The notes beneath the pieces are model-generated. The model was not told where the DNA came from. It made no database searches and saw nothing but the letters and a program-made list of their open reading frames with translations. The position numbers were made by a program, and so were the translations under genes. A DNA stretch of 64,000 nt from Deltaproteobacteria bacterium (lineage in GTDB: Bacteria; Desulfobacterota; Desulfuromonadia; Geobacterales; Geobacteraceae). Where the stretch lies: positions 1 to 64,000 of the forward strand of contig JAJZUC010000003.1 in NCBI GenBank assembly GCA_021847245.1. The letters run 5' to 3'. Of the stretch, positions 1-64,000 are shown piece by piece (positions within the stretch are counted from its first letter, which is position 1; every line of letters starts with the position of its first letter).

Positions 1-124
1 TTAACTGTGAAGAAGCCGGTTTCTCGAAGGAGAAACTTACAAAAGGCCTGAGCCGTATGCTTCGAAAGGGGCACGTACGGTTCTTTGGGGGGAAAGAAAC
101 AGAGATGTTTCCGACCTACCCGAC
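1..124 (+). mobile_element. 3' end of a group II intron (domains V and VI)
   Basis: Positions 50-83 match a 34-nt group II intron domain V: a GAGCCGTATGC 5' strand, a GAAA tip and a GCACGTACGGTTC 3' strand with the usual two-nt bulge. Positions 85-122 can fold as domain VI, and the element ends in CTACCCGAC near 124, which fits the AY 3' end of these introns. The intron-encoded reverse transcriptase and the 5' part lie outside the window. The exact 3' splice site is inferred; domain V itself is clear. Confidence 0.85.
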
Positions 125-553
125 AAGAGAATGATCGCCAAGCTGGCGGAAGGGGAAACACCGGACATCGACCCCGCGGAATGCACGAGTGGCAACCAGT
201 CGTTTTCCGCTCTCATTACCAAGGCGCTCAAGGAAGGGAACATCGACTATCAGGACCCTAGCGCCCTGCTCAAGAAGATGACCCGAACCGACAACGCCAG
301 GGTGAGGGACGAAAACAAGATCACCGCAACGGCTTCGGCAACGGCCAAGGTCATACCTTTTCCTCAGCCGGAACCACCGACGCCACCCGTTCCTGAAACC
401 GTCCCGGTCATCGTCTTCGAAGGCGGCTGGGAGGTCGAAAGGCAAATCCCGGCAGAGAAGTACCACGAGTACCTGGAAGAAGGGATGCTGGAAGTGACCC
501 TCTTCGGCACGTACCTCGTGACCGGGAAGCGCGCAAGGCGCGGAAGGGCGTAA
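125..553 (+). CDS. 3' exon of an intron-interrupted gene, unknown function
   Basis: This is an open frame running directly on from the inferred intron 3' end, with an ATG at 131 but no convincing ribosome binding site there. It is most likely the C-terminal part (about 143 residues) of a protein whose 5' exon lies upstream of the intron, outside the window. The middle is rich in Pro and Thr (a PEPPTPPVPETVP stretch near residues 78-90), which looks like a linker before a C-terminal segment with VFEGGWEVERQIP. No family was recognised. If the intron splices, the gene may still be functional; if not, this is a fragment. Confidence 0.55.
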   Translation, partial: KRMIAKLAEGETPDIDPAECTSGNQSFSALITKALKEGNIDYQDPSALLKKMTRTDNARVRDENKITATASATAKVIPFPQPEPPTPPVPETVPVIVFEGGWEVERQIPAEKYHEYLEEGMLEVTLFGTYLVTGKRARRGRA

Positions 554-643
554 AAAGCCAACCATCAACCACCCCTCGGGGAGATTCCGTCTCCCTCCGG
601 GGATACGTGTCTCCTCCTGGGACAACCCGAAAGGAGACACGAA
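554..643 (+). promoter_or_regulatory. G/C-run leader 1 with sequestered ribosome binding site
   Basis: The arm at 607-615 (GTGTCTCCT) is a perfect 9-bp complement of 632-640 (AGGAGACAC), which holds the Shine-Dalgarno sequence of the gene starting at 644. Upstream, GGGGAGA near 575 can compete for the TCTCCTC segment. The layout matches the other leaders in this region. Confidence 0.7.
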
Positions 644-805
644 ATGAGAACCAACACAGTAGCCATCAGATGCGCCAACGGCAGAACCATCTACATGAAG
701 GCGGAGAAGTCCGCTGTCGAGATTTCCTGCAAGAACATCATCGCCGGAATCATGGTAGGAACAACTCTCCTCGCGTCGGCGGTCATCGCCTACGCCTGCA
801 TGTAA
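644..805 (+). CDS. small single-pass membrane protein (53 aa), unknown function
   Basis: This short gene has an ATG eight bases after a GGAG site and a TAA at 803-805. The 53-residue product has a polar N-terminal half (about residues 1-29, including CANGRTIYMKAEKSAVEISC) and one hydrophobic helix near residues 31-52 (IIAGIMVGTTLLASAVIAYA). It ends in CM, suggesting a tail-anchored inner-membrane protein. It sits between two structured leaders, which supports it being a real gene despite its size. No family was recognised. Confidence 0.6.
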   Translation: MRTNTVAIRCANGRTIYMKAEKSAVEISCKNIIAGIMVGTTLLASAVIAYACM

Positions 806-887
806 ACCATCACAAACCCCGATCAGGGAGACGGACTCCCTCTCGGGGGCGTTCCGTCTCTCCGGGCATGAAAAGGAGACAGAACCG
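806..887 (+). promoter_or_regulatory. G/C-run leader 2
   Basis: GAGACGGA at 828-835 pairs with TCCGTCTC at 853-860. The latter segment can instead pair (GTCTCT with GGAGAC, 856-861 with 875-880) with the ribosome binding site of the nuclease gene at 888. The two pairings exclude each other. Confidence 0.65.
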
Positions 888-1853
888 ATGGCACGCCTCG
901 ACGATTTTCTGAAAAAGGCAATACCCGCACATCAGCAAAAGATGTCAGCACATCTTGGTGATCGCACCAGGTACGCCGGGGCCTCCGACATAGCCGGATG
1001 CCCCCGCAAGGCGGTACTTGGCAAGCTTCAGCCGGTCGCCCATTCCATCAAGCAGCAGCTCGTCTTCGCAAGGGGGCACGCGGCGCAGGCCATGTTCAGG
1101 GAGTTCTTCCTGTCGGGCGGCGCCACTTTCCAGGAAGAGGTCGAGATCTGCCACCCGTCCCATGACATCGTCTGTCATATCGATTTCCTCTTTCGGGGGA
1201 GAAACCGCTTCCATGTGGTCGAGATGAAGTCCACGGGCGGCATTCCCGAGGAACCTTACGGCAGCTGGGTCGACCAGTTGCACGTACAGATGGGCCTTCT
1301 CAGAATCAGGGAAGGCGAGAAAGCGGAGATTGGCGGCTCGATCCTGGCGGTAGACCTGAACAAGGGGGAATACCGGGAGTTCAACTCCTATGCTCCCCAT
1401 CCGGAGGTCTTCACCCCCCTGATCGAGAGGGGCAGTCACATCCTCTCCGCCATGCGCGGCGAGTGCGAACCGAACACCATACCGAGCATTCTGTGCGGCC
1501 ACTGTTCGTACCGGACAGGATGCCCTGCTCACAGGGATCAGGAGATCCCCCGGGAGGTCACAGACCGTGTCGCCGACTATGAGAGTCTTGACCGGCAGAA
1601 AAAAGCCCTCGAAAAGAGAATGGACCCGCTGAAGAAAGAGCTGATCTCCTTCTTCGGAGAGCGGTTCCAGGGGATCACCGACACCGGGATCGCCGTGGCG
1701 ACGACAACCGTCGCTCCGGGCGAGACCGTCGACTCCACCAGACTGAAGAAAGACTTCCCCGACGTGTACCAGGCCTGCAGCAAGCCGAAAGCGGGCTACA
1801 CGAAGCTGGAAGTCAGACAGTTGCCACCAGCGCCGCTCGCCAAGGCGGCCTGA
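888..1853 (+). CDS. RecB/Cas4-like PD-(D/E)XK nuclease with 4Fe-4S cysteines
   Basis: This 321-aa protein has the layout of an iron-sulfur RecB-family nuclease. A lone cysteine sits at residue 38 (IAGCPRK). It is followed by an acidic motif (CHIDFLF), then VVEMKST giving the E-x-K catalytic pair, then QLHVQMGLL (the conserved Gln motif). A C-terminal CGHCSYRTGC trio completes a four-Cys cluster as in Cas4 and AddB. The family cuts or resects DNA ends, often with a helicase partner, but no helicase is adjacent. The start at 888 follows GGAG with good spacing. A role in element DNA processing or recombination is inferred. Confidence 0.75.
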   Translation: MARLDDFLKKAIPAHQQKMSAHLGDRTRYAGASDIAGCPRKAVLGKLQPVAHSIKQQLVFARGHAAQAMFREFFLSGGATFQEEVEICHPSHDIVCHIDFLFRGRNRFHVVEMKSTGGIPEEPYGSWVDQLHVQMGLLRIREGEKAEIGGSILAVDLNKGEYREFNSYAPHPEVFTPLIERGSHILSAMRGECEPNTIPSILCGHCSYRTGCPAHRDQEIPREVTDRVADYESLDRQKKALEKRMDPLKKELISFFGERFQGITDTGIAVATTTVAPGETVDSTRLKKDFPDVYQACSKPKAGYTKLEVRQLPPAPLAKAA

Positions 1854-1943
1854 GACCAAACCCCATCCGGGGGCGAATCACGCGCCCCCCGGGGTCACTC
1901 CTTTTCACGGGGAGGCGCGTATCCGCCCTGAAAAGGAGCAGTC
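1854..1943 (+). promoter_or_regulatory. G/C-run leader 3 with sequestered ribosome binding site
   Basis: CTCCTTTTCA (1898-1907) is a perfect 10-bp complement of TGAAAAGGAG (1929-1938), which is the ribosome binding site of the gene at 1944. A separate hairpin (GGGGCG with CGCCCC) precedes it, and a small AGGCG/CGCCT hairpin sits in the loop. Confidence 0.7.
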
Positions 1944-2195
1944 ATGAAAACACGAACGGGCGTCCTGCCCAAAGATTGCAAACATCTCTCCCGGTCGAAG
2001 ATGAACAGCGAGGACCTCAAGGAGCTTCTGTGGACCATCCTGGCGGCAGTCGTCATGGTGGTCTCGGTCGGCTTCTGCTTTCTCGCCGCCTCCGCCGCTC
2101 CGGAGCCAGAGGCTCGGGAAGCGGTCATCCTGAAAGGAGGTCACGGGCATGCCGGCTCTTACCCTGTCGCTGCACGGCGCCAATCGAATCCTTGA
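1944..2195 (+). CDS. small membrane protein (83 aa), unknown function
   Basis: The ATG follows the sequestered GGAG of leader 3. The 83-residue product has a charged N-terminus, one hydrophobic helix at about residues 29-52 (LLWTILAAVVMVVSVGFCFL then AASAA) and a Gly/His-rich tail. The helix plus AASAA could be an anchor or an internal signal. Its end overlaps the start of the next gene at 2149 by 47 bases in another frame, so the two are probably translated in a coupled way. No family was recognised. Confidence 0.55.
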   Translation: MKTRTGVLPKDCKHLSRSKMNSEDLKELLWTILAAVVMVVSVGFCFLAASAAPEPEAREAVILKGGHGHAGSYPVAARRQSNP

Positions 2196-2352
2196 GCGGT
2201 CTGTACCGCTCGAGGCACTGGAAGGCGTCAAGCTCGCCGTCCCGCTGCTCACGGAAAAACCCCTGCGTTTTCGCTACAAGGGGGTCACGGTGATAGCGAG
2301 GATGGCGTCGGGATGCCCGAAGATCATTTCCGCCTGGAAGGAGGCCATATGA
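2149..2352 (+). CDS. DUF4258-like small protein (67 aa)
   Basis: The ATG at 2149 follows AAAGGAGGTCACGGGC. The product resembles DUF4258 proteins: an N-terminal strand and helix with LSLHGANRILERSV, then LRFRYKGVTVIARM, then a C-terminal strand. That fold is related to RelE-like small proteins, but catalytic residues cannot be assigned by eye. The gene overlaps its upstream neighbour and ends in ATGA with the next gene (stop 2350-2352, next ATG 2349), so it sits in a tightly coupled small operon. The family call is tentative. Confidence 0.55.
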   Translation: MPALTLSLHGANRILERSVPLEALEGVKLAVPLLTEKPLRFRYKGVTVIARMASGCPKIISAWKEAI

Positions 2353-2786
2353 AGGACCTATGTGATTGCGGCGCGATCACCGCGCTGAGAGAACTGCACA
2401 AGACGTACGGCAAGCTCCACGACATCCTGTCCGACTGCATCGAAGCGGGCAAACTGTCCGCGGCGGCCATGCCTGACGACTATGCCGTCATCGTGGAGCA
2501 GATCACCCGCTGTGTCGCGATAGACCATGCGATATCGGCGGTGTTCAATCTCTACGACGACGAGCTCGGGGAGGGAAAAGTATTCCTGTTTTCTATCGAC
2601 CCGGCGCTGTTCAAGAGACAGCGGGCACTCCTTTCCCGCCTCCTCAAAGAGGATAAACCGCGCCCTTCCACCGACCTGGAACCTCTGGAAGGGATCAGGA
2701 ACCTCCTCGACGCCATCGCCGACCAGGCACATGACTGGTACGGCATGGACACGCTTTTTCTGGAGGAGGGGGATCGTGAACCCTGA
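2349..2786 (+). CDS. conserved hypothetical protein (145 aa)
   Basis: The start at 2349 was chosen because it overlaps the previous stop as ATGA and follows GGAAGGAGG; a longer in-frame ATG at 2313 lacks this. The product is acidic and mainly helical by appearance, with CDCG near the N-terminus (residues 5-8), a central YAVIVEQITRCVAIDHAI segment and an Asp/Glu-rich C-terminus. No catalytic motif or family was recognised. It is co-translated with the DUF4258-like gene. Confidence 0.55.
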   Translation: MKDLCDCGAITALRELHKTYGKLHDILSDCIEAGKLSAAAMPDDYAVIVEQITRCVAIDHAISAVFNLYDDELGEGKVFLFSIDPALFKRQRALLSRLLKEDKPRPSTDLEPLEGIRNLLDAIADQAHDWYGMDTLFLEEGDREP

Positions 2787-2883
2787 AGCATAGAACACTC
2801 ACCTGAACGTATTTCAAACCCCATGGGGGCGGATCATTTCCCCCAAAGGGGGATGGTCCGCCTCCGAAAGGAGACAGCCCATC
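2787..2883 (+). promoter_or_regulatory. G/C-run leader 4
   Basis: GGGGGCGGATCA (2825-2836) pairs over 12 positions (two G-T pairs) with TGGTCCGCCTCC (2854-2865), around a CCCCC-AAA-GGGGG hairpin. The last four bases of the second arm (CTCC, 2862-2865) can instead form a GAAA tetraloop hairpin with GGAG (2870-2873), the ribosome binding site of the ATPase gene at 2884. Confidence 0.75.
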
Positions 2884-3807
2884 ATGAAACAATCCATCAC
2901 GGAAGTATTCGGCATCCTGGCTCCCGCCACGATCACCGTCGATGTGCGCGACAACGCGATACACGCGATGATCCCCCGCTCCAATCCGGACTACGTGTTC
3001 CGGAGAGAAATCCTGTCGGACATTCTGGCCTGGATGAAAGGAGCGGCGGGAACCGATCCTCTCTATCTCGTAGGTCCTACCGGCTCCGGCAAGAGTTCAA
3101 TCATTACCCAGATCGCCGCGCGGCTCGGCATCCCCCTCTACGTGGTCTCGTGCCACGAGAGGATGGAGATCCCCGAGCTCTTCGGACGCTTCGTCGTCAG
3201 AAGCGGCGAGATGGAATGGGTGGACGGCCCCTTCATCCAGGGGCTCAAGGACCCGGCGTCGGCGTGGATACTCCTTGACGAGGCGGATACTCTCGACCCG
3301 GGCACCTTCGTCGGGCTGAACGCCCTTCTCGAAGGTCGCTCCATCATCGTTCCCGAAACCGGGGAGACCATCGACCCGCTCCGTTTCGGCGCCCGTATCA
3401 TCTACGCCGGGAACACCGCCGGCAACGGCGACACGACCGGTCTCTACCAGTCGACCAAGCGTCAGAACCTCGCCTCCATGGGAAGGTTCATGATGCTCGA
3501 GGTCGGTTACGCGAACGCCGCGGAGGAGGATCAGGCCCTGGGGAAAGCTGTCCCGGAGGTTCCCTCCCCGATCCGGCAGAAAATGATCGAAGTGGCCAAC
3601 AAGGTCCGCGACCTCTTCCGAAACGGCGAGATCGAGGTCACCTTCTGCACCCGTACCCTCATCCGGTGGGCGCAGCTGGCCACGTTCTTCAAGGCGAAGC
3701 CGGGAATAAACCCCATGACCTACGCCCTTGACCGGGCGCTCGGCTTCCGGGCCGAACCCGCCTCCCGCCAGGCTCTCCATGAACTGGTGCAGCGGATCAT
3801 CGCATAG
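2884..3807 (+). CDS. MoxR/CobS-type AAA+ ATPase
   Basis: This 307-aa AAA+ ATPase has Walker A GPTGSGKSS at about residues 64-72 and Walker B WILLDEADTL at about 128-137. A sensor-like IIYAGNTAGNGD follows, then an arginine-containing C-terminal lid. Size and layout fit the MoxR/CbbQ/CobS group, which acts as a chaperone-like remodeller with a VWA-domain partner. That partner is encoded at 5305, with a DUF3150 gene between, an arrangement I know from plasmids and phages. Target and biological role are unknown. It starts 10 nt after the GGAG of leader 4. Confidence 0.85.
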   Translation: MKQSITEVFGILAPATITVDVRDNAIHAMIPRSNPDYVFRREILSDILAWMKGAAGTDPLYLVGPTGSGKSSIITQIAARLGIPLYVVSCHERMEIPELFGRFVVRSGEMEWVDGPFIQGLKDPASAWILLDEADTLDPGTFVGLNALLEGRSIIVPETGETIDPLRFGARIIYAGNTAGNGDTTGLYQSTKRQNLASMGRFMMLEVGYANAAEEDQALGKAVPEVPSPIRQKMIEVANKVRDLFRNGEIEVTFCTRTLIRWAQLATFFKAKPGINPMTYALDRALGFRAEPASRQALHELVQRIIA

Positions 3808-3818
3808 GAGGTGGGGTC

Positions 3819-4202
3819 ATGTTCGTTCCCGGCAACACCCAATACGGCATCTGGATGAGGGCTCCCTCCTCCAGCGGCGGAAAGGACTGGATCGGGTTCC
3901 TCACCGACAGGGAAGTGATAAGTCAGTGGGGAAAGACCGGCCAGGTGAACCAGTGCAAGGTCATCGGACCGGCCCCCTCCCGGATTTTTCTCGACCAGAA
4001 GATCGAGGAGAAGAGGGGAAAGGGTTACCGGGTCGTCGGGGAATGGTTTCCCGGCAGAGGATGGTCGCACGAACGAAATGCCCAACCGCCACCGCAACCG
4101 AACCCTCCATCACAGAACAGGCCGGCTGCCGCGACGCCACCGCTGAACGGAAACGTCATGCGGGAGTGGCTGTCCGACCAGAACAGCGAACTATGGTTCT
4201 GA
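3819..4202 (+). CDS. hypothetical protein (127 aa)
   Basis: The gene starts 11 bases after the MoxR-type gene with its own AGGAGG, so it is co-transcribed. The N-terminal 80 residues look like a compact beta-rich domain (YGIWMRAPSSSGGKDWIGFL, then CKVIGPAPSRIFLDQKIEEK). The tail from about residue 88 is low-complexity and rich in Pro, Gln and Asn, ending near LWF. No known family was recognised. Its place inside the ATPase/VWA cluster suggests an accessory role, which is inference. Confidence 0.55.
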   Translation: MFVPGNTQYGIWMRAPSSSGGKDWIGFLTDREVISQWGKTGQVNQCKVIGPAPSRIFLDQKIEEKRGKGYRVVGEWFPGRGWSHERNAQPPPQPNPPSQNRPAAATPPLNGNVMREWLSDQNSELWF

Positions 4203-4272
4203 CCCAACCCGGGGGAGACGCTATCACCCCCACGGGGTGACGTCGCCTCCCCAAACATCGAGGAGAGACACA
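4203..4272 (+). promoter_or_regulatory. G/C-run leader 5
   Basis: Arms 4212-4230 and 4234-4252 form a 19-position hairpin (16 pairs, loop CAC). The 3' arm ends in GCCTCCCC, which can alternatively contact GAGGAG at 4260-4265, the ribosome binding site for the ATG at 4273. Confidence 0.65.
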
Positions 4273-5223
4273 ATGAGCCAAGACCACATACTCAAGAACA
4301 TTTCCATCATCGTTCTGTCCGTTTCCCTCTGGACCGGAAGGAAGAAACTCCGGCCGGAGGATCTGAAACTGGCGGACGGGAGCGAACTCCCACCCGACAA
4401 GCTCGCCACCCTCGGGAGCAAGAGGGTCATGGACCCAAGCGCCCTGGCGCCCTTCGCCACGTTCAAGCGGAGGGCCGAGCGGGCAGTGCTCGGGTTCGGG
4501 ACCCGTTTCCTCGGGGGCTACGCGGTCCCCATGGAGAGGCTGAAAATACTCATGGGCGATCTGGCGGAGATCGGCAGGGAGTTCGACGAAGCCAAGGAGA
4601 CTTTCCTGGCCGAATATGACACGGCGGTCGAAGAGTGGATCGCCGAGAACCCCGGCTGGGAGAGCGTGATCCGCAACGCGGTGGAGGACATCAGCTACGT
4701 GCGAACGCAGCTCTCCTTCTCCGTACAAACCTTCACCATCAACCCGGTGGAAGGGCATGAAAACGGCCTCGCGGCGGAGGTGAACGGCCTGGCCGACCAA
4801 CTCCGCCATGAAGTCCGTCAGCAGGCCCTGGCGACCTGGGACAGCTCCTTCCGGGGCAAGCTGGAGGTCGGGCAGAAGGCGGTGCGGCCGATCAGGGCGA
4901 TGCTCGACAAGATCGAAGGTCTGGTCTTTCTCGAGCCCGGCCTGAACGAGCTGGTCACCGGCATCAGGCTGACCCTCTCCGGTCTGCCGAAAACCGGACC
5001 GATCAAGGGGAAGGATTTCGCCGCCCTGTGCGGCGCGATTCACCTCCTCGGGAACATCCCGGAGGCCCGCGAGATCGCCGAGAATCCCCCTGTCGAGGAA
5101 GAACCGGCAGAGGAACTTCCGGCGGAGGAAGCGGAACCTATGGAAGAAGCCCGGGAGATCGAGGTCGTCCCGTTCACGCCTTACGTGCCTCAGTTCGAGG
5201 AGGCGCCATCCGAATGGTTCTAG
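4273..5223 (+). CDS. DUF3150 family protein
   Basis: This 316-aa protein fits DUF3150 by its opening (ISIIVLSVSLWTGRKKLRPEDL, quoted in part), its KRRAERAVLGFGTRFLGGYA segment and its position between a MoxR ATPase and a CobT-like VWA protein. The middle is long and helical, and the C-terminus (from about residue 275) is very acidic, with repeated PAEE. The ATG at 4273 was preferred over 4237 because GAGGAGAG lies just upstream. The family is of unknown function; it probably works with its neighbours as a remodelling complex. Confidence 0.75.
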   Translation: MSQDHILKNISIIVLSVSLWTGRKKLRPEDLKLADGSELPPDKLATLGSKRVMDPSALAPFATFKRRAERAVLGFGTRFLGGYAVPMERLKILMGDLAEIGREFDEAKETFLAEYDTAVEEWIAENPGWESVIRNAVEDISYVRTQLSFSVQTFTINPVEGHENGLAAEVNGLADQLRHEVRQQALATWDSSFRGKLEVGQKAVRPIRAMLDKIEGLVFLEPGLNELVTGIRLTLSGLPKTGPIKGKDFAALCGAIHLLGNIPEAREIAENPPVEEEPAEELPAEEAEPMEEAREIEVVPFTPYVPQFEEAPSEWF

Positions 5224-5304
5224 TCCTGTAAAGGACGATCCCGACCCTGCCGGGGAGTCATCAACCGACGCTCCCCGCAGGGGGGAGCGTCATCAGGAGA
5301 AACC
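5224..5304 (+). promoter_or_regulatory. G/C-run leader 6
   Basis: GACGCTCCCC (5267-5276) is a perfect 10-bp complement of GGGGAGCGTC (5282-5291), and can also pair with the upstream GGGGAGTC (5252-5259). Here the ribosome binding site (CAGGAG, 5294-5299) lies just after the 3' arm instead of inside it. Confidence 0.7.
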
Positions 5305-7152
5305 ATGGCACCGAAAATATCAACAGTCATCGGGGGGCTGCGGATCGCGCTGCAGGCCCTCGCCTCGAAGATGGGCGTGACCCTCCACATAGAGGGGGAC
5401 CAGGCCTACACCAACGGAAACATCATCGTCATCCCCACCCTCCCGGCCGATGACCACGAGGCGGCGATACTCGCCCGTGGCTACGTCGATCATGAAGCGG
5501 CCCATGTGGCGCTCACGGACTTTTCCATCGAGATGCCGCCATGGACCAACATCATCGAGGACGTACGGATCGAGAAGGAACAGGGGAAGATATATCCCGG
5601 CTGCGCCGCCAATCTGAAGACCCTGGCGGCGCTCCTGGCAAGAAAAGGAAAGTTTCGCGGGACTCCCGCGCAGCCGCTCTCGATGCTGATGTCGTGGGCG
5701 TGCTGTCGCGCCAGAACTGACGTGCTCGGACAGCCCCTCGGCAAGATCGCGAAGAAGGCGGAAGATTTCTGCCGGAAAGCCTTAGGCGACCACTTCTGCG
5801 ATCTCTTCGCGGCCCTCGTGGACAGAATCGGTTCGTGCAGCTCGACGGCCGACTGCGACGGGCTCGCGAAGGAAATCGAGGCCCTCATCGACAACCCGCC
5901 CGATCCTCCGCCTCCGCCACCGCCCTTACAGGGCAACCGGCAAAAGGAGGAAAGGGACGATGGAGGGAAATCGCCACAGAGCGGCAACGACCCTTCCGAC
6001 CGCAAGAGCGACCCTTCCGAGTCCGACGAGGACAAGGAGGGAGCTTCCGGGAAAGAAGGGAAACCCGCCGATCCGGACCGGACCGATACCGGTGGTGAAC
6101 CACCGGCTGCCGGCGACGGAAAGGGCTCCGGGAATGATCCCGGTGAGGCGGACGCCGATGAAGGCGGTTCCGGCACATCTCCCCGTACCAGGGGTGCGGC
6201 CGGCGGAAGCGATCCGCTCTCCGACCGGCAGAAAAACAACCTGAAGAAGCTGAAGGTGGCAGACGCCGCCGAAGCCTCACAGAGGGTTGATCTGGGGCAG
6301 ATGGTTTCCGCCATGCTTGGCAGGGAACACGAGGAAGGCGAACGTAACGGAACACTTGAAGAGATTCCCGACACCTCGCAGTTCAATGTCGGGGCGGGAA
6401 GTGGCCCCGGAGACCAGAAGACGGTCGAAGGGGACATGGGGCTCGACGATGCCCGTCGTAAGACGAGCAGGTTGAGGGCTCAGCTTGCGGGACTCCTGCA
6501 GGCTGTTCGCATAAAACACGCATATCCGAAACGGGTCGGGTTCCGGATCGACGGCCGGTCGGTCCATCTCATCGGCTGCCGGACTCCCGACACTCGCGTA
6601 TTCGCATCCCGGCGGATCAGGGACGATGACAACACCGCTATCGTCCTGCTCACCGACCGCTCGGGTTCCATGAAAGACAACAACAAGATCAGAGTGGCGC
6701 TGCAGGGCGCATTCGTCACCGCCGAGGCGCTGGAACTCCTTCCGGGAGTGGCCTGCGCCGTGGGAGCCTTCCCCTGGGGCAGAGACATCGTGCAGTTGAA
6801 GGCTTTCGGTGCGAAACCGAGAGCCGGACGCTTCAATGTCGGCGCCAGCGGCGGCACCCCCATGGCGGAGGCCCTGCTGTGGTCCGGCATGCTTCTCACC
6901 CACCGTCAGGAAACCCGGAAGATCGTCATCGCGATGACGGACGGGGCCCCTGACGATCACGAGAAGACCGAAAGAGCGGTGGCGCGGCTGAGAGCCTGCG
7001 GGATCGAGGTGTACGGAATCGGTATCCTCGACGCCTGGATAGAAAGCTGGCTCAAGGAATCGTCATCGGTCATCAGACAGATCGACGATCTGCCGGCCGC
7101 ACTGATCGGCCTCCTCAAGGAGGCGCTCATCACCAGACTCAAGGCCGCCTGA
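5305..7152 (+). CDS. CobT-like VWA-domain protein
   Basis: This 615-aa partner of the MoxR-type ATPase has an N-terminal domain with HEAAH at residues 63-67 followed by NIIEDVRIEKEQGK, the metalloprotease-like signature of CobT/VWA proteins. A long Pro/Asp/Glu/Ser/Gly-rich linker spans about residues 195-310. The C-terminal von Willebrand A domain has a MIDAS motif, DRSGS at about 450-454, with GGTPMAEAL and MTDGAPDD further on. CobS/CobT pairs insert metals, while the plasmid and phage versions are of unknown function. No cobalamin genes are nearby, so a cobaltochelatase role is unlikely. Confidence 0.85.
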   Translation: MAPKISTVIGGLRIALQALASKMGVTLHIEGDQAYTNGNIIVIPTLPADDHEAAILARGYVDHEAAHVALTDFSIEMPPWTNIIEDVRIEKEQGKIYPGCAANLKTLAALLARKGKFRGTPAQPLSMLMSWACCRARTDVLGQPLGKIAKKAEDFCRKALGDHFCDLFAALVDRIGSCSSTADCDGLAKEIEALIDNPPDPPPPPPPLQGNRQKEERDDGGKSPQSGNDPSDRKSDPSESDEDKEGASGKEGKPADPDRTDTGGEPPAAGDGKGSGNDPGEADADEGGSGTSPRTRGAAGGSDPLSDRQKNNLKKLKVADAAEASQRVDLGQMVSAMLGREHEEGERNGTLEEIPDTSQFNVGAGSGPGDQKTVEGDMGLDDARRKTSRLRAQLAGLLQAVRIKHAYPKRVGFRIDGRSVHLIGCRTPDTRVFASRRIRDDDNTAIVLLTDRSGSMKDNNKIRVALQGAFVTAEALELLPGVACAVGAFPWGRDIVQLKAFGAKPRAGRFNVGASGGTPMAEALLWSGMLLTHRQETRKIVIAMTDGAPDDHEKTERAVARLRACGIEVYGIGILDAWIESWLKESSSVIRQIDDLPAALIGLLKEALITRLKAA

Positions 7153-7232
7153 CCTCCGTTATGGAGGACCCGCCCGCACCGGGAGTTCTAACCGACACTC
7201 CCGTATGGGGGGAGTGTCTTCAGGAGGCACAA
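7153..7232 (+). promoter_or_regulatory. G/C-run leader 7
   Basis: GACACTCCC (7194-7202) is a perfect complement of GGGAGTGTC (7210-7218). GGGAGTTC at 7181-7188 offers a competing upstream partner. AGGAGG (7222-7227) follows directly, before the GTG start at 7233. Confidence 0.7.
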
Positions 7233-7688
7233 GTGAAAATGAACAAAGTGACAATCAATCCGGACTACTTCGGTCCCGGCAACGGCCTGTACGTCATCCA
7301 TTTCGAGGAGGGATGCAGCACCCTCGGCTTCGATCGGGTGATGGAGCTGGGGAACCTGCTCGCAGCAGAGCTGGATCGCTGGGACCTGACCCCCCTGCCG
7401 GCCGAACGGGGCACGATGAAGGCCTACCGGAAGTACCGGCAGCTGACGGACCTGGTTCATCAGAAACACAGGCAGACCGGGTACCGCTCCCGGGCGGAAC
7501 TCACCCCTCAGCTCATCGGCCTCGAAGGAAAGAGGGTCGAGGTGGTGGACCGATACGGCGAGAAACGGCGCTTCTGGGTCGGCAGATCGACCGGCTGGAT
7601 ACCGTGCCACCTGGAGGTCTCCACCAGGAGATCGGACGGGGGCCCGGCAGTCATGGGCGCACCGTTCCAGTCGGTCAGGGTAGTCTGA
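7233..7688 (+). CDS. conserved hypothetical protein (151 aa)
   Basis: The GTG at 7233 gives the same site-to-start spacing as the other leader-controlled genes; an ATG at 7239 is the alternative. The product opens with a beta-type segment (NGLYVIHFEEGCSTLGFDRV), continues with a helix ending in YRKYRQLTDLVHQKHRQTGY, and has a C-terminal domain (LEGKRVEVVDRYGEKRRFWV) that looks like a small beta barrel. WIPCHLE follows. No recognised family or catalytic motif; cytoplasmic by composition. Confidence 0.6.
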   Translation: MKMNKVTINPDYFGPGNGLYVIHFEEGCSTLGFDRVMELGNLLAAELDRWDLTPLPAERGTMKAYRKYRQLTDLVHQKHRQTGYRSRAELTPQLIGLEGKRVEVVDRYGEKRRFWVGRSTGWIPCHLEVSTRRSDGGPAVMGAPFQSVRVV

Positions 7689-7787
7689 AGCGATCGGCAA
7701 AGTCACAACGACAAATCAAACATCACCCTTCGGGGGGGCTCAAGTCCCCCATGGGGACGTCCGCCCTCCGGAAAAGGAGCCCGCGAA
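7689..7787 (+). promoter_or_regulatory. G/C-run leader 8 (upstream of radC-like gene)
   Basis: GTCCCC (7744-7749) pairs with GGGGAC (7753-7758), and a G-run just upstream can pair with GCCCTCC. CTCC (7766-7769) pairs with GGAG (7776-7779), the ribosome binding site of the RadC-like gene at 7788. From memory, a published RNA class called the radC motif lies upstream of radC and other DNA-related genes of mobile elements. Confidence 0.65.
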
Positions 7788-8285
7788 ATGTCCCCCTATC
7801 AGAGAAATCTCTTCGGAGAGGAACTTCCCCCGGAGAAAAAGAAAATCACGATCCTGTCGATCGAGGCGAAGTACCGGAAAGAGGTAGTGCGTGAAGACGC
7901 CCCTGCGTGGGTGTCCAAGCGCTTCACCTCGGCGAGCCAGGTCTTCGAGATGTTCCATGACCTCCAGAGGGAGGCGAAGGAGCATTTCATCGCGTTGCAC
8001 CTGGACGGCAAGAACCGGATCGCCTGTCTCGACAGGGTTTCGGTCGGCTCCCTGAACCAGAGCATAGTGCATCCACGGGAGGTCTTCAAGACCGCTCTCC
8101 TGTCGAGCGCCGCGGCGATCCTTCTCCTCCACAACCACCCAACCGGCGATCCTACCCCCTCCCGCGAGGACCTGGAGATCACCAGGCGCATCAAGGAGGC
8201 GGGCGAACTTCTCGGCATCAGGGTGCTCGATCACATCATCATCGGCGAAAGCTACCTGAGCTTCGCCGAGCAAGGCCTTATCTGA
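7788..8285 (+). CDS. radC: RadC-like JAB/MPN domain protein
   Basis: This 165-aa protein consists almost entirely of the RadC-type JAB/MPN+ domain. KEHFIALHLDGKNRI starts the core, and HNHPTGDPTPSRED at about residues 115-128 supplies the metal-binding His-x-His...Asp motif. ELLGIRVLDHIIIGESYLSF closes it. The N-terminal helix-hairpin-helix part of chromosomal RadC is absent, as is usual for the short versions on plasmids and integrative elements. The enzyme activity of this family is not settled. Here it likely serves element DNA metabolism or anti-restriction, which is inference. Confidence 0.88.
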   Translation: MSPYQRNLFGEELPPEKKKITILSIEAKYRKEVVREDAPAWVSKRFTSASQVFEMFHDLQREAKEHFIALHLDGKNRIACLDRVSVGSLNQSIVHPREVFKTALLSSAAAILLLHNHPTGDPTPSREDLEITRRIKEAGELLGIRVLDHIIIGESYLSFAEQGLI

Positions 8286-8358
8286 CAACCCGGCAGGGGA
8301 AGAGCTCCCTGCGGGGGTTCTTGTCCCCTGTCCGGACAGACCCGAAAGGAGACAAGAA
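8286..8358 (+). promoter_or_regulatory. G/C-run leader 9
   Basis: TTCTTGTC (8318-8325) pairs perfectly with GACAAGAA (8351-8358), which abuts the ATG at 8359, so the GGAG at about 8348-8351 is largely enclosed. CTGTCC/GGACAG forms an inner hairpin. AGGGGAAG near 8295-8302 can compete for the CCCCT part of the 5' arm. Confidence 0.7.
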
Positions 8359-8799
8359 ATGGAAAATGGGAAAACCGGCAACGACACGCCGGCAACGAAA
8401 AAACTCATCCTGTCCGTGTCCGACAGCAGCGATTTCTTCGAGGCCGCGGATTACGCGGTGATCGAACTTACCGCCGAAATGATCGCGCGAATCAGGGAGC
8501 TCTCCGAAGCCGTCCGCACCCTGGGCGTCTACAGGGTTTCCGAATTCGACTATTCCTGCGTCTTCATGAACGCCGACTACGACCAGTGGGAAAGCGGCAA
8601 GGTGCCGCTGAAGGAATACCAGGGGAGGACCGAATGCAACCTCCTCAACATCACCGACAGCGGCTTCTACTGGTCCGGGCTGTACAGGCACACCGACATC
8701 CGGTGGTCAACCGACACGGTGTACCTCTCAGACCTCGACAGTGGCGACTATGACGAGCGGGAAGAGTATCCCGACAATGAAGTACAGAAGGCCGTCTGA
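8359..8799 (+). CDS. hypothetical protein (146 aa)
   Basis: This is an acidic protein of no recognised family. After a flexible N-terminus (MENGKTGNDTPATKKL) it has a beta strand (ILSVSDSSDF), a helix (VIELTAEMIARIRELSEAVR) and a Trp/Tyr-rich region (SGFYWSGLYRHTDIRWSTDT). It ends in a Glu/Asp-rich tail. The stop overlaps the next start as TGATG (8797-8801), which makes coupled translation likely. The strong leader and coupled neighbour support expression. Confidence 0.55.
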   Translation: MENGKTGNDTPATKKLILSVSDSSDFFEAADYAVIELTAEMIARIRELSEAVRTLGVYRVSEFDYSCVFMNADYDQWESGKVPLKEYQGRTECNLLNITDSGFYWSGLYRHTDIRWSTDTVYLSDLDSGDYDEREEYPDNEVQKAV

Positions 8800-9026
8800 T
8801 GGTCGATTTCAGTGGATACCGGATCGAGAGGACGGATGAACCGGGGATTCTGGGCTACGCCTACCGTATCTTTGGGCCGCGGGGCACGGAATTCGCGCTC
8901 ATCAGAAACAAGGTCAATCCCCATCAGTTGTTCGTCGTCAATACCAAGACCATGAACCCGAACGCCAGGATCAAGGGGTACGGGTGGTGGACGGACAAGG
9001 ACGGCGAACTGCGGCCACTGCGCTGA
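8799..9026 (+). CDS. small hypothetical protein (75 aa)
   Basis: The start overlaps the previous stop by one base, so it is probably translated by reinitiation. The product is basic and looks like a single small beta-rich domain: YRIERTDEPGILGYAYRIFG, then FALIRNKVNPHQLFVVNTKT, then YGWWTDKDGELRPL. No catalytic residue pattern or family was recognised. Confidence 0.5.
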   Translation: MVDFSGYRIERTDEPGILGYAYRIFGPRGTEFALIRNKVNPHQLFVVNTKTMNPNARIKGYGWWTDKDGELRPLR

Positions 9027-9056
9027 AAGAAGACAATACCCTTGAGAGGAGTCCTT

Positions 9057-9281
9057 ATGAGACATCCCCACTACGACTACACCCTTGATGAGGCCCTGGC
9101 TCTGGCCAGATCGATAAAGTACGGGCCGCTGCCGTTGCCTTCCGATCCGACTCCGGAGATTCCGGAGGCGATCGGGATCGTCGGGAAGTCGCTCAGAACG
9201 TGCGGCTTCAACTGGATCACCGGCCGTGTCGCCCTCGAACTCCTGCGAAAGGCCAATGGCGAAGAGGTCGCCTGGTCCTGA
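9057..9281 (+). CDS. small hypothetical protein (74 aa)
   Basis: The ATG at 9057 was chosen over an in-frame TTG at 9042 because GAGAGGAG lies at the right distance. The product starts MRHPHYDYTLDEALALARSI, has a Pro-rich middle (GPLPLPSDPTPEIPEA) and ends in a helix. No family was recognised. It lies 30 bases after its upstream neighbour and is likely in the same transcript. Confidence 0.5.
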   Translation: MRHPHYDYTLDEALALARSIKYGPLPLPSDPTPEIPEAIGIVGKSLRTCGFNWITGRVALELLRKANGEEVAWS

Positions 9282-9354
9282 TCAGCAACCCCAACGGGGA
9301 GACAATCCCCGGAAAGGGCTCTGTCTCCCCATTTCAAACAACAAGGAGACAGCC
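9282..9354 (+). promoter_or_regulatory. G/C-run leader 10, clear competing helices
   Basis: GGGGAGACA (9296-9304) is a perfect 9-bp complement of TGTCTCCCC (9322-9330). The overlapping segment CTGTCTCC (9321-9328) is also a perfect 8-bp complement of GGAGACAG (9345-9352), the ribosome binding site of the gene at 9355. The two helices cannot coexist, so this leader has an ON form (site free) and an OFF form (site paired). Confidence 0.75.
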
Positions 9355-10029
9355 ATGGCTGACTACATTTCCCAGGGGCCGTTCCAGCCCTCGATACCCA
9401 AACATCTCATAACCGAAGAAGACATGAAAATCCTCGACGCTTTCGGACTCACCATCACGCCGGACGGAGAAGACAAGCTGTATCTCTTCGCCGATGACTG
9501 GTGCACCCACGGCGTCCTTGCCGCGGATGATCCGAAGGACGACACCGAGCTTGAAGAGGAGGCCCTCTATTCCTGCCTCCAGGGGATCATCCGCCGTTCC
9601 AACGGCGAACTCCCCTGGATATCGAAAGAGACGGCGTACACCTGCACCAGGAACCTGCCGGACGGATTCGGCGGCAGCGCGGTATTCGTGACCGCCGATG
9701 ACGTGCAGTACTTCGGAACCGGTTCGTGGCTGGAACAGCGAATCCATGAAACGGAAAACAGGGACAACGTGCCGAAGCCTCCCACCGTTTGCGTTGTCCT
9801 GGATGGTGGAGCTGTTCAGAAGGTCGTTACCGACCTCCCCGAACAGTTTCCTGCATCAATGGACGTCGTGGTCATCGACACCGACGTGGAAGGTTTCGAC
9901 GAACAGAGCCTCCTCAAGCTCCCGCACAACGGCGAGACAGAGCATGCCGTGGGTCATCTCGTGAAGCTGTCGAACTCCGACTATGACCTGGCAGCCGTTG
10001 TCGATCAGATCAAGAAGAGGGGGTGGTGA
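9355..10029 (+). CDS. two-domain hypothetical protein with repeated C-terminal module
   Basis: This 224-aa acidic protein was started at the ATG after AAGGAGACAG. The N-terminal 140 residues (ending near HETENRDNVP) are of unknown type. The C-terminal 80 residues begin PPTVCVVLDGGAVQKVV, continue with DVVVIDTDVEGFDEQSLLKL and end AAVVDQIKKRGW. That module recurs at the C-terminus of the protein encoded at 10634. It looks like a small alpha/beta domain with alternating strands (VVLDGG, VVVIDTD). No known name was recognised. Confidence 0.6.
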   Translation: MADYISQGPFQPSIPKHLITEEDMKILDAFGLTITPDGEDKLYLFADDWCTHGVLAADDPKDDTELEEEALYSCLQGIIRRSNGELPWISKETAYTCTRNLPDGFGGSAVFVTADDVQYFGTGSWLEQRIHETENRDNVPKPPTVCVVLDGGAVQKVVTDLPEQFPASMDVVVIDTDVEGFDEQSLLKLPHNGETEHAVGHLVKLSNSDYDLAAVVDQIKKRGW

Positions 10030-10030
10030 A

Positions 10031-10552
10031 ATGGCCCCACGGAAACAGATGACAGGCGAACCCACCAATGAGGAACGTGCCGAGCGGATCGACACGGTGA
10101 TGCAGGCGTACTGCCTGACTCTCGATGGTCGGGATTTCGAGGGCGACGAAGATGACTTCAGGGACCTGCTCACGGACCTGATGCACTTCTGCGAGCGAAT
10201 GGAAATCGACTTCAACGAAAACCTCCGTGTCGCCCGAGACAATTACGAACACGAAAGGGAGGTTGAAACCGGCATCCCCAATAATCTCGGCTGTTCGGAA
10301 TGCGGTTGCATTCTCGAGGTATCCCGGACCGACACCCTGCTGGGGATCGACCGGGTGATCTTCGACTGCCAGAACTGCGATGGGACATTCATCCGGGAAC
10401 TGACGGTCGCGGACAGCCCCATTGAGAGAGCCGTCAAATGCGTCGGTTGCGGCAACCTGATCGTAAGAAGCACCGCGCGCATTTTCTACCAGAGCGACGA
10501 TCTCGCCCATTACATCGGCGAGTGCTGCTGGGACGAGCGGCTGAGAGATTGA
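10031..10552 (+). CDS. zinc-ribbon hypothetical protein (173 aa)
   Basis: The ATG at 10031 lies two bases after the previous stop. The N-terminal half is acidic and helical (DTVMQAYCLTLDGRDFEGDE). The C-terminal half carries three Cys pairs: CSECGC near residues 85-90, CQNC near 113-116 and CVGC near 136-139. CC follows close to the end. These are likely zinc ribbons or a rubredoxin-like knuckle, which could bind nucleic acid or protein. Family unknown; it sits between the two genes that share a C-terminal module. Confidence 0.6.
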   Translation: MAPRKQMTGEPTNEERAERIDTVMQAYCLTLDGRDFEGDEDDFRDLLTDLMHFCERMEIDFNENLRVARDNYEHEREVETGIPNNLGCSECGCILEVSRTDTLLGIDRVIFDCQNCDGTFIRELTVADSPIERAVKCVGCGNLIVRSTARIFYQSDDLAHYIGECCWDERLRD

Positions 10553-10633
10553 ACAACAATGCCAACCCGACAGGGGGCGGAACCTTTCCCCTTGGGGGAG
10601 TTCTGCCCTCTCACACAGAAAAGGAGACAGAAC
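10553..10633 (+). promoter_or_regulatory. G/C-run leader 11, clear competing helices
   Basis: AGGGGGCGGAAC (10572-10583) pairs over 12 positions (two G-T) with GTTCTGCCCTCT (10600-10611). The same central segment can pair over 10 of 12 positions with AGGAGACAGAAC (10622-10633), which contains the ribosome binding site and abuts the ATG at 10634. The competing design matches leader 10 with different sequence. Confidence 0.75.
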
Positions 10634-11182
10634 ATGGCAAGAAACCTTCTGCAGGAACTGATAGAAACCTTTCCTCAGGCCGATCCTGCAAGCGAGTTCC
10701 ATGGCGAGGAGATCAACGGCTGCGAAGCCGTCAATTTCATCTCCGAGTTCATCCCGGATGTCAGGGAACACCTCGATAGCGAGGGGAACCGTGAGAGCGA
10801 AGCACTCGCGGTTCTAAAGGCATGCTGGAAATTTATTGAGAACGTGACTGACGAGTACCCGGAGCGGACCGACAAGTTTTTCGACCTGCGCGAGCGGGTG
10901 CGAAACGTCCTGTCGGATCGGCGCCATGAACCACCGACCGTAGCCGTCATCCTCGAAGGGGGCCTGGTGCAGTGCATCGTTTCCGACCGTCCGAATGACA
11001 TCCAGTCGATGAACCTCATGGTCCTCGACTATGACACGGAAGGAGCGGACGAGGAGGAACTGCTGCAGGTGCCCCAAAAGGACGGCTCCATCTCGACGGC
11101 AACCGGTCGCTACGTGGGTTTCGATTACGCGGAGATCGGCCTTGCCGCCGTCATGGATCAACTGGACACGAGAGGATGGTAG
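10634..11182 (+). CDS. two-domain hypothetical protein, paralogous C-terminal module
   Basis: This 182-aa acidic protein has an N-terminal helical domain (NLLQELIETFPQADPASEFH, then a helix with ALAVLKACWKFIENV). Its C-terminal 80-residue module (PPTVAVILEGGLVQCIVSD, then LMVLDYDTEGADEEELLQV, ending AAVMDQLDTRGW) clearly matches the C-terminus of the protein encoded at 9355. The two N-terminal domains differ, so the shared module may be a common interaction or ligand-binding unit. It is placed under leader 11. Confidence 0.6.
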   Translation: MARNLLQELIETFPQADPASEFHGEEINGCEAVNFISEFIPDVREHLDSEGNRESEALAVLKACWKFIENVTDEYPERTDKFFDLRERVRNVLSDRRHEPPTVAVILEGGLVQCIVSDRPNDIQSMNLMVLDYDTEGADEEELLQVPQKDGSISTATGRYVGFDYAEIGLAAVMDQLDTRGW

Positions 11183-11204
11183 GTCAAGGAAAAGGAGGAT
11201 TGAG

Positions 11205-11600
11205 ATGAGTCCCAAAACACCACGCCCGGCCGCCGCGCCGGGATACACGATTCAACGTCGGTCGCACTGCGGCAAGATTTTCGTGACCGTGACGACAATG
11301 GAAGGGAAACCGTTCGAGGTTTTCATCCGCTTCGGCAAGGCCGGCGGCTGCGGCTCGGCAATGGCCGACGGCATCGCCCGGCTTGTCTCCTACGGACTTC
11401 GCTCCGGGCTGGAGGCCCATGATGCTGTCAAGGCATTGGCCGGGATCTCCTGCCACCAGGGGCCGAAGACCTGCCTCAACGAGGTGGCATGCGCGATCAG
11501 GCTGGTGTTGCAGCACCTGGAAACAGGCGCTGACCTCAACGGCATTATCGAAGATGAGGAGTTTGCTGAAGCGAACGGCTTGGAGGTTGTCTCCACATGA
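11205..11600 (+). CDS. TSCPD-domain protein
   Basis: This 131-aa protein is built around a TSCPD-type domain, known from the C-terminus of class II ribonucleotide reductases and as stand-alone proteins. KIFVTVTTMEGKPFEVFIRF is followed by GKAGGCGSAMADGIARLVSY and LRSGLEAHDAVKALAGISC. Cysteines at about residues 47 and 83 fit the family's CxxC-like chemistry only partly. No reductase gene is nearby, so its job is unclear. The start at 11205 follows AAAGGAGG. Translation runs into the lipoprotein gene. Confidence 0.75.
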   Translation: MSPKTPRPAAAPGYTIQRRSHCGKIFVTVTTMEGKPFEVFIRFGKAGGCGSAMADGIARLVSYGLRSGLEAHDAVKALAGISCHQGPKTCLNEVACAIRLVLQHLETGADLNGIIEDEEFAEANGLEVVST

Positions 11601-11623
11601 AAACATCACAGAGGAGTATGGGT

Positions 11624-11896
11624 ATGAAAGAAACGCGTCTGATTCTTATGGTACTGGCGACGATCCTTGGCGGCTGCAGCCACAGCCAGTGGGCCAGTGT
11701 CGAGCTTGCTACCAAGGGGGCTTCCTGGTTGAACCCCGTCGCTACGGTGGTCCACATGACTGCCAGCACCGGCAGGGCCCTGTCCGATCCTCAAGAGGAG
11801 CTGCGGGAAAAGGTGCAGCAACGCGAAGAGGAGCAGAAAAAGGAACCACCCTTGGAAAAGTCGCGGCCGGGTCCGCCTGAGACCGTGACGAAGTAG
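11624..11896 (+). CDS. small lipoprotein (90 aa)
   Basis: MKETRLILMVLATILGGCSHSQ is a classical lipoprotein signal: a charged start, a hydrophobic core and an LGGC lipobox with Cys at residue 18 (quoted in two parts: MKETRLILMVLATI and LGGCSHSQ). The mature part has a short ordered stretch and then a Glu/Gln/Lys-rich coiled tail (EELREKVQQREEEQKKE). The ATG at 11624 has GAGGAG seven bases upstream. A longer frame from 11597 overlaps the TSCPD stop but would spoil the signal peptide. Probably anchored in the outer or inner membrane. Confidence 0.7.
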   Translation: MKETRLILMVLATILGGCSHSQWASVELATKGASWLNPVATVVHMTASTGRALSDPQEELREKVQQREEEQKKEPPLEKSRPGPPETVTK

Positions 11897-12065
11897 CCGG
11901 TTGAATGGTGGCATAGTCCACCCTTCAGATAAAGGGGAGCGGTGCTTCATGCACCCTCCCCAGGCCTCTTCCCCAGCTCAAGAGGGTTCCTCGGAGCCTC
12001 CGTCAACACGGTGGTTGCGGGGAGCCCTCTTGGGCGCCAATCACAGAGATAAGGGGGAGAGGACC
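11897..12065 (+). promoter_or_regulatory. long structured leader 12
   Basis: Two hairpins are visible. The first is 11934-11961 (GGGGAG and GGTGC pairing with GCACC and CTCCCC). The second pairs AGAGGGTTCCTCG (11981-11993) with CGGGGAGCCCTCT (12018-12030) over 13 positions, with a smaller CCTCCG/CGGTGG hairpin inside. AGGGGGAGAGGA follows, before the ATG at 12066. The leader is longer than the others but shares the G/C-run style. Confidence 0.6.
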
Positions 12066-12221
12066 ATGACAGTCAAGGCAAGGATAAACGGCAGGGAGTA
12101 TTCGCTTTCGTGGGAGGAATTCGAGAAGGCAGTGCTGAGGAACGATGTTACCAGCGGCCAGATCGAGGTCGTTTCCATTTTCACGGGAATGAGACCCTGC
12201 AAGAGTCTTCAGGTTGGATGA
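12066..12221 (+). CDS. small hypothetical protein (51 aa)
   Basis: This small protein starts MTVKARINGREYSLSWEEFE, a beta hairpin followed by a helix. It ends with FTGMRPCKSLQVG and looks like a single compact domain. The ATG follows GGGGGAGAGGACC, and a strong terminator lies 20 bases after the stop, so it is probably the last gene of the accessory operon. No family was recognised. Confidence 0.55.
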   Translation: MTVKARINGREYSLSWEEFEKAVLRNDVTSGQIEVVSIFTGMRPCKSLQVG

Positions 12222-12241
12222 AGCCCATCCGGCCTGGATAG

Positions 12242-12265
12242 AGGCGGCCCTCGTGGCCGCCTTTT
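12242..12265 (+). terminator. Rho-independent terminator
   Basis: A perfect 8-bp GC-rich hairpin (AGGCGGCC, loop CTCGT, GGCCGCCT) is followed by TTTTCTTATT. It ends the rightward accessory operon. Confidence 0.9.
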
Positions 12266-12339
12266 CTTATTAATGCCTGGAAATCATTCGTGAATTGTGG
12301 TACTTACAGATTTCACATCAATGCGATGAAAGGTCCGAG

Positions 12340-12615
12340 ATGACGAAAGCCGATTTAGTCGACAAGATTCAAGAAAAGCTTTCATGTAATAAGAAAGAAG
12401 CCGTTGAGTTGGTTGAACTCACCTTGGATATTCTCAAGGATGCCATTGCGACCGAAGGGCATGTGAAGATAAGCGGTTTCGGGAATTTTGTTGTTCGCCA
12501 GAAGGCCGACCGAAATGGAAGGAATCCGCAGACCGGGGAGACCATCACCATCACATCACGGAAGGTTCTGACGTTCAAGCCGAGCGTATTGTTGAAAAAT
12601 CGTATCAATCAATAA
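12340..12615 (+). CDS. IHF/HU family DNA-bending protein
   Basis: This 91-aa protein has the full DNABII fold: an N-terminal helical pair (MTKADLVDKIQEKLSCNKKE), VKISGFGNFVVRQKADR leading into the arm, NGRNPQTGETITITSRKV with the DNA-minor-groove Pro, and LTFKPSVLLKNRIN. The GRNPQTGE form is typical of IHF-alpha-like members. Such proteins bend DNA at oriT, recombination sites and promoters, so this one may serve transfer or gene control on the element. It has its own start after AAAGGTCCGAG and lies beyond the terminator, so it is likely transcribed separately. Confidence 0.9.
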   Translation: MTKADLVDKIQEKLSCNKKEAVELVELTLDILKDAIATEGHVKISGFGNFVVRQKADRNGRNPQTGETITITSRKVLTFKPSVLLKNRINQ

Positions 12616-12644
12616 GTGTGGATGCAGAATAATTGGGCCTAACA

Positions 12645-14030
12645 TTACTCCGGCTGCCAGGCGCAACCTACCCAGTGCTCTTCGTAACGCTTCACAAAGT
12701 CTTTCATCTCGCGAATGTTGACCCCAGGTTCGCGGCAGGCCCGGGCGCAGGTAGAAACGACATCCCGGTAGAACTCCGGAGCGACATGCCTGATACCGTC
12801 ATAATTCATAAGCAATTCCGGAAGGCGCTCCGTGATTTTTGCTCCGCGAGGTGCCATCACAATACTCGGAGGCTCGCCATACGTGTTGATCAACACGTAT
12901 CGCCAGCTTGGGTCTGCGGCTCCTAGGCGAGGGACAATCTCACAAGGACATGCATCTCCGCCTTTGGAAATGGATTCATAGACTTCTTTGAGGGCCGAGG
13001 GTTTGTTGGCCATCAGGACATAAGGCCCGGCCCCTACGTACCCCCCCATGCTCTCGTCGTATTCGATGCCGAGCAAGTCTTCCAGGTCAAAACGCGCATG
13101 CCGGTCAAGGGGGGCTTTTCCTGAGGTGAACCACTGAAGTTCCCGCAGAGTGGCCCCTGCACACTTGGCAATCTCTGCAGGCGGATTGGGCCAGCACGCC
13201 ACGAGGTTCTTGGCGATTTCGGCTGCGTTGTCATAGTCACTGTCGGCCCAGAAATCATCATCCTCAACGATATCCTCCGGTGCCTTCTCTCCTGGCAGCA
13301 GCCAGGTCCTGCCATCAAGCCCGTCGAGGCTGAAATAACGGGGCTGATCGGGCGGCAGGGAAGATTCCCAGGATGAAAGCCATGAACCGGGTTCCCAGTC
13401 CAGTCCTACGGTCAATGTTGGCTCCGGCCTTAGTGCTGGTAAGGCCAGCCATTGCTGGATTCTTTCTTCCACCTCGCGACTGTTCACGCCTCTTTGACCA
13501 CCCCTGACATGAAAATCGTGGTCATATTGAGCGTCCCGGCAAAGCGCCTGGATGGACCCGGTAAGAGCCTGGTCTTTTCTGTCGTGCTTTCCCAGCAGCC
13601 ACTTGCTGGAGTCCTGTGCTGAGCGCAGGGAAGCAGGAAGGGATTTCTCCTTGGCATCGGCGACCTCGACCTGGACTCCGATTTTTGCCATTTCCCCTAC
13701 CAGTTCAGGGCTGGCTGTCGCTAGGTGGCGGTTGACCCGAAGGATGTCGGGGCGGCCACGCAAGCCTCCGGCGTTACGCCACGCATCCAGGAGAACATCC
13801 CGGAAGGCCTTGGGCTGCACGACTGGAGTGAAGGTCATCCACCGAATGGGTAACCCGGCAACGGTCAATCCATAGAGTATGAGCGGGCTGAGCCCGTATC
13901 GCTCTGCATCCTTGATCTTGATCGGGTCCCGCACTGATACAATGCCATGCTCCGGATGGTGAAAAAGGAACTTGGCTATCGCAACGTAGAAATGATGCTC
14001 TCTTGGTGATGGCTGCGTCTGCTGATTCAT
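12645..14030 (-). CDS. unknown 461-aa protein at the edge of the defence island
   Basis: This intact 461-aa gene is the last of the leftward island. Its N-terminal 150 residues (HHFYVAIAKFLFHHPEHGIV, then LYGLTVAGLPIRWMTFTPVV and GLRGRPDILRVNRHLATASP) weakly recall DUF6930-type domains of SEC-C-linked proteins. An acidic middle (EDIVEDDDFWADSDYDN) and a helical C-terminus follow. No nuclease, ATPase or membrane motif is visible. It could be a defence gene by location or a host-type gene; I cannot decide. Confidence 0.6.
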   Translation of the reverse strand: MNQQTQPSPREHHFYVAIAKFLFHHPEHGIVSVRDPIKIKDAERYGLSPLILYGLTVAGLPIRWMTFTPVVQPKAFRDVLLDAWRNAGGLRGRPDILRVNRHLATASPELVGEMAKIGVQVEVADAKEKSLPASLRSAQDSSKWLLGKHDRKDQALTGSIQALCRDAQYDHDFHVRGGQRGVNSREVEERIQQWLALPALRPEPTLTVGLDWEPGSWLSSWESSLPPDQPRYFSLDGLDGRTWLLPGEKAPEDIVEDDDFWADSDYDNAAEIAKNLVACWPNPPAEIAKCAGATLRELQWFTSGKAPLDRHARFDLEDLLGIEYDESMGGYVGAGPYVLMANKPSALKEVYESISKGGDACPCEIVPRLGAADPSWRYVLINTYGEPPSIVMAPRGAKITERLPELLMNYDGIRHVAPEFYRDVVSTCARACREPGVNIREMKDFVKRYEEHWVGCAWQPE

Positions 14031-14144
14031 GCCCCCTCCTGGGGAAATACGAGCTTTCCCCGAGAACTATCGTAGGCTCCCCGCTCTACCAACAACCGGG
14101 CCAACAGCAGGTCGCGAGATAGTTCGGATCGATGATCTGGATTT

Positions 14145-17100
14145 CTACTGCAGGAGTTCATTCATTAGCTTCTGGAAATATCTTGGGTATTTCTTCATCA
14201 CCGCCTTGGCTCCGCCCCGGTCTTGTTTCAGTGCCTTCACGAGATCCTTCTTCTGAGTCGCTGCCAGGTTCAAGGATGCGGCAAGGTCCTGAGAGATGAC
14301 ACGGTCCGAAAAGCCAAGCTCGTAAAGGGCAATGGCGGTTTCCGTGGGCAGACCATATTTCAGGCGCTTTTGAAAAAGCTGCAGACGATTGATCAGCTCT
14401 CCGGTGCCATCTTGGTCGAGTGTTTCGAAGAATTCACACACAGCGCCTACTACAAGCGCACCGTCATAAGCGAGCGTCCCTTCGCAGACGTCGACGGCAT
14501 GATCGATCTTGAACTCCCTCCGGCGGGTGCCCCATATCATCTTGGCTTTTCGCTTACGGATGATTTTCAGGAGGTCGCTGAAGGGCTTTCCACTGATCCA
14601 TCCATGCGCGATTTCTTTAAGCACCTCCGGTTTATCGAACTTGGTGAATACGCCACCGTTGATATGCCGGGTAAGCAATGGCCAGACAAGATCGAGCGCT
14701 TCTGTTTCATCAACAATCGAAAGCAGGCTGTCAGCGTTGGACTGAACCCATCCCTCAATGGTTTGGGCATCCTGAATACCGTAAAGCGTCCTGCCGTAGA
14801 TTCTACGGCGAGTTGCATCGGTGATGTTTGCGGAGATGTTCCCAGCGACAAGCTGAAACAACTCGCGGATATGCTCCTTTTTCTGCTCATCAGTCAGGAA
14901 AAAAGCAAGCGTCCCTTCGGCCAAGCGGGTCACATCGGCTTCCGAAAGACCATCCTCAGATTCATCCCAATGGGATAATAGGAAGCTCTCGACGGCACAG
15001 ATGAGGCTGATTCTCCAGGCGACTTGCCGCTCGACACCGTCTCGTGAGAATCCTTTGTCTCCATGTCGTGCGGCTATCCCGGCAGCCAGTTTGGTAACGT
15101 CATCAGGATCGTTGATATAAGCCTTGGCAAAATCCAAAGCCTCCATGGTGATGGTGTATTTCTCGTCATCACTCTTGATGGGGTCGAAGATCGATAGAAG
15201 ATTGCTGATGCATGGCTCAGAATTGCGCGGCTCCAGAAGTTCTTTCACCTGATCCCAGCGCCATTTATCGTTGCGAGCCTTTCGCTTGTCATAGATCACC
15301 GGATCTGCAAACAGGATGCTGCCTTCGGTATGCATCCCGGCGCGACCCGCTCGGCCAATGAGGTTGTGGAAATCGCGAACCTTTATACGTTCCATGCCTT
15401 GGTAGACACTGGTCACGATGAGGTATCGAATGGGAAGGTTTACACCCTGCGCCAAGGTGGATGTGCAAACAACGAATCTCACAAGGTCGTCGCGCATGGC
15501 ATGCTCCACCGCCAGCCGGATACCATGCGGCGTATTGCCATGATGGGAAAAAATGCCGTGCGCCGAACTCTGGGACGCCGGTGCGTCAGCACCGAGATTC
15601 TTGACGTGCAGATGTGTCAGCCGCTCAACTTCCTGAGCGTCAGAAAAATCTGACGGTAATACCACGGGTGCGCCGCGCTCGATAATATCGACGGCCTTTT
15701 CGCAGACGCTGGCCGCTGTCGACTTCCTTCCGCAGAAAACAGCGATACTGCCATTCGGGACCAATTTCAGACCAAGGTATAGTGCGATAGCCTGCCCGTC
15801 AGTCTTTTCAGGAAAAAAGCGGTCCGTCCTTTCCCGCTTCTTCCTCCCAAGATTGAATCTCTCAATCACCCTCGGAACGAAAAACTCGTTTTGTTCGGCA
15901 TCACGGCTGTCGACGTATTCGATTCTTCCCAACTGATCGAGCCAGCTCGCGAACCCGACCGACCTGAAAGTCGGAATCAGGGTTGTGCCTTCGACGACAT
16001 TAGGCTCGCCGTTCAGCCATTCTCCGACGGCTTCGGCGTTGCTGATGACCGCTGAGATCAGCACCTTCTGGGCACCTTTGGGAATCATGGAGCGCAGCGA
16101 TGTTAGGAGCAGTTCGTATGTAATGCCTCGGGTGCCGCTGTCGAACTGGTGGCCTTCATCAAAGACCAGCAGGCCAACGTGGGCAGCCAGCTCCGGAGCG
16201 TGCCGGAGGACGTAGAGCAGCTTCTCTGGGGTTACAACCAGGATCTGTTGGTGTCCAAGGAGTTCGGCAATCTCGAAGTCGGTCTGTAGGGCATCGGATA
16301 ATTCATCCACCTTGGTGGGGTCGTTGTGGAATGCCTCGACGAGGCTGTTCTTGATCTCATGGCACAGCGCCCTGAAAGGGGCGATGATGATGGCCAATGC
16401 TACGCGGTCAGTCAGAAACGCGCTTCGAAGGATCAGCTCCGTTGCCTTGGTTTTGCCAGCGCTGGTGGGCATTTGAACGATGGCAGACTTGCCTTTGAGA
16501 ACATCAGCCTTGCCCAAGAGGTGTTGAGCGGGCCAGAGTTCCTTGATGAACGAATCCTTTTGCAGCGCGTGGAGCCATTTGTTGCGAGGCAGGCCTGAAT
16601 ATGATGGCAAAGCCTTCCAGGCGGAATTTTCGAGCTTTTTCCTCGGAACAGCAGTGATCACATCACCAAATAGAAGCTGCCTGGGTGTGCCATATTCATA
16701 GACGGCATCCCTCAGCTCCGTGGCCAAATCAAGAAGATTGTCTTCGCCATTCCCATCCTCGAAAAACTGGAGAATCCATTTTGAAATACCGTCGATGAAT
16801 CCGCCGAATGGTCCCTCAGCTCCATCAAAATAGGTTCCCAGATCGGCCTGCAACAACCAGAGCAACAGGTCTTCCAAACCATCGCCATACAGATCCGGGC
16901 AGTCGCCATCGATGCGCTTCGCCAATACCGACGCGCTTCCAGGAAGATCGCACAGGTAATAGGAGGCGGAGCCAAGAAGCACAAGGTATGGATCAAGTGT
17001 CTCGTTCAGCTTTGATTGGAGGTAGGAATCAAAAAAGCGGGCAGAAAAAAGTAGATTGGTTTTCAGCTCCGAGAGGGAGCCGGGATCTGGCTCCTCCCGG

Positions 17101-17267
17101 TTGATAGCGGCGGCAAGGTCGCCCAGTAAACCAATCGATATGGTGAAGAGCTTGGCCGGATCTTGCGTGATTTTGATGTGATGCTCTTCCGGAACACCGT
17201 ACTCGAGCATCTTTGCCTTTGACCTGGTGACGCCAAGCAGGAGTTGGGATTTCTTTTCAGGCCTCAT
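14145..17267 (-). CDS. hamB: HamB, Hachiman DEAD-type helicase
   Basis: This 1040-aa SF2 helicase is of the Ski2-like type. PTSAGKT (Walker A) lies at about residue 265, VFDEGHQFD (motif II) near 369, and FVVCTSTLAQGVNLP with LIGRAGRAG (motifs V and VI) around 610-643. With the adjacent DUF1837 gene it makes a Hachiman system, in which HamB senses or unwinds phage DNA and releases HamA. I moved the start to 17267 because AGGAGG lies seven bases upstream; the first in-frame ATG is at 17297. The gene overlaps the hamA end by 11 bases, supporting coupled translation. Confidence 0.87.
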   Translation of the reverse strand: MRPEKKSQLLLGVTRSKAKMLEYGVPEEHHIKITQDPAKLFTISIGLLGDLAAAINREEPDPGSLSELKTNLLFSARFFDSYLQSKLNETLDPYLVLLGSASYYLCDLPGSASVLAKRIDGDCPDLYGDGLEDLLLWLLQADLGTYFDGAEGPFGGFIDGISKWILQFFEDGNGEDNLLDLATELRDAVYEYGTPRQLLFGDVITAVPRKKLENSAWKALPSYSGLPRNKWLHALQKDSFIKELWPAQHLLGKADVLKGKSAIVQMPTSAGKTKATELILRSAFLTDRVALAIIIAPFRALCHEIKNSLVEAFHNDPTKVDELSDALQTDFEIAELLGHQQILVVTPEKLLYVLRHAPELAAHVGLLVFDEGHQFDSGTRGITYELLLTSLRSMIPKGAQKVLISAVISNAEAVGEWLNGEPNVVEGTTLIPTFRSVGFASWLDQLGRIEYVDSRDAEQNEFFVPRVIERFNLGRKKRERTDRFFPEKTDGQAIALYLGLKLVPNGSIAVFCGRKSTAASVCEKAVDIIERGAPVVLPSDFSDAQEVERLTHLHVKNLGADAPASQSSAHGIFSHHGNTPHGIRLAVEHAMRDDLVRFVVCTSTLAQGVNLPIRYLIVTSVYQGMERIKVRDFHNLIGRAGRAGMHTEGSILFADPVIYDKRKARNDKWRWDQVKELLEPRNSEPCISNLLSIFDPIKSDDEKYTITMEALDFAKAYINDPDDVTKLAAGIAARHGDKGFSRDGVERQVAWRISLICAVESFLLSHWDESEDGLSEADVTRLAEGTLAFFLTDEQKKEHIRELFQLVAGNISANITDATRRRIYGRTLYGIQDAQTIEGWVQSNADSLLSIVDETEALDLVWPLLTRHINGGVFTKFDKPEVLKEIAHGWISGKPFSDLLKIIRKRKAKMIWGTRRREFKIDHAVDVCEGTLAYDGALVVGAVCEFFETLDQDGTGELINRLQLFQKRLKYGLPTETAIALYELGFSDRVISQDLAASLNLAATQKKDLVKALKQDRGGAKAVMKKYPRYFQKLMNELLQ

Positions 17268-18105
17268 CCGCAGCCCTCCTGTAGAGCTCGTTGACAAGGT
17301 CCATCATACTGGGTCCCTTAATAACCAAGAGGGCAAGACTGTCACCATTAGGATGTGGAAAGTACTCCTTGTATTTTGCGGATTTGGGGATTTTTCTGCA
17401 GTCTGCCGAAGCCAATTCTTCGGCATCGAAACACTCATCAGAAATGATAGTCGCAGCGCCGTAGGTTTCCTTATAAGGCATATCTACGGGGCTTTGAAAT
17501 CTCTCGATCCTTTGAGCTTGTTCGATGGCCCCTTTTTCATAGAGCTTTTGCTTGATAAAGTTCAGCGATTCATCGATTCGAATGTGATCTTTGGCTGAAT
17601 CGTTGATAGCATCCTGTAGGCGGTTGATCTTAGAGGTGGAGAACTTTGTCTTGGATTCAAAGACAAACAACACGTCCTTGGTGGAGGCTTCGCCGTCTTT
17701 TTTGTGAAATCGGAAACCAATTACATCGCTGCCCTTGGGCGATTCATCTCGAACAACCTTCGATGACCACCGCACCCTGGGCACCCAGTAACCGAGAAGC
17801 CATTGAAGGTAATCGGAAACCAGTATTTCCCCAAAATCTCCTGCTCGGATTCCTGGGCCGAGTTTGGATGTTCTGCATGGGAACTTGATATTCGTCAGAT
17901 AATCCGGTCGCGGACGTTTGCCCCGGAGGAAATCGATCTCAGTATCCAGGCAATAGTGATTCCGGAAGTGTTTCGCCCAGGCGGAGAGCACTGCCTCGTC
18001 GTTCTCATGACGGAACTCCCAGACTTCGACCTCCTTGCCGTCGGCGGTCGTCAGTCGTTCGCCGGTGTCAACGAGCCATTTTGTATGATCTGAAGTCCAG
18101 GGCAT
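17257..18105 (-). CDS. hamA: HamA, Hachiman effector nuclease (DUF1837)
   Basis: This 282-aa DUF1837-type protein carries a PD-(D/E)XK layout: GDFGEILVSDYLQWLLGYW as the core helix, KGSDVIGF giving Asp near residue 126, and LFVFESKTKF giving Glu near 149 and Lys near 151. HamA is the effector of Hachiman and degrades DNA when released by HamB. The gene lies directly upstream of hamB on the same strand. Catalytic residues look intact. The call rests on the fold pattern and the helicase partner. Confidence 0.85.
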   Translation of the reverse strand: MPWTSDHTKWLVDTGERLTTADGKEVEVWEFRHENDEAVLSAWAKHFRNHYCLDTEIDFLRGKRPRPDYLTNIKFPCRTSKLGPGIRAGDFGEILVSDYLQWLLGYWVPRVRWSSKVVRDESPKGSDVIGFRFHKKDGEASTKDVLFVFESKTKFSTSKINRLQDAINDSAKDHIRIDESLNFIKQKLYEKGAIEQAQRIERFQSPVDMPYKETYGAATIISDECFDAEELASADCRKIPKSAKYKEYFPHPNGDSLALLVIKGPSMMDLVNELYRRAADEA

Positions 18106-18124
18106 TTACAATCCGTTTCCAAGG

Positions 18125-19315
18125 TTACATATCTTTTTTCTCAATCCGAGCAGCATTGAGGTGATTACATTCATGGCCATACGAATTCTCGCGTTGCCGA
18201 TGCCATTCCAGAACCTGTAAAAGCTGGTCTCGAATTTCCTTTGCCGTCGCTCCCAGATCAACGGTGGCAAATCGAATTTCATGGTTCTGGATCACGACGG
18301 CCTCGTTAACCATATCACCCACCGAAGGATGAAGGAGCAGACCCGAGGCGTTTTCAGCGAGGAGATCCCCATTACCTTCCTGGGACCTCAAATAGGCGTA
18401 AATCTGATAGACGTATCCGCTGCGCAGTGTTTCTTCCCGATACCAGCCACGTGTCACAACGGAGTTGAACTTCGTGTCAATGACAATACGGCGTCCCGCG
18501 TCGGAGTGGTCGAGGATGATGTCGGTTCGCATCGAGGGGAGGATCTTGTCCATGCCCAGACTCTTGCTTTCAATCTGCCAGCCAATTGTTTTGCCCGCAT
18601 CGACGCGCCATCCTCTATTGGAAAGCACGACATCATAGAAACCGGCGATCCCTTTTTCGTAAAGCTTCCGAATCCAGGTAATTTCTCTATCCGGCAACGA
18701 CAATTGCTTTGCGCCTGCAGCCTCTGTAGGTAGGGCAAGATTGAAGGCCAGATGGGCCGCAGCAACCATCGGTTGATCATCTGCATCGTGCCTCCCGAAG
18801 CGGTCGATGGAGACCTCGCCACGATTCGGACGCTCCCCGGTTACGCCCATGCGTCTCAAGCTTACCGCCAACGACCGACATCGGTGTGCCAGCCCCCCAC
18901 GGAGAACGATTTTGGATATTTCCTCCAGGGCCGTCCGTACATAGCGGTTTCGGGCTGTATTGATGGTCAACTCATGGAATCGGCAAGCAACCTTTCCACG
19001 ATCCAGTAATCGATGCCTCTCAGTGTTCAGTAGGTCGATGCGTCCGCGCACGCGGCCAAGAACAGCCTCACGCGATTGGTAGCCATAACTCAAGTTGCGC
19101 TGAATACGACGCTCGACGCGACGGCAAAGCATTTCTGCGACCAGGTCTGGGATGTCATAAGGGTTATCCTCTACGGCGACCTTTGCCTTTTCGAGATCCC
19201 TGAACAAATCCGATGCGTACAGCATAAGCAGCCAAAGGTTGCGCACCGGGATGCGGCCTATTCGGCCAATCCCTTCATGGGCGTCTGATATCAAGTTGGC
19301 TGCAGCAAGTGTCAC
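18125..19315 (-). CDS. mcrC: McrC, nuclease subunit of McrBC
   Basis: This 396-aa protein matches McrC. The N-terminal region (IPVRNLWLLMLYASDLFRDL, then LVAEMLCRRVERRIQRNLS and GRVRGRIDLLNTER) is typical. The C-terminal PD-(D/E)XK site is seen as DIILDHSD followed by RRIVIDTKFNS at about residues 265-280. McrC cuts DNA holding modified cytosines when driven by the McrB GTPase. The gene follows mcrB by two bases. McrC looks complete, but the upstream mcrB has a stop codon, so the system may be inactive. Confidence 0.87.
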   Translation of the reverse strand: MTLAAANLISDAHEGIGRIGRIPVRNLWLLMLYASDLFRDLEKAKVAVEDNPYDIPDLVAEMLCRRVERRIQRNLSYGYQSREAVLGRVRGRIDLLNTERHRLLDRGKVACRFHELTINTARNRYVRTALEEISKIVLRGGLAHRCRSLAVSLRRMGVTGERPNRGEVSIDRFGRHDADDQPMVAAAHLAFNLALPTEAAGAKQLSLPDREITWIRKLYEKGIAGFYDVVLSNRGWRVDAGKTIGWQIESKSLGMDKILPSMRTDIILDHSDAGRRIVIDTKFNSVVTRGWYREETLRSGYVYQIYAYLRSQEGNGDLLAENASGLLLHPSVGDMVNEAVVIQNHEIRFATVDLGATAKEIRDQLLQVLEWHRQRENSYGHECNHLNAARIEKKDM

Positions 19316-19317
19316 GA

Positions 19318-21525
19318 TCAGAATCCTTCCAGCAAGCGTTCTCTCGCCTTCTGGGATTTCTCGAGCGCATCGAACCAGTATTCATCGAGCAACGGACCGA
19401 TCTCGGTATCAACCACCTGACGGAACCATTCCCGGGCATCACTGATGGGAATACCGAACGGCGGTGTGACATAGCTGTGCCCCACTCGGAACTGAGGCCC
19501 GAGACCGGTGTCGGCTGAAATGTCGCTGTTTAGGGCAATGAGACGCTTCTCGATTTCGACAAGGATTTCTGAATCAATACCGCACTGGGATTGAACCCAA
19601 TCGTGCCAGGGCTTTCCGAGCGTGGGTTCCAGATCAATGAAGGCAAAACGGCGACGCAATGCCAGATCGACCAAGGCGAGGGAGCGGTCGGCAATATTCA
19701 TCGTGCCGATGACATAAAGGTTGTCCGGAATGAAAACACGCTCGCCATCTGACCGTTTGTATGAAAGCTCCAGGGCCTCATTTGGCGTTCTCTTGTCTAC
19801 CTCGAGGAGCGTCAGCATCTCGCCGAAAATCTGTGCGGGATTCCCACGATTAATCTCTTCAATGACGACGATATGCCTTGACGTTGGATCTTTCGCGGCG
19901 GCCTTCATCATCTCCACAAAAGGCCCATCCACCAGCGTGAGTTTGCCATCTCCCACCGGCCGCCAACCACGAATAAAATCCTCGTAGGAAAGGTTCGGGT
20001 GAAACTGCACCGCTCGGACTTTGCTGTCGTCGCGTTGCCCCATCAAAGCGAAAGCCAATCGCTTGGCAAGTCAGGTCTTTCCCGTGCCTGGCGGCCCCTG
20101 AAGAATCAGGTTTTTTTTGGTCCGAAGGCGCTCGAGAATTTTTTCGAGTTTTTCCCGGGCGATGAAACATCCATCCGTCAGAATGTCATCGACGGAGTAC
20201 GGTTCGATGGGTGCAGCCGTGACCTCTGCCTCGGGTGTGGCATCCGCTTCGTCATCCTGCGAATCAGGGTCTGTGGCATTCGGGTGGGCAGATGTCCCAC
20301 TATCCTTGAAAAGCCAGGCGGCAAGTGACAGCTCCGGGAATGAGTGGACGGGATACGCATCCTCCTGGAAACGAGCCTCAAGGGTGTCCAGCACCGCCAG
20401 ATAATCAGTGGCATTGCAGCGGCCCTTGGGGCCGTTCATGCCAACCTGAATGTTGAGCTTCTTGCTGATGTAACGCTGGGACTGACCATCAAGGGTCGGG
20501 AAATTCCAAGGACGAATCCAGTACAGCCCCATGGTAAGGTTCCACCCCACACCATAGCGCTGCGTCGCGTTGTCGTAGGCTGAGACAAATGCCGACCGCG
20601 CCTCCGCGTCATCCGATTCCGCAAAAGCAATTGCCTGGGCAAAGGCTTCCCAGAGGGTGTCAATGTCATCTGGTTGGCGTTTGTTGTCGAAACCGAAAAA
20701 CCATGACTTCTGATTATTGAGAATTGGAATCCCTTCAAAGGAGTCCGGAACAGGCTCAGACACTCCAAGCAGACTGGCAAGTTCGCTTGCAATAGCTTTG
20801 CGATTTGCATCGGTGATCCCCCGGTTGAATATGCCCATGGCCGTAAATGGGCAGATGTCCTTCAGGGGGCCAGAGGAACCATCCGCGAATTGATCCTGCA
20901 GGTTGGAGAGGCCATCCACCTTAGAGGCAATAACGTGGATTCCAGCAATCAGCTCATCTCGCCTATTCCGAAAGGTAAGGAGTTTGTCAGCTACCGCCTC
21001 GTAAAAGCGAGTCCAGTTGAAACGGCGCTTGTCGACAGCGCTATCACCGAATCGTTCACGCCAGTAAGGAGCATTGCGGAACCGGTTGATGTCTTGCGCC
21101 TTTTCCTCGAATGTGAATCCGATTAAAGCATCTGTGGTCCAGTCGCCAGGCAAGACCCGCCAGACCGTGCTTCGATTGGTGTAGAAGTACCACTCACGCG
21201 GAGGATCGAAAGGTTTCCAGTCAACCTTCAAGGTGCGGCCGTCACCGAGATTCTCTTTTACCGTGCCAATGGCTTTGATCGCCATGACGGAAACGGTTTG
21301 GCCTCGGTTATCAAAGGGGAGATCGTGCTTCCGCGTATAGGACGACTTGATCGCAATGCGGTCCCCCACCTGGATAGACTTCACTGCGTCGAGGTATTTG
21401 TCCTGATAACCATTTCCCCAAATGCCTTCCTGCAGAAAACGGGGGGTCTGATCATCAGTTCCGCCGTATGTGGCTCCGACAAACCAACAGGCTCTGGCTC
21501 CGGCTCCTTCAGGTTTAGGATTCAT
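19318..21525 (-). pseudogene. mcrB: mcrB GTPase gene with in-frame TGA after the Walker A motif
   Basis: The reading frame is continuous for 735 codons apart from one TGA at 20071-20073 (codon 485), right after GPPGTGKT. Beyond it the same frame continues LAKRLAFALMG, then VVIEEINRGNPAQIFGE (Walker B), GTMNIADRSLALVDLALRRR (GTPase signature and arginines) and the C-terminal helical part. Trp (TGG) is common at this place in McrB, so one base change explains the stop. The N-terminal 110 residues look like an EVE/PUA-type domain that may read modified bases. Readthrough or a sequencing error are alternatives to a true null. Confidence 0.85.
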
Positions 21526-21625
21526 CTTGTCTACTCTCCTTCAATCTCATATGGTCCCCTCAATTTGCATCTTATGGTAGACGGAGCACCATTCGGCCTT
21601 GGAGATGTCCGCTCAACCAGATCGG

Positions 21626-24600
21626 TCATTGTCTCCATTTGAATACCCCATCAACCTGGAGGATGCCGTTCGCCGTAACATAACCGAGAGTCATGGGTCG
21701 GAAATCGTTACAGAAGGATTCGACATATGCCTTCAGCAGGCGACTCTGACGGAGAGTGTCCAATTCGTCGGAGAGATGGTTCACCACCTCTTGCGTCACC
21801 AAGGTAATCAGCTTTGCTCTGGCGCGGGAAGCCACGACGTTGAAGCGGTTGAGGCTCATGAGGAACTCGTCTTCCTCTGCAATCTGATCAGGATCTCCCA
21901 GCGTGTAGGACGCTATGATCACGTCTCTCTGCTGGCCCTGGAATCTCTCGACGGTGTCGACAGCGTCGCGGATCGCATCTGCAACGGCTCCAGAGGCGCC
22001 AAATATCTGATGCAGCCGTGATACGATGGCCGCCTGCTGCGCGCGGTGAGGCGTCACGACGCCAAGTGCCTTTTGCCAGAACTCGGTGGTCGAGTAAGGA
22101 GTTGATGACGGCGGTCGAACCCCGCCCGTGAGCGGGTCGACCTCACCGGAGAGTGCAGACGCTACACGACCATGGAGAAGCGTCGCCAACGCCGCCACTG
22201 CATCGGCCTCGAACTCGTTTTGCTGGCTGCTCCGTCCGTCCTCGTAGACGAAGCAAGTGGCGGGCTGGTCTGGATCGAGGAGTTGGGTCCATTCGGGAGT
22301 CCAATGGAGCGTGATGGGCCAGTTCCCAGGCTGGCTGACAGGTAGCGGAGAGGTCAGCTCAAGGCGCAGGTTCGGCGAGCGGCTCGTCAGTGCGGTCCGG
22401 TAGCCCGCCTCTCGGGCGAAGGCCACCAGCGTGTCGTTCGAGCGGTAGTTCACGTCGAGTGCGCACTCGACGACCCCGTAGCGCGAACGCCAGTACTCGT
22501 AGATGGAGCCCACCATGTCCTCGAGCCCGGCCGGCGGTTCGGCCTTGTGGATCGGCGGCAACTGCAGGTGGTCGCCAGCGAGCACGATGGATCCGTTAGC
22601 GGCGATCGCGCAGAACGGAAGAACCGAGTGTGCGACGTCCATCTGCGAAGCCTCGTCGACCAAGATGAGGTCGAATCGCTCATCACAGGCACTGCCCTGG
22701 TTGCTCGTGAGGAGGTTGTACACCTGCTCGGGAGTCCCTCCCACCAAAACGCAGCGGGTGGGACGCTCCAACTCGCCCTTCAACCCCATGAGCACCGGGG
22801 AAGGGTTGCCCCGGTCAATCTCGACATCAGTGAGCTGCGGAGTGTTGGTCGAAGGCTCCTGGAAACGAGAGCGCACCCGGAATCGGTCGCACTGCCCCGG
22901 AAGCAGCGCTTCGATGTCTCCAGCAGCGTCCGCGAGCACGTTGTCGATTGCCGTGTAGGTCGAAGCAGTGAGCAGCACTCGTATCGTCTGCCCGCGTGCC
23001 TGCGCATCCAGGATTGCGCCGACGATCACGGCGCGCACAGTGAGGCTCTTGCCGGTGCCGGGAGGCCCCCAGATGAGGCTCGCCCGGTGGGTGAGCGCAT
23101 GCTGCCACGCGTGGACCTGCGATGGGTTCAGCGAGCGGCCCGCCGACTGGAGGTAGGCGACGAGTCGCGCCTGGATCGCTGCGGGTGCCTGCGTCGTCGT
23201 CGCGCCACTCATCGCGGTGGCGTTCCACAGGAAGTCCGCAGGAGGGCGATGTGCCGTGCGCCTCGGGCCGCGACATCCGGCTTGTCCGGTCGCGGCCACC
23301 GCCCTCGCGTTGGCGCGCTGCGCAGCCAGGGGCGGATTCGCCAGCACCTGGAGCGCGCCGCTTCCATTGCTCGCCGAGAGCTTCCGGGTGAAGAAATCGG
23401 TGTTCGTCGGATCCAGCGTGACGTCTGCAGCGAACGACGCGACCCCGTGCCGCTCGATTGAGTCGAGGATTCCTGGCATCCCGTCCTTGGGGGCCAGAGC
23501 GACAAGACCACGATTCCGGTCGAGCGCGATCACCGTCACGGCAGTAATCGCCTCCATTGTGGCTCTCCAGAACCGGTTCCCGAGTTGCTGCTGGAGCTGC
23601 GTGTCGAGAGGAGTCCCCCGAACCATCCTCGAGATCTTCCGATCGAGGAACGCCTGATCGGCCGCAGGGCTCAGCGCAAAGGAGAAGTCTCCTGGCTTGG
23701 CTTTCAGGTCGACCGAGTCAGCCGAGAGCTCATACACGCGCAGCCCCGGACGGGTTGAGACGTTCAGCTGCTGAAGCGCCTGAGTCGCGGCCGTTCCGGT
23801 CAATCGCTGGGTCAGGAGCGCACTCCGAAATCGCGCCACCCGCTCGTGGACGGGCATCGCTCGCACCTGCTGCACATCAAGGTCGTCGAGCGCGGCGTTC
23901 AGGCGGGCGAAGTTGTACCAGAGCTGCCCATCCGCGCTGACACGTGACTGCCGCTGCGGTGGCTCGATGCGAATGACCGGTGCCGACTGAATGAGTACGG
24001 TACGGAGTTCGTGCTCCAACCGCTTCGCCACCGTTTCAAGCGCCCGTAGCCGAAGCGTAACGGTGTCCTGGTAGCGCGTGAGCTGTGTCTGCCAGTGGTT
24101 CGGAGTCGTAACCTTAGACCAGATCTCGTGGGCCCGCTCGGAAGGGATCTGGTCGCTCAGAGGCGTTGTGAAGAGTGGGTGCGGATTGAAGGTCGCGACG
24201 TTCGGAGGGAGCCCCGACTCGTGGAAATGACGAGCCACCTGAAGCAGGCTATAGTAGTGCTCGACGGGCGCCGCGACGAGACCTCGGACCACGTCTCGAA
24301 CGATGGTCAGAGGTGAGCGACGCGTAACCATGTCGGGGTTTTCGAGTAGGTCCTCTGGCGGGAACAGCCACGCAAGGTAGGAGATGTTCTGGTTCGCGAG
24401 GATATGGTCCAGGTGGCGACCCACTACCCTGGTCAGGTGCTCATACTGCAGGGTGTCCCAGATGTAGATCTGGATCTTGGTGCGGTAGTCGTCCTGCTGG
24501 GATCGCGTCAGTCCGGCCAACTGAGGGCGGGACAGATTCTGAGTGTCCTGCTGCTGGCACCAGGTCAGGATGTCATGGATCCTCTGAAGGAAAGCTAGGA

Positions 24601-26033
24601 GCTCTCGTTGCTCCGCTTGGATGTCGCGATCAGTGACGATGGTTGCCGTCGCCTGCCACGTCTGCATCGAATGCGGCTGGGTGAGCGGGGATTGGATGGC
24701 GCGAGGCTCTCGCCAGAAACCCTTGAGTCCGAACGCTACCGTGATCGCGCTGCCGATATCGAAGTCGACCGAGATATAGAGTCTGAGGTCGGTCCACTTC
24801 GGCATGCTGGCCGAGGTACCGCTCTGCTGAGCGACGGTCGCGATCCGTGACTGGAGTGCAGCTGCCCTCGCCGAGACCACGGTCCTGGTTGCTCTCAGGG
24901 CCTGGTGTGTGTCGAACACCGCGTCCTGCGGCAAGCGCTGGGCAAGTGCCTGGACTTGTTGGACGCCCCCGCGAACAAGGCTCAGCCTGGCACCCTGGGT
25001 GACGAAGGCAACACGGCTCAGGTGGTCGGTGGTGGCCGCTGTCGGAAGGCAATGAAGCGCGTGGGGCGCCACAGGAGGCTGGGCGTTCTGGCCCCGGTTC
25101 TCACCGAGGTACTCACAGAACGAGCACCTGTTGTCGACGTGCCAGTCCAGACTCTGCCAGTGAGATCCAAGCGCATTTGGGACGTCTACGGAGAAGAACC
25201 TCCGCACGCGAAAGGCGAACACCTCGAGCGGAACGGGCTCGAGGTCCTCCTGCATAGCGTCCCAAAGCTGCGCCAGGGTCGGCTGAACACCTGCGGTCAA
25301 AATCTCGTTGTAGGTGACCATGAGCCGGGAGGCGTCATGCGAACCAGGCCAGATAGCTGCGTCTGGTACCACAACGAACTCGTGGTCGAGTTGGTTGTCG
25401 ACCAGCCAGGCAGCGAGGGCCATGCTGTAGTACGTGACCTCCGCGAAGTAGCCCGGCGATGGCTCCGCGGTCATCTTGATGTCGATCACCCGCAGCTGAA
25501 ACTCGCGCATCATTGGGTGGGAGATCGTGGGGAGTTCCATCGGGAGACAGGTACCTCGAGAAGGTCCCAGGAGGGAGGGCGACGATGATGTCCGGGCGCA
25601 GATGGGCGAATTCGAGTTGGTGAGCTGCGCGAAACGGGGAAAGCCCGAGCGCTTGCTCCAGTTCACCGCCTTGAGGAGCGGGGTCGAACTCCGTCTCGAC
25701 GAGGAAACGGACGGGGCTCGCCGCCCGCAATCGGGTTGCATCCAAGGTGACCGTCCGGTACCGCGTCTGCCCCTGCTGGTTCTGGTAGGGCACGCCTACG
25801 ACCGATCCAGTCGGGAAGGTGCGGGTCAGGTCGTGGAGTTTCTCGGCCTGCCACTCGTCACCCGCCTCCTGGATCTGCCGGAGACCAGGGCGAGGCGACT
25901 GGGGGTACGGCATGCCCTCGGCATTGCGCTCGGCACCAAACCGCACGTTGTCGGGCCGGAGATTTAGCGCGAGTTGGCGCGCGCATCCCGAGCGAATGTA
26001 CTGCGCTAGCGCCTGCTTATTTATCTGGGGCAT
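21626..26033 (-). pseudogene. RecB/Cas4-like nuclease fused to SF1 helicase, frameshifted
   Basis: Two frames join near 25530-25545. The 5' frame (26033 leftward, MPQINKQALAQYIRSGCARQ) supplies an N-terminal Cys and LEFAHLRPDIIVALPPG. The 3' frame supplies LPTISHPMMREFQLRVIDIK, with the D-x-K pair, then CSFCEYLG. A one-base net insertion explains the switch. Together these form a Cas4/TM0106-like PD-(D/E)XK nuclease with Fe-S cysteines. The C-terminal third is a Dna2/Upf1-like SF1 helicase: GPPGTGKS near residue 987 of the joined protein, LVDEASQMD, GDHLQLPP, DVNYRSN, VERFQGQQRD and NVVASRAR. Joined length is about 1,469 residues. The break lies between catalytic Asp and Lys, so the product is inactive unless the shift is an assembly error. 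Confidence 0.8.
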
Positions 26034-26133
26034 CGAATACCTCCCGAAAATATGAAGATCATGTAGCCGTCGCGCTCAAAGCGACGACGAAGCGGACTTT
26101 TCGTGATAAAGCTTCCTATGGCATCTGTCACCG

Positions 26134-28293
26134 TCATCCTGTAGTGCTTGTTTTTAAGGCGTCTGAGAGTGGCACAAGATGGGGATTGGCTGGATCTATA
26201 ACAGCCGATGCCACGATCATGGCGCGTTCAAGGTTCAGGCGATCTGGGTCGCGGAAACCGATCTTTCGTGCCTTAGCCAGATCTTCAGCGTATGCGGATG
26301 CTTGCTGTTTGGCCTGTTTGATTGCGGTACGCGGAACCGCCGCATTGTCCAAGCTTGCTGAAGTAACCTGATTACCCTTGCGACAGACCAGCACCGCGTC
26401 CCACTTGATGGTGCCATCGTAAGTGTGAAGGCCTCCTTGGCCTTCGCCACGCATGGGCAGAACCTTGGTTACCGAGAGCCCCGAATGAAGCAGAGCCGTG
26501 CCGAGAGCATCCCATGCCGATGAGAGTTTATGGTGGTAGGTGAACACGCAGATCCCGTCCGGCTTGAGCACGCGGTTGCATTCCATGAAAATCTGCTGAA
26601 GTCGTTCCTGGTATCCCTTGATAGCTTCGTCGGATCGTCGCGTGATGGCGAGATTCTGCAGTATCGGAGCCGAAGTGACGTTATCGTCATACGGGGGCGG
26701 TGCGATTCCCAAAGCCTGATGCCAGGCCAAATAGAAGTCTGAGAGTTCCGAGTAGCTCAGATTGTCGAAATACGGCGGATCAGTCAGCACGAGATCCACT
26801 GAGCCGTCCGGTAGTAAATGGAGTTCCTCGGAAGACTGGGTTTCAATCGCCGCCGTGGCGCTGCCGCTCAATACATCATCGACAGAGCCAAGACAGGCTT
26901 GTTTGCGCTCGAAATCATCTTCATAAGCGACTCTGGTGCCTTCCGGATGAAGCTCCTCGGGCGCTTTGGCAAAGGCAATCGCCTTAGATATTTTCCGGAC
27001 CGTGTTGATGAACGTTCCCCGTCCGACGCCATCCTGCCAAGGGTTCAGCTCGACCGGACGAGTGATGTGCCGGTATGAATGAATGGAGAACATTGGACTG
27101 GTTCGGCGATAGCCAAACGCATAGGCCGTGTACATGCAGTTCGTGGTGAGATGCTCACTGAAGGCCAGCTCAAGGCAGCGCCGCGCCTCATCGCTTTCCA
27201 CTCGGCCGATGGCCGAACCGAGAAGGTGCAGGTGGAGCTTCTGCCGGTCGTTGAAAAAGTCTGCGTAAAGCCGAATCCCGTGGATCAGAGGTCGTCCATC
27301 CGAACGCCCCTCGCGGGGAATGCTTCTCGTCGGCACAAGTAGGCCATTCCCGATCATCCGCAGCTTACGGGTTGCTCGGTCGTACAACGCCTGGTCCGCT
27401 TCTTCGATGCGCTTGAAATGCCTTGTGCAGTTCTTGCCGGTTCCGACCAGATACTCCTGGGCAAAGAGTCTCCAAGCGGGACGTTCGGCACCGTCAAGGT
27501 CATCCGCTGCGATCTTCTGTGTGTGCTTGCAGGTCGGGCAGGTCATGATCCCGTTGCCGTGCGTGCCCGCGCTGACAGTGGTGCGCTTGCCGCAAGAGCA
27601 GTGCAGCACCTTGCGTTCAATCGGCAATTCGTGGACCGCATGACAGTCCTTGCAGAATACCCACTGCAGCCCCTTCTCTTTGGAGTAGGCCAGTTGAAAA
27701 TGGGGATGGAGCTCTACATCGCTCTGGCAATTCGAGCACTGCTTCACCTGGACCCAGAAATGATGAAGAACATCCCGTTCGACTCCGTCCACCATGGTCC
27801 GATGCAACGGCGTAATGAGTTGGGCGACCTCTTTGCAGATCTGCTCGATTTCCAGATAGTGATCCTCCATCCGGGAGGCGGCCAATTCAAATCGGGTAAT
27901 AAAGGTCGCAACCGGGTCGATATCAAAACCAATCACCCGAGCGTTGCAGCGCATGGACTCCACCAAACTTGTCCCTCCGCCGATGAAGGGATCGAGAACG
28001 ATAGCGCCATGCACGGAGGTCTTGCCGAGATACGTATCCCAAAAGGCGTTGGCCTTGTCAGGGGGAAGGGTCAGCGCGGTGAGGATCGAACGGAACTGAG
28101 AGCCCACCCGGCGAGCAAACCAGCGGTGGACCCGATACAAAGGATTCGAGCTCTGTCCTTCACGCAGGGCAAGCTCGGCGATTTGGGCAATGGGAATATC
28201 GCCCGCCTCCAGCAGGGTACGGGCAGGCCAACCGCCAAAGGTGTCACCTCTGCGGTTTTCAATGATCTGCTTTGCCTGACCAGTTTTAGCCAT
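26134..28293 (-). CDS. COG1743/DUF1156-type DNA methyltransferase with zinc ribbons
   Basis: This 719-aa protein has an N-terminal DUF1156-like region (LLEAGDIPIAQIAELALREG, then LYRVHRWFARRVGSQFRSIL). The SAM motif DPFIGGGTSLVES lies at about residues 100-112. Multiple Cys pairs (CSNC, CKDC, CSCG, CPTC) in the 180-280 range look like zinc ribbons. The catalytic TDPPYFDNLSYSELSDFY near 502 is of the amino-methyltransferase DPPY type. COG1743 enzymes are probable adenine-specific methylases found in defence loci. Its direct downstream neighbour is the nuclease-helicase gene, so the two may have formed one restriction-like system. The gene is intact. Confidence 0.82.
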   Translation of the reverse strand: MAKTGQAKQIIENRRGDTFGGWPARTLLEAGDIPIAQIAELALREGQSSNPLYRVHRWFARRVGSQFRSILTALTLPPDKANAFWDTYLGKTSVHGAIVLDPFIGGGTSLVESMRCNARVIGFDIDPVATFITRFELAASRMEDHYLEIEQICKEVAQLITPLHRTMVDGVERDVLHHFWVQVKQCSNCQSDVELHPHFQLAYSKEKGLQWVFCKDCHAVHELPIERKVLHCSCGKRTTVSAGTHGNGIMTCPTCKHTQKIAADDLDGAERPAWRLFAQEYLVGTGKNCTRHFKRIEEADQALYDRATRKLRMIGNGLLVPTRSIPREGRSDGRPLIHGIRLYADFFNDRQKLHLHLLGSAIGRVESDEARRCLELAFSEHLTTNCMYTAYAFGYRRTSPMFSIHSYRHITRPVELNPWQDGVGRGTFINTVRKISKAIAFAKAPEELHPEGTRVAYEDDFERKQACLGSVDDVLSGSATAAIETQSSEELHLLPDGSVDLVLTDPPYFDNLSYSELSDFYLAWHQALGIAPPPYDDNVTSAPILQNLAITRRSDEAIKGYQERLQQIFMECNRVLKPDGICVFTYHHKLSSAWDALGTALLHSGLSVTKVLPMRGEGQGGLHTYDGTIKWDAVLVCRKGNQVTSASLDNAAVPRTAIKQAKQQASAYAEDLAKARKIGFRDPDRLNLERAMIVASAVIDPANPHLVPLSDALKTSTTG

Positions 28294-28315
28294 AGATCCC
28301 CATTACCATCCCTTC

Positions 28316-31297
28316 TCAGTAGTACTGTCGGATATACCCGAACGCCTTGTCGAACAGATCCTGGTCCTTGACCTGGTACTTCACGTAAATCACTTTGCGC
28401 AGGGCCTTCTGGACCTCGCGTTCTCCGGCCTTGGTGTTTTGCCAGCCGGGAAACCGGACCAGGCGCACGATCTCGTCGATGTCGGTCACGATCCGCTCGA
28501 CCACCATCGGTGTCTTGCCGTTCTTCACCTCGGCGAACAACTCGGTCAGGGCAGCTTTGGCCTTGGCCTGTTCATCGACCGGGTCCACCTGCTTCTCGGC
28601 CTGGACGACCTCCTTGGCCAGGGTCAGCAGCTCCTTGAGGAAGTCGAGGCTGTGGAGCAGGCCCTGTTCATGCCGCTCCTTGAGCTTTTCGAGGCGTTCG
28701 CCCAGTGCGACGAACTTCGGATTGTCCTTGTGCTTGCGCAGGCGGGCGATGAGCTTGATCTCGATTTCCTTAGATTTCTTGTCCGGGTCCTTGGCATCAA
28801 GCAGCCCTTCGAGGACCTCGGCGTCCATCACCAGAGTGTCCAGATCGTCGCGCACCGTCTCCAGATGCACGTTCTCATGGACCAGCTCGATGGTCTTGGC
28901 CCCCAGGGCGTGCCAGAGCAGCTTGCCGTTGCCGCTCGGCGGCTTCACCGACTCATACACCTGGGTCAGCCACTTGTAGTCCTTTTCATAAAGGCCGAGA
29001 CAGGGATCTGGAGACAGCGCCTCCCACAGACGTGAGAGCACCGAATATTCCGCCGCGAACTTGTCCCGGGTCTCGTTATCCGGCAGGCAATCCTGCGCCG
29101 CGATCAGCCCCTCGTAGCCGCCGACAGTGCGGTCCACGCCAGGGAAGAACGCCAGGCATCTTGCGACCACGCCGGGCAGCTCTTTCTTGAGGTCATCCAG
29201 ATTGGTGATGACCTTCTGCACCGCCTTTTCATCGAAATCGAGGGCCGTGGCCACGTCATCGAAGATACCCAGGTAATCCACGATCAGACCGTGGGTCTTG
29301 CCGGGGTAGACACGGTTGGTGCGGCAGATGGCCTGCAACAGGTTGTGATCCTTCATCGGCTTGTCGAGGTACATTACCTGCAGAATGGGGGCATCGAAGC
29401 CGGTCAGCAGCTTGGAGGTGACGATCAGGAACTTGAGCGGGTCGTTCGGATCGCGGAAACGGTCGAGGAGCTTTTCCTCCTCATCCTTGGCCAATTTCCA
29501 TTCCGCGTACTCGTCAGACTTTCCGCCCTGGGTGTGCATGACGATGGCGCTGGCCTCCGGGCCGACCAACTCGTCCATGGCCTTCTTGTAGAGCACACAG
29601 CACTCCCGGTCGAAGGTCACCACCTGGGCCTTGAAGCCGTTCGGCTCTACCTTCTCCTGGAAGTGCTTGACGATGTGCTGGCAGATGGCGTTCACCCGCG
29701 CCGGGGCCTTGATCAGCACCGCCATCTTGGCGGCCCGCTTGGCCAGGTCGTCACGATCCAGCTCGCTCAGCTCATCGGTCATCTGAGAGTAGGCTTCGTC
29801 GATGGCGTCCTTGTTGATATGCAGCTTCACGTCTACCGCCTCGAAATGCAGCGGCAGCGTGGCCTTGTCCCGGATCGAGTCCTGGAACGAGTAGCGGCTC
29901 ATGTAGCCCTGCTCATCCTCGTCCGCGCCGAAGGCCCAGAAGGTGTTGCGGTCCCGCTTGTTAATCGGCGTGCCGGTCAGACCAAAGAGAAAGGCGTTGG
30001 GCAGCGCATCGCGCATCTTGCGCCCGAGATCGCCTTCCTGGGTGCGGTGCGCCTCGTCCACCATCACGATGATGTTCGAGCGCTCGTTCAGGCGGCCGTC
30101 CGCCTCGCCGAACTTGTGAATGGTGGTGATGATGATCTTGCGGGTATCGGCCGCCAGCAGGCTTTGCAGCTCCTGCCGGGTGGCGGCTCCAATCATGTTC
30201 GGGATATCGGCGGCATTGAAGGTGGCGGTGATCTGGGTGTCCAGGTCGATGCGGTCCACCACGATCATCACCGTGGGGTTGCCGAGCTTGCGGTGCATCC
30301 GCAGCTTCTGCGCCGCGAACACCATCAGCAGCGACTTGCCCGAGCCCTGGAAATGCCAGATCAGGCCCTTCTTGGGATAGCCCTTGACCACGCGGGCCAC
30401 CATCAGGTTAGCGCCTTCGTACTGCTGATAGCGGCAGATGATCTTGATGCGCCGGTGCTTCTTATCGGTAGCGAACAGGGTGAAATTCTGCAGGATGTCC
30501 AGCACTACATGGGGGCGCAGCATGGAGCGGATGGAGCGCTGCACGTCCGCCAGCGTCCCCTCGGCCTTGTTGTTTCCCTCGTGCCACGGCCCCCAGATAT
30601 CGATGGGCATGCGCACCGAGCCGTAGCGATAGCACTTGCCCTCGGTGGCAAAGGAGAGGACGTTGGGCACGAACATCTGCGGTACGCTCTGTTCGTAGCC
30701 GTTGTGGATGTCGCTGGCCCCGTCCACCCAGGTCACCGCCGGGCGCACTGGCGTCTTGGCCTCGCCGACCACCAGCGGGATACCGTTGACCAGCATGACG
30801 ATGTCGAAGCGGCGGCCACCTTCCTTGACCGGATAGACCCACTGGTTGGTGACCACGTAATCGTTGTTGCTCAGGTTCTCGAAGTCGATCAACCGCACCG
30901 GTGTGTGTTCGCCGCGCTCGCCGAAGGGCATGGATTTTTCGCCCCGCAGCCATTCGGCAAACAGCTCATTGGCCCGCACCAAGCCTTCGCTCTGCACCGA
31001 CAGCGGAATGGTCCGCAGGCGGTAGAGCACCTCGTCGGCGCGGTCGGGTTGGGCCTTGATTTCCGGGTTCAGGCGGATGAGGGCGTCGCGCACCATCGAC
31101 TCCACCAACACGTCGGAGTGCTGGCGCGGCAACTCCTCGGCGGCCACGAAGCGCCATTTGAGGTTTGAAATGAGAAGGGTGAGGTGTGAATCAAGATAAT
31201 CAGCTTGCGGCTCGGCAATGCACCACTGGTTGTCTCTGTCAGTCAGAGTGTCCAGCACGAGTTGTTCAACCGTATTTTCCTCATTGAAGAAGGTCAT
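28316..31297 (-). CDS. hsdR: HsdR, type I restriction endonuclease subunit
   Basis: This 993-aa protein opens MTFFNEENTVEQLVLDTLTD. It has the nuclease motif with IPLVVGEAKTP near residues 176-186. It carries SF2 helicase motifs: QGSGKSLLMVF near 316, VDEAHRTQEG near 410, LTGTPI, and SKLLTGFDAP with QAICRTNRVYPGK. It translocates DNA and cleaves unmodified targets together with HsdM2S. Its ATG overlaps the stop of the preceding helicase gene as ATGA, unlike standard loci where hsdR follows hsdS or hsdM directly. It looks complete. Confidence 0.93.
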   Translation of the reverse strand: MTFFNEENTVEQLVLDTLTDRDNQWCIAEPQADYLDSHLTLLISNLKWRFVAAEELPRQHSDVLVESMVRDALIRLNPEIKAQPDRADEVLYRLRTIPLSVQSEGLVRANELFAEWLRGEKSMPFGERGEHTPVRLIDFENLSNNDYVVTNQWVYPVKEGGRRFDIVMLVNGIPLVVGEAKTPVRPAVTWVDGASDIHNGYEQSVPQMFVPNVLSFATEGKCYRYGSVRMPIDIWGPWHEGNNKAEGTLADVQRSIRSMLRPHVVLDILQNFTLFATDKKHRRIKIICRYQQYEGANLMVARVVKGYPKKGLIWHFQGSGKSLLMVFAAQKLRMHRKLGNPTVMIVVDRIDLDTQITATFNAADIPNMIGAATRQELQSLLAADTRKIIITTIHKFGEADGRLNERSNIIVMVDEAHRTQEGDLGRKMRDALPNAFLFGLTGTPINKRDRNTFWAFGADEDEQGYMSRYSFQDSIRDKATLPLHFEAVDVKLHINKDAIDEAYSQMTDELSELDRDDLAKRAAKMAVLIKAPARVNAICQHIVKHFQEKVEPNGFKAQVVTFDRECCVLYKKAMDELVGPEASAIVMHTQGGKSDEYAEWKLAKDEEEKLLDRFRDPNDPLKFLIVTSKLLTGFDAPILQVMYLDKPMKDHNLLQAICRTNRVYPGKTHGLIVDYLGIFDDVATALDFDEKAVQKVITNLDDLKKELPGVVARCLAFFPGVDRTVGGYEGLIAAQDCLPDNETRDKFAAEYSVLSRLWEALSPDPCLGLYEKDYKWLTQVYESVKPPSGNGKLLWHALGAKTIELVHENVHLETVRDDLDTLVMDAEVLEGLLDAKDPDKKSKEIEIKLIARLRKHKDNPKFVALGERLEKLKERHEQGLLHSLDFLKELLTLAKEVVQAEKQVDPVDEQAKAKAALTELFAEVKNGKTPMVVERIVTDIDEIVRLVRFPGWQNTKAGEREVQKALRKVIYVKYQVKDQDLFDKAFGYIRQYY

Positions 31298-33879
31298 TTC
31301 TGTCCGCCTCCTGCCAACGAGGAAAGCTTTTTGCTCGTCAATCTTGCCAGAATGTCATCACTACCCAGTCTTGCTTCAACCAACTTGCGTGCAGCAAATT
31401 CTCGCCATTCAATGATTCCGGGGGACTGGTAAGAGTCCCAGAGCGCACGCATTGTTGTCATGCACTCTTCTGAAAACTTTTTGAATTCTTCAACGCTGAT
31501 GTAAAATACACTTCCCGTATGAGGTTCAGCAGCGAAATGTAATTTGTCTGAACTCGAACAAAGTACGACCGAGAAATTTACACCTGGGTGTTCGGCTGCG
31601 AGGGTATCCGGATGAGCTTTGGCCTGTAGTGTTTTTTCTTTGGAAACAATGGGTTTATCGCCAGTTGCAGTGTAGTCCTCAAATACAACGCCCTGTCGCC
31701 CAAAGATCCACCAAGGATCCGGATCACCAGAACGCTCAGTGTTACCCGATTCAAAACCCAGCAGGTGACCAAGCTTAACTTGAGCTTCTTCGAACGGTTT
31801 CGATTCCGGACTTGAAAGCCCTTCCCTTATAGTCTGAAAATACTTTTCAATTTTTGCGCTGCCGGATTTTCCAAACCGTTCGAGGACTCCTTCTATACGT
31901 TCGATACGTTCCCCGTAAATAATATCGATAGGTGCTTCCTGAGTCTGAGTGGAGATCAGGTTTTGAAGCTGCTTAAGCCAAGGCAACGTACTTGCGCATG
32001 AAAATGCTGCCGAAAAATGTTCTTGAGCTGCCGGCATTTTGTTTGCCTGATATGCAGCAGAGCCAGCAAGGTAATTCCAAAGAGCAGAATATCCCTTCAG
32101 ATCGTGCCCACCTGCAAGTTTGGCAAGCACATCTTTTGCTGACGAGAGTGCAGTGTCAAAATCGCCGGACCAAAGGGCATCGTGGAATTTTACTTCATGA
32201 ACAACCGACTCTCCGAGCGGACTTGCGGAAGGTATGGGCAATTGAGTCAGTTCATCTCTTGTTTCCAATATATGATTATCGGCCGTTTTCCACTCTGGTC
32301 CGTGGGCAATGAATATGTCGATGTTATCCCCTAATGCAGAGGGATTATCGACTTTTGACTGCTCGACACCAAAATTGACTTCGGCCTGAAGCTCCGGATG
32401 CAGTGTTTCTCTTTTTTCCGGCATATGGAAATATTGATGCACCTTATCGCCGATAATAACTACGAGAGCATAGTCGGTTGATGAGCGAGTGCATCTTCCT
32501 ACTGCCTGAGTAATCCTGGTGCGGATGCGCACCTGGAAAAGTACAGATGCGCCAAATCGGCTGATGATGAAACGCTCCTGAAGATTTGTAGATTCCGGAA
32601 GACCATAGATTATCAAGTATCTGCATTCGTCTCCGATCAGATCGATTCCGTCATACCTGTTCGCCAGAACAGCAATGGCGGAACCGGCCTTGGTAAATGA
32701 TTTTTTCGATGCCTCCAATTGTTCAGCGTCAAAGAGTGTATGGCTCTGCGTTGCCGGGAGTTCTTTGATGACTTCTTTGACTTTGTCGGCATCGCGGTTG
32801 CTTGGAGTGAGGACGAGAGCTCTGTCAAATTTAGTAACCCAGGAAATCGCGAGACTTAATGACGTTGCTTCATCCCACATCCGCATTGGGAACACGAAAA
32901 ATCGGCGGCCGATTCCCTGCTTATCCCAGCCTTCTGGAGCAGGTATTCGTTCGATTTTTTTACGGCCGAAAATTCTTTCCAGGTCCCCACCTTCACCGAG
33001 AGTTGCGGACATGTAGATGCGCTGCCGCGCATTCTGAAAGGGTGCGAAGCTCTTGGTTGGAGCAATAAGAGGACGAATGAGTATTGAATTGCTGGTGTAA
33101 TAGAGATGGCAGGCGTGAAGGTGATCTCTGATCATGCGCCATCGATAACCGTATTCCTCTGGGCTTTCAGCATCTCTAGAGGCATTATCAATTGCAACCG
33201 TCAGCGCTGTCCTGCACTTGAGTAGATAAGGCGTCGGAATTTTGTTGACGAATGATGTATCAAGCGATCCGTCGTTGCCCTGATCGTAACGGAGTTGGTC
33301 ATTTTCTGTGGTGTAAGGTGCGATGATCTGCCAGATTGCATCGAAGGTAGTTTCGTCCTGATAGCGCCGGATCTCCAATGACCAGAAACTCGACACATAA
33401 TTCTCAGCGGCGTGGGCATCGTCAAAAATGAGTGTATGAACGTCGCTGAAAAACGGATTTGTGTTAAACAGAGCGCTATAGGTGGCAACACCTATTGATT
33501 CGCAATTGTTAAAAGCGGTCTTATCAGCCTCCGGGTACTGGTGTTTGGATCCCGAAAAATCAAGAGCGTTGATTCCATACTTTTCTTTGGCCTGTTCAAC
33601 CACCTGATGGACAAGCTGTTTGGTAGGACAAAGCAGTACACATCGCTCCCGTTTCGTTCTTCTACGCCACTCTGCGATCAGGAGACCAACCAGGGTCTTG
33701 CCGCTGCCGGTGGGTAGCTCAAGTGCGATATCACGATTGTCGACATGGTCCAAATAGTTGCGGAGCATATCGGCCTGCTGCGCAAGGAGGCCTTCTACGG
33801 TACGGTCCCGCAGGTCACGGAATAACGATTCAGGGTCTTTGATGGATACCGAAGATTTCTGGGGGATTTTAAATGCCAT
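31294..33879 (-). CDS. DEAD/DEAH-type helicase inserted in the type I locus
   Basis: This 861-aa SF2 helicase has IALELPTGSGKTLVGLLIAE (Walker A at about residues 56-62), LLCPTKQLVHQVVEQ and TLIFDDAHAAENYV (a DDAH motif II near 152). Further on are YMSATLGEGGDLERIFG and a C-terminal motif VI-like TRITQAVGRCTRSSTDYALV. XPD/DinG-like features are suggested by this last part, but no Fe-S cysteines are obvious. It lies between hsdS and hsdR and overlaps hsdR by ATGA. Local composition is more AT-rich than hsdR, suggesting a separate origin. Its role in the type I system is unknown. Confidence 0.8.
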   Translation of the reverse strand: MAFKIPQKSSVSIKDPESLFRDLRDRTVEGLLAQQADMLRNYLDHVDNRDIALELPTGSGKTLVGLLIAEWRRRTKRERCVLLCPTKQLVHQVVEQAKEKYGINALDFSGSKHQYPEADKTAFNNCESIGVATYSALFNTNPFFSDVHTLIFDDAHAAENYVSSFWSLEIRRYQDETTFDAIWQIIAPYTTENDQLRYDQGNDGSLDTSFVNKIPTPYLLKCRTALTVAIDNASRDAESPEEYGYRWRMIRDHLHACHLYYTSNSILIRPLIAPTKSFAPFQNARQRIYMSATLGEGGDLERIFGRKKIERIPAPEGWDKQGIGRRFFVFPMRMWDEATSLSLAISWVTKFDRALVLTPSNRDADKVKEVIKELPATQSHTLFDAEQLEASKKSFTKAGSAIAVLANRYDGIDLIGDECRYLIIYGLPESTNLQERFIISRFGASVLFQVRIRTRITQAVGRCTRSSTDYALVVIIGDKVHQYFHMPEKRETLHPELQAEVNFGVEQSKVDNPSALGDNIDIFIAHGPEWKTADNHILETRDELTQLPIPSASPLGESVVHEVKFHDALWSGDFDTALSSAKDVLAKLAGGHDLKGYSALWNYLAGSAAYQANKMPAAQEHFSAAFSCASTLPWLKQLQNLISTQTQEAPIDIIYGERIERIEGVLERFGKSGSAKIEKYFQTIREGLSSPESKPFEEAQVKLGHLLGFESGNTERSGDPDPWWIFGRQGVVFEDYTATGDKPIVSKEKTLQAKAHPDTLAAEHPGVNFSVVLCSSSDKLHFAAEPHTGSVFYISVEEFKKFSEECMTTMRALWDSYQSPGIIEWREFAARKLVEARLGSDDILARLTSKKLSSLAGGGQK

Positions 33880-33931
33880 GGAGTAACCCTCCTTGGTTTC
33901 TTTTGCATGCGCCGCCGTGGCTGGATAGCTC

Positions 33932-34012
33932 TCAGGTAACCATGTTCGAAGTCACGCCAGTGCAGGGCGTGTCGAGAACCATCTGTTCGACCGTGTTTTC
34001 TTCGTTAAACAT
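33932..34012 (-). pseudogene. remnant of a second hsdR 5' end
   Basis: Immediately overlapping the hsdS stop, an ATG at 34012 opens a 26-codon frame reading MFNEENTVEQMVLDT and then unrelated residues to a TGA at 33932-33934. The first 15 residues match the start of the intact HsdR (FNEENTVEQLVLDT), but the codons differ at many third positions. It is therefore the stump of a different hsdR allele, not a recent duplication. It marks the join where the helicase-hsdR cassette replaced or displaced the original hsdR. Confidence 0.75.
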
Positions 34013-35162
34013 GGTCTGTCTCCAAATATTCCCGGCTAATCTGCCGCTTAAGCTCAAGTACTTCATCCCGATGTCTGATCAAGTTTTGTTCTTCAGCATC
34101 AATCGCTTCGAGATGTGAGGAAATTTGTTTTTGATCCTCAATTGTCGGTAGCGGCAGCTCGTATTCAGACAATTCCTGCCTGTTGAGCTTGGGAATGCCG
34201 GTCCTTACACAGCGAGTAAGTGCGAAGGAGGTAAAGTGTTCGCCAAGCAGAATCGACAAAAGGAATCGAGTCATTATCCGATCAGGCAAGGGACGAAGTG
34301 CGTACATATCGGCACTGCACAAGCCATCAAATTCGGCGATGAATGCTTTGCGAAGATTGGGACGAATTTTGCTGTAAACAACGTCTCCCGATTGGAACAA
34401 ATATTTGCCGCTAATTGCGTTTTGCTCCCTGGCCGTTTCAATGCATATCAAACGTCCAGTGTTTTGCTCGATGTGATTAGGAGCAACCAACGGCATTGAG
34501 CGATAAGGCTCTTCTTTGGGATCGACTTGACCAGAAACAATTTCAAAGCATTTAGAAAGCTTTGTTACCTTCCATTTCTTAGCCGCACCATTCGATGATA
34601 GACCCCGAAGATACGTCTCTCGTGTCTGCTGTAATTTCTCTGATGCGTTAGAAAATTGTTCCAGCGCTTCATCCGCTGCCCACAGGATCTCGGCAATGCG
34701 CTTCTGTTCATCAATGGGCGGCAGCGGGAACTCCTGCACTTTCAACGTCTTCCAGTTGATCGTCGGAGAGAGCGAGCCCACCGATATTTCGATGGCCCGA
34801 TCCATGAACATGTCGGACTGCAGGAAGAACGGCAGAAAATCCGGCAGAATCATCTTAGGTTTTGCGCGGACAACCATGGCATGTGCCGAGCAGATGCCGT
34901 CAAACTCGGCCACGGCGAGCTTGCGTTGATACGCACGGCGGCGGCCGAAAATAACATCGCCCCTTTTGAAAGCCAGCTTTTGCCCGGTCACATCAGACGG
35001 ATGCCCCCACTGGCGAAGATGAAGCGTGCTGGGATCGAGGTGTTCCAGCCCGACATAGACATCGGTTTTGGCATCGGCGGGGTCCACCCGCACAGCAACG
35101 TTCTGGGCGATGTCGCCGAACTTGACCATCTTCCAGCCGGGCTTCAGGCTTTGCGTGCTCAT
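34005..35162 (-). CDS. hsdS: HsdS, type I specificity subunit
   Basis: This 385-aa subunit has two target-recognition domains, each followed by a coiled-coil spacer. The first ends LPPIDEQKRIAEILWAADEA, and the second has LPLPTIEDQKQISSHLEAID with a long C-terminal coil. It sets which DNA sequence the methylase and endonuclease recognise; the target cannot be read from sequence. The start overlaps the hsdM1 stop as ATGA. The second half is noticeably more AT-rich than the first, which suggests domain exchange. Confidence 0.92.
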   Translation of the reverse strand: MSTQSLKPGWKMVKFGDIAQNVAVRVDPADAKTDVYVGLEHLDPSTLHLRQWGHPSDVTGQKLAFKRGDVIFGRRRAYQRKLAVAEFDGICSAHAMVVRAKPKMILPDFLPFFLQSDMFMDRAIEISVGSLSPTINWKTLKVQEFPLPPIDEQKRIAEILWAADEALEQFSNASEKLQQTRETYLRGLSSNGAAKKWKVTKLSKCFEIVSGQVDPKEEPYRSMPLVAPNHIEQNTGRLICIETAREQNAISGKYLFQSGDVVYSKIRPNLRKAFIAEFDGLCSADMYALRPLPDRIMTRFLLSILLGEHFTSFALTRCVRTGIPKLNRQELSEYELPLPTIEDQKQISSHLEAIDAEEQNLIRHRDEVLELKRQISREYLETDHV

Positions 35163-36682
35163 TCGGCACCTCCCATCACCCGTGTGTTCTCAAGCAACTC
35201 GAAGAGACCGTCCATCGACTCTCGCAAAGCCATCGAGCTTTCCTGCCAGTTCGCAATGGCCTGTTTGAGGCTGACCGCTTCGGCCGCGCCGTTTCCATTG
35301 CCGTTTCCGTTTTCCGCCCGCACGTAGAGCGGGATGCTGAGGTTGCTGGCTTTCTCACGGATCTCGTCATTGCTGACCACCCGGGCAAAGCCGTCCTCGT
35401 CGGCAAAGGCCTGGTAGGAGGCGACAATGCGCTGGATGTGATCGTCAGTGAGGAAGCTCTGAGCCCGCTCGCGGGTCACCTCGTTCACCGCGTTGATAAA
35501 GAGCACCTTGTTCCTGCGCTCCTTCGGCTTGTTCATGCGGCAGATGACGACGCAGGCTTCCATCGGTGAGTTATAAAAGAGGTTGGGGCCGAGGCCCAAT
35601 ACGCACTCCACCACGTCGTGGGCGACCAGCTTCTCGCGCATGGCCAGTTCTTCATTGCGGAAGAGGACTCCATGCGGAAACAGGATGGCGCAGCGGCCGG
35701 TCTTGGCCTTCATGCTCTTGATGATGTGCTGCCAGAAGGCATAGTCGGCGCGGCCCTGGGGCGGAGTACCGTAGATGTTCCGGCCCCACGGATCGGCGGC
35801 CCAGGCATCGCGGTCCCACTGCTTGATGGAGTACGGCGGATTGGCCAGGACCACGTCGAACTGCATGAGTCGGTCGCCTTCGACAAAGGCGGGATTGGCC
35901 AGGGTATCGCCCCGGACGATGCGGAAGTCCTCGATGCCGTGCAAAAACAGGTTCATCCGGCCGATGGCCGAGGTGAGCAGGTTGCGCTCCTGGCCGAACA
36001 GCCGCAGGTTCCGCCATTCCTTGTTCTGCCGTTTCAGATGGGCGACGGCGGAGAGCAGCATGCCTGCCGAACCGCAGGTGGGGTCATAGATCGACTCACC
36101 CGGCTTGGGTTCGAGCATCTCGGTCATCAGATGAACCACGGTGCGGTTGGTATAGAACTCCGCAGCGGTGTGGCCGGAATCGTCGGCGAATTTTTTGATC
36201 AGGAACTCATAACCCACGCCCAGTTCATCTTCCGGGCAGTTGGAGAGTGAAAGAGTCTGCGAGCTGAAATGCTCGATCAGCTCGCGCAGCATGTGGTCCG
36301 GCAGGCGGTCCTTGTTGGTCCACTGGGCATCGCCGAATACACCATACAGGGTGTCGGGATTGGCCGTCTCAATGGCCCGCAGGGCGTCCTGGATAGCCTT
36401 GCCCACGTTCTTGACCTTGGTGCGGGTAGCCTTCCAGTGGGCGTCTTCCGGGATCTGGAAGCGGTGCTGCTCGGGAAGCGCGGCGTATTCCTGATCGCCG
36501 CCCGATTCCTCCAGCGCATCGGCCAGCTCCTCGTCGTACACATCGCACAGGCGCTTGTAGAACAGCAGCGGGAAAATGAACTGCTTGTAGTCCCCGGCGT
36601 CAATGTAACCGCGCAGCAAGGTGGCTGCGCCCCAGAGGTAGGATTCCAGCTCCGATTGGGAAATGTGTTTGTTCTTCTTCAT
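35159..36682 (-). CDS. hsdM: HsdM1, type I DNA methylase subunit
   Basis: This 507-aa N6-adenine methylase has the HsdM N-terminal domain (FIFPLLFYKRLCDVYDEELA), motif I YDPTCGSAGMLLS at about residue 199 and motif IV NPPYSIKQWDRD near 279-282. The ATG at 36682 was chosen because it overlaps the previous stop as ATGA; an earlier in-frame start at 36700 lacks this. A second, clearly related HsdM lies two genes upstream. The C-terminus has a Gly-Asn repeat (NGNGNGNGAAE) before the last helix, typical of a linker. Confidence 0.92.
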   Translation of the reverse strand: MKKNKHISQSELESYLWGAATLLRGYIDAGDYKQFIFPLLFYKRLCDVYDEELADALEESGGDQEYAALPEQHRFQIPEDAHWKATRTKVKNVGKAIQDALRAIETANPDTLYGVFGDAQWTNKDRLPDHMLRELIEHFSSQTLSLSNCPEDELGVGYEFLIKKFADDSGHTAAEFYTNRTVVHLMTEMLEPKPGESIYDPTCGSAGMLLSAVAHLKRQNKEWRNLRLFGQERNLLTSAIGRMNLFLHGIEDFRIVRGDTLANPAFVEGDRLMQFDVVLANPPYSIKQWDRDAWAADPWGRNIYGTPPQGRADYAFWQHIIKSMKAKTGRCAILFPHGVLFRNEELAMREKLVAHDVVECVLGLGPNLFYNSPMEACVVICRMNKPKERRNKVLFINAVNEVTRERAQSFLTDDHIQRIVASYQAFADEDGFARVVSNDEIREKASNLSIPLYVRAENGNGNGNGAAEAVSLKQAIANWQESSMALRESMDGLFELLENTRVMGGAE

Positions 36683-36906
36683 CGCGCTACCACTTCCCAT
36701 TCAGAAATGTCCGTTGGAATATCGACGCCATCCAGGGAGTCCCAGTTGTAATCGCCGGTCGCCTGCATATAGACGTCATCGGCGGCAGCCATGGCAGAGT
36801 GATAGGAGCCAAGCAGGTCGTCTTTGAACCAAAGCCCCCAGCGACTGTTCGCTTGCGGTTTGATGAGGAAGCGACCGATGGGTGATCTATACTGGTAGAT
36901 CTTCAC
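36679..36906 (-). CDS. small protein between two hsdM genes (75 aa)
   Basis: Both ends overlap neighbours by four bases (ATGA with hsdM2 upstream and hsdM1 downstream), which strongly supports it being translated. The product starts MKIYQYRSPIGRFLIKPQAN, then WGLWFKDDLLGSYHSAMAAA and a C-terminal DYNWDSLDGVDIPTDISEWE. It looks like a single small alpha/beta domain. No known family was recognised. Its stoichiometric link to the methylases suggests a helper or control role in the type I system, which is inference. Confidence 0.65.
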   Translation of the reverse strand: MKIYQYRSPIGRFLIKPQANSRWGLWFKDDLLGSYHSAMAAADDVYMQATGDYNWDSLDGVDIPTDISEWEVVAR

Positions 36907-38420
36907 AGCAGTCCCTCCCGGAGCAGCAGCCCCTTCAGGCGATCCTCGGCCGCGTACGCCGCCTGCAGCGATTCCTTGAGGTTGGCGATGGCCTGATCGA
37001 TGGTCATGGATTCCTCCTCGATCACCGGCTCCACGTAGCGGGGGATGTTCAGGTTGAAATCGTTCTCGCGGATCTCGTCGAGCGTGACCACCCGGCAGAT
37101 CCCTTCGACATCCTGGTAGCCTTCGTACCAGCGATGGATGTTGTCCACGTGTTCCGGGAGAAGCTCATTCTGGGCGCGACCGGCCTTGAACTCCTTCGAG
37201 GCGTCGATGAACAGCACCTTCTGGCGGTGGGACTTGGGCTTGCTGTCGCGGAAGACCAGCACGCAGGGCGCGAGACCGGTGCCATAGAAAATGTTCTGCC
37301 CGAGACCGATCACCGCTTCGAGGATGTCCATCTCCAGTAGCTTGCGCCGGATCTCGCCCTCCTTGGACATGCGGAACAGCACGCCATGGGGAAGCACCAC
37401 GGCCATGCGGCCGATCTTGCGGGCCATGGACTTGACCATGTGCTGAACCCAGGCGAAGTCGCCGGATTTGGCTGGCGGCAACCCGGCAAAATTGCGGCCG
37501 TAGGGGTCATTGATCCAGACGTCGTCCCCCCATTTTTCCAGGGAAAACGGAGGATTGGCGATGACGCAGTCAAAGGTGGCGAGGCTGTCGCCTGAATAAA
37601 AGGCGGGCAAGCGCAGGGTGTCGCCGCGTTCGATATGGAAATCTTCCGCACCATGGAGGAAGAGGTTCATCCGGGCGATGGAGGAGGTGGTCAGGTTTTT
37701 TTCCTGGCCATATAGCTTGCCCAGCATGAGGTTCTCGTCACCGCCATGCTCTTTGACATGGTGCAGCGCCTCGAGGAGCATGCCGCCTGTCCCGCAGGCC
37801 GGGTCATAGATAGTTTCCCCGGCCTTGGGTGCAAGGATGCGAACCATCAGCGCGACCACGGAGCGCGGAGTATAGAATTCACCAGCCTTCTTGTTGGTCA
37901 GGTCGGCAAATTTCTTGATCAGGTACTCATAGGCTTGGCCGAGGATGTCCGCCTTACAGTGCTCATTACCCAGGTTGAGCGATGAGAAGTGTTCGATCAG
38001 GTCCTTGAGCAGCGCGTCAGAAAGGCGGTCCTTGTTGGTCCATTGGGCGTCACCGAATATGCCGTGCAGGGTGTCCGGGTTGGCCTGCTCGATGCAGCGC
38101 ATGGCCTTCTGGAGCGCATGGCCGATATTGGCGCTCTTGGCCCGGACATCCTTCCAATGGCAGCCCTCCGGAACCTGAAACCGGTGGTTCTCGGGGAACT
38201 GTGCAAATTCCACGTCGCCGTCGGACTCTTCCAGGGCCGCGGCATACTCCTCGTCATAGACATCGGAGAGCCGCTTGAAGAACAACAGCGGGAAGATGTA
38301 AGTCTTGAAGTCGGCCGCGTCGACAGGACCGCGCAGGATATTGGCCGCCTCCCAGAGATGCCCGGAGAGGGTCCCGATATCCAGACCGACTGAATTGTTA
38401 TTTCCGTTCTTCCTGCTCAT
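36903..38420 (-). CDS. hsdM: HsdM2, second type I DNA methylase subunit
   Basis: This 505-aa protein is paralogous to HsdM1 over its full length. It shares YIFPLLFFKRLSDVYDEEYA and FGDAQWTNKDRLSD, with motif I YDPACGTGGMLLE near residue 205 and motif IV NPPFSLEKWGDD near 288-291. The shift from NPPY to NPPF is within the normal range for N6-adenine methylases, so both look active. Two M genes with only one S gene is unusual. A mixed M1-M2-S enzyme, or one M gene left from an earlier locus, are both possible. The start overlaps the HTH gene stop as ATGA. Confidence 0.9.
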   Translation of the reverse strand: MSRKNGNNNSVGLDIGTLSGHLWEAANILRGPVDAADFKTYIFPLLFFKRLSDVYDEEYAAALEESDGDVEFAQFPENHRFQVPEGCHWKDVRAKSANIGHALQKAMRCIEQANPDTLHGIFGDAQWTNKDRLSDALLKDLIEHFSSLNLGNEHCKADILGQAYEYLIKKFADLTNKKAGEFYTPRSVVALMVRILAPKAGETIYDPACGTGGMLLEALHHVKEHGGDENLMLGKLYGQEKNLTTSSIARMNLFLHGAEDFHIERGDTLRLPAFYSGDSLATFDCVIANPPFSLEKWGDDVWINDPYGRNFAGLPPAKSGDFAWVQHMVKSMARKIGRMAVVLPHGVLFRMSKEGEIRRKLLEMDILEAVIGLGQNIFYGTGLAPCVLVFRDSKPKSHRQKVLFIDASKEFKAGRAQNELLPEHVDNIHRWYEGYQDVEGICRVVTLDEIRENDFNLNIPRYVEPVIEEESMTIDQAIANLKESLQAAYAAEDRLKGLLLREGLL

Positions 38421-38626
38421 TCAGCTTGATCCTGTCTCGTCTTGTCCGCCGCGCCGCCAGCCTTCACCCACTCGTCGACCTCGTCTTTCTTGAACTTCCA
38501 AAGACGGCCCATGCGATGGGCGGGCATCACATGTTTGTCGATCCAGCGGTAAACGGTGTCACTGCTGACACCGAGGTACTTGCCTATCTCGTCTACTGAT
38601 AACCAGCGATCTTCTATCTCGGCCAT
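38417..38626 (-). CDS. excisionase/MerR-like HTH protein (69 aa)
   Basis: This small DNA-binding protein contains WLSVDEIGKYLGVSSDTVYR followed by RMGRLWKFKKDEVDEWV, the helix-turn-helix and wing of the excisionase (HTH_17) family. Being first in the type I operon, it probably controls its transcription; a role as a true excisionase is less likely since no integrase is here. It starts downstream of a consensus-like promoter and overlaps hsdM2 as ATGA. Confidence 0.8.
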   Translation of the reverse strand: MAEIEDRWLSVDEIGKYLGVSSDTVYRWIDKHVMPAHRMGRLWKFKKDEVDEWVKAGGAADKTRQDQAE

Positions 38627-38721
38627 ATCAATTTGGTCCTCATGGCAGAATTGTTGCCACGTTTCACCGGAGGAGAAGCGGGCCAGCCTGGATACACTAA
38701 TCCCAGCTTAAATTTTACTCA

Positions 38722-38750
38722 AAATACTTTGGCAGAAACCGATTGTCAAC
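38722..38750 (-). promoter_or_regulatory. promoter for the HTH/type I operon
   Basis: On the minus strand TTGACA (38745-38750) and TATTTT (38722-38727) are spaced by 17 bases, close to the sigma-70 ideal. It lies about 100 bases before the HTH gene. Just upstream on the + strand, two CCGCAAA copies 10 bases apart (38760-38776) could be a control site for the HTH protein. The 38,627-38,882 gap otherwise holds nothing I could assign. Confidence 0.7.
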
Positions 38751-38882
38751 CGCTTTTTGCCGCAAATAACCGCAAAGACTTGCTTCGATGTAACCACTTG
38801 ATTGCTAATTAACTTGCGTGGAAATGGATGGCTTCAGATGTAGGGGGGATGTTTGCAGGTATCTGTATCTTCTATTAATTTT

Positions 38883-39134
38883 TCATTCGGCAGAGGCGCT
38901 ATTTACGAGTTCAGCAGCATGGGTAAAACCGTCGCAAAAGGCCTTGATTTCACGGGAAGATCCTCGATAAAGGTCGAGACACCTTGGTCTTCCATTTTGA
39001 GGTTTTCGAAAAAGTCGTATTACGAAGTACTCATCTCCGCGACGTTCGATTTTCAACCCTGAATCCCAACGCTTAAGCTGATCAGCATTCATCTTACGGC
39101 ATAAATCGACCAGTATCCGTTCGGTGATCTTCAC
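38883..39134 (-). CDS. small hypothetical protein (83 aa)
   Basis: The GTG start at 39134 overlaps the stop of the HD-GYP-type gene (GTGA), so it is co-translated with it. The product is basic: RILVDLCRKMNADQLKRWDS, then IERRGDEYFVIRLFRKPQNG, then a C-terminal helix with KAFCDGFTHAAELV. It may be a small control or partner protein of the HD domain gene. No family was recognised. The region is AT-rich relative to the transfer genes. Confidence 0.5.
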   Translation of the reverse strand: MKITERILVDLCRKMNADQLKRWDSGLKIERRGDEYFVIRLFRKPQNGRPRCLDLYRGSSREIKAFCDGFTHAAELVNSASAE

Positions 39135-39790
39135 AGTTCCCTCCAGGCAATTGTAGAAAATTGCTCCTTGTGGAGAGGTGACCAGCGGTCCATGGCAATG
39201 GCTCCCATGACAGTGGCAATGATCGTCTCAGCTTTCTCATCATCGAATAACAATTCCGCTACTGATCTCACTTCTTGGTATATGAGTTCCGTATGAGGAA
39301 TGCGCCTTCGATAAGGCCGATCTTCGATAAACGCCGCGATTTTGTCAGCAGCGGAAATAAGACGAACACGCTCATCCAATTCCTTAGATGCCAGCCCCTT
39401 CGGGTATCCAGAGCCATCAGGGAGTTTATGATGATGGAGAATCACATCCCCATAGTGCTCGAAAACGGTACCCTTGACATATTCATGGCCCCATGCAGGA
39501 TGTTTCTCCATGACTTCCCATTCTTTTTCCGTCAAAGGATGTCTTTTATCGAGAATCCTGTCTTGGACAAAAAGCTTACCGACATCATGAAGCATTCCAG
39601 CCAGGTAGGCCTGAGCAGGAGTAATACCGAAGTCTTTGTCGGTGCAAACCACTATATCCTTTGCTATCTCTGCAGTAAGGATGGAGTGCTTGTAGAGATT
39701 TAGATTTCTGGCATAAAGACTTTTTTGTACCAAAATCAGGGAATTCCTCTCCAAAGTGGTGACCAAGGCCATTTTATCGATCATGTGCAT
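39131..39790 (-). CDS. HD-GYP-type phosphohydrolase domain protein
   Basis: This 219-aa single-domain protein resembles HD-GYP cyclic-di-GMP phosphodiesterases. KHSILTAEIAKDI is followed by AGMLHDVGKLFVQDRI (HD at residues 68-69), KHPAWGHEYVKG, and DVILHHHKLPDGSGYPKGL with GYP at 128-130. The usual HHE before the DGxGYP motif reads HHH here, so one metal ligand may be changed. It has no sensor domain. A link to transfer or defence is not evident. The start is preceded by GAAAGGGGG. Confidence 0.75.
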   Translation of the reverse strand: MHMIDKMALVTTLERNSLILVQKSLYARNLNLYKHSILTAEIAKDIVVCTDKDFGITPAQAYLAGMLHDVGKLFVQDRILDKRHPLTEKEWEVMEKHPAWGHEYVKGTVFEHYGDVILHHHKLPDGSGYPKGLASKELDERVRLISAADKIAAFIEDRPYRRRIPHTELIYQEVRSVAELLFDDEKAETIIATVMGAIAMDRWSPLHKEQFSTIAWREL

Positions 39791-40006
39791 TTGGGGCCCC
39801 CTTTCAAAATGTATCTGCCAGATACCAGATGGATTGTTGAAAAACGCCTCTCTGTTCTGATGAGACTGAGTGACAAAAATATGTGAAATAATTGTGTTTT
39901 ATGATAATATTTCAGTTCATTTTTGTTGACACCTCAAGGAACATGGATCAAAGTGCTTGTTAAGTCCTGTTGAGACCAGATTCATGAGAAAGGAGAATCT
40001 AGAGAG
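39791..40006. other. AT-rich divergent intergenic spacer
   Basis: This spacer separates a leftward and a rightward gene. It has a TTGACA at 39926-39931 (+) but no good -10 at the right distance, and a TATGATAAT at 39899-39907 with no clear -35. I see no hairpin or coding potential. Confidence 0.4.
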
Positions 40007-40306
40007 ATGACTGGAAAAGTTTGGAAGCTTAGCGACACCGTTGCAGCCGCGTTCTTCGGGATATGGCTTTTCTCTCTGTTTTTCCGTTCCTTCTTCGGAG
40101 GCCTCGATATCGTCGTATTCATTGTCGCAGGGGTCTGGGGACTATCTGTCTGGGCTCGGGCGAAACATGGGGAATATGTACAGCCAGAACTAACTGAAGA
40201 GCAGAAAGTTATGATGGCTGACCTCGATCGGCAAAGGCAAGAGATGTTGGTAAATCCTGCATACGACCATTTATCGAGCAACGCTTTCCATCGATCCAAT
40301 GACTAA
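40007..40306 (+). CDS. two-helix membrane protein (99 aa)
   Basis: The gene has AAGGAG upstream of its ATG. Residues about 12-30 (AAAFFGIWLFSLFFRSFF) and 34-51 (DIVVFIVAGVWGLSVWA) are hydrophobic, and the C-terminal half is soluble and charged, with a helix (TEEQKVMMADLDRQRQEML). It is a small inner-membrane protein with a cytoplasmic tail. No family was recognised. It is the only rightward gene in this part, and its last four bases overlap the end of the convergent gene at 40303. Confidence 0.55.
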   Translation: MTGKVWKLSDTVAAAFFGIWLFSLFFRSFFGGLDIVVFIVAGVWGLSVWARAKHGEYVQPELTEEQKVMMADLDRQRQEMLVNPAYDHLSSNAFHRSND

Positions 40307-40641
40307 GCCGGGGCCTTGGCCGCCCGGCTCTTTCTATACTCCCACACCCCCTTCGCCTCCAATATCGCATCACGGTCCAGTTCAAGCGTAATCGAATTTT
40401 CCTCAACAAAACGGCCTTCTGCGACAATCCAGACCTGGACGTTGGGATTCTTCAAAATATGCGTTAACAGCTCGTCGAAGATCGGCAGTATGATGTCTTC
40501 GGCTCGGATGTAGACGCCAACATCGTTGACGGCTACCTGAACCGCAGATGCAATGATCTTCAGCTGGCCATCATCTTGCTCTGGAACAAGGAAAATCAAG
40601 CCATCGGGCATCTTCAAGCATTTCAGCGCTAATGAAGCCAT
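40303..40641 (-). CDS. hypothetical protein at end of transfer operon (112 aa)
   Basis: This is the last gene of the leftward transfer operon, directly after traG. The product alternates strands and helices (LKIIASAVQVAVNDVGVYIR, then IILPIFDELLTHILKNPNVQ) and has a basic tail (YRKSRAAKAPA). It is soluble by appearance, with no signal peptide. No family was recognised. By position it might be an entry-exclusion or regulatory protein, but nothing in the sequence shows this. Confidence 0.5.
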   Translation of the reverse strand: MASLALKCLKMPDGLIFLVPEQDDGQLKIIASAVQVAVNDVGVYIRAEDIILPIFDELLTHILKNPNVQVWIVAEGRFVEENSITLELDRDAILEAKGVWEYRKSRAAKAPA

Positions 40642-43600
40642 CTATTTTTCCCCTCCGATTGTGAACTTCGACGGTAATCCAGGTTTAGCGATTCCAGACT
40701 TCTTGAATATGGCTCCCCCCATGAACGTATCCGTCATCACCTTTGGATCGAAGTCTGTGATCTTATTATCGGGAAGCCTTCCCTCACCTGCTCCACGCGC
40801 AGTTGGAGGAACTAGAGGAATGAAAGGCGCCATCTGAGCGAGGGGGCCAACAATAGATGCTGTAATTCGCTCCATCTCTTTCCCTCCGGTTTCCACGTTC
40901 TCCTTCATAAGATTCATGTATCTTTTCAGCTGGGGGTTCGGTTTACCAATACCTACTGATGGAGAAGAACCGGCAATCCTTTCCCGAATGTTGTCGGGGA
41001 TTGCCTTAGGTCGATCCATACTGGCTCGACCCGCTTCTATACGGCTGTTCGCGTCTGAGACCATTTGCGAAACCCGCTCGAGGGACTCGGGCGCAGCCCC
41101 GGGAGCCTCCACAGGTGGCTTATCACCACGTACTGTGACAGGGGCAGGGGCGAGCGCCTTTTCCTCTATGAAATCTCCGAAAACCTTGTTGATCGCTCCC
41201 TTGTCTGCCCTAGTCGCCAATAGGTTGAGGTCGGAAGCAGCTTCCGCATATCTCTGCTCAGAAGCCACATTTCCGTAATACTTGTCCCCATACCAGCCGA
41301 TGAGTGCGGCGTCATACTCCTGGCTTGCCTGAACGGCATGGGAAGTTTCCTCTGTCTCTTTACGCTCCAGCGTCTTTGCCTTGTTCCATGCTTGGCTGGC
41401 CTGGGTCGTAGAGCTTTCTGTCTCCGAAACCTGGAGCATTTCACTGATAGCCTTCTGGTCATTTGATGAAAGCTCCATGGATCTGAGCTTCGAAGTTGTA
41501 TCACGCCATGCCTCGCCTACCGAACGTTCAACTCCCTTCTTGTCGGCCACATCAACAGTATAAGTATGTGTTGTTCCCTCCTTTGTTTGCGCTGAAACCT
41601 TGTACCCCCCTTGTCCAGACGCTGAAATTTTGATAGGGGCAATGGTTCCAAAAGGTGTTCCTGCCTCTGCAGTTGCTACAAATTGGCCAAAGGCGTCCTT
41701 TGAAACCATATTGCCATGTTCGTCCCTGATAGCCGTAGACTTGTTCCCGATGATGGAAGCGGTATTGGCAAGGGTCTTGTTTAGCTCGTGCGCCATACCT
41801 TTCGAAACCCCATATTTCTGGGCGATCCCGCTGACGGAAGTGGTCCCCTCGTTATTGGAAAGAGTTGAGAGGAAACTGCGCCCTGTTGCCATGTCGTACC
41901 GTATGGCTTCAGATTCAGCGTTGCTCCTCGCAACGGAATATCCGGCCTTGATCCCTTCGTTGTACTTGATTCCCAGGTGCATGCCGTTTGCATCGGTAAG
42001 CCGACCATTGGAAAGGGCCAGCTTCTGTGACCCGCTGGTCAAGGTCGCCATCTTCCCGTCCGGCGAAGCATGACGTATCCACTCCTGTCCGGCATTCGTG
42101 CTGAATTGTCCCGTCGGCGCCTTCAGCATCGCCGTCCCGAGTGCCGCCGATGCCCTTGGATCTCCCGACTTCACAAAGGCGTCGGTTGTCCCCATGCTCG
42201 TCTGCATCGAGTTATATCCCTGCGAAAACCCTTCTGTCCCGAGTGCCAGGCCGCTCCCCGTATTCATGTCCATGTGCGATTTCGCCGCGGAGCCCCGCGA
42301 CCAGAAACTATGCTCGTTCGCCCAAGCCTGCGCCGGCATGGCGGATACGTTCCGCTGGATCGCAGAGGCTCTGCCGGCAGGGTCCTCGATCTCGTGGGCG
42401 GCCCTCGTGCCGGCTGACTGAATCTGTCCTGCCAGGCTTCCTGACATCATTGCCATGGCGTGACCTCCGAACTTCACAAGCATACCGGTGATGACGGTGG
42501 CAAGCATCATGCCGCTCATTCGCAGAGTCCCGAACATGCCCAGGATCTTCACGGTCTGATCCGGAAAGAAGTAGAGGGCATCCATTCCGAGCCGGTTCTG
42601 CCGCACCAGCTCGTAGGTCTTGTTGGCGTAGTCTACGGCAAACTGATGGACAATGGCGTCGGTGACACCCCAGGCGGTAAGCCAGACGAACAGGCCGGCA
42701 ATGAGCCCAACGGCCTTGCCGATGAAAGGTGTGGGTATGAAGAGTGCCAGGAAGGGGAGCAGCCCCACGGCGATCGCGGTGAGCACCGCTCTCAGTATAG
42801 GCAGCCACTCGTTGGCGGCCTTCATGGCTCCGGAAGCGCTCAGAAGGAACTGATAGTTCGTGGCACCGGTCGCGTCGCCGCTCCGGAAGACCTCCTCGAG
42901 TCGCTGTGAGATGTAGGCCTGCTTCAGGAAGTCGTCGAGCGAGGCAGCTCCCAAGGTGGTCCCGTCGTTGACGTTCTCCAGGACCGTTTTGCACTGGTTG
43001 AGTGAGGCCGCGTCTGTCACGTCATAGCCGAGGCTCGCGCAGACAGCGCTGATGTTGTTCGAAAGACTGGCCGGGGTGAGAGCGGCTGTGATGTTCGTCC
43101 AGGCGTCGGTACAGGTGAGTGTCTGGCCGTTCGGGGTCGAGGAATCGTAGTAGACGGTCCAGACCGCAGGATTCTGCGCCTTCTGTAGAGAAGTCGTGAA
43201 ACTTGTGGTCGTTTTACGCAGCTCGTCCACTGACAAGGAGCTTCCAGGACGCATCAGTTCATAGGTAACGCAATCCTTGACGTAGCGCCGCAACGAGGCG
43301 TCCAGGTTGCTGTCGGAAGCGGACAAGGGAAGGCTCGTCAGCTGCGCCAGGCCAAGGAATCCCTTTCCTCCCGCCTGTGTCTGGTAGGACATGGGGTCCC
43401 CGGAGGTGCTCACGATCTCCACGAGCCCCCGCTCGATCGTGTTCAGAATTCCTGCAACCACTACCACGCCTTCGGGGATGCTCCCCACGGCCTGGTTCTT
43501 GTTGTAGACAGGATCGTATATCTGGAGGGTCCCTTTCGGTACTACCAGTGCCAGGTAGACCATGATCCCGATGAGCGACGGCACCAGCCAAGCCATGGGA

Positions 43601-43851
43601 GAGCCGTTGCCGGTACCCAGAGCCTTCGATGCCAGAGAGAGACACCCGAAAAAAATTCCGGCCACTATCGAGATGGCGTAGAGCGACTTGTAGGTGCTGT
43701 CACCGAAGATCAGCGCCAGCTTGTTGAAGGCGTTCACCACCGCGTCGAACCCGCCATAGACATAGAAATCCATGGTCGTGGCGAAGGCCGCGCTTGGAAT
43801 GGCGAGAATAAGAAGGGCAATGGCGATCCTAGACGTTGTTCGCATCGACAT
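40642..43851 (-). CDS. traG: TraG, F-type mating-pair stabilisation protein
   Basis: This 1069-aa protein has the TraG N-terminal architecture. A signal-like start (IAIALLILAIPSAAFATTMD) is followed by FYVYGGFDAVVNAFNKLALI, several transmembrane segments in the first 150 residues, and a second membrane block around 345-470. The C-terminal 550 residues are a soluble periplasmic region rich in Ser, Ala and Gln. In F, TraG works in pilus assembly and in holding mating cells together. The ATG at 43851 lies inside the end of the preceding gene; an ATG six bases on is an alternative. Confidence 0.88.
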   Translation of the reverse strand: MSMRTTSRIAIALLILAIPSAAFATTMDFYVYGGFDAVVNAFNKLALIFGDSTYKSLYAISIVAGIFFGCLSLASKALGTGNGSPMAWLVPSLIGIMVYLALVVPKGTLQIYDPVYNKNQAVGSIPEGVVVVAGILNTIERGLVEIVSTSGDPMSYQTQAGGKGFLGLAQLTSLPLSASDSNLDASLRRYVKDCVTYELMRPGSSLSVDELRKTTTSFTTSLQKAQNPAVWTVYYDSSTPNGQTLTCTDAWTNITAALTPASLSNNISAVCASLGYDVTDAASLNQCKTVLENVNDGTTLGAASLDDFLKQAYISQRLEEVFRSGDATGATNYQFLLSASGAMKAANEWLPILRAVLTAIAVGLLPFLALFIPTPFIGKAVGLIAGLFVWLTAWGVTDAIVHQFAVDYANKTYELVRQNRLGMDALYFFPDQTVKILGMFGTLRMSGMMLATVITGMLVKFGGHAMAMMSGSLAGQIQSAGTRAAHEIEDPAGRASAIQRNVSAMPAQAWANEHSFWSRGSAAKSHMDMNTGSGLALGTEGFSQGYNSMQTSMGTTDAFVKSGDPRASAALGTAMLKAPTGQFSTNAGQEWIRHASPDGKMATLTSGSQKLALSNGRLTDANGMHLGIKYNEGIKAGYSVARSNAESEAIRYDMATGRSFLSTLSNNEGTTSVSGIAQKYGVSKGMAHELNKTLANTASIIGNKSTAIRDEHGNMVSKDAFGQFVATAEAGTPFGTIAPIKISASGQGGYKVSAQTKEGTTHTYTVDVADKKGVERSVGEAWRDTTSKLRSMELSSNDQKAISEMLQVSETESSTTQASQAWNKAKTLERKETEETSHAVQASQEYDAALIGWYGDKYYGNVASEQRYAEAASDLNLLATRADKGAINKVFGDFIEEKALAPAPVTVRGDKPPVEAPGAAPESLERVSQMVSDANSRIEAGRASMDRPKAIPDNIRERIAGSSPSVGIGKPNPQLKRYMNLMKENVETGGKEMERITASIVGPLAQMAPFIPLVPPTARGAGEGRLPDNKITDFDPKVMTDTFMGGAIFKKSGIAKPGLPSKFTIGGEK

Positions 43852-44569
43852 TCACTACCCCTGCGGCGATAAGCCTGCGGTTCCTGATCCAGGCAAACGC
43901 CATGGCGATGAGCGGGATGATGATGAACACGGCCGTCGAGACCAGGATGAAATATGCGGAAGTGAGGAAGATCCCCTTGAATCCCTGCACCCAGTAGTAG
44001 ATGGCCGCAACCGTTTTGGAAGACGCCCTGGCATGGTAAAGTTTCTCCGTCACCCAGAGGATGTTCTTGTCCGTGAAGACCTTGAAGTAGATGAAATGGA
44101 AGGCGATGAATGCCAGAACCGCCTTCAGCACCGCACCCACCGTCATCCCGCCGAGAAGGTTCAGTACCATAGCCCTCGTGTACCCGCCGATATAGCAGGT
44201 GGCCGTCTTCGCCATGAAGATCGCGTAGCCGAGGGAAAATCCGAGGGCGAGAAGGAAGGCGCTGAACTTGTCGAACATGGTCGGCGTGGGGTCTCCGAAC
44301 ATGGGGATGTACTGCTCGATGACCCCGATCGCGACCGGCGTCAGGAGCGCTGTCACGATCCCGGAGGCGAAGGAACTGCGGAACCCCACCTCCATGAATT
44401 CAAGCCGCTGTTTGGTGGTGAGGAAACGGGAATTAGTCATGCAGCCACCGAGCTCGTTGGCGAAGTTCTGATCGATGTAGGAAATCGCCTCCAGAAGCCC
44501 CCGGGGGTGGATCTCGTTGCTCTGCGGCACCGGCATCACGTCCGGCGAGCCGCCACTCTGTTTCGACAT
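43829..44569 (-). CDS. multi-pass membrane protein of the transfer operon (246 aa)
   Basis: The ATG follows ATAGGAGGATAGCA, a good ribosome binding site. The first 60 residues are soluble. About five hydrophobic segments follow, including GIVTALLTPVAIGVIEQYIP, FSAFLLALGFSLGYAIFMA, LLGGMTVGAVLKAVLAFIAF and LTSAYFILVSTAVFIIIPLI. It ends inside the traG start. It does not match a named F-system Tra protein that I recognise, so it may be a lineage-specific part of the mating apparatus. Confidence 0.7.
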   Translation of the reverse strand: MSKQSGGSPDVMPVPQSNEIHPRGLLEAISYIDQNFANELGGCMTNSRFLTTKQRLEFMEVGFRSSFASGIVTALLTPVAIGVIEQYIPMFGDPTPTMFDKFSAFLLALGFSLGYAIFMAKTATCYIGGYTRAMVLNLLGGMTVGAVLKAVLAFIAFHFIYFKVFTDKNILWVTEKLYHARASSKTVAAIYYWVQGFKGIFLTSAYFILVSTAVFIIIPLIAMAFAWIRNRRLIAAGVVNVDANNV

Positions 44570-44579
44570 TGCTATCCTC

Positions 44580-44831
44580 CTATCCGGCCAGTGACCTGAC
44601 CAGGTTCATGACGCCGCCGCCGTAGGCAACGATGGACGCGAGAATGAGACAGATGGCTGCCAGGGTCGGATTCCTCTGCCGCACCCCGACCCAGAAGGCC
44701 AGGAAGATGAAGGCGATGAACAGGAACCTCCCCCAGAAGCCGAAGAGGGCCGTGGCGAAGAGTTTCTGCCAGAACCCGGTGTATTCCGCCTGCCCCATGT
44801 AGTGCAGGGGATTCAGTTTTTCGATGGGCAT
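44580..44831 (-). CDS. small two-helix membrane protein (83 aa)
   Basis: MPIEKLNPLHYMGQAEYTGF leads into two hydrophobic stretches, LFATALFGFWGRFLFIAFIF and LAAICLILASIVAYGGGVMN. It has a short charged loop between them (VGVRQRNPT). The ATG follows GAGAGGTGACGGT. Lying between the signal-peptidase-like gene and another membrane protein in the transfer operon, it is probably a structural or assembly component. No family was recognised. Confidence 0.6.
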   Translation of the reverse strand: MPIEKLNPLHYMGQAEYTGFWQKLFATALFGFWGRFLFIAFIFLAFWVGVRQRNPTLAAICLILASIVAYGGGVMNLVRSLAG

Positions 44832-44842
44832 ACCGTCACCTC

Positions 44843-45337
44843 TCAGAAAATGGGATACGCTTTCGCCCTGATCCGGCTTTTCTCCACCAAGCCGAAATAG
44901 CGGGAGTCGTAGCTGTCCTTGTGCTGGCCGATTACGAACATGAAGCCTGCCGGGATCGGGCCATTGAAAACGAAGCTCTCGAGCCTCTCCCCCTTGAGGG
45001 AGACGTCCTTGGCCCGGACCAGGTACTTGCCGTTGCAGTAGTAGCTTTTCGTCTCGTCCACGGTCAGGATGTCACCTTCGTCGCAGCCGAGGATCTTCAT
45101 CAGGTCCGAGACCTCACCCCGGGCGAGGCTGGTTACCCGTTCAGGATAGTGAAAGAGCACGTAGTCGCCCTTTCTCACCTTGTCCGGGTCCCTGGCGAGC
45201 CAGTAGACCCGGTGCTTGAGGGAAGGGGTGAGGGTCACGCTGATCCTGCTGGGGAGCTGGCTGCCGACAACGACTATCAGTGCGATGAACAGCCAGACCC
45301 TCCAATCCCGGTAATCAAGGCTTGATCGTTTCGGCAT
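44843..45337 (-). CDS. TraF-type S26 signal peptidase
   Basis: This 164-aa protein has one membrane anchor (about residues 13-30, VWLFIALIVVVGSQ), then LTPSLKHRVYW with the likely catalytic Ser39 and a Lys near 81 (SDLMKILGCDEGD). SYDSRYFGLV near the end is the family's C-terminal signature. The S26C (TraF of RP4) group matures or cyclises conjugative pilins. The start at 45337 (GGTGG upstream) gives a normal-length protein; a longer frame exists. Having it in an F-type operon suggests the TraA pilin may be processed by it. It is not the F-plasmid TraF. Confidence 0.82.
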   Translation of the reverse strand: MPKRSSLDYRDWRVWLFIALIVVVGSQLPSRISVTLTPSLKHRVYWLARDPDKVRKGDYVLFHYPERVTSLARGEVSDLMKILGCDEGDILTVDETKSYYCNGKYLVRAKDVSLKGERLESFVFNGPIPAGFMFVIGQHKDSYDSRYFGLVEKSRIRAKAYPIF

Positions 45338-45731
45338 TTCGAACCACCGCGTCACCCATGATGACGACCCTGTTCTTCGGGATCGCGGTGACCACCGCCT
45401 CGAGCCGGTCAAAGCTCTTCCTCAGATCGTCATCGCTCATCTTGCCCGCCAGGTAGTTTTCCCGCTGGGCCTCGATGTATCCCTTGACGTCAACGGCCAC
45501 GACCTTCTGGGCATACCAGCGGTCGTAACAGAACAGGGTGGCCACCGACGTGAGGGTCGAGACGGCCAGGCAGAGCGCCACCAGTCCAAAGAGCCCAGCC
45601 GGTTTCGCCACGGGCCGTTTCTTTTCGAGTGTTCGCTTTTTTGGATCATCTTTGTGCTCCAAGTTAGTTCCCATTTCCGCGTCCAATTTCATCTCCTTTG
45701 AAGTCACCCATTCACTATCCAAAATCTCCAC
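45315..45731 (-). CDS. trbI: TrbI-like inner-membrane protein
   Basis: This 138-aa protein has a basic N-terminus, one membrane helix (about residues 47-69, LFGLVALCLAVSTLTSVATL) and a periplasmic part with DVKGYIEAQRENYLAGKMSD. It ends IPKNRVVIMGDAVV. Size, topology and its place between trbC and the peptidase gene fit F-type TrbI, which affects pilus extension and retraction. The start is uncertain: GTG at 45731, or a TTG at 45686 after AAAGGAG. Confidence 0.65.
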   Translation of the reverse strand: MEILDSEWVTSKEMKLDAEMGTNLEHKDDPKKRTLEKKRPVAKPAGLFGLVALCLAVSTLTSVATLFCYDRWYAQKVVAVDVKGYIEAQRENYLAGKMSDDDLRKSFDRLEAVVTAIPKNRVVIMGDAVVRNAETIKP

Positions 45732-45747
45732 CTTAATTGGTGCATAG

Positions 45748-46737
45748 TCACTGCCGAGCGGCCGACAGGGCCGACACGAGACCCTTCAGGGAAGGGGAAC
45801 CAGTTTCCCTGCCGATCAGCTCCAGGATGTATTCCAGGCTCGCGTCGCCGTAGACCGTGAAGCTCTCCGCCAGTTTCGCGTTCCGGGCATCCCCCTCGCT
45901 CAATCCGGGGTCCTCGGCCTTCACCCCCTGCGCGTAGACGACCGCCGGCACCTTCTCGATGCCGTATCTACGAAAGAGAAGGGGATCGACGATCATGCTC
46001 GCCGGCCGCATCCGGCAGTCGCTCCCGGAAGGATCGCAGTCCGGATCTTCCTTCAGGACGCTTCCCACAAAGTCGATGGCCGGCTGGATCTTCGCCATCC
46101 CTCCGACGAACCCCCTCATGACCAGCGTGATCCGGGGGTCGTGGAGACGGGCGACTGAGGCGGCATAGTTGCGCACCGTCTGAAGCGGAATCGACGAGGA
46201 AACGAATACGTAGATCCTCTCGGTCTCGAAGAGCTTTCCCTTCCTCTCTTGCGCCAGGGTGTCGGGGTAAAACTTGCCAATGCTTTCCCCGAAGAGTTCG
46301 GCCTTGATCCTCTCCGTCTCGCTCTTCAGGCGCCCCTGGAACTCCGGCGAGCGGTAATAGTTGTCGAGTTTCCCGGCAGCCTTCTCCATCTCGACCTTGC
46401 TGGGGTTTTGGGGTATCGTCAGCGCCCCCGCCTGTCGGTCGGCCCGGGCGAGGCTCGACGAGATGTCAGGCACTCCCATCTCCTCCACCCGCACTTCCTT
46501 CCAGAATTTCCCGTCCACGAAAACCTTCACCGTCTCCCGTGCGACGCCGACAAAGGCTCGACCGGGCTTCCCCTCACAGACTCCGGCCTGTCTCAGGTAA
46601 ACGGTTTCACCCTCCACCTTTTCCGGGACGTAGCAAGCGTCCGGCGTTGCGATATACCCCGCTTTCCCAGCGGCAGATACCGAATAGGGACACGCGAGGA
46701 TCGCGGCAATCATCAGTTGAGGCCATAGCCGACGCAA
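45748..46737 (-). CDS. trbC: TrbC, F-type pilin assembly protein
   Basis: The C-terminal half matches TrbC: IYVFVSSSIPLQTVRNYAAS, LVMRGFVGGMAKIQPAIDFV, and VDPLLFRRYGIEKVPAVVYA. This thioredoxin-like domain lacks a CxxC. The N-terminal part (YIATPDACYVPEKVEGETVY) is extra relative to F TrbC and may be a fused secreted domain. I chose a TTG at 46737 with AAGGAGG upstream, which gives a full signal peptide (RRLWPQLMIAAILACPYSVSA). An ATG at 46713 overlapping the traU stop (TGATG) is the alternative. Periplasmic. Confidence 0.82.
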   Translation of the reverse strand: MRRLWPQLMIAAILACPYSVSAAGKAGYIATPDACYVPEKVEGETVYLRQAGVCEGKPGRAFVGVARETVKVFVDGKFWKEVRVEEMGVPDISSSLARADRQAGALTIPQNPSKVEMEKAAGKLDNYYRSPEFQGRLKSETERIKAELFGESIGKFYPDTLAQERKGKLFETERIYVFVSSSIPLQTVRNYAASVARLHDPRITLVMRGFVGGMAKIQPAIDFVGSVLKEDPDCDPSGSDCRMRPASMIVDPLLFRRYGIEKVPAVVYAQGVKAEDPGLSEGDARNAKLAESFTVYGDASLEYILELIGRETGSPSLKGLVSALSAARQ

Positions 46738-47732
46738 CAGACCCTCCTTCTCGTCATCGACCAGAGAAAATTGTCGGGGGAATTGGCGCCGGCCCCCCAA
46801 GGCGGATTCTTTCCCGAACCCCAGATCATAGCGGGCCTGCCGATGGGATTGCATGCGGTGCCGCGGACCGGCCGAGCGATCTGCAGGCGGTAGTTGCTCT
46901 TCACGAGGATCGGGGTGATGACCCCGCCCGAGGAGCACTGGTTGATGCCTGTATCGAACAGGAGCGATTCACGCCCCAGCTTGAAGAGCATCCTCGCGGC
47001 GAGTCCGGCGTTGACGCTCAGCGGGTCGCTGGAGTCCACGCTCCCGGTCAAGGGATAGAAGGAGCCCCACGACCCCATGCACCAGAACAGAGGGTCGATG
47101 GGGTTGGTGACCGTGGCAGCTACGCTGTCGGCAACGCAGGCGACCTGGGAAACGGGGTTGGCGAACAGGAGCGCCTCCGGATTGATGATGAAGGAGAGGC
47201 TGTCATCGTTCCACATGGGGTCCACCTCCGTCATGTAGGCGAGATCGAATCCCCCCTGCTCGGCGCAGGGAAAGTCCATAAAGAGCTTCAGGATCGACCA
47301 GGCCGGGAAGGTATAGTAGTGGGCCTGCTGGAACGAGTAAGCGTTGTCACTGTAGGCCGGCCCGTTGGAAGTGCCGGAGGAAAACCCCGGTTTCGGGTTG
47401 TCCATGCCGGTCCCCAGGATCGGAAAGCAGTAAGGGTCCTTCACCGTTTCGATCATCCGGGCATGTTCCCAGAAGGCAACCGAGAGTCCGGCAATGATCC
47501 CCTGCTTGCTGTCGGGGCAGACACAGGTGGGAGTGGTGATGTTACCCGGGGCCGACTCCTGCCCCATGCCGAATGAGACGCTGCCGATCTGGGCCGGGAA
47601 CATGCACTGCCAGCAGATGTCGGTGACCGGGTTGATTGCTGTCCCCTTGCAGACGGTTGCGGCCTCGGTAAAGGCGGCGGGGAGTAATATCCCGGCTGCA
47701 AGTGCCAGTAGGACGGTAAAGCGTCTTGTCAT
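46713..47732 (-). CDS. traU: TraU, mating-pair formation protein
   Basis: This 339-aa exported protein has signal peptide MTRRFTVLLALAAGILLPAA and a Cys-rich mature part. Typical TraU features are INPVTDICWQCMFPAQIGSV, TPTCVCPDSKQ, FWEHARMIETVKDPYCFPIL and PLFWCMGSWGSFYP. The protein ends NPIGRPAMIWGSGKNPPWG and RRVCCVGYG. The many cysteines suggest disulfide-dependent folding in the periplasm, with the DsbC-like protein of the same operon as a likely helper. Start after AAGGAAG. Confidence 0.93.
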   Translation of the reverse strand: MTRRFTVLLALAAGILLPAAFTEAATVCKGTAINPVTDICWQCMFPAQIGSVSFGMGQESAPGNITTPTCVCPDSKQGIIAGLSVAFWEHARMIETVKDPYCFPILGTGMDNPKPGFSSGTSNGPAYSDNAYSFQQAHYYTFPAWSILKLFMDFPCAEQGGFDLAYMTEVDPMWNDDSLSFIINPEALLFANPVSQVACVADSVAATVTNPIDPLFWCMGSWGSFYPLTGSVDSSDPLSVNAGLAARMLFKLGRESLLFDTGINQCSSGGVITPILVKSNYRLQIARPVRGTACNPIGRPAMIWGSGKNPPWGAGANSPDNFLWSMTRRRVCCVGYGLN

Positions 47733-47768
47733 TTCATCTTCCTTTCTGCCTTCCGGAAACCTGACGGC

Positions 47769-48368
47769 TCATCGCGGCACCGCGAATTCGTTGACTACCA
47801 TGACTTTTCCCTCCTGCCTGACAATCGAAGGGACCGCCTCCAACCGCAGCCGATCGACGATCGCGCCGTCGGCATAGAACAGGGGGACGTCGAGCCTCTT
47901 TCCCAGGCTCCGGTAATAGCCCTCGGTGAGAAGAAGCATCACGTCGATGCGTCCGTTGTATTCCGACGATGCGAACCATTTCACCTGCGCCGGATCGTTC
48001 CCGTTTATCACTACCAGGGTCTTGGTGAAGGTGATGTAATCGAGAGGGTTGAAGGTGTACCCTTGTGGGTAGAGTACGCCCCCCTTGCCGTCCGGAATAT
48101 CCGTCGCCAGGGTCCAGGTCATGTCCACCGGAAACCTTCTGTCCTTGGCAGCGCGTGGCAGGAGCACCCGATCCTGCGGACCGTCGTAGTCTTCGATAGC
48201 CTTCCTTCTTACGACCTTGCTCCAGTCGACGCCTTTCGCCCGCTGCTCGATCTCGGTCAGGGCGTCCCGCTCGGCGATCTGGTATGTCGCTCCGACCGTA
48301 CTCAGGTTTCTGGCATCGGTTGTGGTCGCCACGAACAGCGCCGTTGCCATGACGATAACGCCCTTCAT
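47769..48368 (-). CDS. traW: TraW, pilus assembly protein
   Basis: This 199-aa exported protein has signal MKGVIVMATALFVATTTDA. It continues NLSTVGATYQIAERDALTEI, then RVLLPRAAKDRRFPVDMTWT and GVLYPQGYTFNPLDYITFTK, the TraW signature. It ends RLEAVPSIVRQEGKVMVVNE. The ATG at 48368 overlaps the traN stop (TGATG). TraW and TrbC act together in F pilus assembly, and both genes lie near each other here, with traU between. Confidence 0.9.
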   Translation of the reverse strand: MKGVIVMATALFVATTTDARNLSTVGATYQIAERDALTEIEQRAKGVDWSKVVRRKAIEDYDGPQDRVLLPRAAKDRRFPVDMTWTLATDIPDGKGGVLYPQGYTFNPLDYITFTKTLVVINGNDPAQVKWFASSEYNGRIDVMLLLTEGYYRSLGKRLDVPLFYADGAIVDRLRLEAVPSIVRQEGKVMVVNEFAVPR

Positions 48369-51300
48369 CAGTTGGCCCCCGTCGTTGCCTGGAATTTCTG
48401 CTCCACCCGGTTCTGGATCGATGTCTGGGCTCCCTGGATTTTCGTCGCCAGGTCCTTCTGGATGTCGCCGAAGTACTCCGAGAGGTCGATGCGGGAGAAA
48501 TCCAGCGACTGGAACTCGTCCGGGGTGAAGCCACGGCAATTGGGGGAGCTGGGTGAACCCCAGGCGCCGTCCGCTCCGAACGACTGCAGTTGAGGCCGCC
48601 CCTGCTCGTGGATTATCCGCGCCATCTTGGTGTTGAAGCAGCAGTACCCCTTCGCCTTCTGGACGCAGCCGACCAGCGGCCACTTCTTCTCGCAGTAATC
48701 GCCGATGTAGTGGCAATCCTTGGACGCGGCCTGCATTCCGGTCTGGATGTCTCCCTGGTCGCAGCCGCTTCCCATGAGGACCTTCATGACCACCATGACG
48801 ACGATCGCCACGGCGATCGTGGCCGGATTCAGCAACGCTCCCACGTATGCCTGCAGGCCGGAACCGATTGCCGCGGCTCCAGTGGTTCCGCTTGCCGCGG
48901 CCGTGGACACGCCGGTGGCGACGGCGCCGCTTACGGTCGTGGTGCCGGTTGCGGTCACGATGCCAACCGATGTTGTGCCGACCAGGGGGGTGAGGGTGGC
49001 CGCTCCGCTCGTAACCAGATTCGAGTAGTAGGCCACCTGGCCGATTTCGTAGGCGGTCTGGATGCCGTTGGCGACCATGGAGATGTTGCTCCCCATGTCG
49101 TCCGTGCCGATGCTGTCGCTTTCGCAGCAGTTGTTGATCATCCCCACGGTGAGTCCAGGCGGCCGGCAGCGGGAAGCCTTGCCGTTGAAGACGAAGAGCT
49201 GGTCGAGGCAGTTGCCGTTCTGGTCCCGCTGGCCGTCGTCCTGCATCATCGACTCGTCCATGATCGTCGTCTCTTCGGTACCGCTAGTCCCTGCGGTGAA
49301 GCACTGATTAGGCGAGCACTGCATGGCCCCGTTGTTGTCCATGCAGGTGTACTGGGTCCCGAGGGGACAGGTGTTCATTCCCAGGAAGCAGCTATGGACC
49401 GTCGTATTGTAGATTCCGTCGCCGGTGCAGATCGGCACCGCCTCGCATTTCTCGACGGGAAGGCCGTTGTAAGCAGTCCCGGTCGGACAGTCGTGCTGCG
49501 CCTCGGAAACGCACTTGTCGAGAGTGCCGGAAAAGGCCACGGTCGCCGCCTGCGAAAAGCCGTCAGGCTTGGGGCACGAGACCGCTTGCAGACATTTGAA
49601 ATCCGGCTGGCTCCAGGCATAGGAGCCGCAGTTTCTCGTCAGGGCGCCGAGACAGAGATTGAACGTGGCGTCGTAGACCCCGGAGGAACAGACCGGCGCC
49701 GAATAGCAGACATTGGCGCCGCTGTCGAAGGCATAGGTGCCGCAGTCCTTCGTCACGGTCGCCTCGCAGACATCCGTCCCGGTGTTGAGGACACCTCCCG
49801 GACAGGAAGGTGACTTGACGCAGGTGTTCGATGCGGTGTCGAGGCGAAAGCCGTCGTCGCAGAGCAGGGAGGCCGGGGCGTAACAGGTATGGGTCGTGCT
49901 GTCGAAGGAACCGGAGGGACAGGTCGGGTTCTGGTAGCAGACGCTTCCCGACAGGGTGTAGCCGGCATTGCAGGCGTTTACCGGGGCGGAACAAATATAA
50001 AGGCCGGACTGGGTGCAGTCGGTGATGCCGGTCTGGTTCCCCCATTGGGTAGTTATCGTTACGCATTGGGTAGTGGTGGGGGGAGCCGTGAGCGTATAGC
50101 CCGCGGGGCACGAAACGAACTCCGACAGGTCGGCGCTTGCCGCCGCGCCGGTCGTGTAGGACTTGGAAGCGGGGTATCGCACCTCTCCGGAACAGGAGTA
50201 GTAGGTGTAGTAGCTTCCACTCTCCCAGTCATAAGCCTGGGTCGGACACCCCATGCAGTAGGGAGACCCTGAATCGTAATCGTAGAACAGGGTGTAGCCG
50301 GGATCGCAGTAGGGGGAGTAATAGTCGTAGTTCCAGTCGAAGATGGTGGCGACCACGGTGAGGGTGTTGCCGCTCCTGGTCTGGGTCAGGTCCGTTCCGG
50401 CCCGGCACCACCCATTCCAGTGCGGCCGGTCGCAGCCGCAGTTTCCAGCGCCACCCCAGGCGCACTCCTTTTTGAGCACGACCTGGCCGTTCTGCAGGAT
50501 GAAGTCGAAGCTGAGACTGTCGAGAGCCGGCGGAGAGGTCGAGTACTGGGTTATTCCGGTGCTCGTGTTTCCTCTGGCCTTGTACTTGATGATCTCCGTC
50601 TTGCCGGTGATCGGTTGGGTGTATCCGGTGATGGTGGTTGCCGACGTTTCGCACCGGTTGGTGATGCCGTTGAACGATGTGCCGCTCGGGCAGACCGGCT
50701 GCATCTCGCAGCGTCCGGTCGTGGCGCTGTAGTTGTACCCGGACGGGCACGAGATGGTGTACTGCTTCGTGCACAGGTCGTATGCGGGATTGTAGGATCC
50801 GGATGAGCAGACGGGAGAGCGCTGGCACTGTCCGGTGGCGGAGTTGTAGGAATAGCCATTGGCGGAGTCGCAGACCGGCATCCAGGCACGTTCGCACCGG
50901 TCACTGCTGGCGATGAACGAACCGCCGTCGTTGCATGTGGCGGACTTCACGCAGCGGTCGTAGGTTGGACTCGAGCTGTTGCCGTCGTAGGAGTATCCGG
51001 TCGGGCAGTCGTTCTGGACTAGCTTCTCGCAACGGTCGGTTACCGGATTGAATAGTCCGTTTTCCGGGCAATCGATCGACCGAACGCACTTGTCCAACGA
51101 CGGATCGTAGCTGTAGCCGCTCCCACAGGTGACGACGGCATCGGCTTGGCACATGTCCCGCGAGGTGTTCAAAGCGGAACCGCTGGGACAGATCGGGGCG
51201 GAATAGGTCTCCACGCAGTTGACGGACCCTACGGGACAGAAGAGCCCTTGGGTCGTCTGGATGCAGTTGGCTATCTCCCCCGGGTCGGCGGCGTAGCCGT

Positions 51301-52036
51301 TGTTGTTGAGATCCTGGCCGCAGACCGGCTTCGAGAGATCGGGACCACTCGTTCCGGTCGTCGGAGGTGTAGTGGTCGTGCCGTCTCCCGTTTGCGGAGG
51401 CGAAAACGAGGCGGCGCAATCGAGCACCCCGTCGAACTGGACGATCTGCCCGCTCCTCGTCCCGTCAAGCCCGCTCGTCCATTTGCCGTCTCCGCCCATG
51501 ACGACTGCCTGCGGGTCCTGTCCGCTGTACACTGGAGAAGCCCAGTTAGTGTAGGAAAGCGCGGAGCCGTCAACAGTGGTGAAACCGCTCGCGCCGTATT
51601 CCTTCCAGGCGTCAAGGTAGGTGCTTTTGGGCGTGGAGGCGCTTCCCAGGTACTTGCCGTACTGAGTGAGGATGAACTTCTCAGTGTCGGCGCTGTCGAT
51701 CTTCACCGGCTTTGCAGCTCCGAACTTGCCGAGCGAGAGGAGATTTTTCAGGGAGCCGGTGCTGTCGCCGGTCATGGTGTAGGCCCTGGTGATGTTGGCC
51801 GAGAAGTCGAAGAAAGTCTCCGTTTCGGAGGTGCCGCCGGTCGCCGCCGATTTTGCGATGGCGTAGGTCTTGCCGTTGTACGAGACGAAGGAGACGAGGG
51901 TGTCGCTGTAGCGGATCGTCGTGTTCGGGTTGATCTGATCCTGGCAGCTCACCGCGGCGAGGGCCGTCCGGGGGATGCCGCTGAGGGAGACGATCAGGGT
52001 TGCATGGATCATGGCGTATAGGATTCGGAACATCAT
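48368..52036 (-). CDS. traN: giant TraN, adhesin for mating-pair stabilisation
   Basis: This 1222-aa protein is about twice the length of F TraN. After a signal (MMFRILYAMIHATLIVSLSG) come 200 residues of unique sequence. About 20 copies follow of a Cys unit of the type C-P-x-G-x-x-x-(10 or so)-C, for example CPSGYNYSATTGRC and CGSGYSYDPSLDKC. The last 350 residues match the TraN C-terminus (CCESDSIGTDDMG, GYCCFNTKMARIIHEQGRPQ). TraN sits in the outer membrane and contacts the recipient. The repeats likely extend the adhesin and need many disulfides. Start after GAGGTGAG. Confidence 0.9.
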   Translation of the reverse strand: MMFRILYAMIHATLIVSLSGIPRTALAAVSCQDQINPNTTIRYSDTLVSFVSYNGKTYAIAKSAATGGTSETETFFDFSANITRAYTMTGDSTGSLKNLLSLGKFGAAKPVKIDSADTEKFILTQYGKYLGSASTPKSTYLDAWKEYGASGFTTVDGSALSYTNWASPVYSGQDPQAVVMGGDGKWTSGLDGTRSGQIVQFDGVLDCAASFSPPQTGDGTTTTPPTTGTSGPDLSKPVCGQDLNNNGYAADPGEIANCIQTTQGLFCPVGSVNCVETYSAPICPSGSALNTSRDMCQADAVVTCGSGYSYDPSLDKCVRSIDCPENGLFNPVTDRCEKLVQNDCPTGYSYDGNSSSPTYDRCVKSATCNDGGSFIASSDRCERAWMPVCDSANGYSYNSATGQCQRSPVCSSGSYNPAYDLCTKQYTISCPSGYNYSATTGRCEMQPVCPSGTSFNGITNRCETSATTITGYTQPITGKTEIIKYKARGNTSTGITQYSTSPPALDSLSFDFILQNGQVVLKKECAWGGAGNCGCDRPHWNGWCRAGTDLTQTRSGNTLTVVATIFDWNYDYYSPYCDPGYTLFYDYDSGSPYCMGCPTQAYDWESGSYYTYYSCSGEVRYPASKSYTTGAAASADLSEFVSCPAGYTLTAPPTTTQCVTITTQWGNQTGITDCTQSGLYICSAPVNACNAGYTLSGSVCYQNPTCPSGSFDSTTHTCYAPASLLCDDGFRLDTASNTCVKSPSCPGGVLNTGTDVCEATVTKDCGTYAFDSGANVCYSAPVCSSGVYDATFNLCLGALTRNCGSYAWSQPDFKCLQAVSCPKPDGFSQAATVAFSGTLDKCVSEAQHDCPTGTAYNGLPVEKCEAVPICTGDGIYNTTVHSCFLGMNTCPLGTQYTCMDNNGAMQCSPNQCFTAGTSGTEETTIMDESMMQDDGQRDQNGNCLDQLFVFNGKASRCRPPGLTVGMINNCCESDSIGTDDMGSNISMVANGIQTAYEIGQVAYYSNLVTSGAATLTPLVGTTSVGIVTATGTTTVSGAVATGVSTAAASGTTGAAAIGSGLQAYVGALLNPATIAVAIVVMVVMKVLMGSGCDQGDIQTGMQAASKDCHYIGDYCEKKWPLVGCVQKAKGYCCFNTKMARIIHEQGRPQLQSFGADGAWGSPSSPNCRGFTPDEFQSLDFSRIDLSEYFGDIQKDLATKIQGAQTSIQNRVEQKFQATTGAN

Positions 52037-52052
52037 GCTGTCTCACCTCGAC

Positions 52053-54050
52053 CTACAGCGGTTTCTTTGCGCCGGTGGTGCAGATGGTGTCTTTCCCCGC
52101 CGTCCGGAGCGTCTGGATGATTGTCGCCGCCTCGTTGAAATCGTTGATGCACTGGCAGTCCTTGACGATCTCTTCCCCCGGACCTGCGGGACAGACGTTG
52201 TTGCGGTCGCACACCCGGTAGAAGAAGTCGTATGAGGTCGCGGGATTCCTCATCTCCGTGACATCGCCCGATACCGTCACCTGGGTGTCGTTCTTGGGTT
52301 TTCTGGTCTTGCAGGCATGTTCGCAGGTGGCGGACTGGTCGCGTCCGGGAAGGGCGAAGTTGCCGTTCGCATCGCTCCAGCCTCCGGACGTGAGGCGTTT
52401 GTCCTGGAAGTCGAGGCTAGTGGTGTTGTCGGTGACGGTCGTGGCGACCTTGCCGAACCTGGTTCCGATGGCCGAAAAATCGTATGCCTGGTTGCCGCAG
52501 ACATAGGTGCGCTTCTTTTGCCACCAGTTGCGGCAGATGGTGTTGGTCCCCACCTGGCCGATGAACTGCCGGCAACTGGGAAGTGGAGTGAGCCCGGTGG
52601 CGTTGAAGTTCAGCATGGTCTGAACACCGTCGACAGATTCGTTCTGCAGTCGGCAATCCGGGTCGTTCTCGAGCGTCGCGCACTGGTTGTCCACCCCTTC
52701 GCCGTACTGGTCCTCTTTTATCTGGATGTAGTAGCTCCAGTTGTACGTCGGAAACTGGGCGCCGGAAGCCGGACAGACAACGCTGGTCTGGATGGCGGTG
52801 TCGAAGCCGTTAACTATCCCGTCTGCCGAGCCGGAGCCGGAGGAACAGCCAGGGCCGGATATGTTGGATAGAGTGAGGTTCGCCTGCATCATCTTTTCCA
52901 GCCGGTTCGGGTCGGGCGGAGTAAGAATGATGTCTTTTATGGTATGCCAGCCGTTTCCGCCAGGATTGTCACCGCAGTTGGAATGGGCCGTCCCGAGACC
53001 GCCGGGGCCGGTATCGACGTACTGCATCTGATATTCGGAATCGCTCACCTTGTGGACCTTTATGTAGACCAGGTGGTCGGTGCAGAGCTGGCCGGTCCCC
53101 GAGTCATTGATCGTCCGGACCGTTGTCTGCACCGCGCCGTTGCGCGTCACGGTGCAGGCGCTCATCTTGCCGCTTGCCTGGGTGGAGGCGCCGGAATTGG
53201 AGATCAGGTAGTAAAGGCTCTTCGGGTCAGTGGACTGGGCGATGGCGGCGTTGTCCCTGGCCGCGGTCAATCCGGCCCAGTTGGTGTAGTAGCCGCTCAG
53301 GGTGCTTACGGTCGGCGATGAGGCCAGCGAATTGATGGAGCCGGAGGCGGTCGTCGAGTTGCCGGTTACGCGGCCGAAGTAGTCGATCGTCGTGAGGTCG
53401 TAGTTGACGCTGGTGATGGTGAAGGCGGAATTGCCATTATGGATGGCATTGACGATTCCCCCTCCCAGGCCCTGGAGGATCACCGCGCTGTTCGCCCAGA
53501 CGAGGTTGCTGCCGCAGCTCTGATTGATGCAGTAGCAGCCCCCCAAGTCGGTGATCGATGCGGCGGAATCGGCGATTTTTCCGTCGGGACCGGCCGTCCA
53601 CTTGAAATACTGGCAATGGTTCCAGGTCCCCGGATCGCAGGCGATATAACCGTTGCCGCAGACCCCTGAAACCGCTCTCGGAAGGGTGTAGACGTAATCG
53701 AACGTTCCGTTGGTGTCGAGGTCCTGGCTGACGATGACCTTCTGCAGATCGCCGGTCCCTGCCGGCTGGATGAAGACCTCCAGGAATTTCGCCGAAGAGG
53801 GCGAGGTGATGTTCGCCTGGAAACTCTGTGAACCGTCCACGGTCTGCAAGAGCTTCGTCGGGCTCGTCAACGGCTGGGAGATGCTCTGGTTCGACCCGTC
53901 CTGGCTCCCGAAACGGGAAAGCGCAGTCTGCGCGGAGCCCGTCCCGGCACTCTTGGCGTCGTCGTATGTTCCTCCCAGGGCGTTGCCGGCCATGACTGTT
54001 GCCATAACGCTAATCGCCGCGATATTTCCTGACCATCTCCCTAATCGCAT
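52053..54050 (-). CDS. secreted Cys-rich transfer protein (665 aa)
   Basis: The ATG at 54050 gives a usable signal peptide (MRLGRWSGNIAAISVMATVM, then AGNALGG); an ATG at 54071 adds seven residues. The mature protein is Ser/Thr/Gly-rich with scattered cysteine pairs (GVCGNGYIACDPGTWNHC, GGCYCINQSCG, CEHACKTRK), and it ends DCQCINDFNEAATIIQTLRT. The last part resembles the ends of some TraN-type proteins, so it may be a TraN companion at the cell surface. It starts inside the traC end and lies just before traN. No firm family. Confidence 0.65.
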   Translation of the reverse strand: MRLGRWSGNIAAISVMATVMAGNALGGTYDDAKSAGTGSAQTALSRFGSQDGSNQSISQPLTSPTKLLQTVDGSQSFQANITSPSSAKFLEVFIQPAGTGDLQKVIVSQDLDTNGTFDYVYTLPRAVSGVCGNGYIACDPGTWNHCQYFKWTAGPDGKIADSAASITDLGGCYCINQSCGSNLVWANSAVILQGLGGGIVNAIHNGNSAFTITSVNYDLTTIDYFGRVTGNSTTASGSINSLASSPTVSTLSGYYTNWAGLTAARDNAAIAQSTDPKSLYYLISNSGASTQASGKMSACTVTRNGAVQTTVRTINDSGTGQLCTDHLVYIKVHKVSDSEYQMQYVDTGPGGLGTAHSNCGDNPGGNGWHTIKDIILTPPDPNRLEKMMQANLTLSNISGPGCSSGSGSADGIVNGFDTAIQTSVVCPASGAQFPTYNWSYYIQIKEDQYGEGVDNQCATLENDPDCRLQNESVDGVQTMLNFNATGLTPLPSCRQFIGQVGTNTICRNWWQKKRTYVCGNQAYDFSAIGTRFGKVATTVTDNTTSLDFQDKRLTSGGWSDANGNFALPGRDQSATCEHACKTRKPKNDTQVTVSGDVTEMRNPATSYDFFYRVCDRNNVCPAGPGEEIVKDCQCINDFNEAATIIQTLRTAGKDTICTTGAKKPL

Positions 54051-56463
54051 CCTCGTACCCCATGCCTCCATCTACCAGCTGCTCGATTTCCGTGATCTCG
54101 TCCGCATCCGACGTGAAGACGTAGTAGGAGAAGGGATCGACCGCCAGTCTCCCCACTCCCACGCCGTATGGCGTATCCATAAAGATCTCCGAGTACCTCG
54201 GCTTGGCGCTCTTGGTGGACTTGAGGATATCCATGGTGAAGTCGTCGTAGTCGAGCATCTTCTCGTTCCGCGCTTCCTCGAATGCTTTGGATTCGAGATA
54301 GAACTTGAAGGCGGAGTTCTCCCGGATGACGTTTCCGACGCCGCCGAAACGCTTCATGTCCAGTACCGACTGGGTGATGATGGTGAAACTGCCGCCGTAC
54401 TTCCGTGCGCGGCGGTACCCTTCTTCGATGACTTCCTTCAGGGTCGAGCTCTCCCCCAGGAACTGCCAGGCCTCGTCGAACACTATCAACCGCCGGTCGG
54501 AACGGTCGGAGAGATAGAGGTCCTGGGTCACGGCATTGATCACCTGAAGGGTGACGACCCTGAAGAGCGACTTTTTCTGCACGAGCTGTTCGAGTTCGAG
54601 AACAACGAACTCGTCGTTGGCGATGTCGAAGGTGCTTCTGCCGTTGAAGAAGCGGCCGAACGGACCGTCACTCCGAAAATCCCCAAGATTGAAGGCGAGG
54701 CGGGCAGCCGCTTCCTTCACCTCGCCGCCGACGTTGGAATAGCGGTCGAAGTTGGACAGATACTCGTGGACGGTGTCGATCCCGGCGTCATTCCCTTCCT
54801 GCTGCCATGCCCAGCGGACCGCTTCCTTGATGAGGGTCATCTCGGTTTCGCTCGGGCTGGAGTTGCCGGAGGAGAAGATCATCTGCGCCACGATCGGGGC
54901 GATGATTGGGATGTCGTGCTCCACGTCCACGATGTTCGTGAACGGGTTGAGGCAGACGTCCGAATCCTCCGAGAAATCCAGATAGCGGGCGCCGCACAGC
55001 ATAGTCATCTTCTTGTAGGAGCCGCCGATGTCGATCACCCTCACCTTCGCTTTCAAGGCGTAGTAGTTGAAGAGGAGATAGTTGAGAAAGAAGCTCTTGC
55101 CGGCTCCGCTCTCCGCGCAAACCATCGCGTTGTGGTTGTTGACCCCCTTCTTGTGGAAGATGTCGAGGCCGAACAGTTGTCCCTTTCTGCCGGCAAAGAG
55201 CATCGCCGGCCGTCCCAGGCCCGAGAAGTCCCCCTGCACGGGCAGGGTGGCGGCAATGCTCCCAACCGGCATGATCTGGTCCCGGTCGAGTGTTTCGACG
55301 TTGCTCTTGATGTCGTAGAGGCCGAACGGAAGGGCGGAGATGAAGAGAATGGGGAGAATCCCCTTGTCCTCCTGCATCACGTATCCCTGTCCCTCCCACA
55401 CCCGCTTGGCCCTGGTTACCGACTCGTTCACCAGCCATTCATCGCTGCCGTAGACCCAGAGCACTGGGATGATCTTGAAGAACTTCGTTCCCCGCTCCAG
55501 CTCGTCGGCCGCCCACATGTATTCTTCCTGCTTGCGGGCGAGGGATGGGGCGAAGGAACCGACCCCCTTCTGCTGGAGAACGAGGTTGCACTTGGTGTGG
55601 AGCTTCTGCTTCTGGTTCTTGAGGATGATGTTCAGGGTGAAAAAGAACGGCGTCCTGATCTGGTCCGAGTCGGTTGGCTGCCCCATGATCCCGCCGAAAA
55701 GCTTGTTAGTCTGGATCGGGTTTCCCTCTCGCGGGTAGGAGCGCGGCGTCACGCAGCGGAAGCACTTCGAGCCGAACTTCAACCGGGAGAAGCCGGTTTC
55801 GATCGGGGTGGCGAGGAGTACCTGCTTGCGGATCTCCTTGCGGTCGTCGTAGTGGCCGTTGTTTTCCGACGGGGTGTCGTTCATCATCCGGCGCAACCAA
55901 TCGAGCAGTACCCCAGGCTCAACACTCCTGGGCGAAAGCCCGGCACCCTGGAGGATCTCCTGGACCGTCCCGTTGATCTCGTCGATGTTGACGTTCGGCA
56001 GTTCCCTGTCGGGGAATTTCACGGTGAAAAAGAGCCGGAAGTTGCGGATAGGTATCCCGGACAGATTCGGGAGGCCCTCGACCCCTGACAAATAGAAATC
56101 GGAGACGTTTTCTGCGACATCCTGAATCAGCTCGCTTTTCCGGGACTTCATCGAGTTGAAGTCCTGGATGATCGGCGTGACGTTCGGGTCGGCGAAAAGG
56201 ATGAACTGCATGATCGCCCCGTCGGGAAGATTGAGACGGAAAAGCCCCTCAAGCGTTCTCATGGTCGACTCTCCCGCAAAGACCAGCGGCGAGCACTCCC
56301 ACATCATCCCCACGGTGTTGTCGATATTGATATAGAGCCGGGATTCAGGGCCGTAGGCTTCCCACGGCAGGTACTCGGCGAACCGGTCGCGCTCTGTCAT
56401 GGCCCGCAGTCCCGCAACGGTGGCTCCGCCGTCTTTGCCGAAGATGAGATCGAACAGTCCCAC
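54010..56463 (-). CDS. traC: TraC, VirB4-like conjugation ATPase
   Basis: This 817-aa ATPase energises pilus assembly. It shows the TraC N-terminal domain (LPWEAYGPESRLYINIDNTV, then MWECSPLVFAG). Walker A AESGAGKSFFLNY lies at about residue 449 and Walker B LIVFDEAWQFLGE near 658, followed by GGSFTIITQSVLDMKRFGG. It starts with GTG at 56463, with GAGGAGG upstream. It is a soluble protein bound to the inner face of the membrane. All motifs look intact. Confidence 0.95.
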   Translation of the reverse strand: MGLFDLIFGKDGGATVAGLRAMTERDRFAEYLPWEAYGPESRLYINIDNTVGMMWECSPLVFAGESTMRTLEGLFRLNLPDGAIMQFILFADPNVTPIIQDFNSMKSRKSELIQDVAENVSDFYLSGVEGLPNLSGIPIRNFRLFFTVKFPDRELPNVNIDEINGTVQEILQGAGLSPRSVEPGVLLDWLRRMMNDTPSENNGHYDDRKEIRKQVLLATPIETGFSRLKFGSKCFRCVTPRSYPREGNPIQTNKLFGGIMGQPTDSDQIRTPFFFTLNIILKNQKQKLHTKCNLVLQQKGVGSFAPSLARKQEEYMWAADELERGTKFFKIIPVLWVYGSDEWLVNESVTRAKRVWEGQGYVMQEDKGILPILFISALPFGLYDIKSNVETLDRDQIMPVGSIAATLPVQGDFSGLGRPAMLFAGRKGQLFGLDIFHKKGVNNHNAMVCAESGAGKSFFLNYLLFNYYALKAKVRVIDIGGSYKKMTMLCGARYLDFSEDSDVCLNPFTNIVDVEHDIPIIAPIVAQMIFSSGNSSPSETEMTLIKEAVRWAWQQEGNDAGIDTVHEYLSNFDRYSNVGGEVKEAAARLAFNLGDFRSDGPFGRFFNGRSTFDIANDEFVVLELEQLVQKKSLFRVVTLQVINAVTQDLYLSDRSDRRLIVFDEAWQFLGESSTLKEVIEEGYRRARKYGGSFTIITQSVLDMKRFGGVGNVIRENSAFKFYLESKAFEEARNEKMLDYDDFTMDILKSTKSAKPRYSEIFMDTPYGVGVGRLAVDPFSYYVFTSDADEITEIEQLVDGGMGYEDAIREMVRKYRGD

Positions 56464-56465
56464 GT

Positions 56466-56990
56466 CTATTCCTCCTCTTCCTCAAGGACTGAATCGCCAA
56501 GAATCCAGCGGGGCTCATCAACGAAGAAGTAGACGTACCTGAGCATGTAGAATTCGTTTTCCTGACCGGTGTAGGGGAGAAGCAGAACCCTCATCGCTTT
56601 AGGGGGAGCCACCACCGGCGTCACCGGTTCCTTCAGGAGACCGTTGAATTTTTCGAAGAGTGCCGAGCGGTAGTGGTTATAGTTCCGGTCTTCCTGGTTG
56701 AGCACCATGGTTGCGGCAGGGGCTGAAGATGGCGGCGGTTGCGGGTCTGAACAGACCGTGTCCAACGACACGGCGCCATCGACATCGCTGTACCTGGATG
56801 TACAACGGCCCTCCTTTGCGGCCTCCGCCTTGGCCTTCGGTGGAACGGACCCGTTGTCCTCGTATGCCTGCTGCACGGAGACGCATTTCCCCCGGTTGCC
56901 TTCCGGACAGCTGAAATCGCTCTCGTATGGATTCAAAAACGCGCATCCGCCCAGGAAAAGCGCGCTGACAAGTAATGCGGCCTTTTTCAC
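56466..56990 (-). CDS. traV: TraV, outer-membrane lipoprotein
   Basis: This 174-aa protein has a lipoprotein signal (MKKAALLVSALFLGGCAFLN, lipobox Cys at residue 16). The TraV Cys motif follows: DFSCPEGNRGKCVSVQQAY. Then comes a flexible Pro/Ala region and a C-terminal part with VLLLPYTGQENEFYMLRYVY. TraV bridges TraK and the outer membrane in the transfer channel. The GTG start overlaps the traB stop (GTGA), so translation is coupled. Confidence 0.88.
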   Translation of the reverse strand: MKKAALLVSALFLGGCAFLNPYESDFSCPEGNRGKCVSVQQAYEDNGSVPPKAKAEAAKEGRCTSRYSDVDGAVSLDTVCSDPQPPPSSAPAATMVLNQEDRNYNHYRSALFEKFNGLLKEPVTPVVAPPKAMRVLLLPYTGQENEFYMLRYVYFFVDEPRWILGDSVLEEEEE

Positions 56991-58237
56991 TTAGCCCCTC
57001 CCTTCGAGATCTTCTTGATCTCCAGGTTCGTTCCTTCGCTCACCACCAGCGTGACCGGCTTGGTGGCGCCCACCTCGATGACCGGCAGCGTCTGCCGGGC
57101 CAGCTCCATGTAGAACTTCTGGATCTCCTTGAAGCCTGTGGATAGTCCGTTGCCGACCCCGGCAACCGCCAGATCGTTGGCGTTGATCGACTGTGTAGTC
57201 CCTAGAGCGCTGACCGAGGTCGTCGTCGCCGAAGCCTTGAGGACGTCGCCGACCCCGCCGAAAAAGCCGGCGATCATGCTCCGAGCGACCATGGAGCCCA
57301 TCTTCGCCACCACCTTGCCACGCAGACCTATCTTGCCGTCCTCGTCCACGACGAAGCCTTTCACCTTCTGGTCGATTACCGCCTGTCCTTTCCTGTCGAG
57401 GCACGACAGGGAAACGAGGAGAAGTTCAGCCCTTTCGGTGGCGAGGTTTCCCCTCCCGTCCGCTATGACAAAGCACCCCTTCAGGTTCGCCTTTACGCTG
57501 TTGGGGAGTACCGCGGGGGTCTTCACCTTCAGGAGTACCGGCACGGGATTACCTTTCGCTTCAGAGGCTGTTGGAGCGTCCAACCCGGAAAGCAGGGTCG
57601 CCTCCATGAAAGAAGGTGGCAGATAGACCGTCGTGTTCTCTTTTTTTTTATCTGCCCCGACATCCTTGGGGGTGGCGCTTTGCGTGACACCTACGACAAG
57701 AGAGATGTCGCCGACCTCCGTCTCCGGAGGCGGAAGCGGTTGCCCCTGCGCACCGCTCGGCATGGAGGGTGGTGGCGGGATGGCACTCTGGGGAAGCGAC
57801 GGAGGGGGTGGAACCGGCTTGCTGCCGGATGGCCTTGCTCCGCTTGCGCCGGCCTGTTGGCTTTGCTGGTGCAGGGCCGCAGTCATGACCGGCTGTCCGG
57901 GTGCCGGTGTCGGCGCCGGCTGCTGGGGATTCGACACTACCTGGCCGTTTTTCTGCTGGGAGATCTCCTCGAGCTTTTTCTGCAGCTCGGCCACCTTTTC
58001 GTCGCGGCGGGTAAGCTCCTTCTGGCTCTCCAGAAACTGGCTCTTCTCCAATAGCTTCGGTTCGATGCTGATGGGCGAGCTCTTTTTTTCCTCTTCCGTC
58101 TTCAGCTCTTTCCTGCTGCTCGTCAGGTAGATCGCGACGCTCAGGAAAACGGTGAGAATCCCGATCCCGAAAATGACCCCCGTGCGGCGTTGCCCGGAGT
58201 TCAGACTGTTCCAGTAGGACAGGAGCCTATTTTTCAT
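56987..58237 (-). CDS. traB: TraB, VirB10-like channel protein
   Basis: This 416-aa protein has one inner-membrane helix near residues 19-38 (TGVIFGIGILTVFLSVAIYL). A coiled coil (SQFLESQKELTRRDEKVAEL) and a long Pro/Gln-rich spacer (about 100-170) follow. The VirB10-type C-terminal domain has VYLPPSFMEATLLSGLDAPT, LKGCFVIADGRGNLATERAE and GKIGLRGKVVAKMGSMVARS. It spans the periplasm and joins both membranes. The start overlaps the traK end by 11 bases. Confidence 0.93.
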   Translation of the reverse strand: MKNRLLSYWNSLNSGQRRTGVIFGIGILTVFLSVAIYLTSSRKELKTEEEKKSSPISIEPKLLEKSQFLESQKELTRRDEKVAELQKKLEEISQQKNGQVVSNPQQPAPTPAPGQPVMTAALHQQSQQAGASGARPSGSKPVPPPPSLPQSAIPPPPSMPSGAQGQPLPPPETEVGDISLVVGVTQSATPKDVGADKKKENTTVYLPPSFMEATLLSGLDAPTASEAKGNPVPVLLKVKTPAVLPNSVKANLKGCFVIADGRGNLATERAELLLVSLSCLDRKGQAVIDQKVKGFVVDEDGKIGLRGKVVAKMGSMVARSMIAGFFGGVGDVLKASATTTSVSALGTTQSINANDLAVAGVGNGLSTGFKEIQKFYMELARQTLPVIEVGATKPVTLVVSEGTNLEIKKISKGGAK

Positions 58238-59180
58238 CGTCCGCCTCCTGTCCCTTGAAGCCCGCTTCGTGTTCCTGCCCCTTCTTCTGGGGAGGGTGGG
58301 CTTCGGAATGTCTGGGGTCCATTACCGGAAGCTCTCCGTCGAGCCTTTTCATCCCTTGCCTTGCGGCCCGCTGCTCGACAACGAAGAGCCTGGAGGTGTC
58401 TCCTCCCCTGAGCAGATGCCGTTCGAGAGAAACCGCGACCGGGTTCTCCGCGAGTTCCGTGCGGATGAACATCTTCTCGTTCATCTTAAACTGGGGAATT
58501 CCCTCCTTAAGGGCAACCTCGTACTCCTTCACCCGAAGCCCTTCACCTTCGATGTCCACCGTTCTTCGGAGCGTCACCCTGATTTCCTTGTACGCGTCGA
58601 AACGCTTTACTTCCCTGGTGACCGTGTACGAATCGGGGATCTGCTCGGTAAAGACTTCCCTGATGACCTTGAGCAGCTTTTTCTCGAAAGGCAGCCCGGA
58701 ATAGAGGGAGATGTTTTCCTTGATCTTCTTCTCCTTGCCGGAGGAAAGCCGGATGGTCTGGGAAGGGATACGCTGGGGGAAGGCGATCATGCTGTAGGTT
58801 TCGTCACCGCATACGACGTAGACTTCGGTAGGCGTGCTGGAGTAGACCATCTTGTCGCCCCGCTTCGTCACCTTGAATTTAACGAAGGCGTCCTTCCCGG
58901 TGATCTTGATGGTGACCCCCTTCTCGGTCGAGGTCAGGGCCTCCTTGATCTCCGCAGGGCAGGAAATCCGGTTGAGATCGGAGCTTGAGAGCCGGATAGT
59001 CGTTGTAACTTCCGGAGGAACCACGACTGGGAACTCCCCTTCGGGAGGGAACTGCTCTGCCGGTTTCTCGACCGGCGCCACACTCCGCTGCTTTATTGTC
59101 TGCTCGGTTTTGCCATGGTCGGCTGCGAACGCCATCATCGGCGCCATAACGGCGACCAGAAAAGCGACCTTGTGCATCAT
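58227..59180 (-). CDS. traK: TraK, VirB9-like secretin-type protein
   Basis: This 317-aa periplasmic protein has signal MMHKVAFLVAVMAPMMAFAA. The VirB9/TraK-type beta domains follow: TTTIRLSSSDLNRISCPAEI, KVTKRGDKMVYSSTPTEVYV and VVCGDETYSMIAFPQRIPSQ. The C-terminal 60 residues are charged and probably flexible. It forms the outer-membrane core complex with TraV and TraB. The ATG overlaps the traE stop as ATGA. Confidence 0.9.
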   Translation of the reverse strand: MMHKVAFLVAVMAPMMAFAADHGKTEQTIKQRSVAPVEKPAEQFPPEGEFPVVVPPEVTTTIRLSSSDLNRISCPAEIKEALTSTEKGVTIKITGKDAFVKFKVTKRGDKMVYSSTPTEVYVVCGDETYSMIAFPQRIPSQTIRLSSGKEKKIKENISLYSGLPFEKKLLKVIREVFTEQIPDSYTVTREVKRFDAYKEIRVTLRRTVDIEGEGLRVKEYEVALKEGIPQFKMNEKMFIRTELAENPVAVSLERHLLRGGDTSRLFVVEQRAARQGMKRLDGELPVMDPRHSEAHPPQKKGQEHEAGFKGQEADDEK

Positions 59181-59755
59181 GCCCCCTTGTTCTCACCCTG
59201 CGCCGTCTTCTCGTAGAGACGGGTGAGGATGAATTTTCCGCTATCGAAGCGGTATTCGATGATGTAGGTGGTCTGGACGGAATCGGCCTTCTGCTCGGCC
59301 ATGTAGGTGTTCTTTGTGCCTGCGACCTCGATGCGACGCTTGTCTGCATCGTTGGTGATCGACTGGATATAGAAAGCGCTGGAGGCGCGGGCATTCTCGA
59401 TCTTGTCGGCCAGCTCGTACAATTCCTTCCTCGCCTTCTGGAACTCCGAAGGATCGTAGACAGCCAGAATCTCGCTGAACTGGGTCCGGGCGGTTGCCGG
59501 GTTGTAGGTGAGGGCCAGTCCGAGAACATACCTGGTGAACTCCTTCAGGTATTCGTCTGAAGCCTTGTCGCCGGAAACCATCAACTTCGAGTTTATGACC
59601 GGCGGAACGAGGATGACCCTCTGCTTGTCGAGGGCCGTGAAGACTCCGACGGTATTTATGACGACCGCCACCCCCAGTATGATGATGGCGAACTTGAGCA
59701 GCCGGTTTTCGGCAAAGATGTTCGAATTGCGTTGGAGGAAAATATCCAGTTTCAC
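59177..59755 (-). CDS. traE: TraE, VirB5/8-like inner-membrane protein
   Basis: This 192-aa protein matches TraE: MKLDIFLQRNSNIFAENRLL, then a membrane helix (FAIIILGVAVVINTVGVFTA) and a VirB8-like periplasmic domain. That domain contains FTRYVLGLALTYNPATARTQ, AVYDPSEFQKARKEL and ending TTYIIEYRFDSGKFILTRLY. The start is a GTG at 59755 with AGGGAGAC upstream. It is an inner-membrane component of the transfer channel. Confidence 0.9.
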   Translation of the reverse strand: MKLDIFLQRNSNIFAENRLLKFAIIILGVAVVINTVGVFTALDKQRVILVPPVINSKLMVSGDKASDEYLKEFTRYVLGLALTYNPATARTQFSEILAVYDPSEFQKARKELYELADKIENARASSAFYIQSITNDADKRRIEVAGTKNTYMAEQKADSVQTTYIIEYRFDSGKFILTRLYEKTAQGENKGA

Positions 59756-59777
59756 TGTCTGTCTCCCTGTCAGGCGA

Positions 59778-60041
59778 TCAATCGAGGAAATGCTTCTGGA
59801 AGAAATGGGGATAACCCCTCATTGGCGCGATCCCCGTGAAGTAAAGCGTGTGGCGCAGAAAGCCCCTGGGATACCGTTTCTTCATGCGGCCATATATCCA
59901 GGGAAGAACGAACATCAAAAACCAGAAGACACCGCCAAACTTCTGCGCGAAAATGAAGCCGACCGCCATGAAAGCCATGTCGTCGGGCTCGAACCAGAGG
60001 ATCTGGAAGGGTTGGCTAAGATATTGGGGGAAACGGACCAT
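59778..60041 (-). CDS. traL: TraL, small membrane protein
   Basis: This 87-aa protein matches TraL/VirB3-type proteins: FPQYLSQPFQILWFEPDDMA, then MAVGFIFAQKFGGVFWFLMF and VLPWIYGRMKKRYPRGFLRH. Two membrane helices are visible. It probably anchors the TraC ATPase at the membrane. The ATG follows AAGGAG. It lies between traA and traE, as in the F operon. Confidence 0.9.
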   Translation of the reverse strand: MVRFPQYLSQPFQILWFEPDDMAFMAVGFIFAQKFGGVFWFLMFVLPWIYGRMKKRYPRGFLRHTLYFTGIAPMRGYPHFFQKHFLD

Positions 60042-60096
60042 CCCGCGTTCTCCTTGAAAAGGGGGGAGTGAATCCCCCCTCCGTCTGTTGTTTCAG

Positions 60097-60402
60097 TTAC
60101 ATTACGCAGCCGAGAGAGGTCACGATGGCGCTTGCGTTGATGAGCAGGACCCCGGCCAGGATGCAGGTAATTGCCGGTGCGAGGGTCTGCTTGACGAAGA
60201 AGATGATGCTCGTGAGGATGAGGAGGACCGAGGCGATCGCCCCGAACGGTCCCTTCACCAGCTTGTTGATGAAAAAGTCATAGGCCTCGTAACCGAACGA
60301 TCCGGCTACGGGGGCGGTGAGGGCCATGGCCTGTGATGCCACGAGGGTGACCGCCACAGCGAGCCCGAACAGTATCAACATCTTTTTCCTGTTAAATTTC
60401 AT
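60097..60402 (-). CDS. traA: TraA, F-type pilin precursor
   Basis: This 101-aa pilin precursor has a long signal peptide (KFNRKKMLILFGLAVAVTLV, cleaved after ASQAMA). The mature pilin is about 74 residues with two hydrophobic helices (AIASVLLILTSIIFFVKQ and ITCILAGVLLINASAIVT). The ATG at 60402 has GGAAGGAG just upstream, so a longer frame from 60474 was rejected. The mature product builds the conjugative pilus. Its C-terminus (SLGCVM) carries a lone Cys, which is unusual. Confidence 0.88.
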   Translation of the reverse strand: MKFNRKKMLILFGLAVAVTLVASQAMALTAPVAGSFGYEAYDFFINKLVKGPFGAIASVLLILTSIIFFVKQTLAPAITCILAGVLLINASAIVTSLGCVM

Positions 60403-60460
60403 TTTGTTCTCCTTCCTTGTTGTGGTGTGACGACTTGCTACCCTCGTGACTCGTCTTACG

Positions 60461-61201
60461 TTATTTCGGGACATTCACCCCCTTTCCGTCCAGAAGCGCC
60501 TTTATGCGCGGGATGTCCGCCCCGTTGATAGCAACGCCGTCAATCCAGATGGCCGGCGTCCCTTGCACGCCAATGCTCTGTGCGACTTTTTCCATATCCT
60601 CCAGTTGCGAGGCATTGTTTTCATCCTGCGGTATCGGCTTGCCGTCCAGTGCGCCGCTGAGAACCTCACGGAATGCATTCTCCTTCTCCTTCTGCGACAG
60701 GATGTAACGGGCCTTCTTTTCCGCATCGGGATGAATTCTCCGAAGCGGGAAGAAGAACACATAGCGGGTGATGTCGGTCCTCTTCGCGAGGAGTTCGTCC
60801 ACTTTGCGGCAGAAGGGACAATCAGGGTCGGTGAACTCTATGACCTGGTGCGGGCCGGAACCGATTTTCAGGGCCTTGTCCAGCGGGATGCTTTTCAGTT
60901 TCTCGGCCAGGACCTTCTCGCGTGTCTCGGCGGTCAGGTTTTTCCCGTCCTTGCTCCACAGTTCGCCGAACATCAGGAAGCCGTCCGGGCTGAAGTAGAA
61001 AACCTGGTTTCCGGCAACGATCTCGTACAGCCCCTTCACGGGTGATTCCCTGAAATTGTCCACTCTCAGATTCGGAAAGCTCTTCTTCAGGTTTTTCTCC
61101 TCGGACTTCAGGCTCTCGTTCGCCGCGGAAAGACCCGCCGTGGTGACGATGACCAGGATGATCCCGCCGATCTTGAGCTTTTTCTTCGTCAGAACTCTCA
61201 C
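60461..61201 (-). CDS. DsbC-like disulfide isomerase
   Basis: This 246-aa periplasmic protein has an N-terminal membrane/signal helix (LKIGGIILVIVTTAGLSA). A dimerisation-type domain (GLYEIVAGNQVFYFSPDGFL) is followed by a thioredoxin domain with FTDPDCPFCRKVDELL (CPFC at about residues 128-131). GVQGTPAIWIDGVAINGADI supplies the cis-Pro. DsbC-like proteins reshuffle disulfides, which fits the Cys-rich TraN, TraU and 665-aa proteins of the same operon. The start lies at the ATG overlapping the end of the OmpA-like gene. Confidence 0.9.
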   Translation of the reverse strand: MRVLTKKKLKIGGIILVIVTTAGLSAANESLKSEEKNLKKSFPNLRVDNFRESPVKGLYEIVAGNQVFYFSPDGFLMFGELWSKDGKNLTAETREKVLAEKLKSIPLDKALKIGSGPHQVIEFTDPDCPFCRKVDELLAKRTDITRYVFFFPLRRIHPDAEKKARYILSQKEKENAFREVLSGALDGKPIPQDENNASQLEDMEKVAQSIGVQGTPAIWIDGVAINGADIPRIKALLDGKGVNVPK

Positions 61202-61794
61202 TTCTCCTCCTTTTGCTGTGTGCTTATCTCGACACGTCTGTTTTGCGGCCTGTCATCGGACACGGGACAGCACTCGCCCAGGCCTTTCACTTTCCCCACG
61301 GGAACGCCCTTCCCGCGCAGATATGCAGCGACCTTGTTCGCCCTCTTGAGTGAGAGGCGCAGGTTGTGGGACGTGCTGCCAAGATCGCAGGTGTAACCGT
61401 CAATGTTGACTACTACGCCTTCAGGAACCGTTTTGATCACCTCGTCGAGTTTTGCCCGCTGGTTCTTCGGCATCTCCCAACTGTCGAAGGCAAATCTGAC
61501 CGTTCCCAGGAGACAATTGACGCAATCCTTGCGGGCATCGACTGCCGGCGGCGCCGTCTTCAGCACTTCTTTCACCGGGATTTCGTCACGACTCGACCGT
61601 ACTGCCAGTGGTGGGGGAGCTGGCAGCACGGAGAGCCGATCATCGGGAGAGTTCGAACAGACTACGAAGACGTCGCTTCCCCTCACGTCTGCCACATCAA
61701 AGGAGTAGTCAAAGGGCCTCTGCTTGATGACTGAGGCTTCGGCAGTTACGGGAACAAGGAGTGCCAATCCGATGGCGAGGTATCTTCCGGGCAT
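61198..61794 (-). CDS. OmpA-family protein, first gene of the transfer operon
   Basis: This 198-aa exported protein has signal MPGRYLAIGLALLVPVTAEA, a mid region with CSNSPDDRLSVLPAPPPLAV, and a C-terminal OmpA-like peptidoglycan-binding domain. Domain landmarks are VRFAFDSWEMPKNQRAKLDE, VNIDGYTCDLGSTSHNLRLS, LKRANKVAAYLRGKGVPVGK and RPQNRRVEIS. It probably anchors the mating apparatus to the cell wall. It starts 30 bases after the shared 18-bp element, so the transfer operon likely begins here. Confidence 0.85.
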   Translation of the reverse strand: MPGRYLAIGLALLVPVTAEASVIKQRPFDYSFDVADVRGSDVFVVCSNSPDDRLSVLPAPPPLAVRSSRDEIPVKEVLKTAPPAVDARKDCVNCLLGTVRFAFDSWEMPKNQRAKLDEVIKTVPEGVVVNIDGYTCDLGSTSHNLRLSLKRANKVAAYLRGKGVPVGKVKGLGECCPVSDDRPQNRRVEISTQQKEEK

Positions 61795-61824
61795 GGGACC
61801 TCCGAAATGTTTCTTTCACGGGTA

Positions 61825-61842
61825 ATATCTATGGGGGGGACA
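61825..61842 (-). promoter_or_regulatory. 18-bp element of the transfer operon promoter region
   Basis: On the minus strand this reads TGTCCCCCC, CA, TAGATAT. It differs at two of 18 positions from 63153-63170, upstream of the partition genes. TAGATAT is a plausible -10 region at the right distance from the OmpA-like start, but no -35 is evident, so the C-run could bind an activator or repressor. Confidence 0.6.
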
Positions 61843-61875
61843 GTTGTGCGGACTGAAACGAGGCGGGAAAATGAG

Positions 61876-61900
61876 AATGCCCCGCGGAAAACGGGGCATT
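61876..61900 (-). terminator. terminator after the partition operon
   Basis: A perfect 9-bp hairpin (AATGCCCCG and CGGGGCATT, 7-base loop) is followed on the minus strand by CTCATTTTCC. It separates the partition and transfer operons. Confidence 0.8.
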
Positions 61901-61903
61901 CGG

Positions 61904-62209
61904 CTACTTCAAAATTTTTTCCAGGACATCGCTGCATGGTTCCAGCGATGGCTTTTGGAGAGCGGTCACCGATGAGGCCGGAGGCCCCGTCTCGTGATGA
62001 GCCTTCAGCGGCTGAGGCGAGTCCGGCCCTGGTGATGGTCGGGTTTCCTGGCTCATGAGCTTGATAACCTGAGCTCCCTTGTCGGAGGCAATGAAGTGTT
62101 TCAGCGCCTCCTGCGTGAACGCCGCCTGCTTCCGGCTCCTCCGTAAGCGGGCGAAAGCCTCGATGATGACTGGATCGTATGTGTTGATCTTGATCGTGTA
62201 CTGTGGCAT
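61904..62209 (-). CDS. ParR-like partition partner (101 aa)
   Basis: The start at 62209, seven bases after the actin-like gene, is preceded by GAGGGTGAC. The N-terminus (MPQYTIKINTYDPVIIEAFA, RLRRSRKQAAFTQEALKHFI) looks like a short strand and two helices, suiting a ribbon-helix-helix DNA-binding domain. The C-terminal half is Pro/Ser-rich and ends in a short helix (SDVLEKILK) that could contact the filament. Size, position and layout fit ParR/StbB-type adaptors; the family match is inferred from context. Confidence 0.65.
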   Translation of the reverse strand: MPQYTIKINTYDPVIIEAFARLRRSRKQAAFTQEALKHFIASDKGAQVIKLMSQETRPSPGPDSPQPLKAHHETGPPASSVTALQKPSLEPCSDVLEKILK

Positions 62210-62216
62210 GTCACCC

Positions 62217-63098
62217 TCACTTTGCGCCGGCGAGCGACAGGAATCCCCGTGCGTTAGCGAATTCCGGCTCAGGCAGAATGACAACCTCGATGTTCTTTGC
62301 CGGAAAGTCGTCTTTAAGAAGTGCTGCCCCTCCGCCGAACAGCAGGACCCGGTTGAAGTCGGCATGCATTCCGACGTGGGCCTGCAATTCCCCCTGGACA
62401 TCCTTCAGGATATGCTCGACGTAGGCTACTCCCGCTTCATGGATTTCCCTGGTCACGTCATGGCGCTCAAAGCCGTATTGCAGGTATCCTTTCTCAATGA
62501 GGAAAGCGATCTCGACGGGAGTGAACGTCCCTGACGGAGCGAGGTTCTTGATGCGGGGGAGCAGGAAGCTCGTCGCCATCTGATGGACCCCGCGCTTGTT
62601 GAGTGTCTTGCCGTAGATGATTTGCCTCCTGGCCGGGGAGAAGAGCGTCACTATAACGGTATTGAACCCGATGTCGATGCCGAGGACATTGCCGTCTGGA
62701 CGTTCATTCGCCTGGTCAAGGTAATCCCTGATGCCGCCAAGCCCCTGCGGGAAAACGGTGACATCGCTGATCGCGCCGCCGGAAAGAGCCTTGGCTATGG
62801 TGGGAACCGCTCCGCCAGGCTTATTCTGCTCCAGCCAGTAGGAATAAGGCAGGCCGACAGCCAGTACCAGTTCCCCGGAAGTTTCCGCGATTTGCTGACA
62901 ATGTTCCACGAAAACAGGGTAGTACCTTCCCAGTTCCTCCATTGTCTTTAGGTAGGAGGAGCCGGAAGAGAGCAGCGCCTCCTCGCCGATGAGAAGATTG
63001 TCTCCGTCATACCGGAAAGCGGAGATTATCCTGCCTTTCCTCTCCCTGTAGATCCATTTGGCCGAAGAAAACCCCAGATCACAGACCAGCACGTTCAT
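62217..63098 (-). CDS. parM: ParM/StbA-type actin-like partition ATPase
   Basis: This 293-aa actin-fold protein has the phosphate-1 loop VCDLGFSSAKWIY near the start. The phosphate-2 loop NVLGIDIGFNTVIVTLF lies in the middle, and the adenosine motif NRVLLFGGGAALLKDDFP sits near residues 250-266. ParM-type ATPases polymerise to push plasmid copies apart with a ParR adaptor and a centromere. The ATG at 63098 follows AAGGGAGG. The adaptor-like gene follows directly, and the repeats at 63225-63297 could be the centromere. This supports a plasmid, but some integrative elements also carry parMR. Confidence 0.85.
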   Translation of the reverse strand: MNVLVCDLGFSSAKWIYRERKGRIISAFRYDGDNLLIGEEALLSSGSSYLKTMEELGRYYPVFVEHCQQIAETSGELVLAVGLPYSYWLEQNKPGGAVPTIAKALSGGAISDVTVFPQGLGGIRDYLDQANERPDGNVLGIDIGFNTVIVTLFSPARRQIIYGKTLNKRGVHQMATSFLLPRIKNLAPSGTFTPVEIAFLIEKGYLQYGFERHDVTREIHEAGVAYVEHILKDVQGELQAHVGMHADFNRVLLFGGGAALLKDDFPAKNIEVVILPEPEFANARGFLSLAGAK

Positions 63099-63152
63099 GT
63101 TTGCCTCCCTTATGGTGTCGTTAAGGGGGAACAAACGTTCCCCCTTACCCCC
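63099..63152 (-). promoter_or_regulatory. G/C-run leader 13, upstream of parM
   Basis: TAAGGGGGAAC (63122-63132, + strand) and GTTCCCCCTTA (63137-63147) are perfect 11-bp arms with a 4-base loop. On the minus transcript the segment CCCTTA can instead pair with TAAGGG just before the AGGC of the parM ribosome binding site. This is the same competing design as the leaders of region 1. Confidence 0.65.
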
Positions 63153-63170
63153 ATATCTAGCGGGGGGACA
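63153..63170 (-). promoter_or_regulatory. 18-bp element of the partition operon promoter region
   Basis: On the minus strand this reads TGTCCCCCC, GC, TAGATAT, matching 61825-61842 at 16 of 18 positions. TAGATAT could be the -10 region, placing the parM leader about 50 bases long. Confidence 0.6.
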
Positions 63171-63224
63171 TCTATTGGGGAGGAAATTGGAGAAAAAAAT
63201 GGGGACGTATCCGAACGGTGACGA

Positions 63225-63297
63225 TTTTGGCGGAGATTTGGCAACCATATTCGGGGCGTTGCCTGGCTATCCGCCAAAACAGCGACCATTTTGGCGA
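63225..63297. repeat. cluster of TTTTGGCG repeats
   Basis: Three copies lie here: TTTTGGCGGA (63225-63234, +), its exact inverse TCCGCCAAAA (63270-63279) and TTTTGGCGA (63289-63297, +). They lie between the partition genes and the regulator gene. They could be a partition centromere, a replication control site or an operator. Confidence 0.55.
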
Positions 63298-63298
63298 G

Positions 63299-63916
63299 CT
63301 AAAAGGATTCCCTGACGGTGTGGTTGTCGATCGCGGATTTGAGCCTCAATAGACTTTCGTAAAGTTTCCATACCTCCTTGATCCGTTCAAACGCATGATC
63401 CATGTTGGCACCGCACGCGTTTAATGCTGGAGGGCCGGGGATCTCGGCAAGGAAGGCTTCCCGCGAGCTGTCCCACGTAAGGCGAATCGTGGGATACAGC
63501 TTTTTCGCTTTGGCTGCTGTAGATGCTCGTTCGGTGTCTTTACCGAACACCTTGGCATAGGCTTCCGGGAAGTCCCTCTTCATGGCCTCATGTTCCTTCG
63601 GGGTATGGTCCACATTGGGCCGGTCCTTGAGGACCAATTCCGCAACGGCTGGATCGAATCCCCATCCCTTACACCATCTGGCGAATGTGTATCCGATCTT
63701 TCGGAGCGCCGCTTCGAGAGGCCAGTCGATATCGAAAGACTGATGATAGGACTCCTTGTCCATGCCCTTGATGTGACCGATACTTCTGAGGAAGCTGTAC
63801 ACGAACTCGACATTGCCTTTCTTGAGTGCCCTGGTGATTTCCACAACGCTCATTCCAGAGAGAAACGCAACGACGATCTGCCCCCTGATATCCTGAATCA
63901 AGTCTTCCCGTTCCAT
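63299..63916 (-). CDS. putative HTH regulator (205 aa)
   Basis: The ATG at 63916 has GGAGGTGGAC upstream, better than the in-frame ATG at 63967, which lies inside a palindrome. The N-terminal 45 residues contain GQIVVAFLSGMSVVEITRAL, helix-turn-helix-like by appearance, followed by KKGNVEFVYSFLRSIGHIKG. The remainder has FARWCKGWGFDPAVAELVLK and a C-terminal helix. No known family was recognised. A DNA-binding role is inferred from the motif and the upstream palindrome. Confidence 0.6.
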   Translation of the reverse strand: MEREDLIQDIRGQIVVAFLSGMSVVEITRALKKGNVEFVYSFLRSIGHIKGMDKESYHQSFDIDWPLEAALRKIGYTFARWCKGWGFDPAVAELVLKDRPNVDHTPKEHEAMKRDFPEAYAKVFGKDTERASTAAKAKKLYPTIRLTWDSSREAFLAEIPGPPALNACGANMDHAFERIKEVWKLYESLLRLKSAIDNHTVRESF

Positions 63917-63959
63917 GTCCACCTCCGTTCGATGCCATGCGCAGCAGGGCGCAACAATA

Positions 63960-63992
63960 ACTTTCATAATGAACTACGTTCATTTTGAAAGT
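63960..63992. promoter_or_regulatory. 33-bp palindrome, probable operator
   Basis: Arms ACTTTCATAATGAAC (63960-63974) and GTTCATTTTGAAAGT (63978-63992) are inverted repeats with one mismatch in 15 and a 3-base centre. It lies about 45 bases before the start of the putative HTH regulator, as expected for autoregulation. Confidence 0.65.
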
Positions 63993-64000
63993 TTATCTGG

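Follow-up and report, generated by a model that had tools for sequence, protein, structure and literature searches.

Leaders with two competing helices recur across a DNA-metabolism module of conjugative and integrative elements

A recurrent leader before module genes

The block of accessory genes at the beginning of this Geobacteraceae contig raises the question of whether the structured leaders in front of its genes form one RNA family, and, if so, what that family does. The initial annotation of the window (the whole 64,000-nt stretch of DNA analysed here) had described twelve leaders of common design, each built around one strong hairpin. All twelve are present as intergenic leaders at the positions it gave (Table 1), and eleven belong to a single RNA class with the layout ACCC-n-GGGG..-CCCC-n-GGGG-..TCTCC..-GGAG-ATG; the common design does not extend to leader 12, which forms a longer, different hairpin of a type conserved in pSD and other Desulfuromonadia elements. 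In a search of 138 kb, covariance model R1 gives nine of the window leaders E-values from ≤ 0.0003 down to 1e-10, scores that are not independent because these nine were part of its training set. Leaders 6 and 7 constitute a second sub-type (II), weak under R1, with counterparts in both pSD and pPRO1.

Each leader contains a strand b (GGGGAGACA-like), a strand e (TGTCTCC-like) and a strand f, the last being the Shine-Dalgarno (SD) region, with e placed between two partners that it can pair with only in the alternative. When e pairs with f (state A), the SD is masked and b forms a small 5' hairpin with strand c; in state B, e pairs with b. The leaders are thus structured as proposed, but a single hairpin understates what they hold. 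The companion claim, that genes lacking a leader are translationally coupled to the gene before, is mostly correct: in annotated relatives, many such genes overlap the previous gene or start within about 30 nt of it, but some follow gaps of 50-250 nt without a detected leader.

Table 1. The twelve leaders of the window, with the genes they precede, matches to covariance model R1, and principal helices
Leader	Span	Strand	Downstream gene	R1 match	Strands and helices
1	554..643	+	644, 53-aa small membrane-like protein	570-646, 50.8 bits	anti-SD 606-615 CGTGTCTCCT pairs 632-641 AGGAGACACG (SD)
2	806..887	+	888, PD-(D/E)XK nuclease (Pfam PDDEXK_1)	817-888, 43.8 bits	b:e 826-835/853-862 (10 bp) vs e:f 856-861/875-880
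3	1854..1943	+	1944	1860-1947, 26.7 bits	strong e:f 1898-1907 CTCCTTTTCA / 1929-1938 TGAAAAGGAG; b:c 1869-1875/1883-1889
4	2787..2883	+	2884, CbbQ/MoxR-type AAA ATPase (Pfam AAA_5/CbbQ_C)	2818-2882, 39.2 bits	mainly long SD-free b:e hairpin, computed P(b:e) 1.0
5	4203..4272	+	4273, DUF3150 (Pfam DUF3150)	4202-4275, 36.1 bits	
6 (II)	5224..5304	+	5305, CobT-like VWA	5244-5307, E 0.19	5267-5277 pairs 5251-5258 or 5282-5291 (latter just 5' of SD)
7 (II)	7153..7232	+	7233	7172-7235, E 2.2	7194-7203 pairs 7210-7218 or 7180-7186
8	7689..7787	+	7788, radC (Pfam RadC)	7724-7789, 38.6 bits	
9	8286..8358	+	8359	8288-8361, 41.1 bits	b:e 8292-8300/8324-8332 vs e:f 8318-8325/8351-8358
10 (clearest example)	9282..9354	+	9355	9288-9358, 46.3 bits	b 9296-9304 GGGGAGACA; e 9321-9330 CTGTCTCCCC; f 9345-9352 GGAGACAG; b:e 9 bp perfect vs e:f 8 bp perfect, mutually exclusive
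11	10553..10633	+	10634	10565-10636, 52.6 bits	
12 (non-member)	11897..12065	+	12066	none	long two-part hairpin; closing helix 11965-11974 CCTCTTCCCC / 12053-12062 GGGGGAGAGG covers SD

Covariance models built from the leaders also detected such leaders in other genomes, where one element can carry as many as about 20. Carriers include Desulfuromonadia elements, pPRO1, pSD, Pseudomonas and Azospirillum megaplasmids, the R391-type ICE R997 and the IncA plasmid pRA1; no relative was found when viral contigs were searched for DUF3150. Copies cluster in a single DNA-metabolism module (DUF3150, CobT-like VWA, CbbQ ATPase, RadC, Exo, Bet, SSB), a gene block found on many conjugative plasmids and integrative elements, where a leader stands before most of its genes. 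Matches sit on the coding strand, and on five annotated plasmids 55 of 58 end at an annotated start codon.

Both competing helices are conserved

RNAalifold detected almost nothing on the raw MAFFT alignment, probably because a single alignment cannot hold two alternative folds. Helix-by-helix partner swapping got round this problem: duplex energies were computed for the strands of each leader paired with their own partners and with partners exchanged between leaders, in 96 non-redundant Desulfuromonadia leaders and a separate set of 59 from Alpha- and Gammaproteobacteria. Own partners were strongly preferred among the Desulfuromonadia leaders (b:e, z = -16.1; e:f, -13.3; b:c, -7.5), also when swaps were restricted to the same element (-9.8, -9.3 and -6.7, respectively), and again in the second set (-12.7, -10.7 and -7.0); the c:d pairing gave no own-partner signal in either. 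In two separate sets of leaders, the swap test thus points to selection on each of two helices that exclude one another, as in a two-state switch. Two-sided changes in the b:e structure numbered 99 and 143, against 39 and 56 in shuffles. For e:f, a helix absent from the model used for alignment, there were 73 against 30, and 80.6% of its positions were paired, compared to at most 51% when the strands were slid. The covariation that had been suspected from the window alone is thus present in homologous leaders of other elements.

On the coding strand, G-U pairs in b:e far exceed A-C (135 vs 23 and 166 vs 58), supporting selection on the RNA for this helix; for e:f, the same counts do not discriminate. 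These numbers bear on a DNA-level role, in which the inverted repeats would serve either as palindromic sites for a protein or as single-strand promoters active while plasmid DNA is entering in single-stranded form. The carriers are indeed conjugative or conjugative-like and the inverted repeats are present, but the matches keep to the coding strand, with start codons at their ends, e:f takes in the SD and tracks its variation, and no common recognition sequence is apparent. We rejected this reading, on coding-strand bias and G-U use, as very improbable.

Conservation of b:e also bears on a simpler account, in which e:f sets a fixed, lowered translation for each cistron and b:e is a mere folding intermediate without regulatory role. 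State A does dominate the computed ensemble of most leaders, and a review describes the SXT bet leader simply as an attenuator (PMC4542580). However, in both sets b:e shows a stronger own-partner signal than any other helix, and it retains two-sided changes, which would not be expected of a useless intermediate, and we regard a purely static role as rather unlikely.

Predicted folding order and probable control of translation

Predicted folds are consistent with a switch that follows transcription. In prefixes lacking f, b:e was predicted to fold in 146 of 155 leaders, and in full-length leaders e:f in 124, such that 109 of the 155 went from SD-free before f to SD-masked at full length. When f was borrowed from another leader, the number of switchers dropped from 69 to 33-39 of the 96, and from 40 to 14-24 of the 59. 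State B was nevertheless favored in the computed ensembles of 22 of the 96 and 13 of the 59, and window leaders 4, 5, 8 and 11 are among those in which state A is not favored; that not every leader favors state A counts against the attenuator reading.

Cumulatively, each leader probably acts in cis on its own translation unit as a bistable translational attenuator. Before f is transcribed, e would pair with b; after synthesis of f, relaxation to state A is predicted for most leaders. There, e masks the SD, b pairs with c, and initiation falls. State B would be the ON state, and the switch mainly a folding-time window, with B on young and A on mature mRNA, although upstream ribosomes or some other factor might tip the balance instead. 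As a tentative extension, which we think possible but not probable, the leaders may act as an element-wide folding timer: up to about 20 cistrons would be translated while the mRNA is young and shut on relaxing to A. Turning on transcription would then give a burst of expression from the whole DNA-metabolism module in SXT/R391, IncA/C and megaplasmid-type elements, with no dedicated trans factor involved.

Three other accounts were weighed against this attenuator model. The initial annotation had raised a shared trans factor, and an element or host protein or an sRNA that binds the common fold could flip all leaders together: elements carry many leaders of one fold, and the ACCC / GGGGA start is conserved with common spacing. 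But helix sequences vary between leaders while pairing is kept, apart from the SD and the C- and G-runs the alignments contain no strongly conserved unpaired motif, no candidate factor emerged, and no finding requires one, since a purely cis-acting kinetic account also fits; we give this possibility less than even weight. Somewhat more doubtful is a switch by coupling, in which a ribosome reaching the end of the upstream gene occupies strands a/b and thereby selects the fold. In slightly under half of annotated cases, no more than about 10 nt separate the upstream stop codon from the leader, and sometimes the two overlap, but the distance is unconstrained (median 15 nt, quartiles 5-34.5, maximum above 100), and stop-codon coupling was rejected as a general trigger because distances are too variable. 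Finally, the strong, G+C-rich b:e hairpin could be an intrinsic terminator, and a U-run does follow the hairpin in 18 of the 59 alpha- and gammaproteobacterial leaders. Yet only 9 of 96 Desulfuromonadia leaders have at least four U between e and f, the SXT module block is described as one large operon beginning at s089 (PMC4344509), and termination leaves the conservation of e:f with the SD unexplained. Transcription attenuation was rejected as most unlikely, U-runs being too rare.

Relation to known RNAs

The radC RNA motif is located upstream of radC and other mobile-element genes, as are the leaders, and the initial annotation had left membership of that family open. However, the radC RNA model (RF01754; 149 positions, gathering score 40 bits) gives no useful score on them: cmscan of the window with permissive filters to E = 10 found no match in the leader region, cmscan of further sequence records matched no leader, and a direct search of four leader-carrying plasmid records returned nothing at any leader and nothing above the cut-off. 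Membership of this family, a putative cis-regulatory RNA found in Proteobacteria (Weinberg et al., 2010, PMC2864571), was ruled out and has a negligible chance of being correct. The best match to any other Rfam family, Gut-1, was on the wrong strand at 23.8 bits (cut-off 50). The leaders constitute a class of structured RNA that the Rfam release searched does not contain. Each element carries many of them, and as paralogs with two competing helices they offer natural test material for the control of translation by folding order.

Nor do the leaders resemble ligand riboswitches, since alignments inspected by eye contain no strongly conserved unpaired core besides the C- and G-runs and the SD. 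Leader peptides were rejected as too rare: with ATG as the sole start codon counted, a closed ORF of at least five codons is present in just 5 of 96 and 16 of 129 leaders. In the attenuators of erm and cat, alternative anti-SD pairings likewise mask or free the SD, but these need a ribosome stalled on a short leader ORF, which most leaders here do not contain. The hok mRNA of plasmid R1, which encodes a toxin and is under the control of Sok RNA and 3'-end processing, similarly replaces a metastable early fold with a later one that controls translation; we claim no sequence relation to it.

The closest parallel lies in SXT, where a strong translational attenuator, also present in IncA/C plasmids, is located upstream of bet (Garriss et al., 2013, as reported in available passages of the review PMC4542580). 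R997, an SXT/R391 ICE, has a structured leader at the same site, right in front of bet in the homologous module: positions 60455-60519 match covariance model R2 up to bet (E 0.031), a weak member of the class with the same strands, and its minimum-energy fold contains a 6-bp GACTCC:GGAGTC helix that masks the SD. The SXT bet attenuator is therefore likely one member of the leader class. In those passages it figures as one element serving bet (and exo), with no mention of a conserved competing anti-attenuator helix or of spread to Desulfobacterota, whereas here leaders stand before most module genes. The family appears to extend this single published switch to an element-wide control layer, a second tier of general post-transcriptional regulation above the transcriptional switch of SetCD/AcaCD. 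The module concerned is common to SXT/R391 ICEs, IncA/C plasmids and large plasmids from the environment, and several of these elements spread antibiotic resistance.

Strand design and competing helices

Side-by-side reading of the twelve leaders revealed six strands: a (ACCC), b (GGGGAGACA-like), c (CTCCC), d (GGGG), e (TGTCTCC-like, an anti-Shine-Dalgarno, or anti-SD, strand) and f (AAGGAGACAG-like, the SD region ahead of ATG). The leaders of Geobacter anodireducens pSD and Pelobacter propionicus pPRO1 have the identical strand order, and the leaders, leader 12 apart, are one class. In a second sub-type (II), the partner of the middle strand GACACTCCC is either CGGGAGT, which lies upstream, or GGGAGTGTC, immediately 5' of the SD; an upstream CCTCC-like strand is able to pair with the SD itself.

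Strand e can pair with b, which leaves the SD free, or with f, which masks it, and the two pairings are mutually exclusive. To look beyond the shared G- and C-runs, we scored each strand against its own partner and against the partners of other leaders. Among 96 Desulfuromonadia leaders sharing <70% identity, strands scored better with their own partners in three pairings: b:e (z -16.1), e:f (z -13.3) and b:c (z -7.5; in this run b and c share three alignment columns, with no overlap in the 59-leader set below). The a:d signal was weak (z -2.8), the c:d preference was not significant, and the controls (b:f, c:f, d:f and a:f) gave no own-partner signal. Swaps confined to one element, a control for composition and host, yielded -9.8 for b:e, -9.3 for e:f and -6.7 for b:c in the same set, and 59 leaders from Alpha- and Gammaproteobacteria yielded -12.7, -10.7 and -7.0, respectively.

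Per-pair counts concur with the swap test. For e:f, which is absent from the model used for alignment, two-sided changes with pairing kept occupied 73 cells versus 30 in shuffles, and pairing fell from 80.6% to 48% or less when the partner was slid by one column. Two-sided changes in the b:e structure, to which the alignments themselves were fitted, numbered 99 versus 39 in shuffles and 143 versus 56. On the coding strand, G-U pairs in b:e far exceeded A-C (166 vs 58 and 135 vs 23), matching the expectation for RNA; for e:f this count does not discriminate. Roles at the level of DNA would leave unexplained why e tracks the varying SD sequence.

Predicted folding order and proposed control of translation

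In computed folds of full-length leaders, the SD-masked state had the greater stability for 74 of the 96 and 46 of the 59. When leaders were truncated ahead of f, b:e formed in 92 of the first set and 54 of the second, and adding f converted 69 and 40 of these, respectively, from b:e to e:f; with f borrowed from another leader, converters dropped to 33-39 and 14-24. On these predictions, transcription order alone could therefore expose the SD at first and mask it afterwards. For window leaders 4, 5, 8 and 11, the SD-free fold is predicted to be preferred even at full length.

We propose that the leaders act in cis as bistable translational attenuators. The switch might be tipped by folding time on the young mRNA, with no factor needed, by upstream ribosomes, although no more than roughly half of the leaders have the stop codon close by, or by a hypothetical trans factor sensing the fold, as the initial annotation envisaged. 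A role as terminators is unlikely, with U-runs in just 9 of 96 and 18 of 59 leaders, and control through leader peptides is at odds with their rarity.

Leader 12, initially grouped with the others, is a separate structure outside the class: its region matched neither R1, our covariance model of the leaders, nor any Rfam family. Its closing helix covers the SD, and the hairpin, with conserved arms, also precedes the homologue of this small gene in pSD and in further elements of Desulfuromonadia; it may be an attenuator too, of a different design.

Host elements and distribution

The window comes from a 2.96-Mb draft genome, in which it is contig C47. The nearest DUF3150 homologue found, in Geomesophilobacter sediminis, is 97% identical, and the gene module also occurs on pSD, pPRO1 and Geoalkalibacter pGSUB1; the region is therefore a Desulfuromonadia plasmid or integrative element. 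A group II intron, present at a similar place in pGSUB1, probably broke the element's assembly at the contig start. Contig C92 is probably the missing left part, split at this intron, because the Geomesophilobacter relative has matching leaders at the module's far end. The R391-type ICE R997 carries a like gene block (SSB, Bet, Exo, AAA, DUF3150, VWA, RadC and primase), found in part or whole on Pseudomonas, Azospirillum, Methylomonas and Allochromatium plasmids.

Features of the element, the leaders and related loci
Feature	Location	Remarks
Gene run	first 12 kb of window, + strand	PD-(D/E)XK nuclease, CbbQ/MoxR-type AAA ATPase, DUF3150, CobT-like VWA, RadC, TSCPD, several small unknowns
Group II intron 3' end	window 48-124	contig start
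Group II intron, pGSUB1	L002:1218-1294	
Sub-type II leaders	window 5224-5304, 7153-7232; L003:18404-18471; L004:21353-21431	
Leader 12	window 11897-12065; hairpin 11940-12065	long, very stable; arms CAAGAGGGTTCC / GGAGCCCTCTTGG
HU/IHF-like DNA-binding protein gene (by eye)	window 12341-12615	just past module; long spacer, no class leader
C92 leaders (n=2)	L012 (G000:C92:3304-6386)	precede ssb and RecA/AAA-like ATPase genes (named by eye from sequence)
Copies outside DUF3150 module	L160, Azospirillum plasmid, 171-192 kb	at start codons, mostly hypothetical genes
Copies outside DUF3150 module	L161, P. aeruginosa PA83 plasmid, 142-156 kb	at start codons, mostly hypothetical genes

R1, built from 35 leaders of Desulfuromonadia only, picked up more copies in 47 of the 277 genomes from that taxonomic class, usually with several in a genome, grouped on a single contig, and matched 9 of 297 phylum-wide genomes (E<=0.001). 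Matches in the home genome were restricted to window 570-10636 and C92; the best 150 in Desulfuromonadia lay upstream of members of 25 gene families. On the PA83 and Azospirillum megaplasmids, Methylomonas and R997, 36 of 37 R1 matches were on the coding strand. A second model, R2, had a wider training set that included some of these. It placed seven leaders in R997, all within 59.6-67.9 kb of 85 kb and one directly before bet, and about 20 in the IncA plasmid pRA1, which lies outside its training set, nearly all within 73.7-99.8 kb of 144 kb. Across five annotated plasmids, 55 of 58 matches ended <=8 nt from an annotated start codon, a proximity partly built in, as the models include the SD and start positions.

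Relation to known RNAs

Identity with the radC RNA (RF01754), raised in the initial annotation, was rejected: its model is in the Rfam version searched and matched no leader. In the available literature, the family appears unreported, as do its range and the competing helix. In the R997 leader in bet position, GACTCC is paired with the SD GGAGTC in the predicted fold, and by sequence the same ACTCCC strand can alternatively pair with an upstream GGGAGT; given the published translational attenuator of bet in SXT, as a review describes it (PMC4542580), SD masking is therefore very probably backed by experiment for one member of the class.
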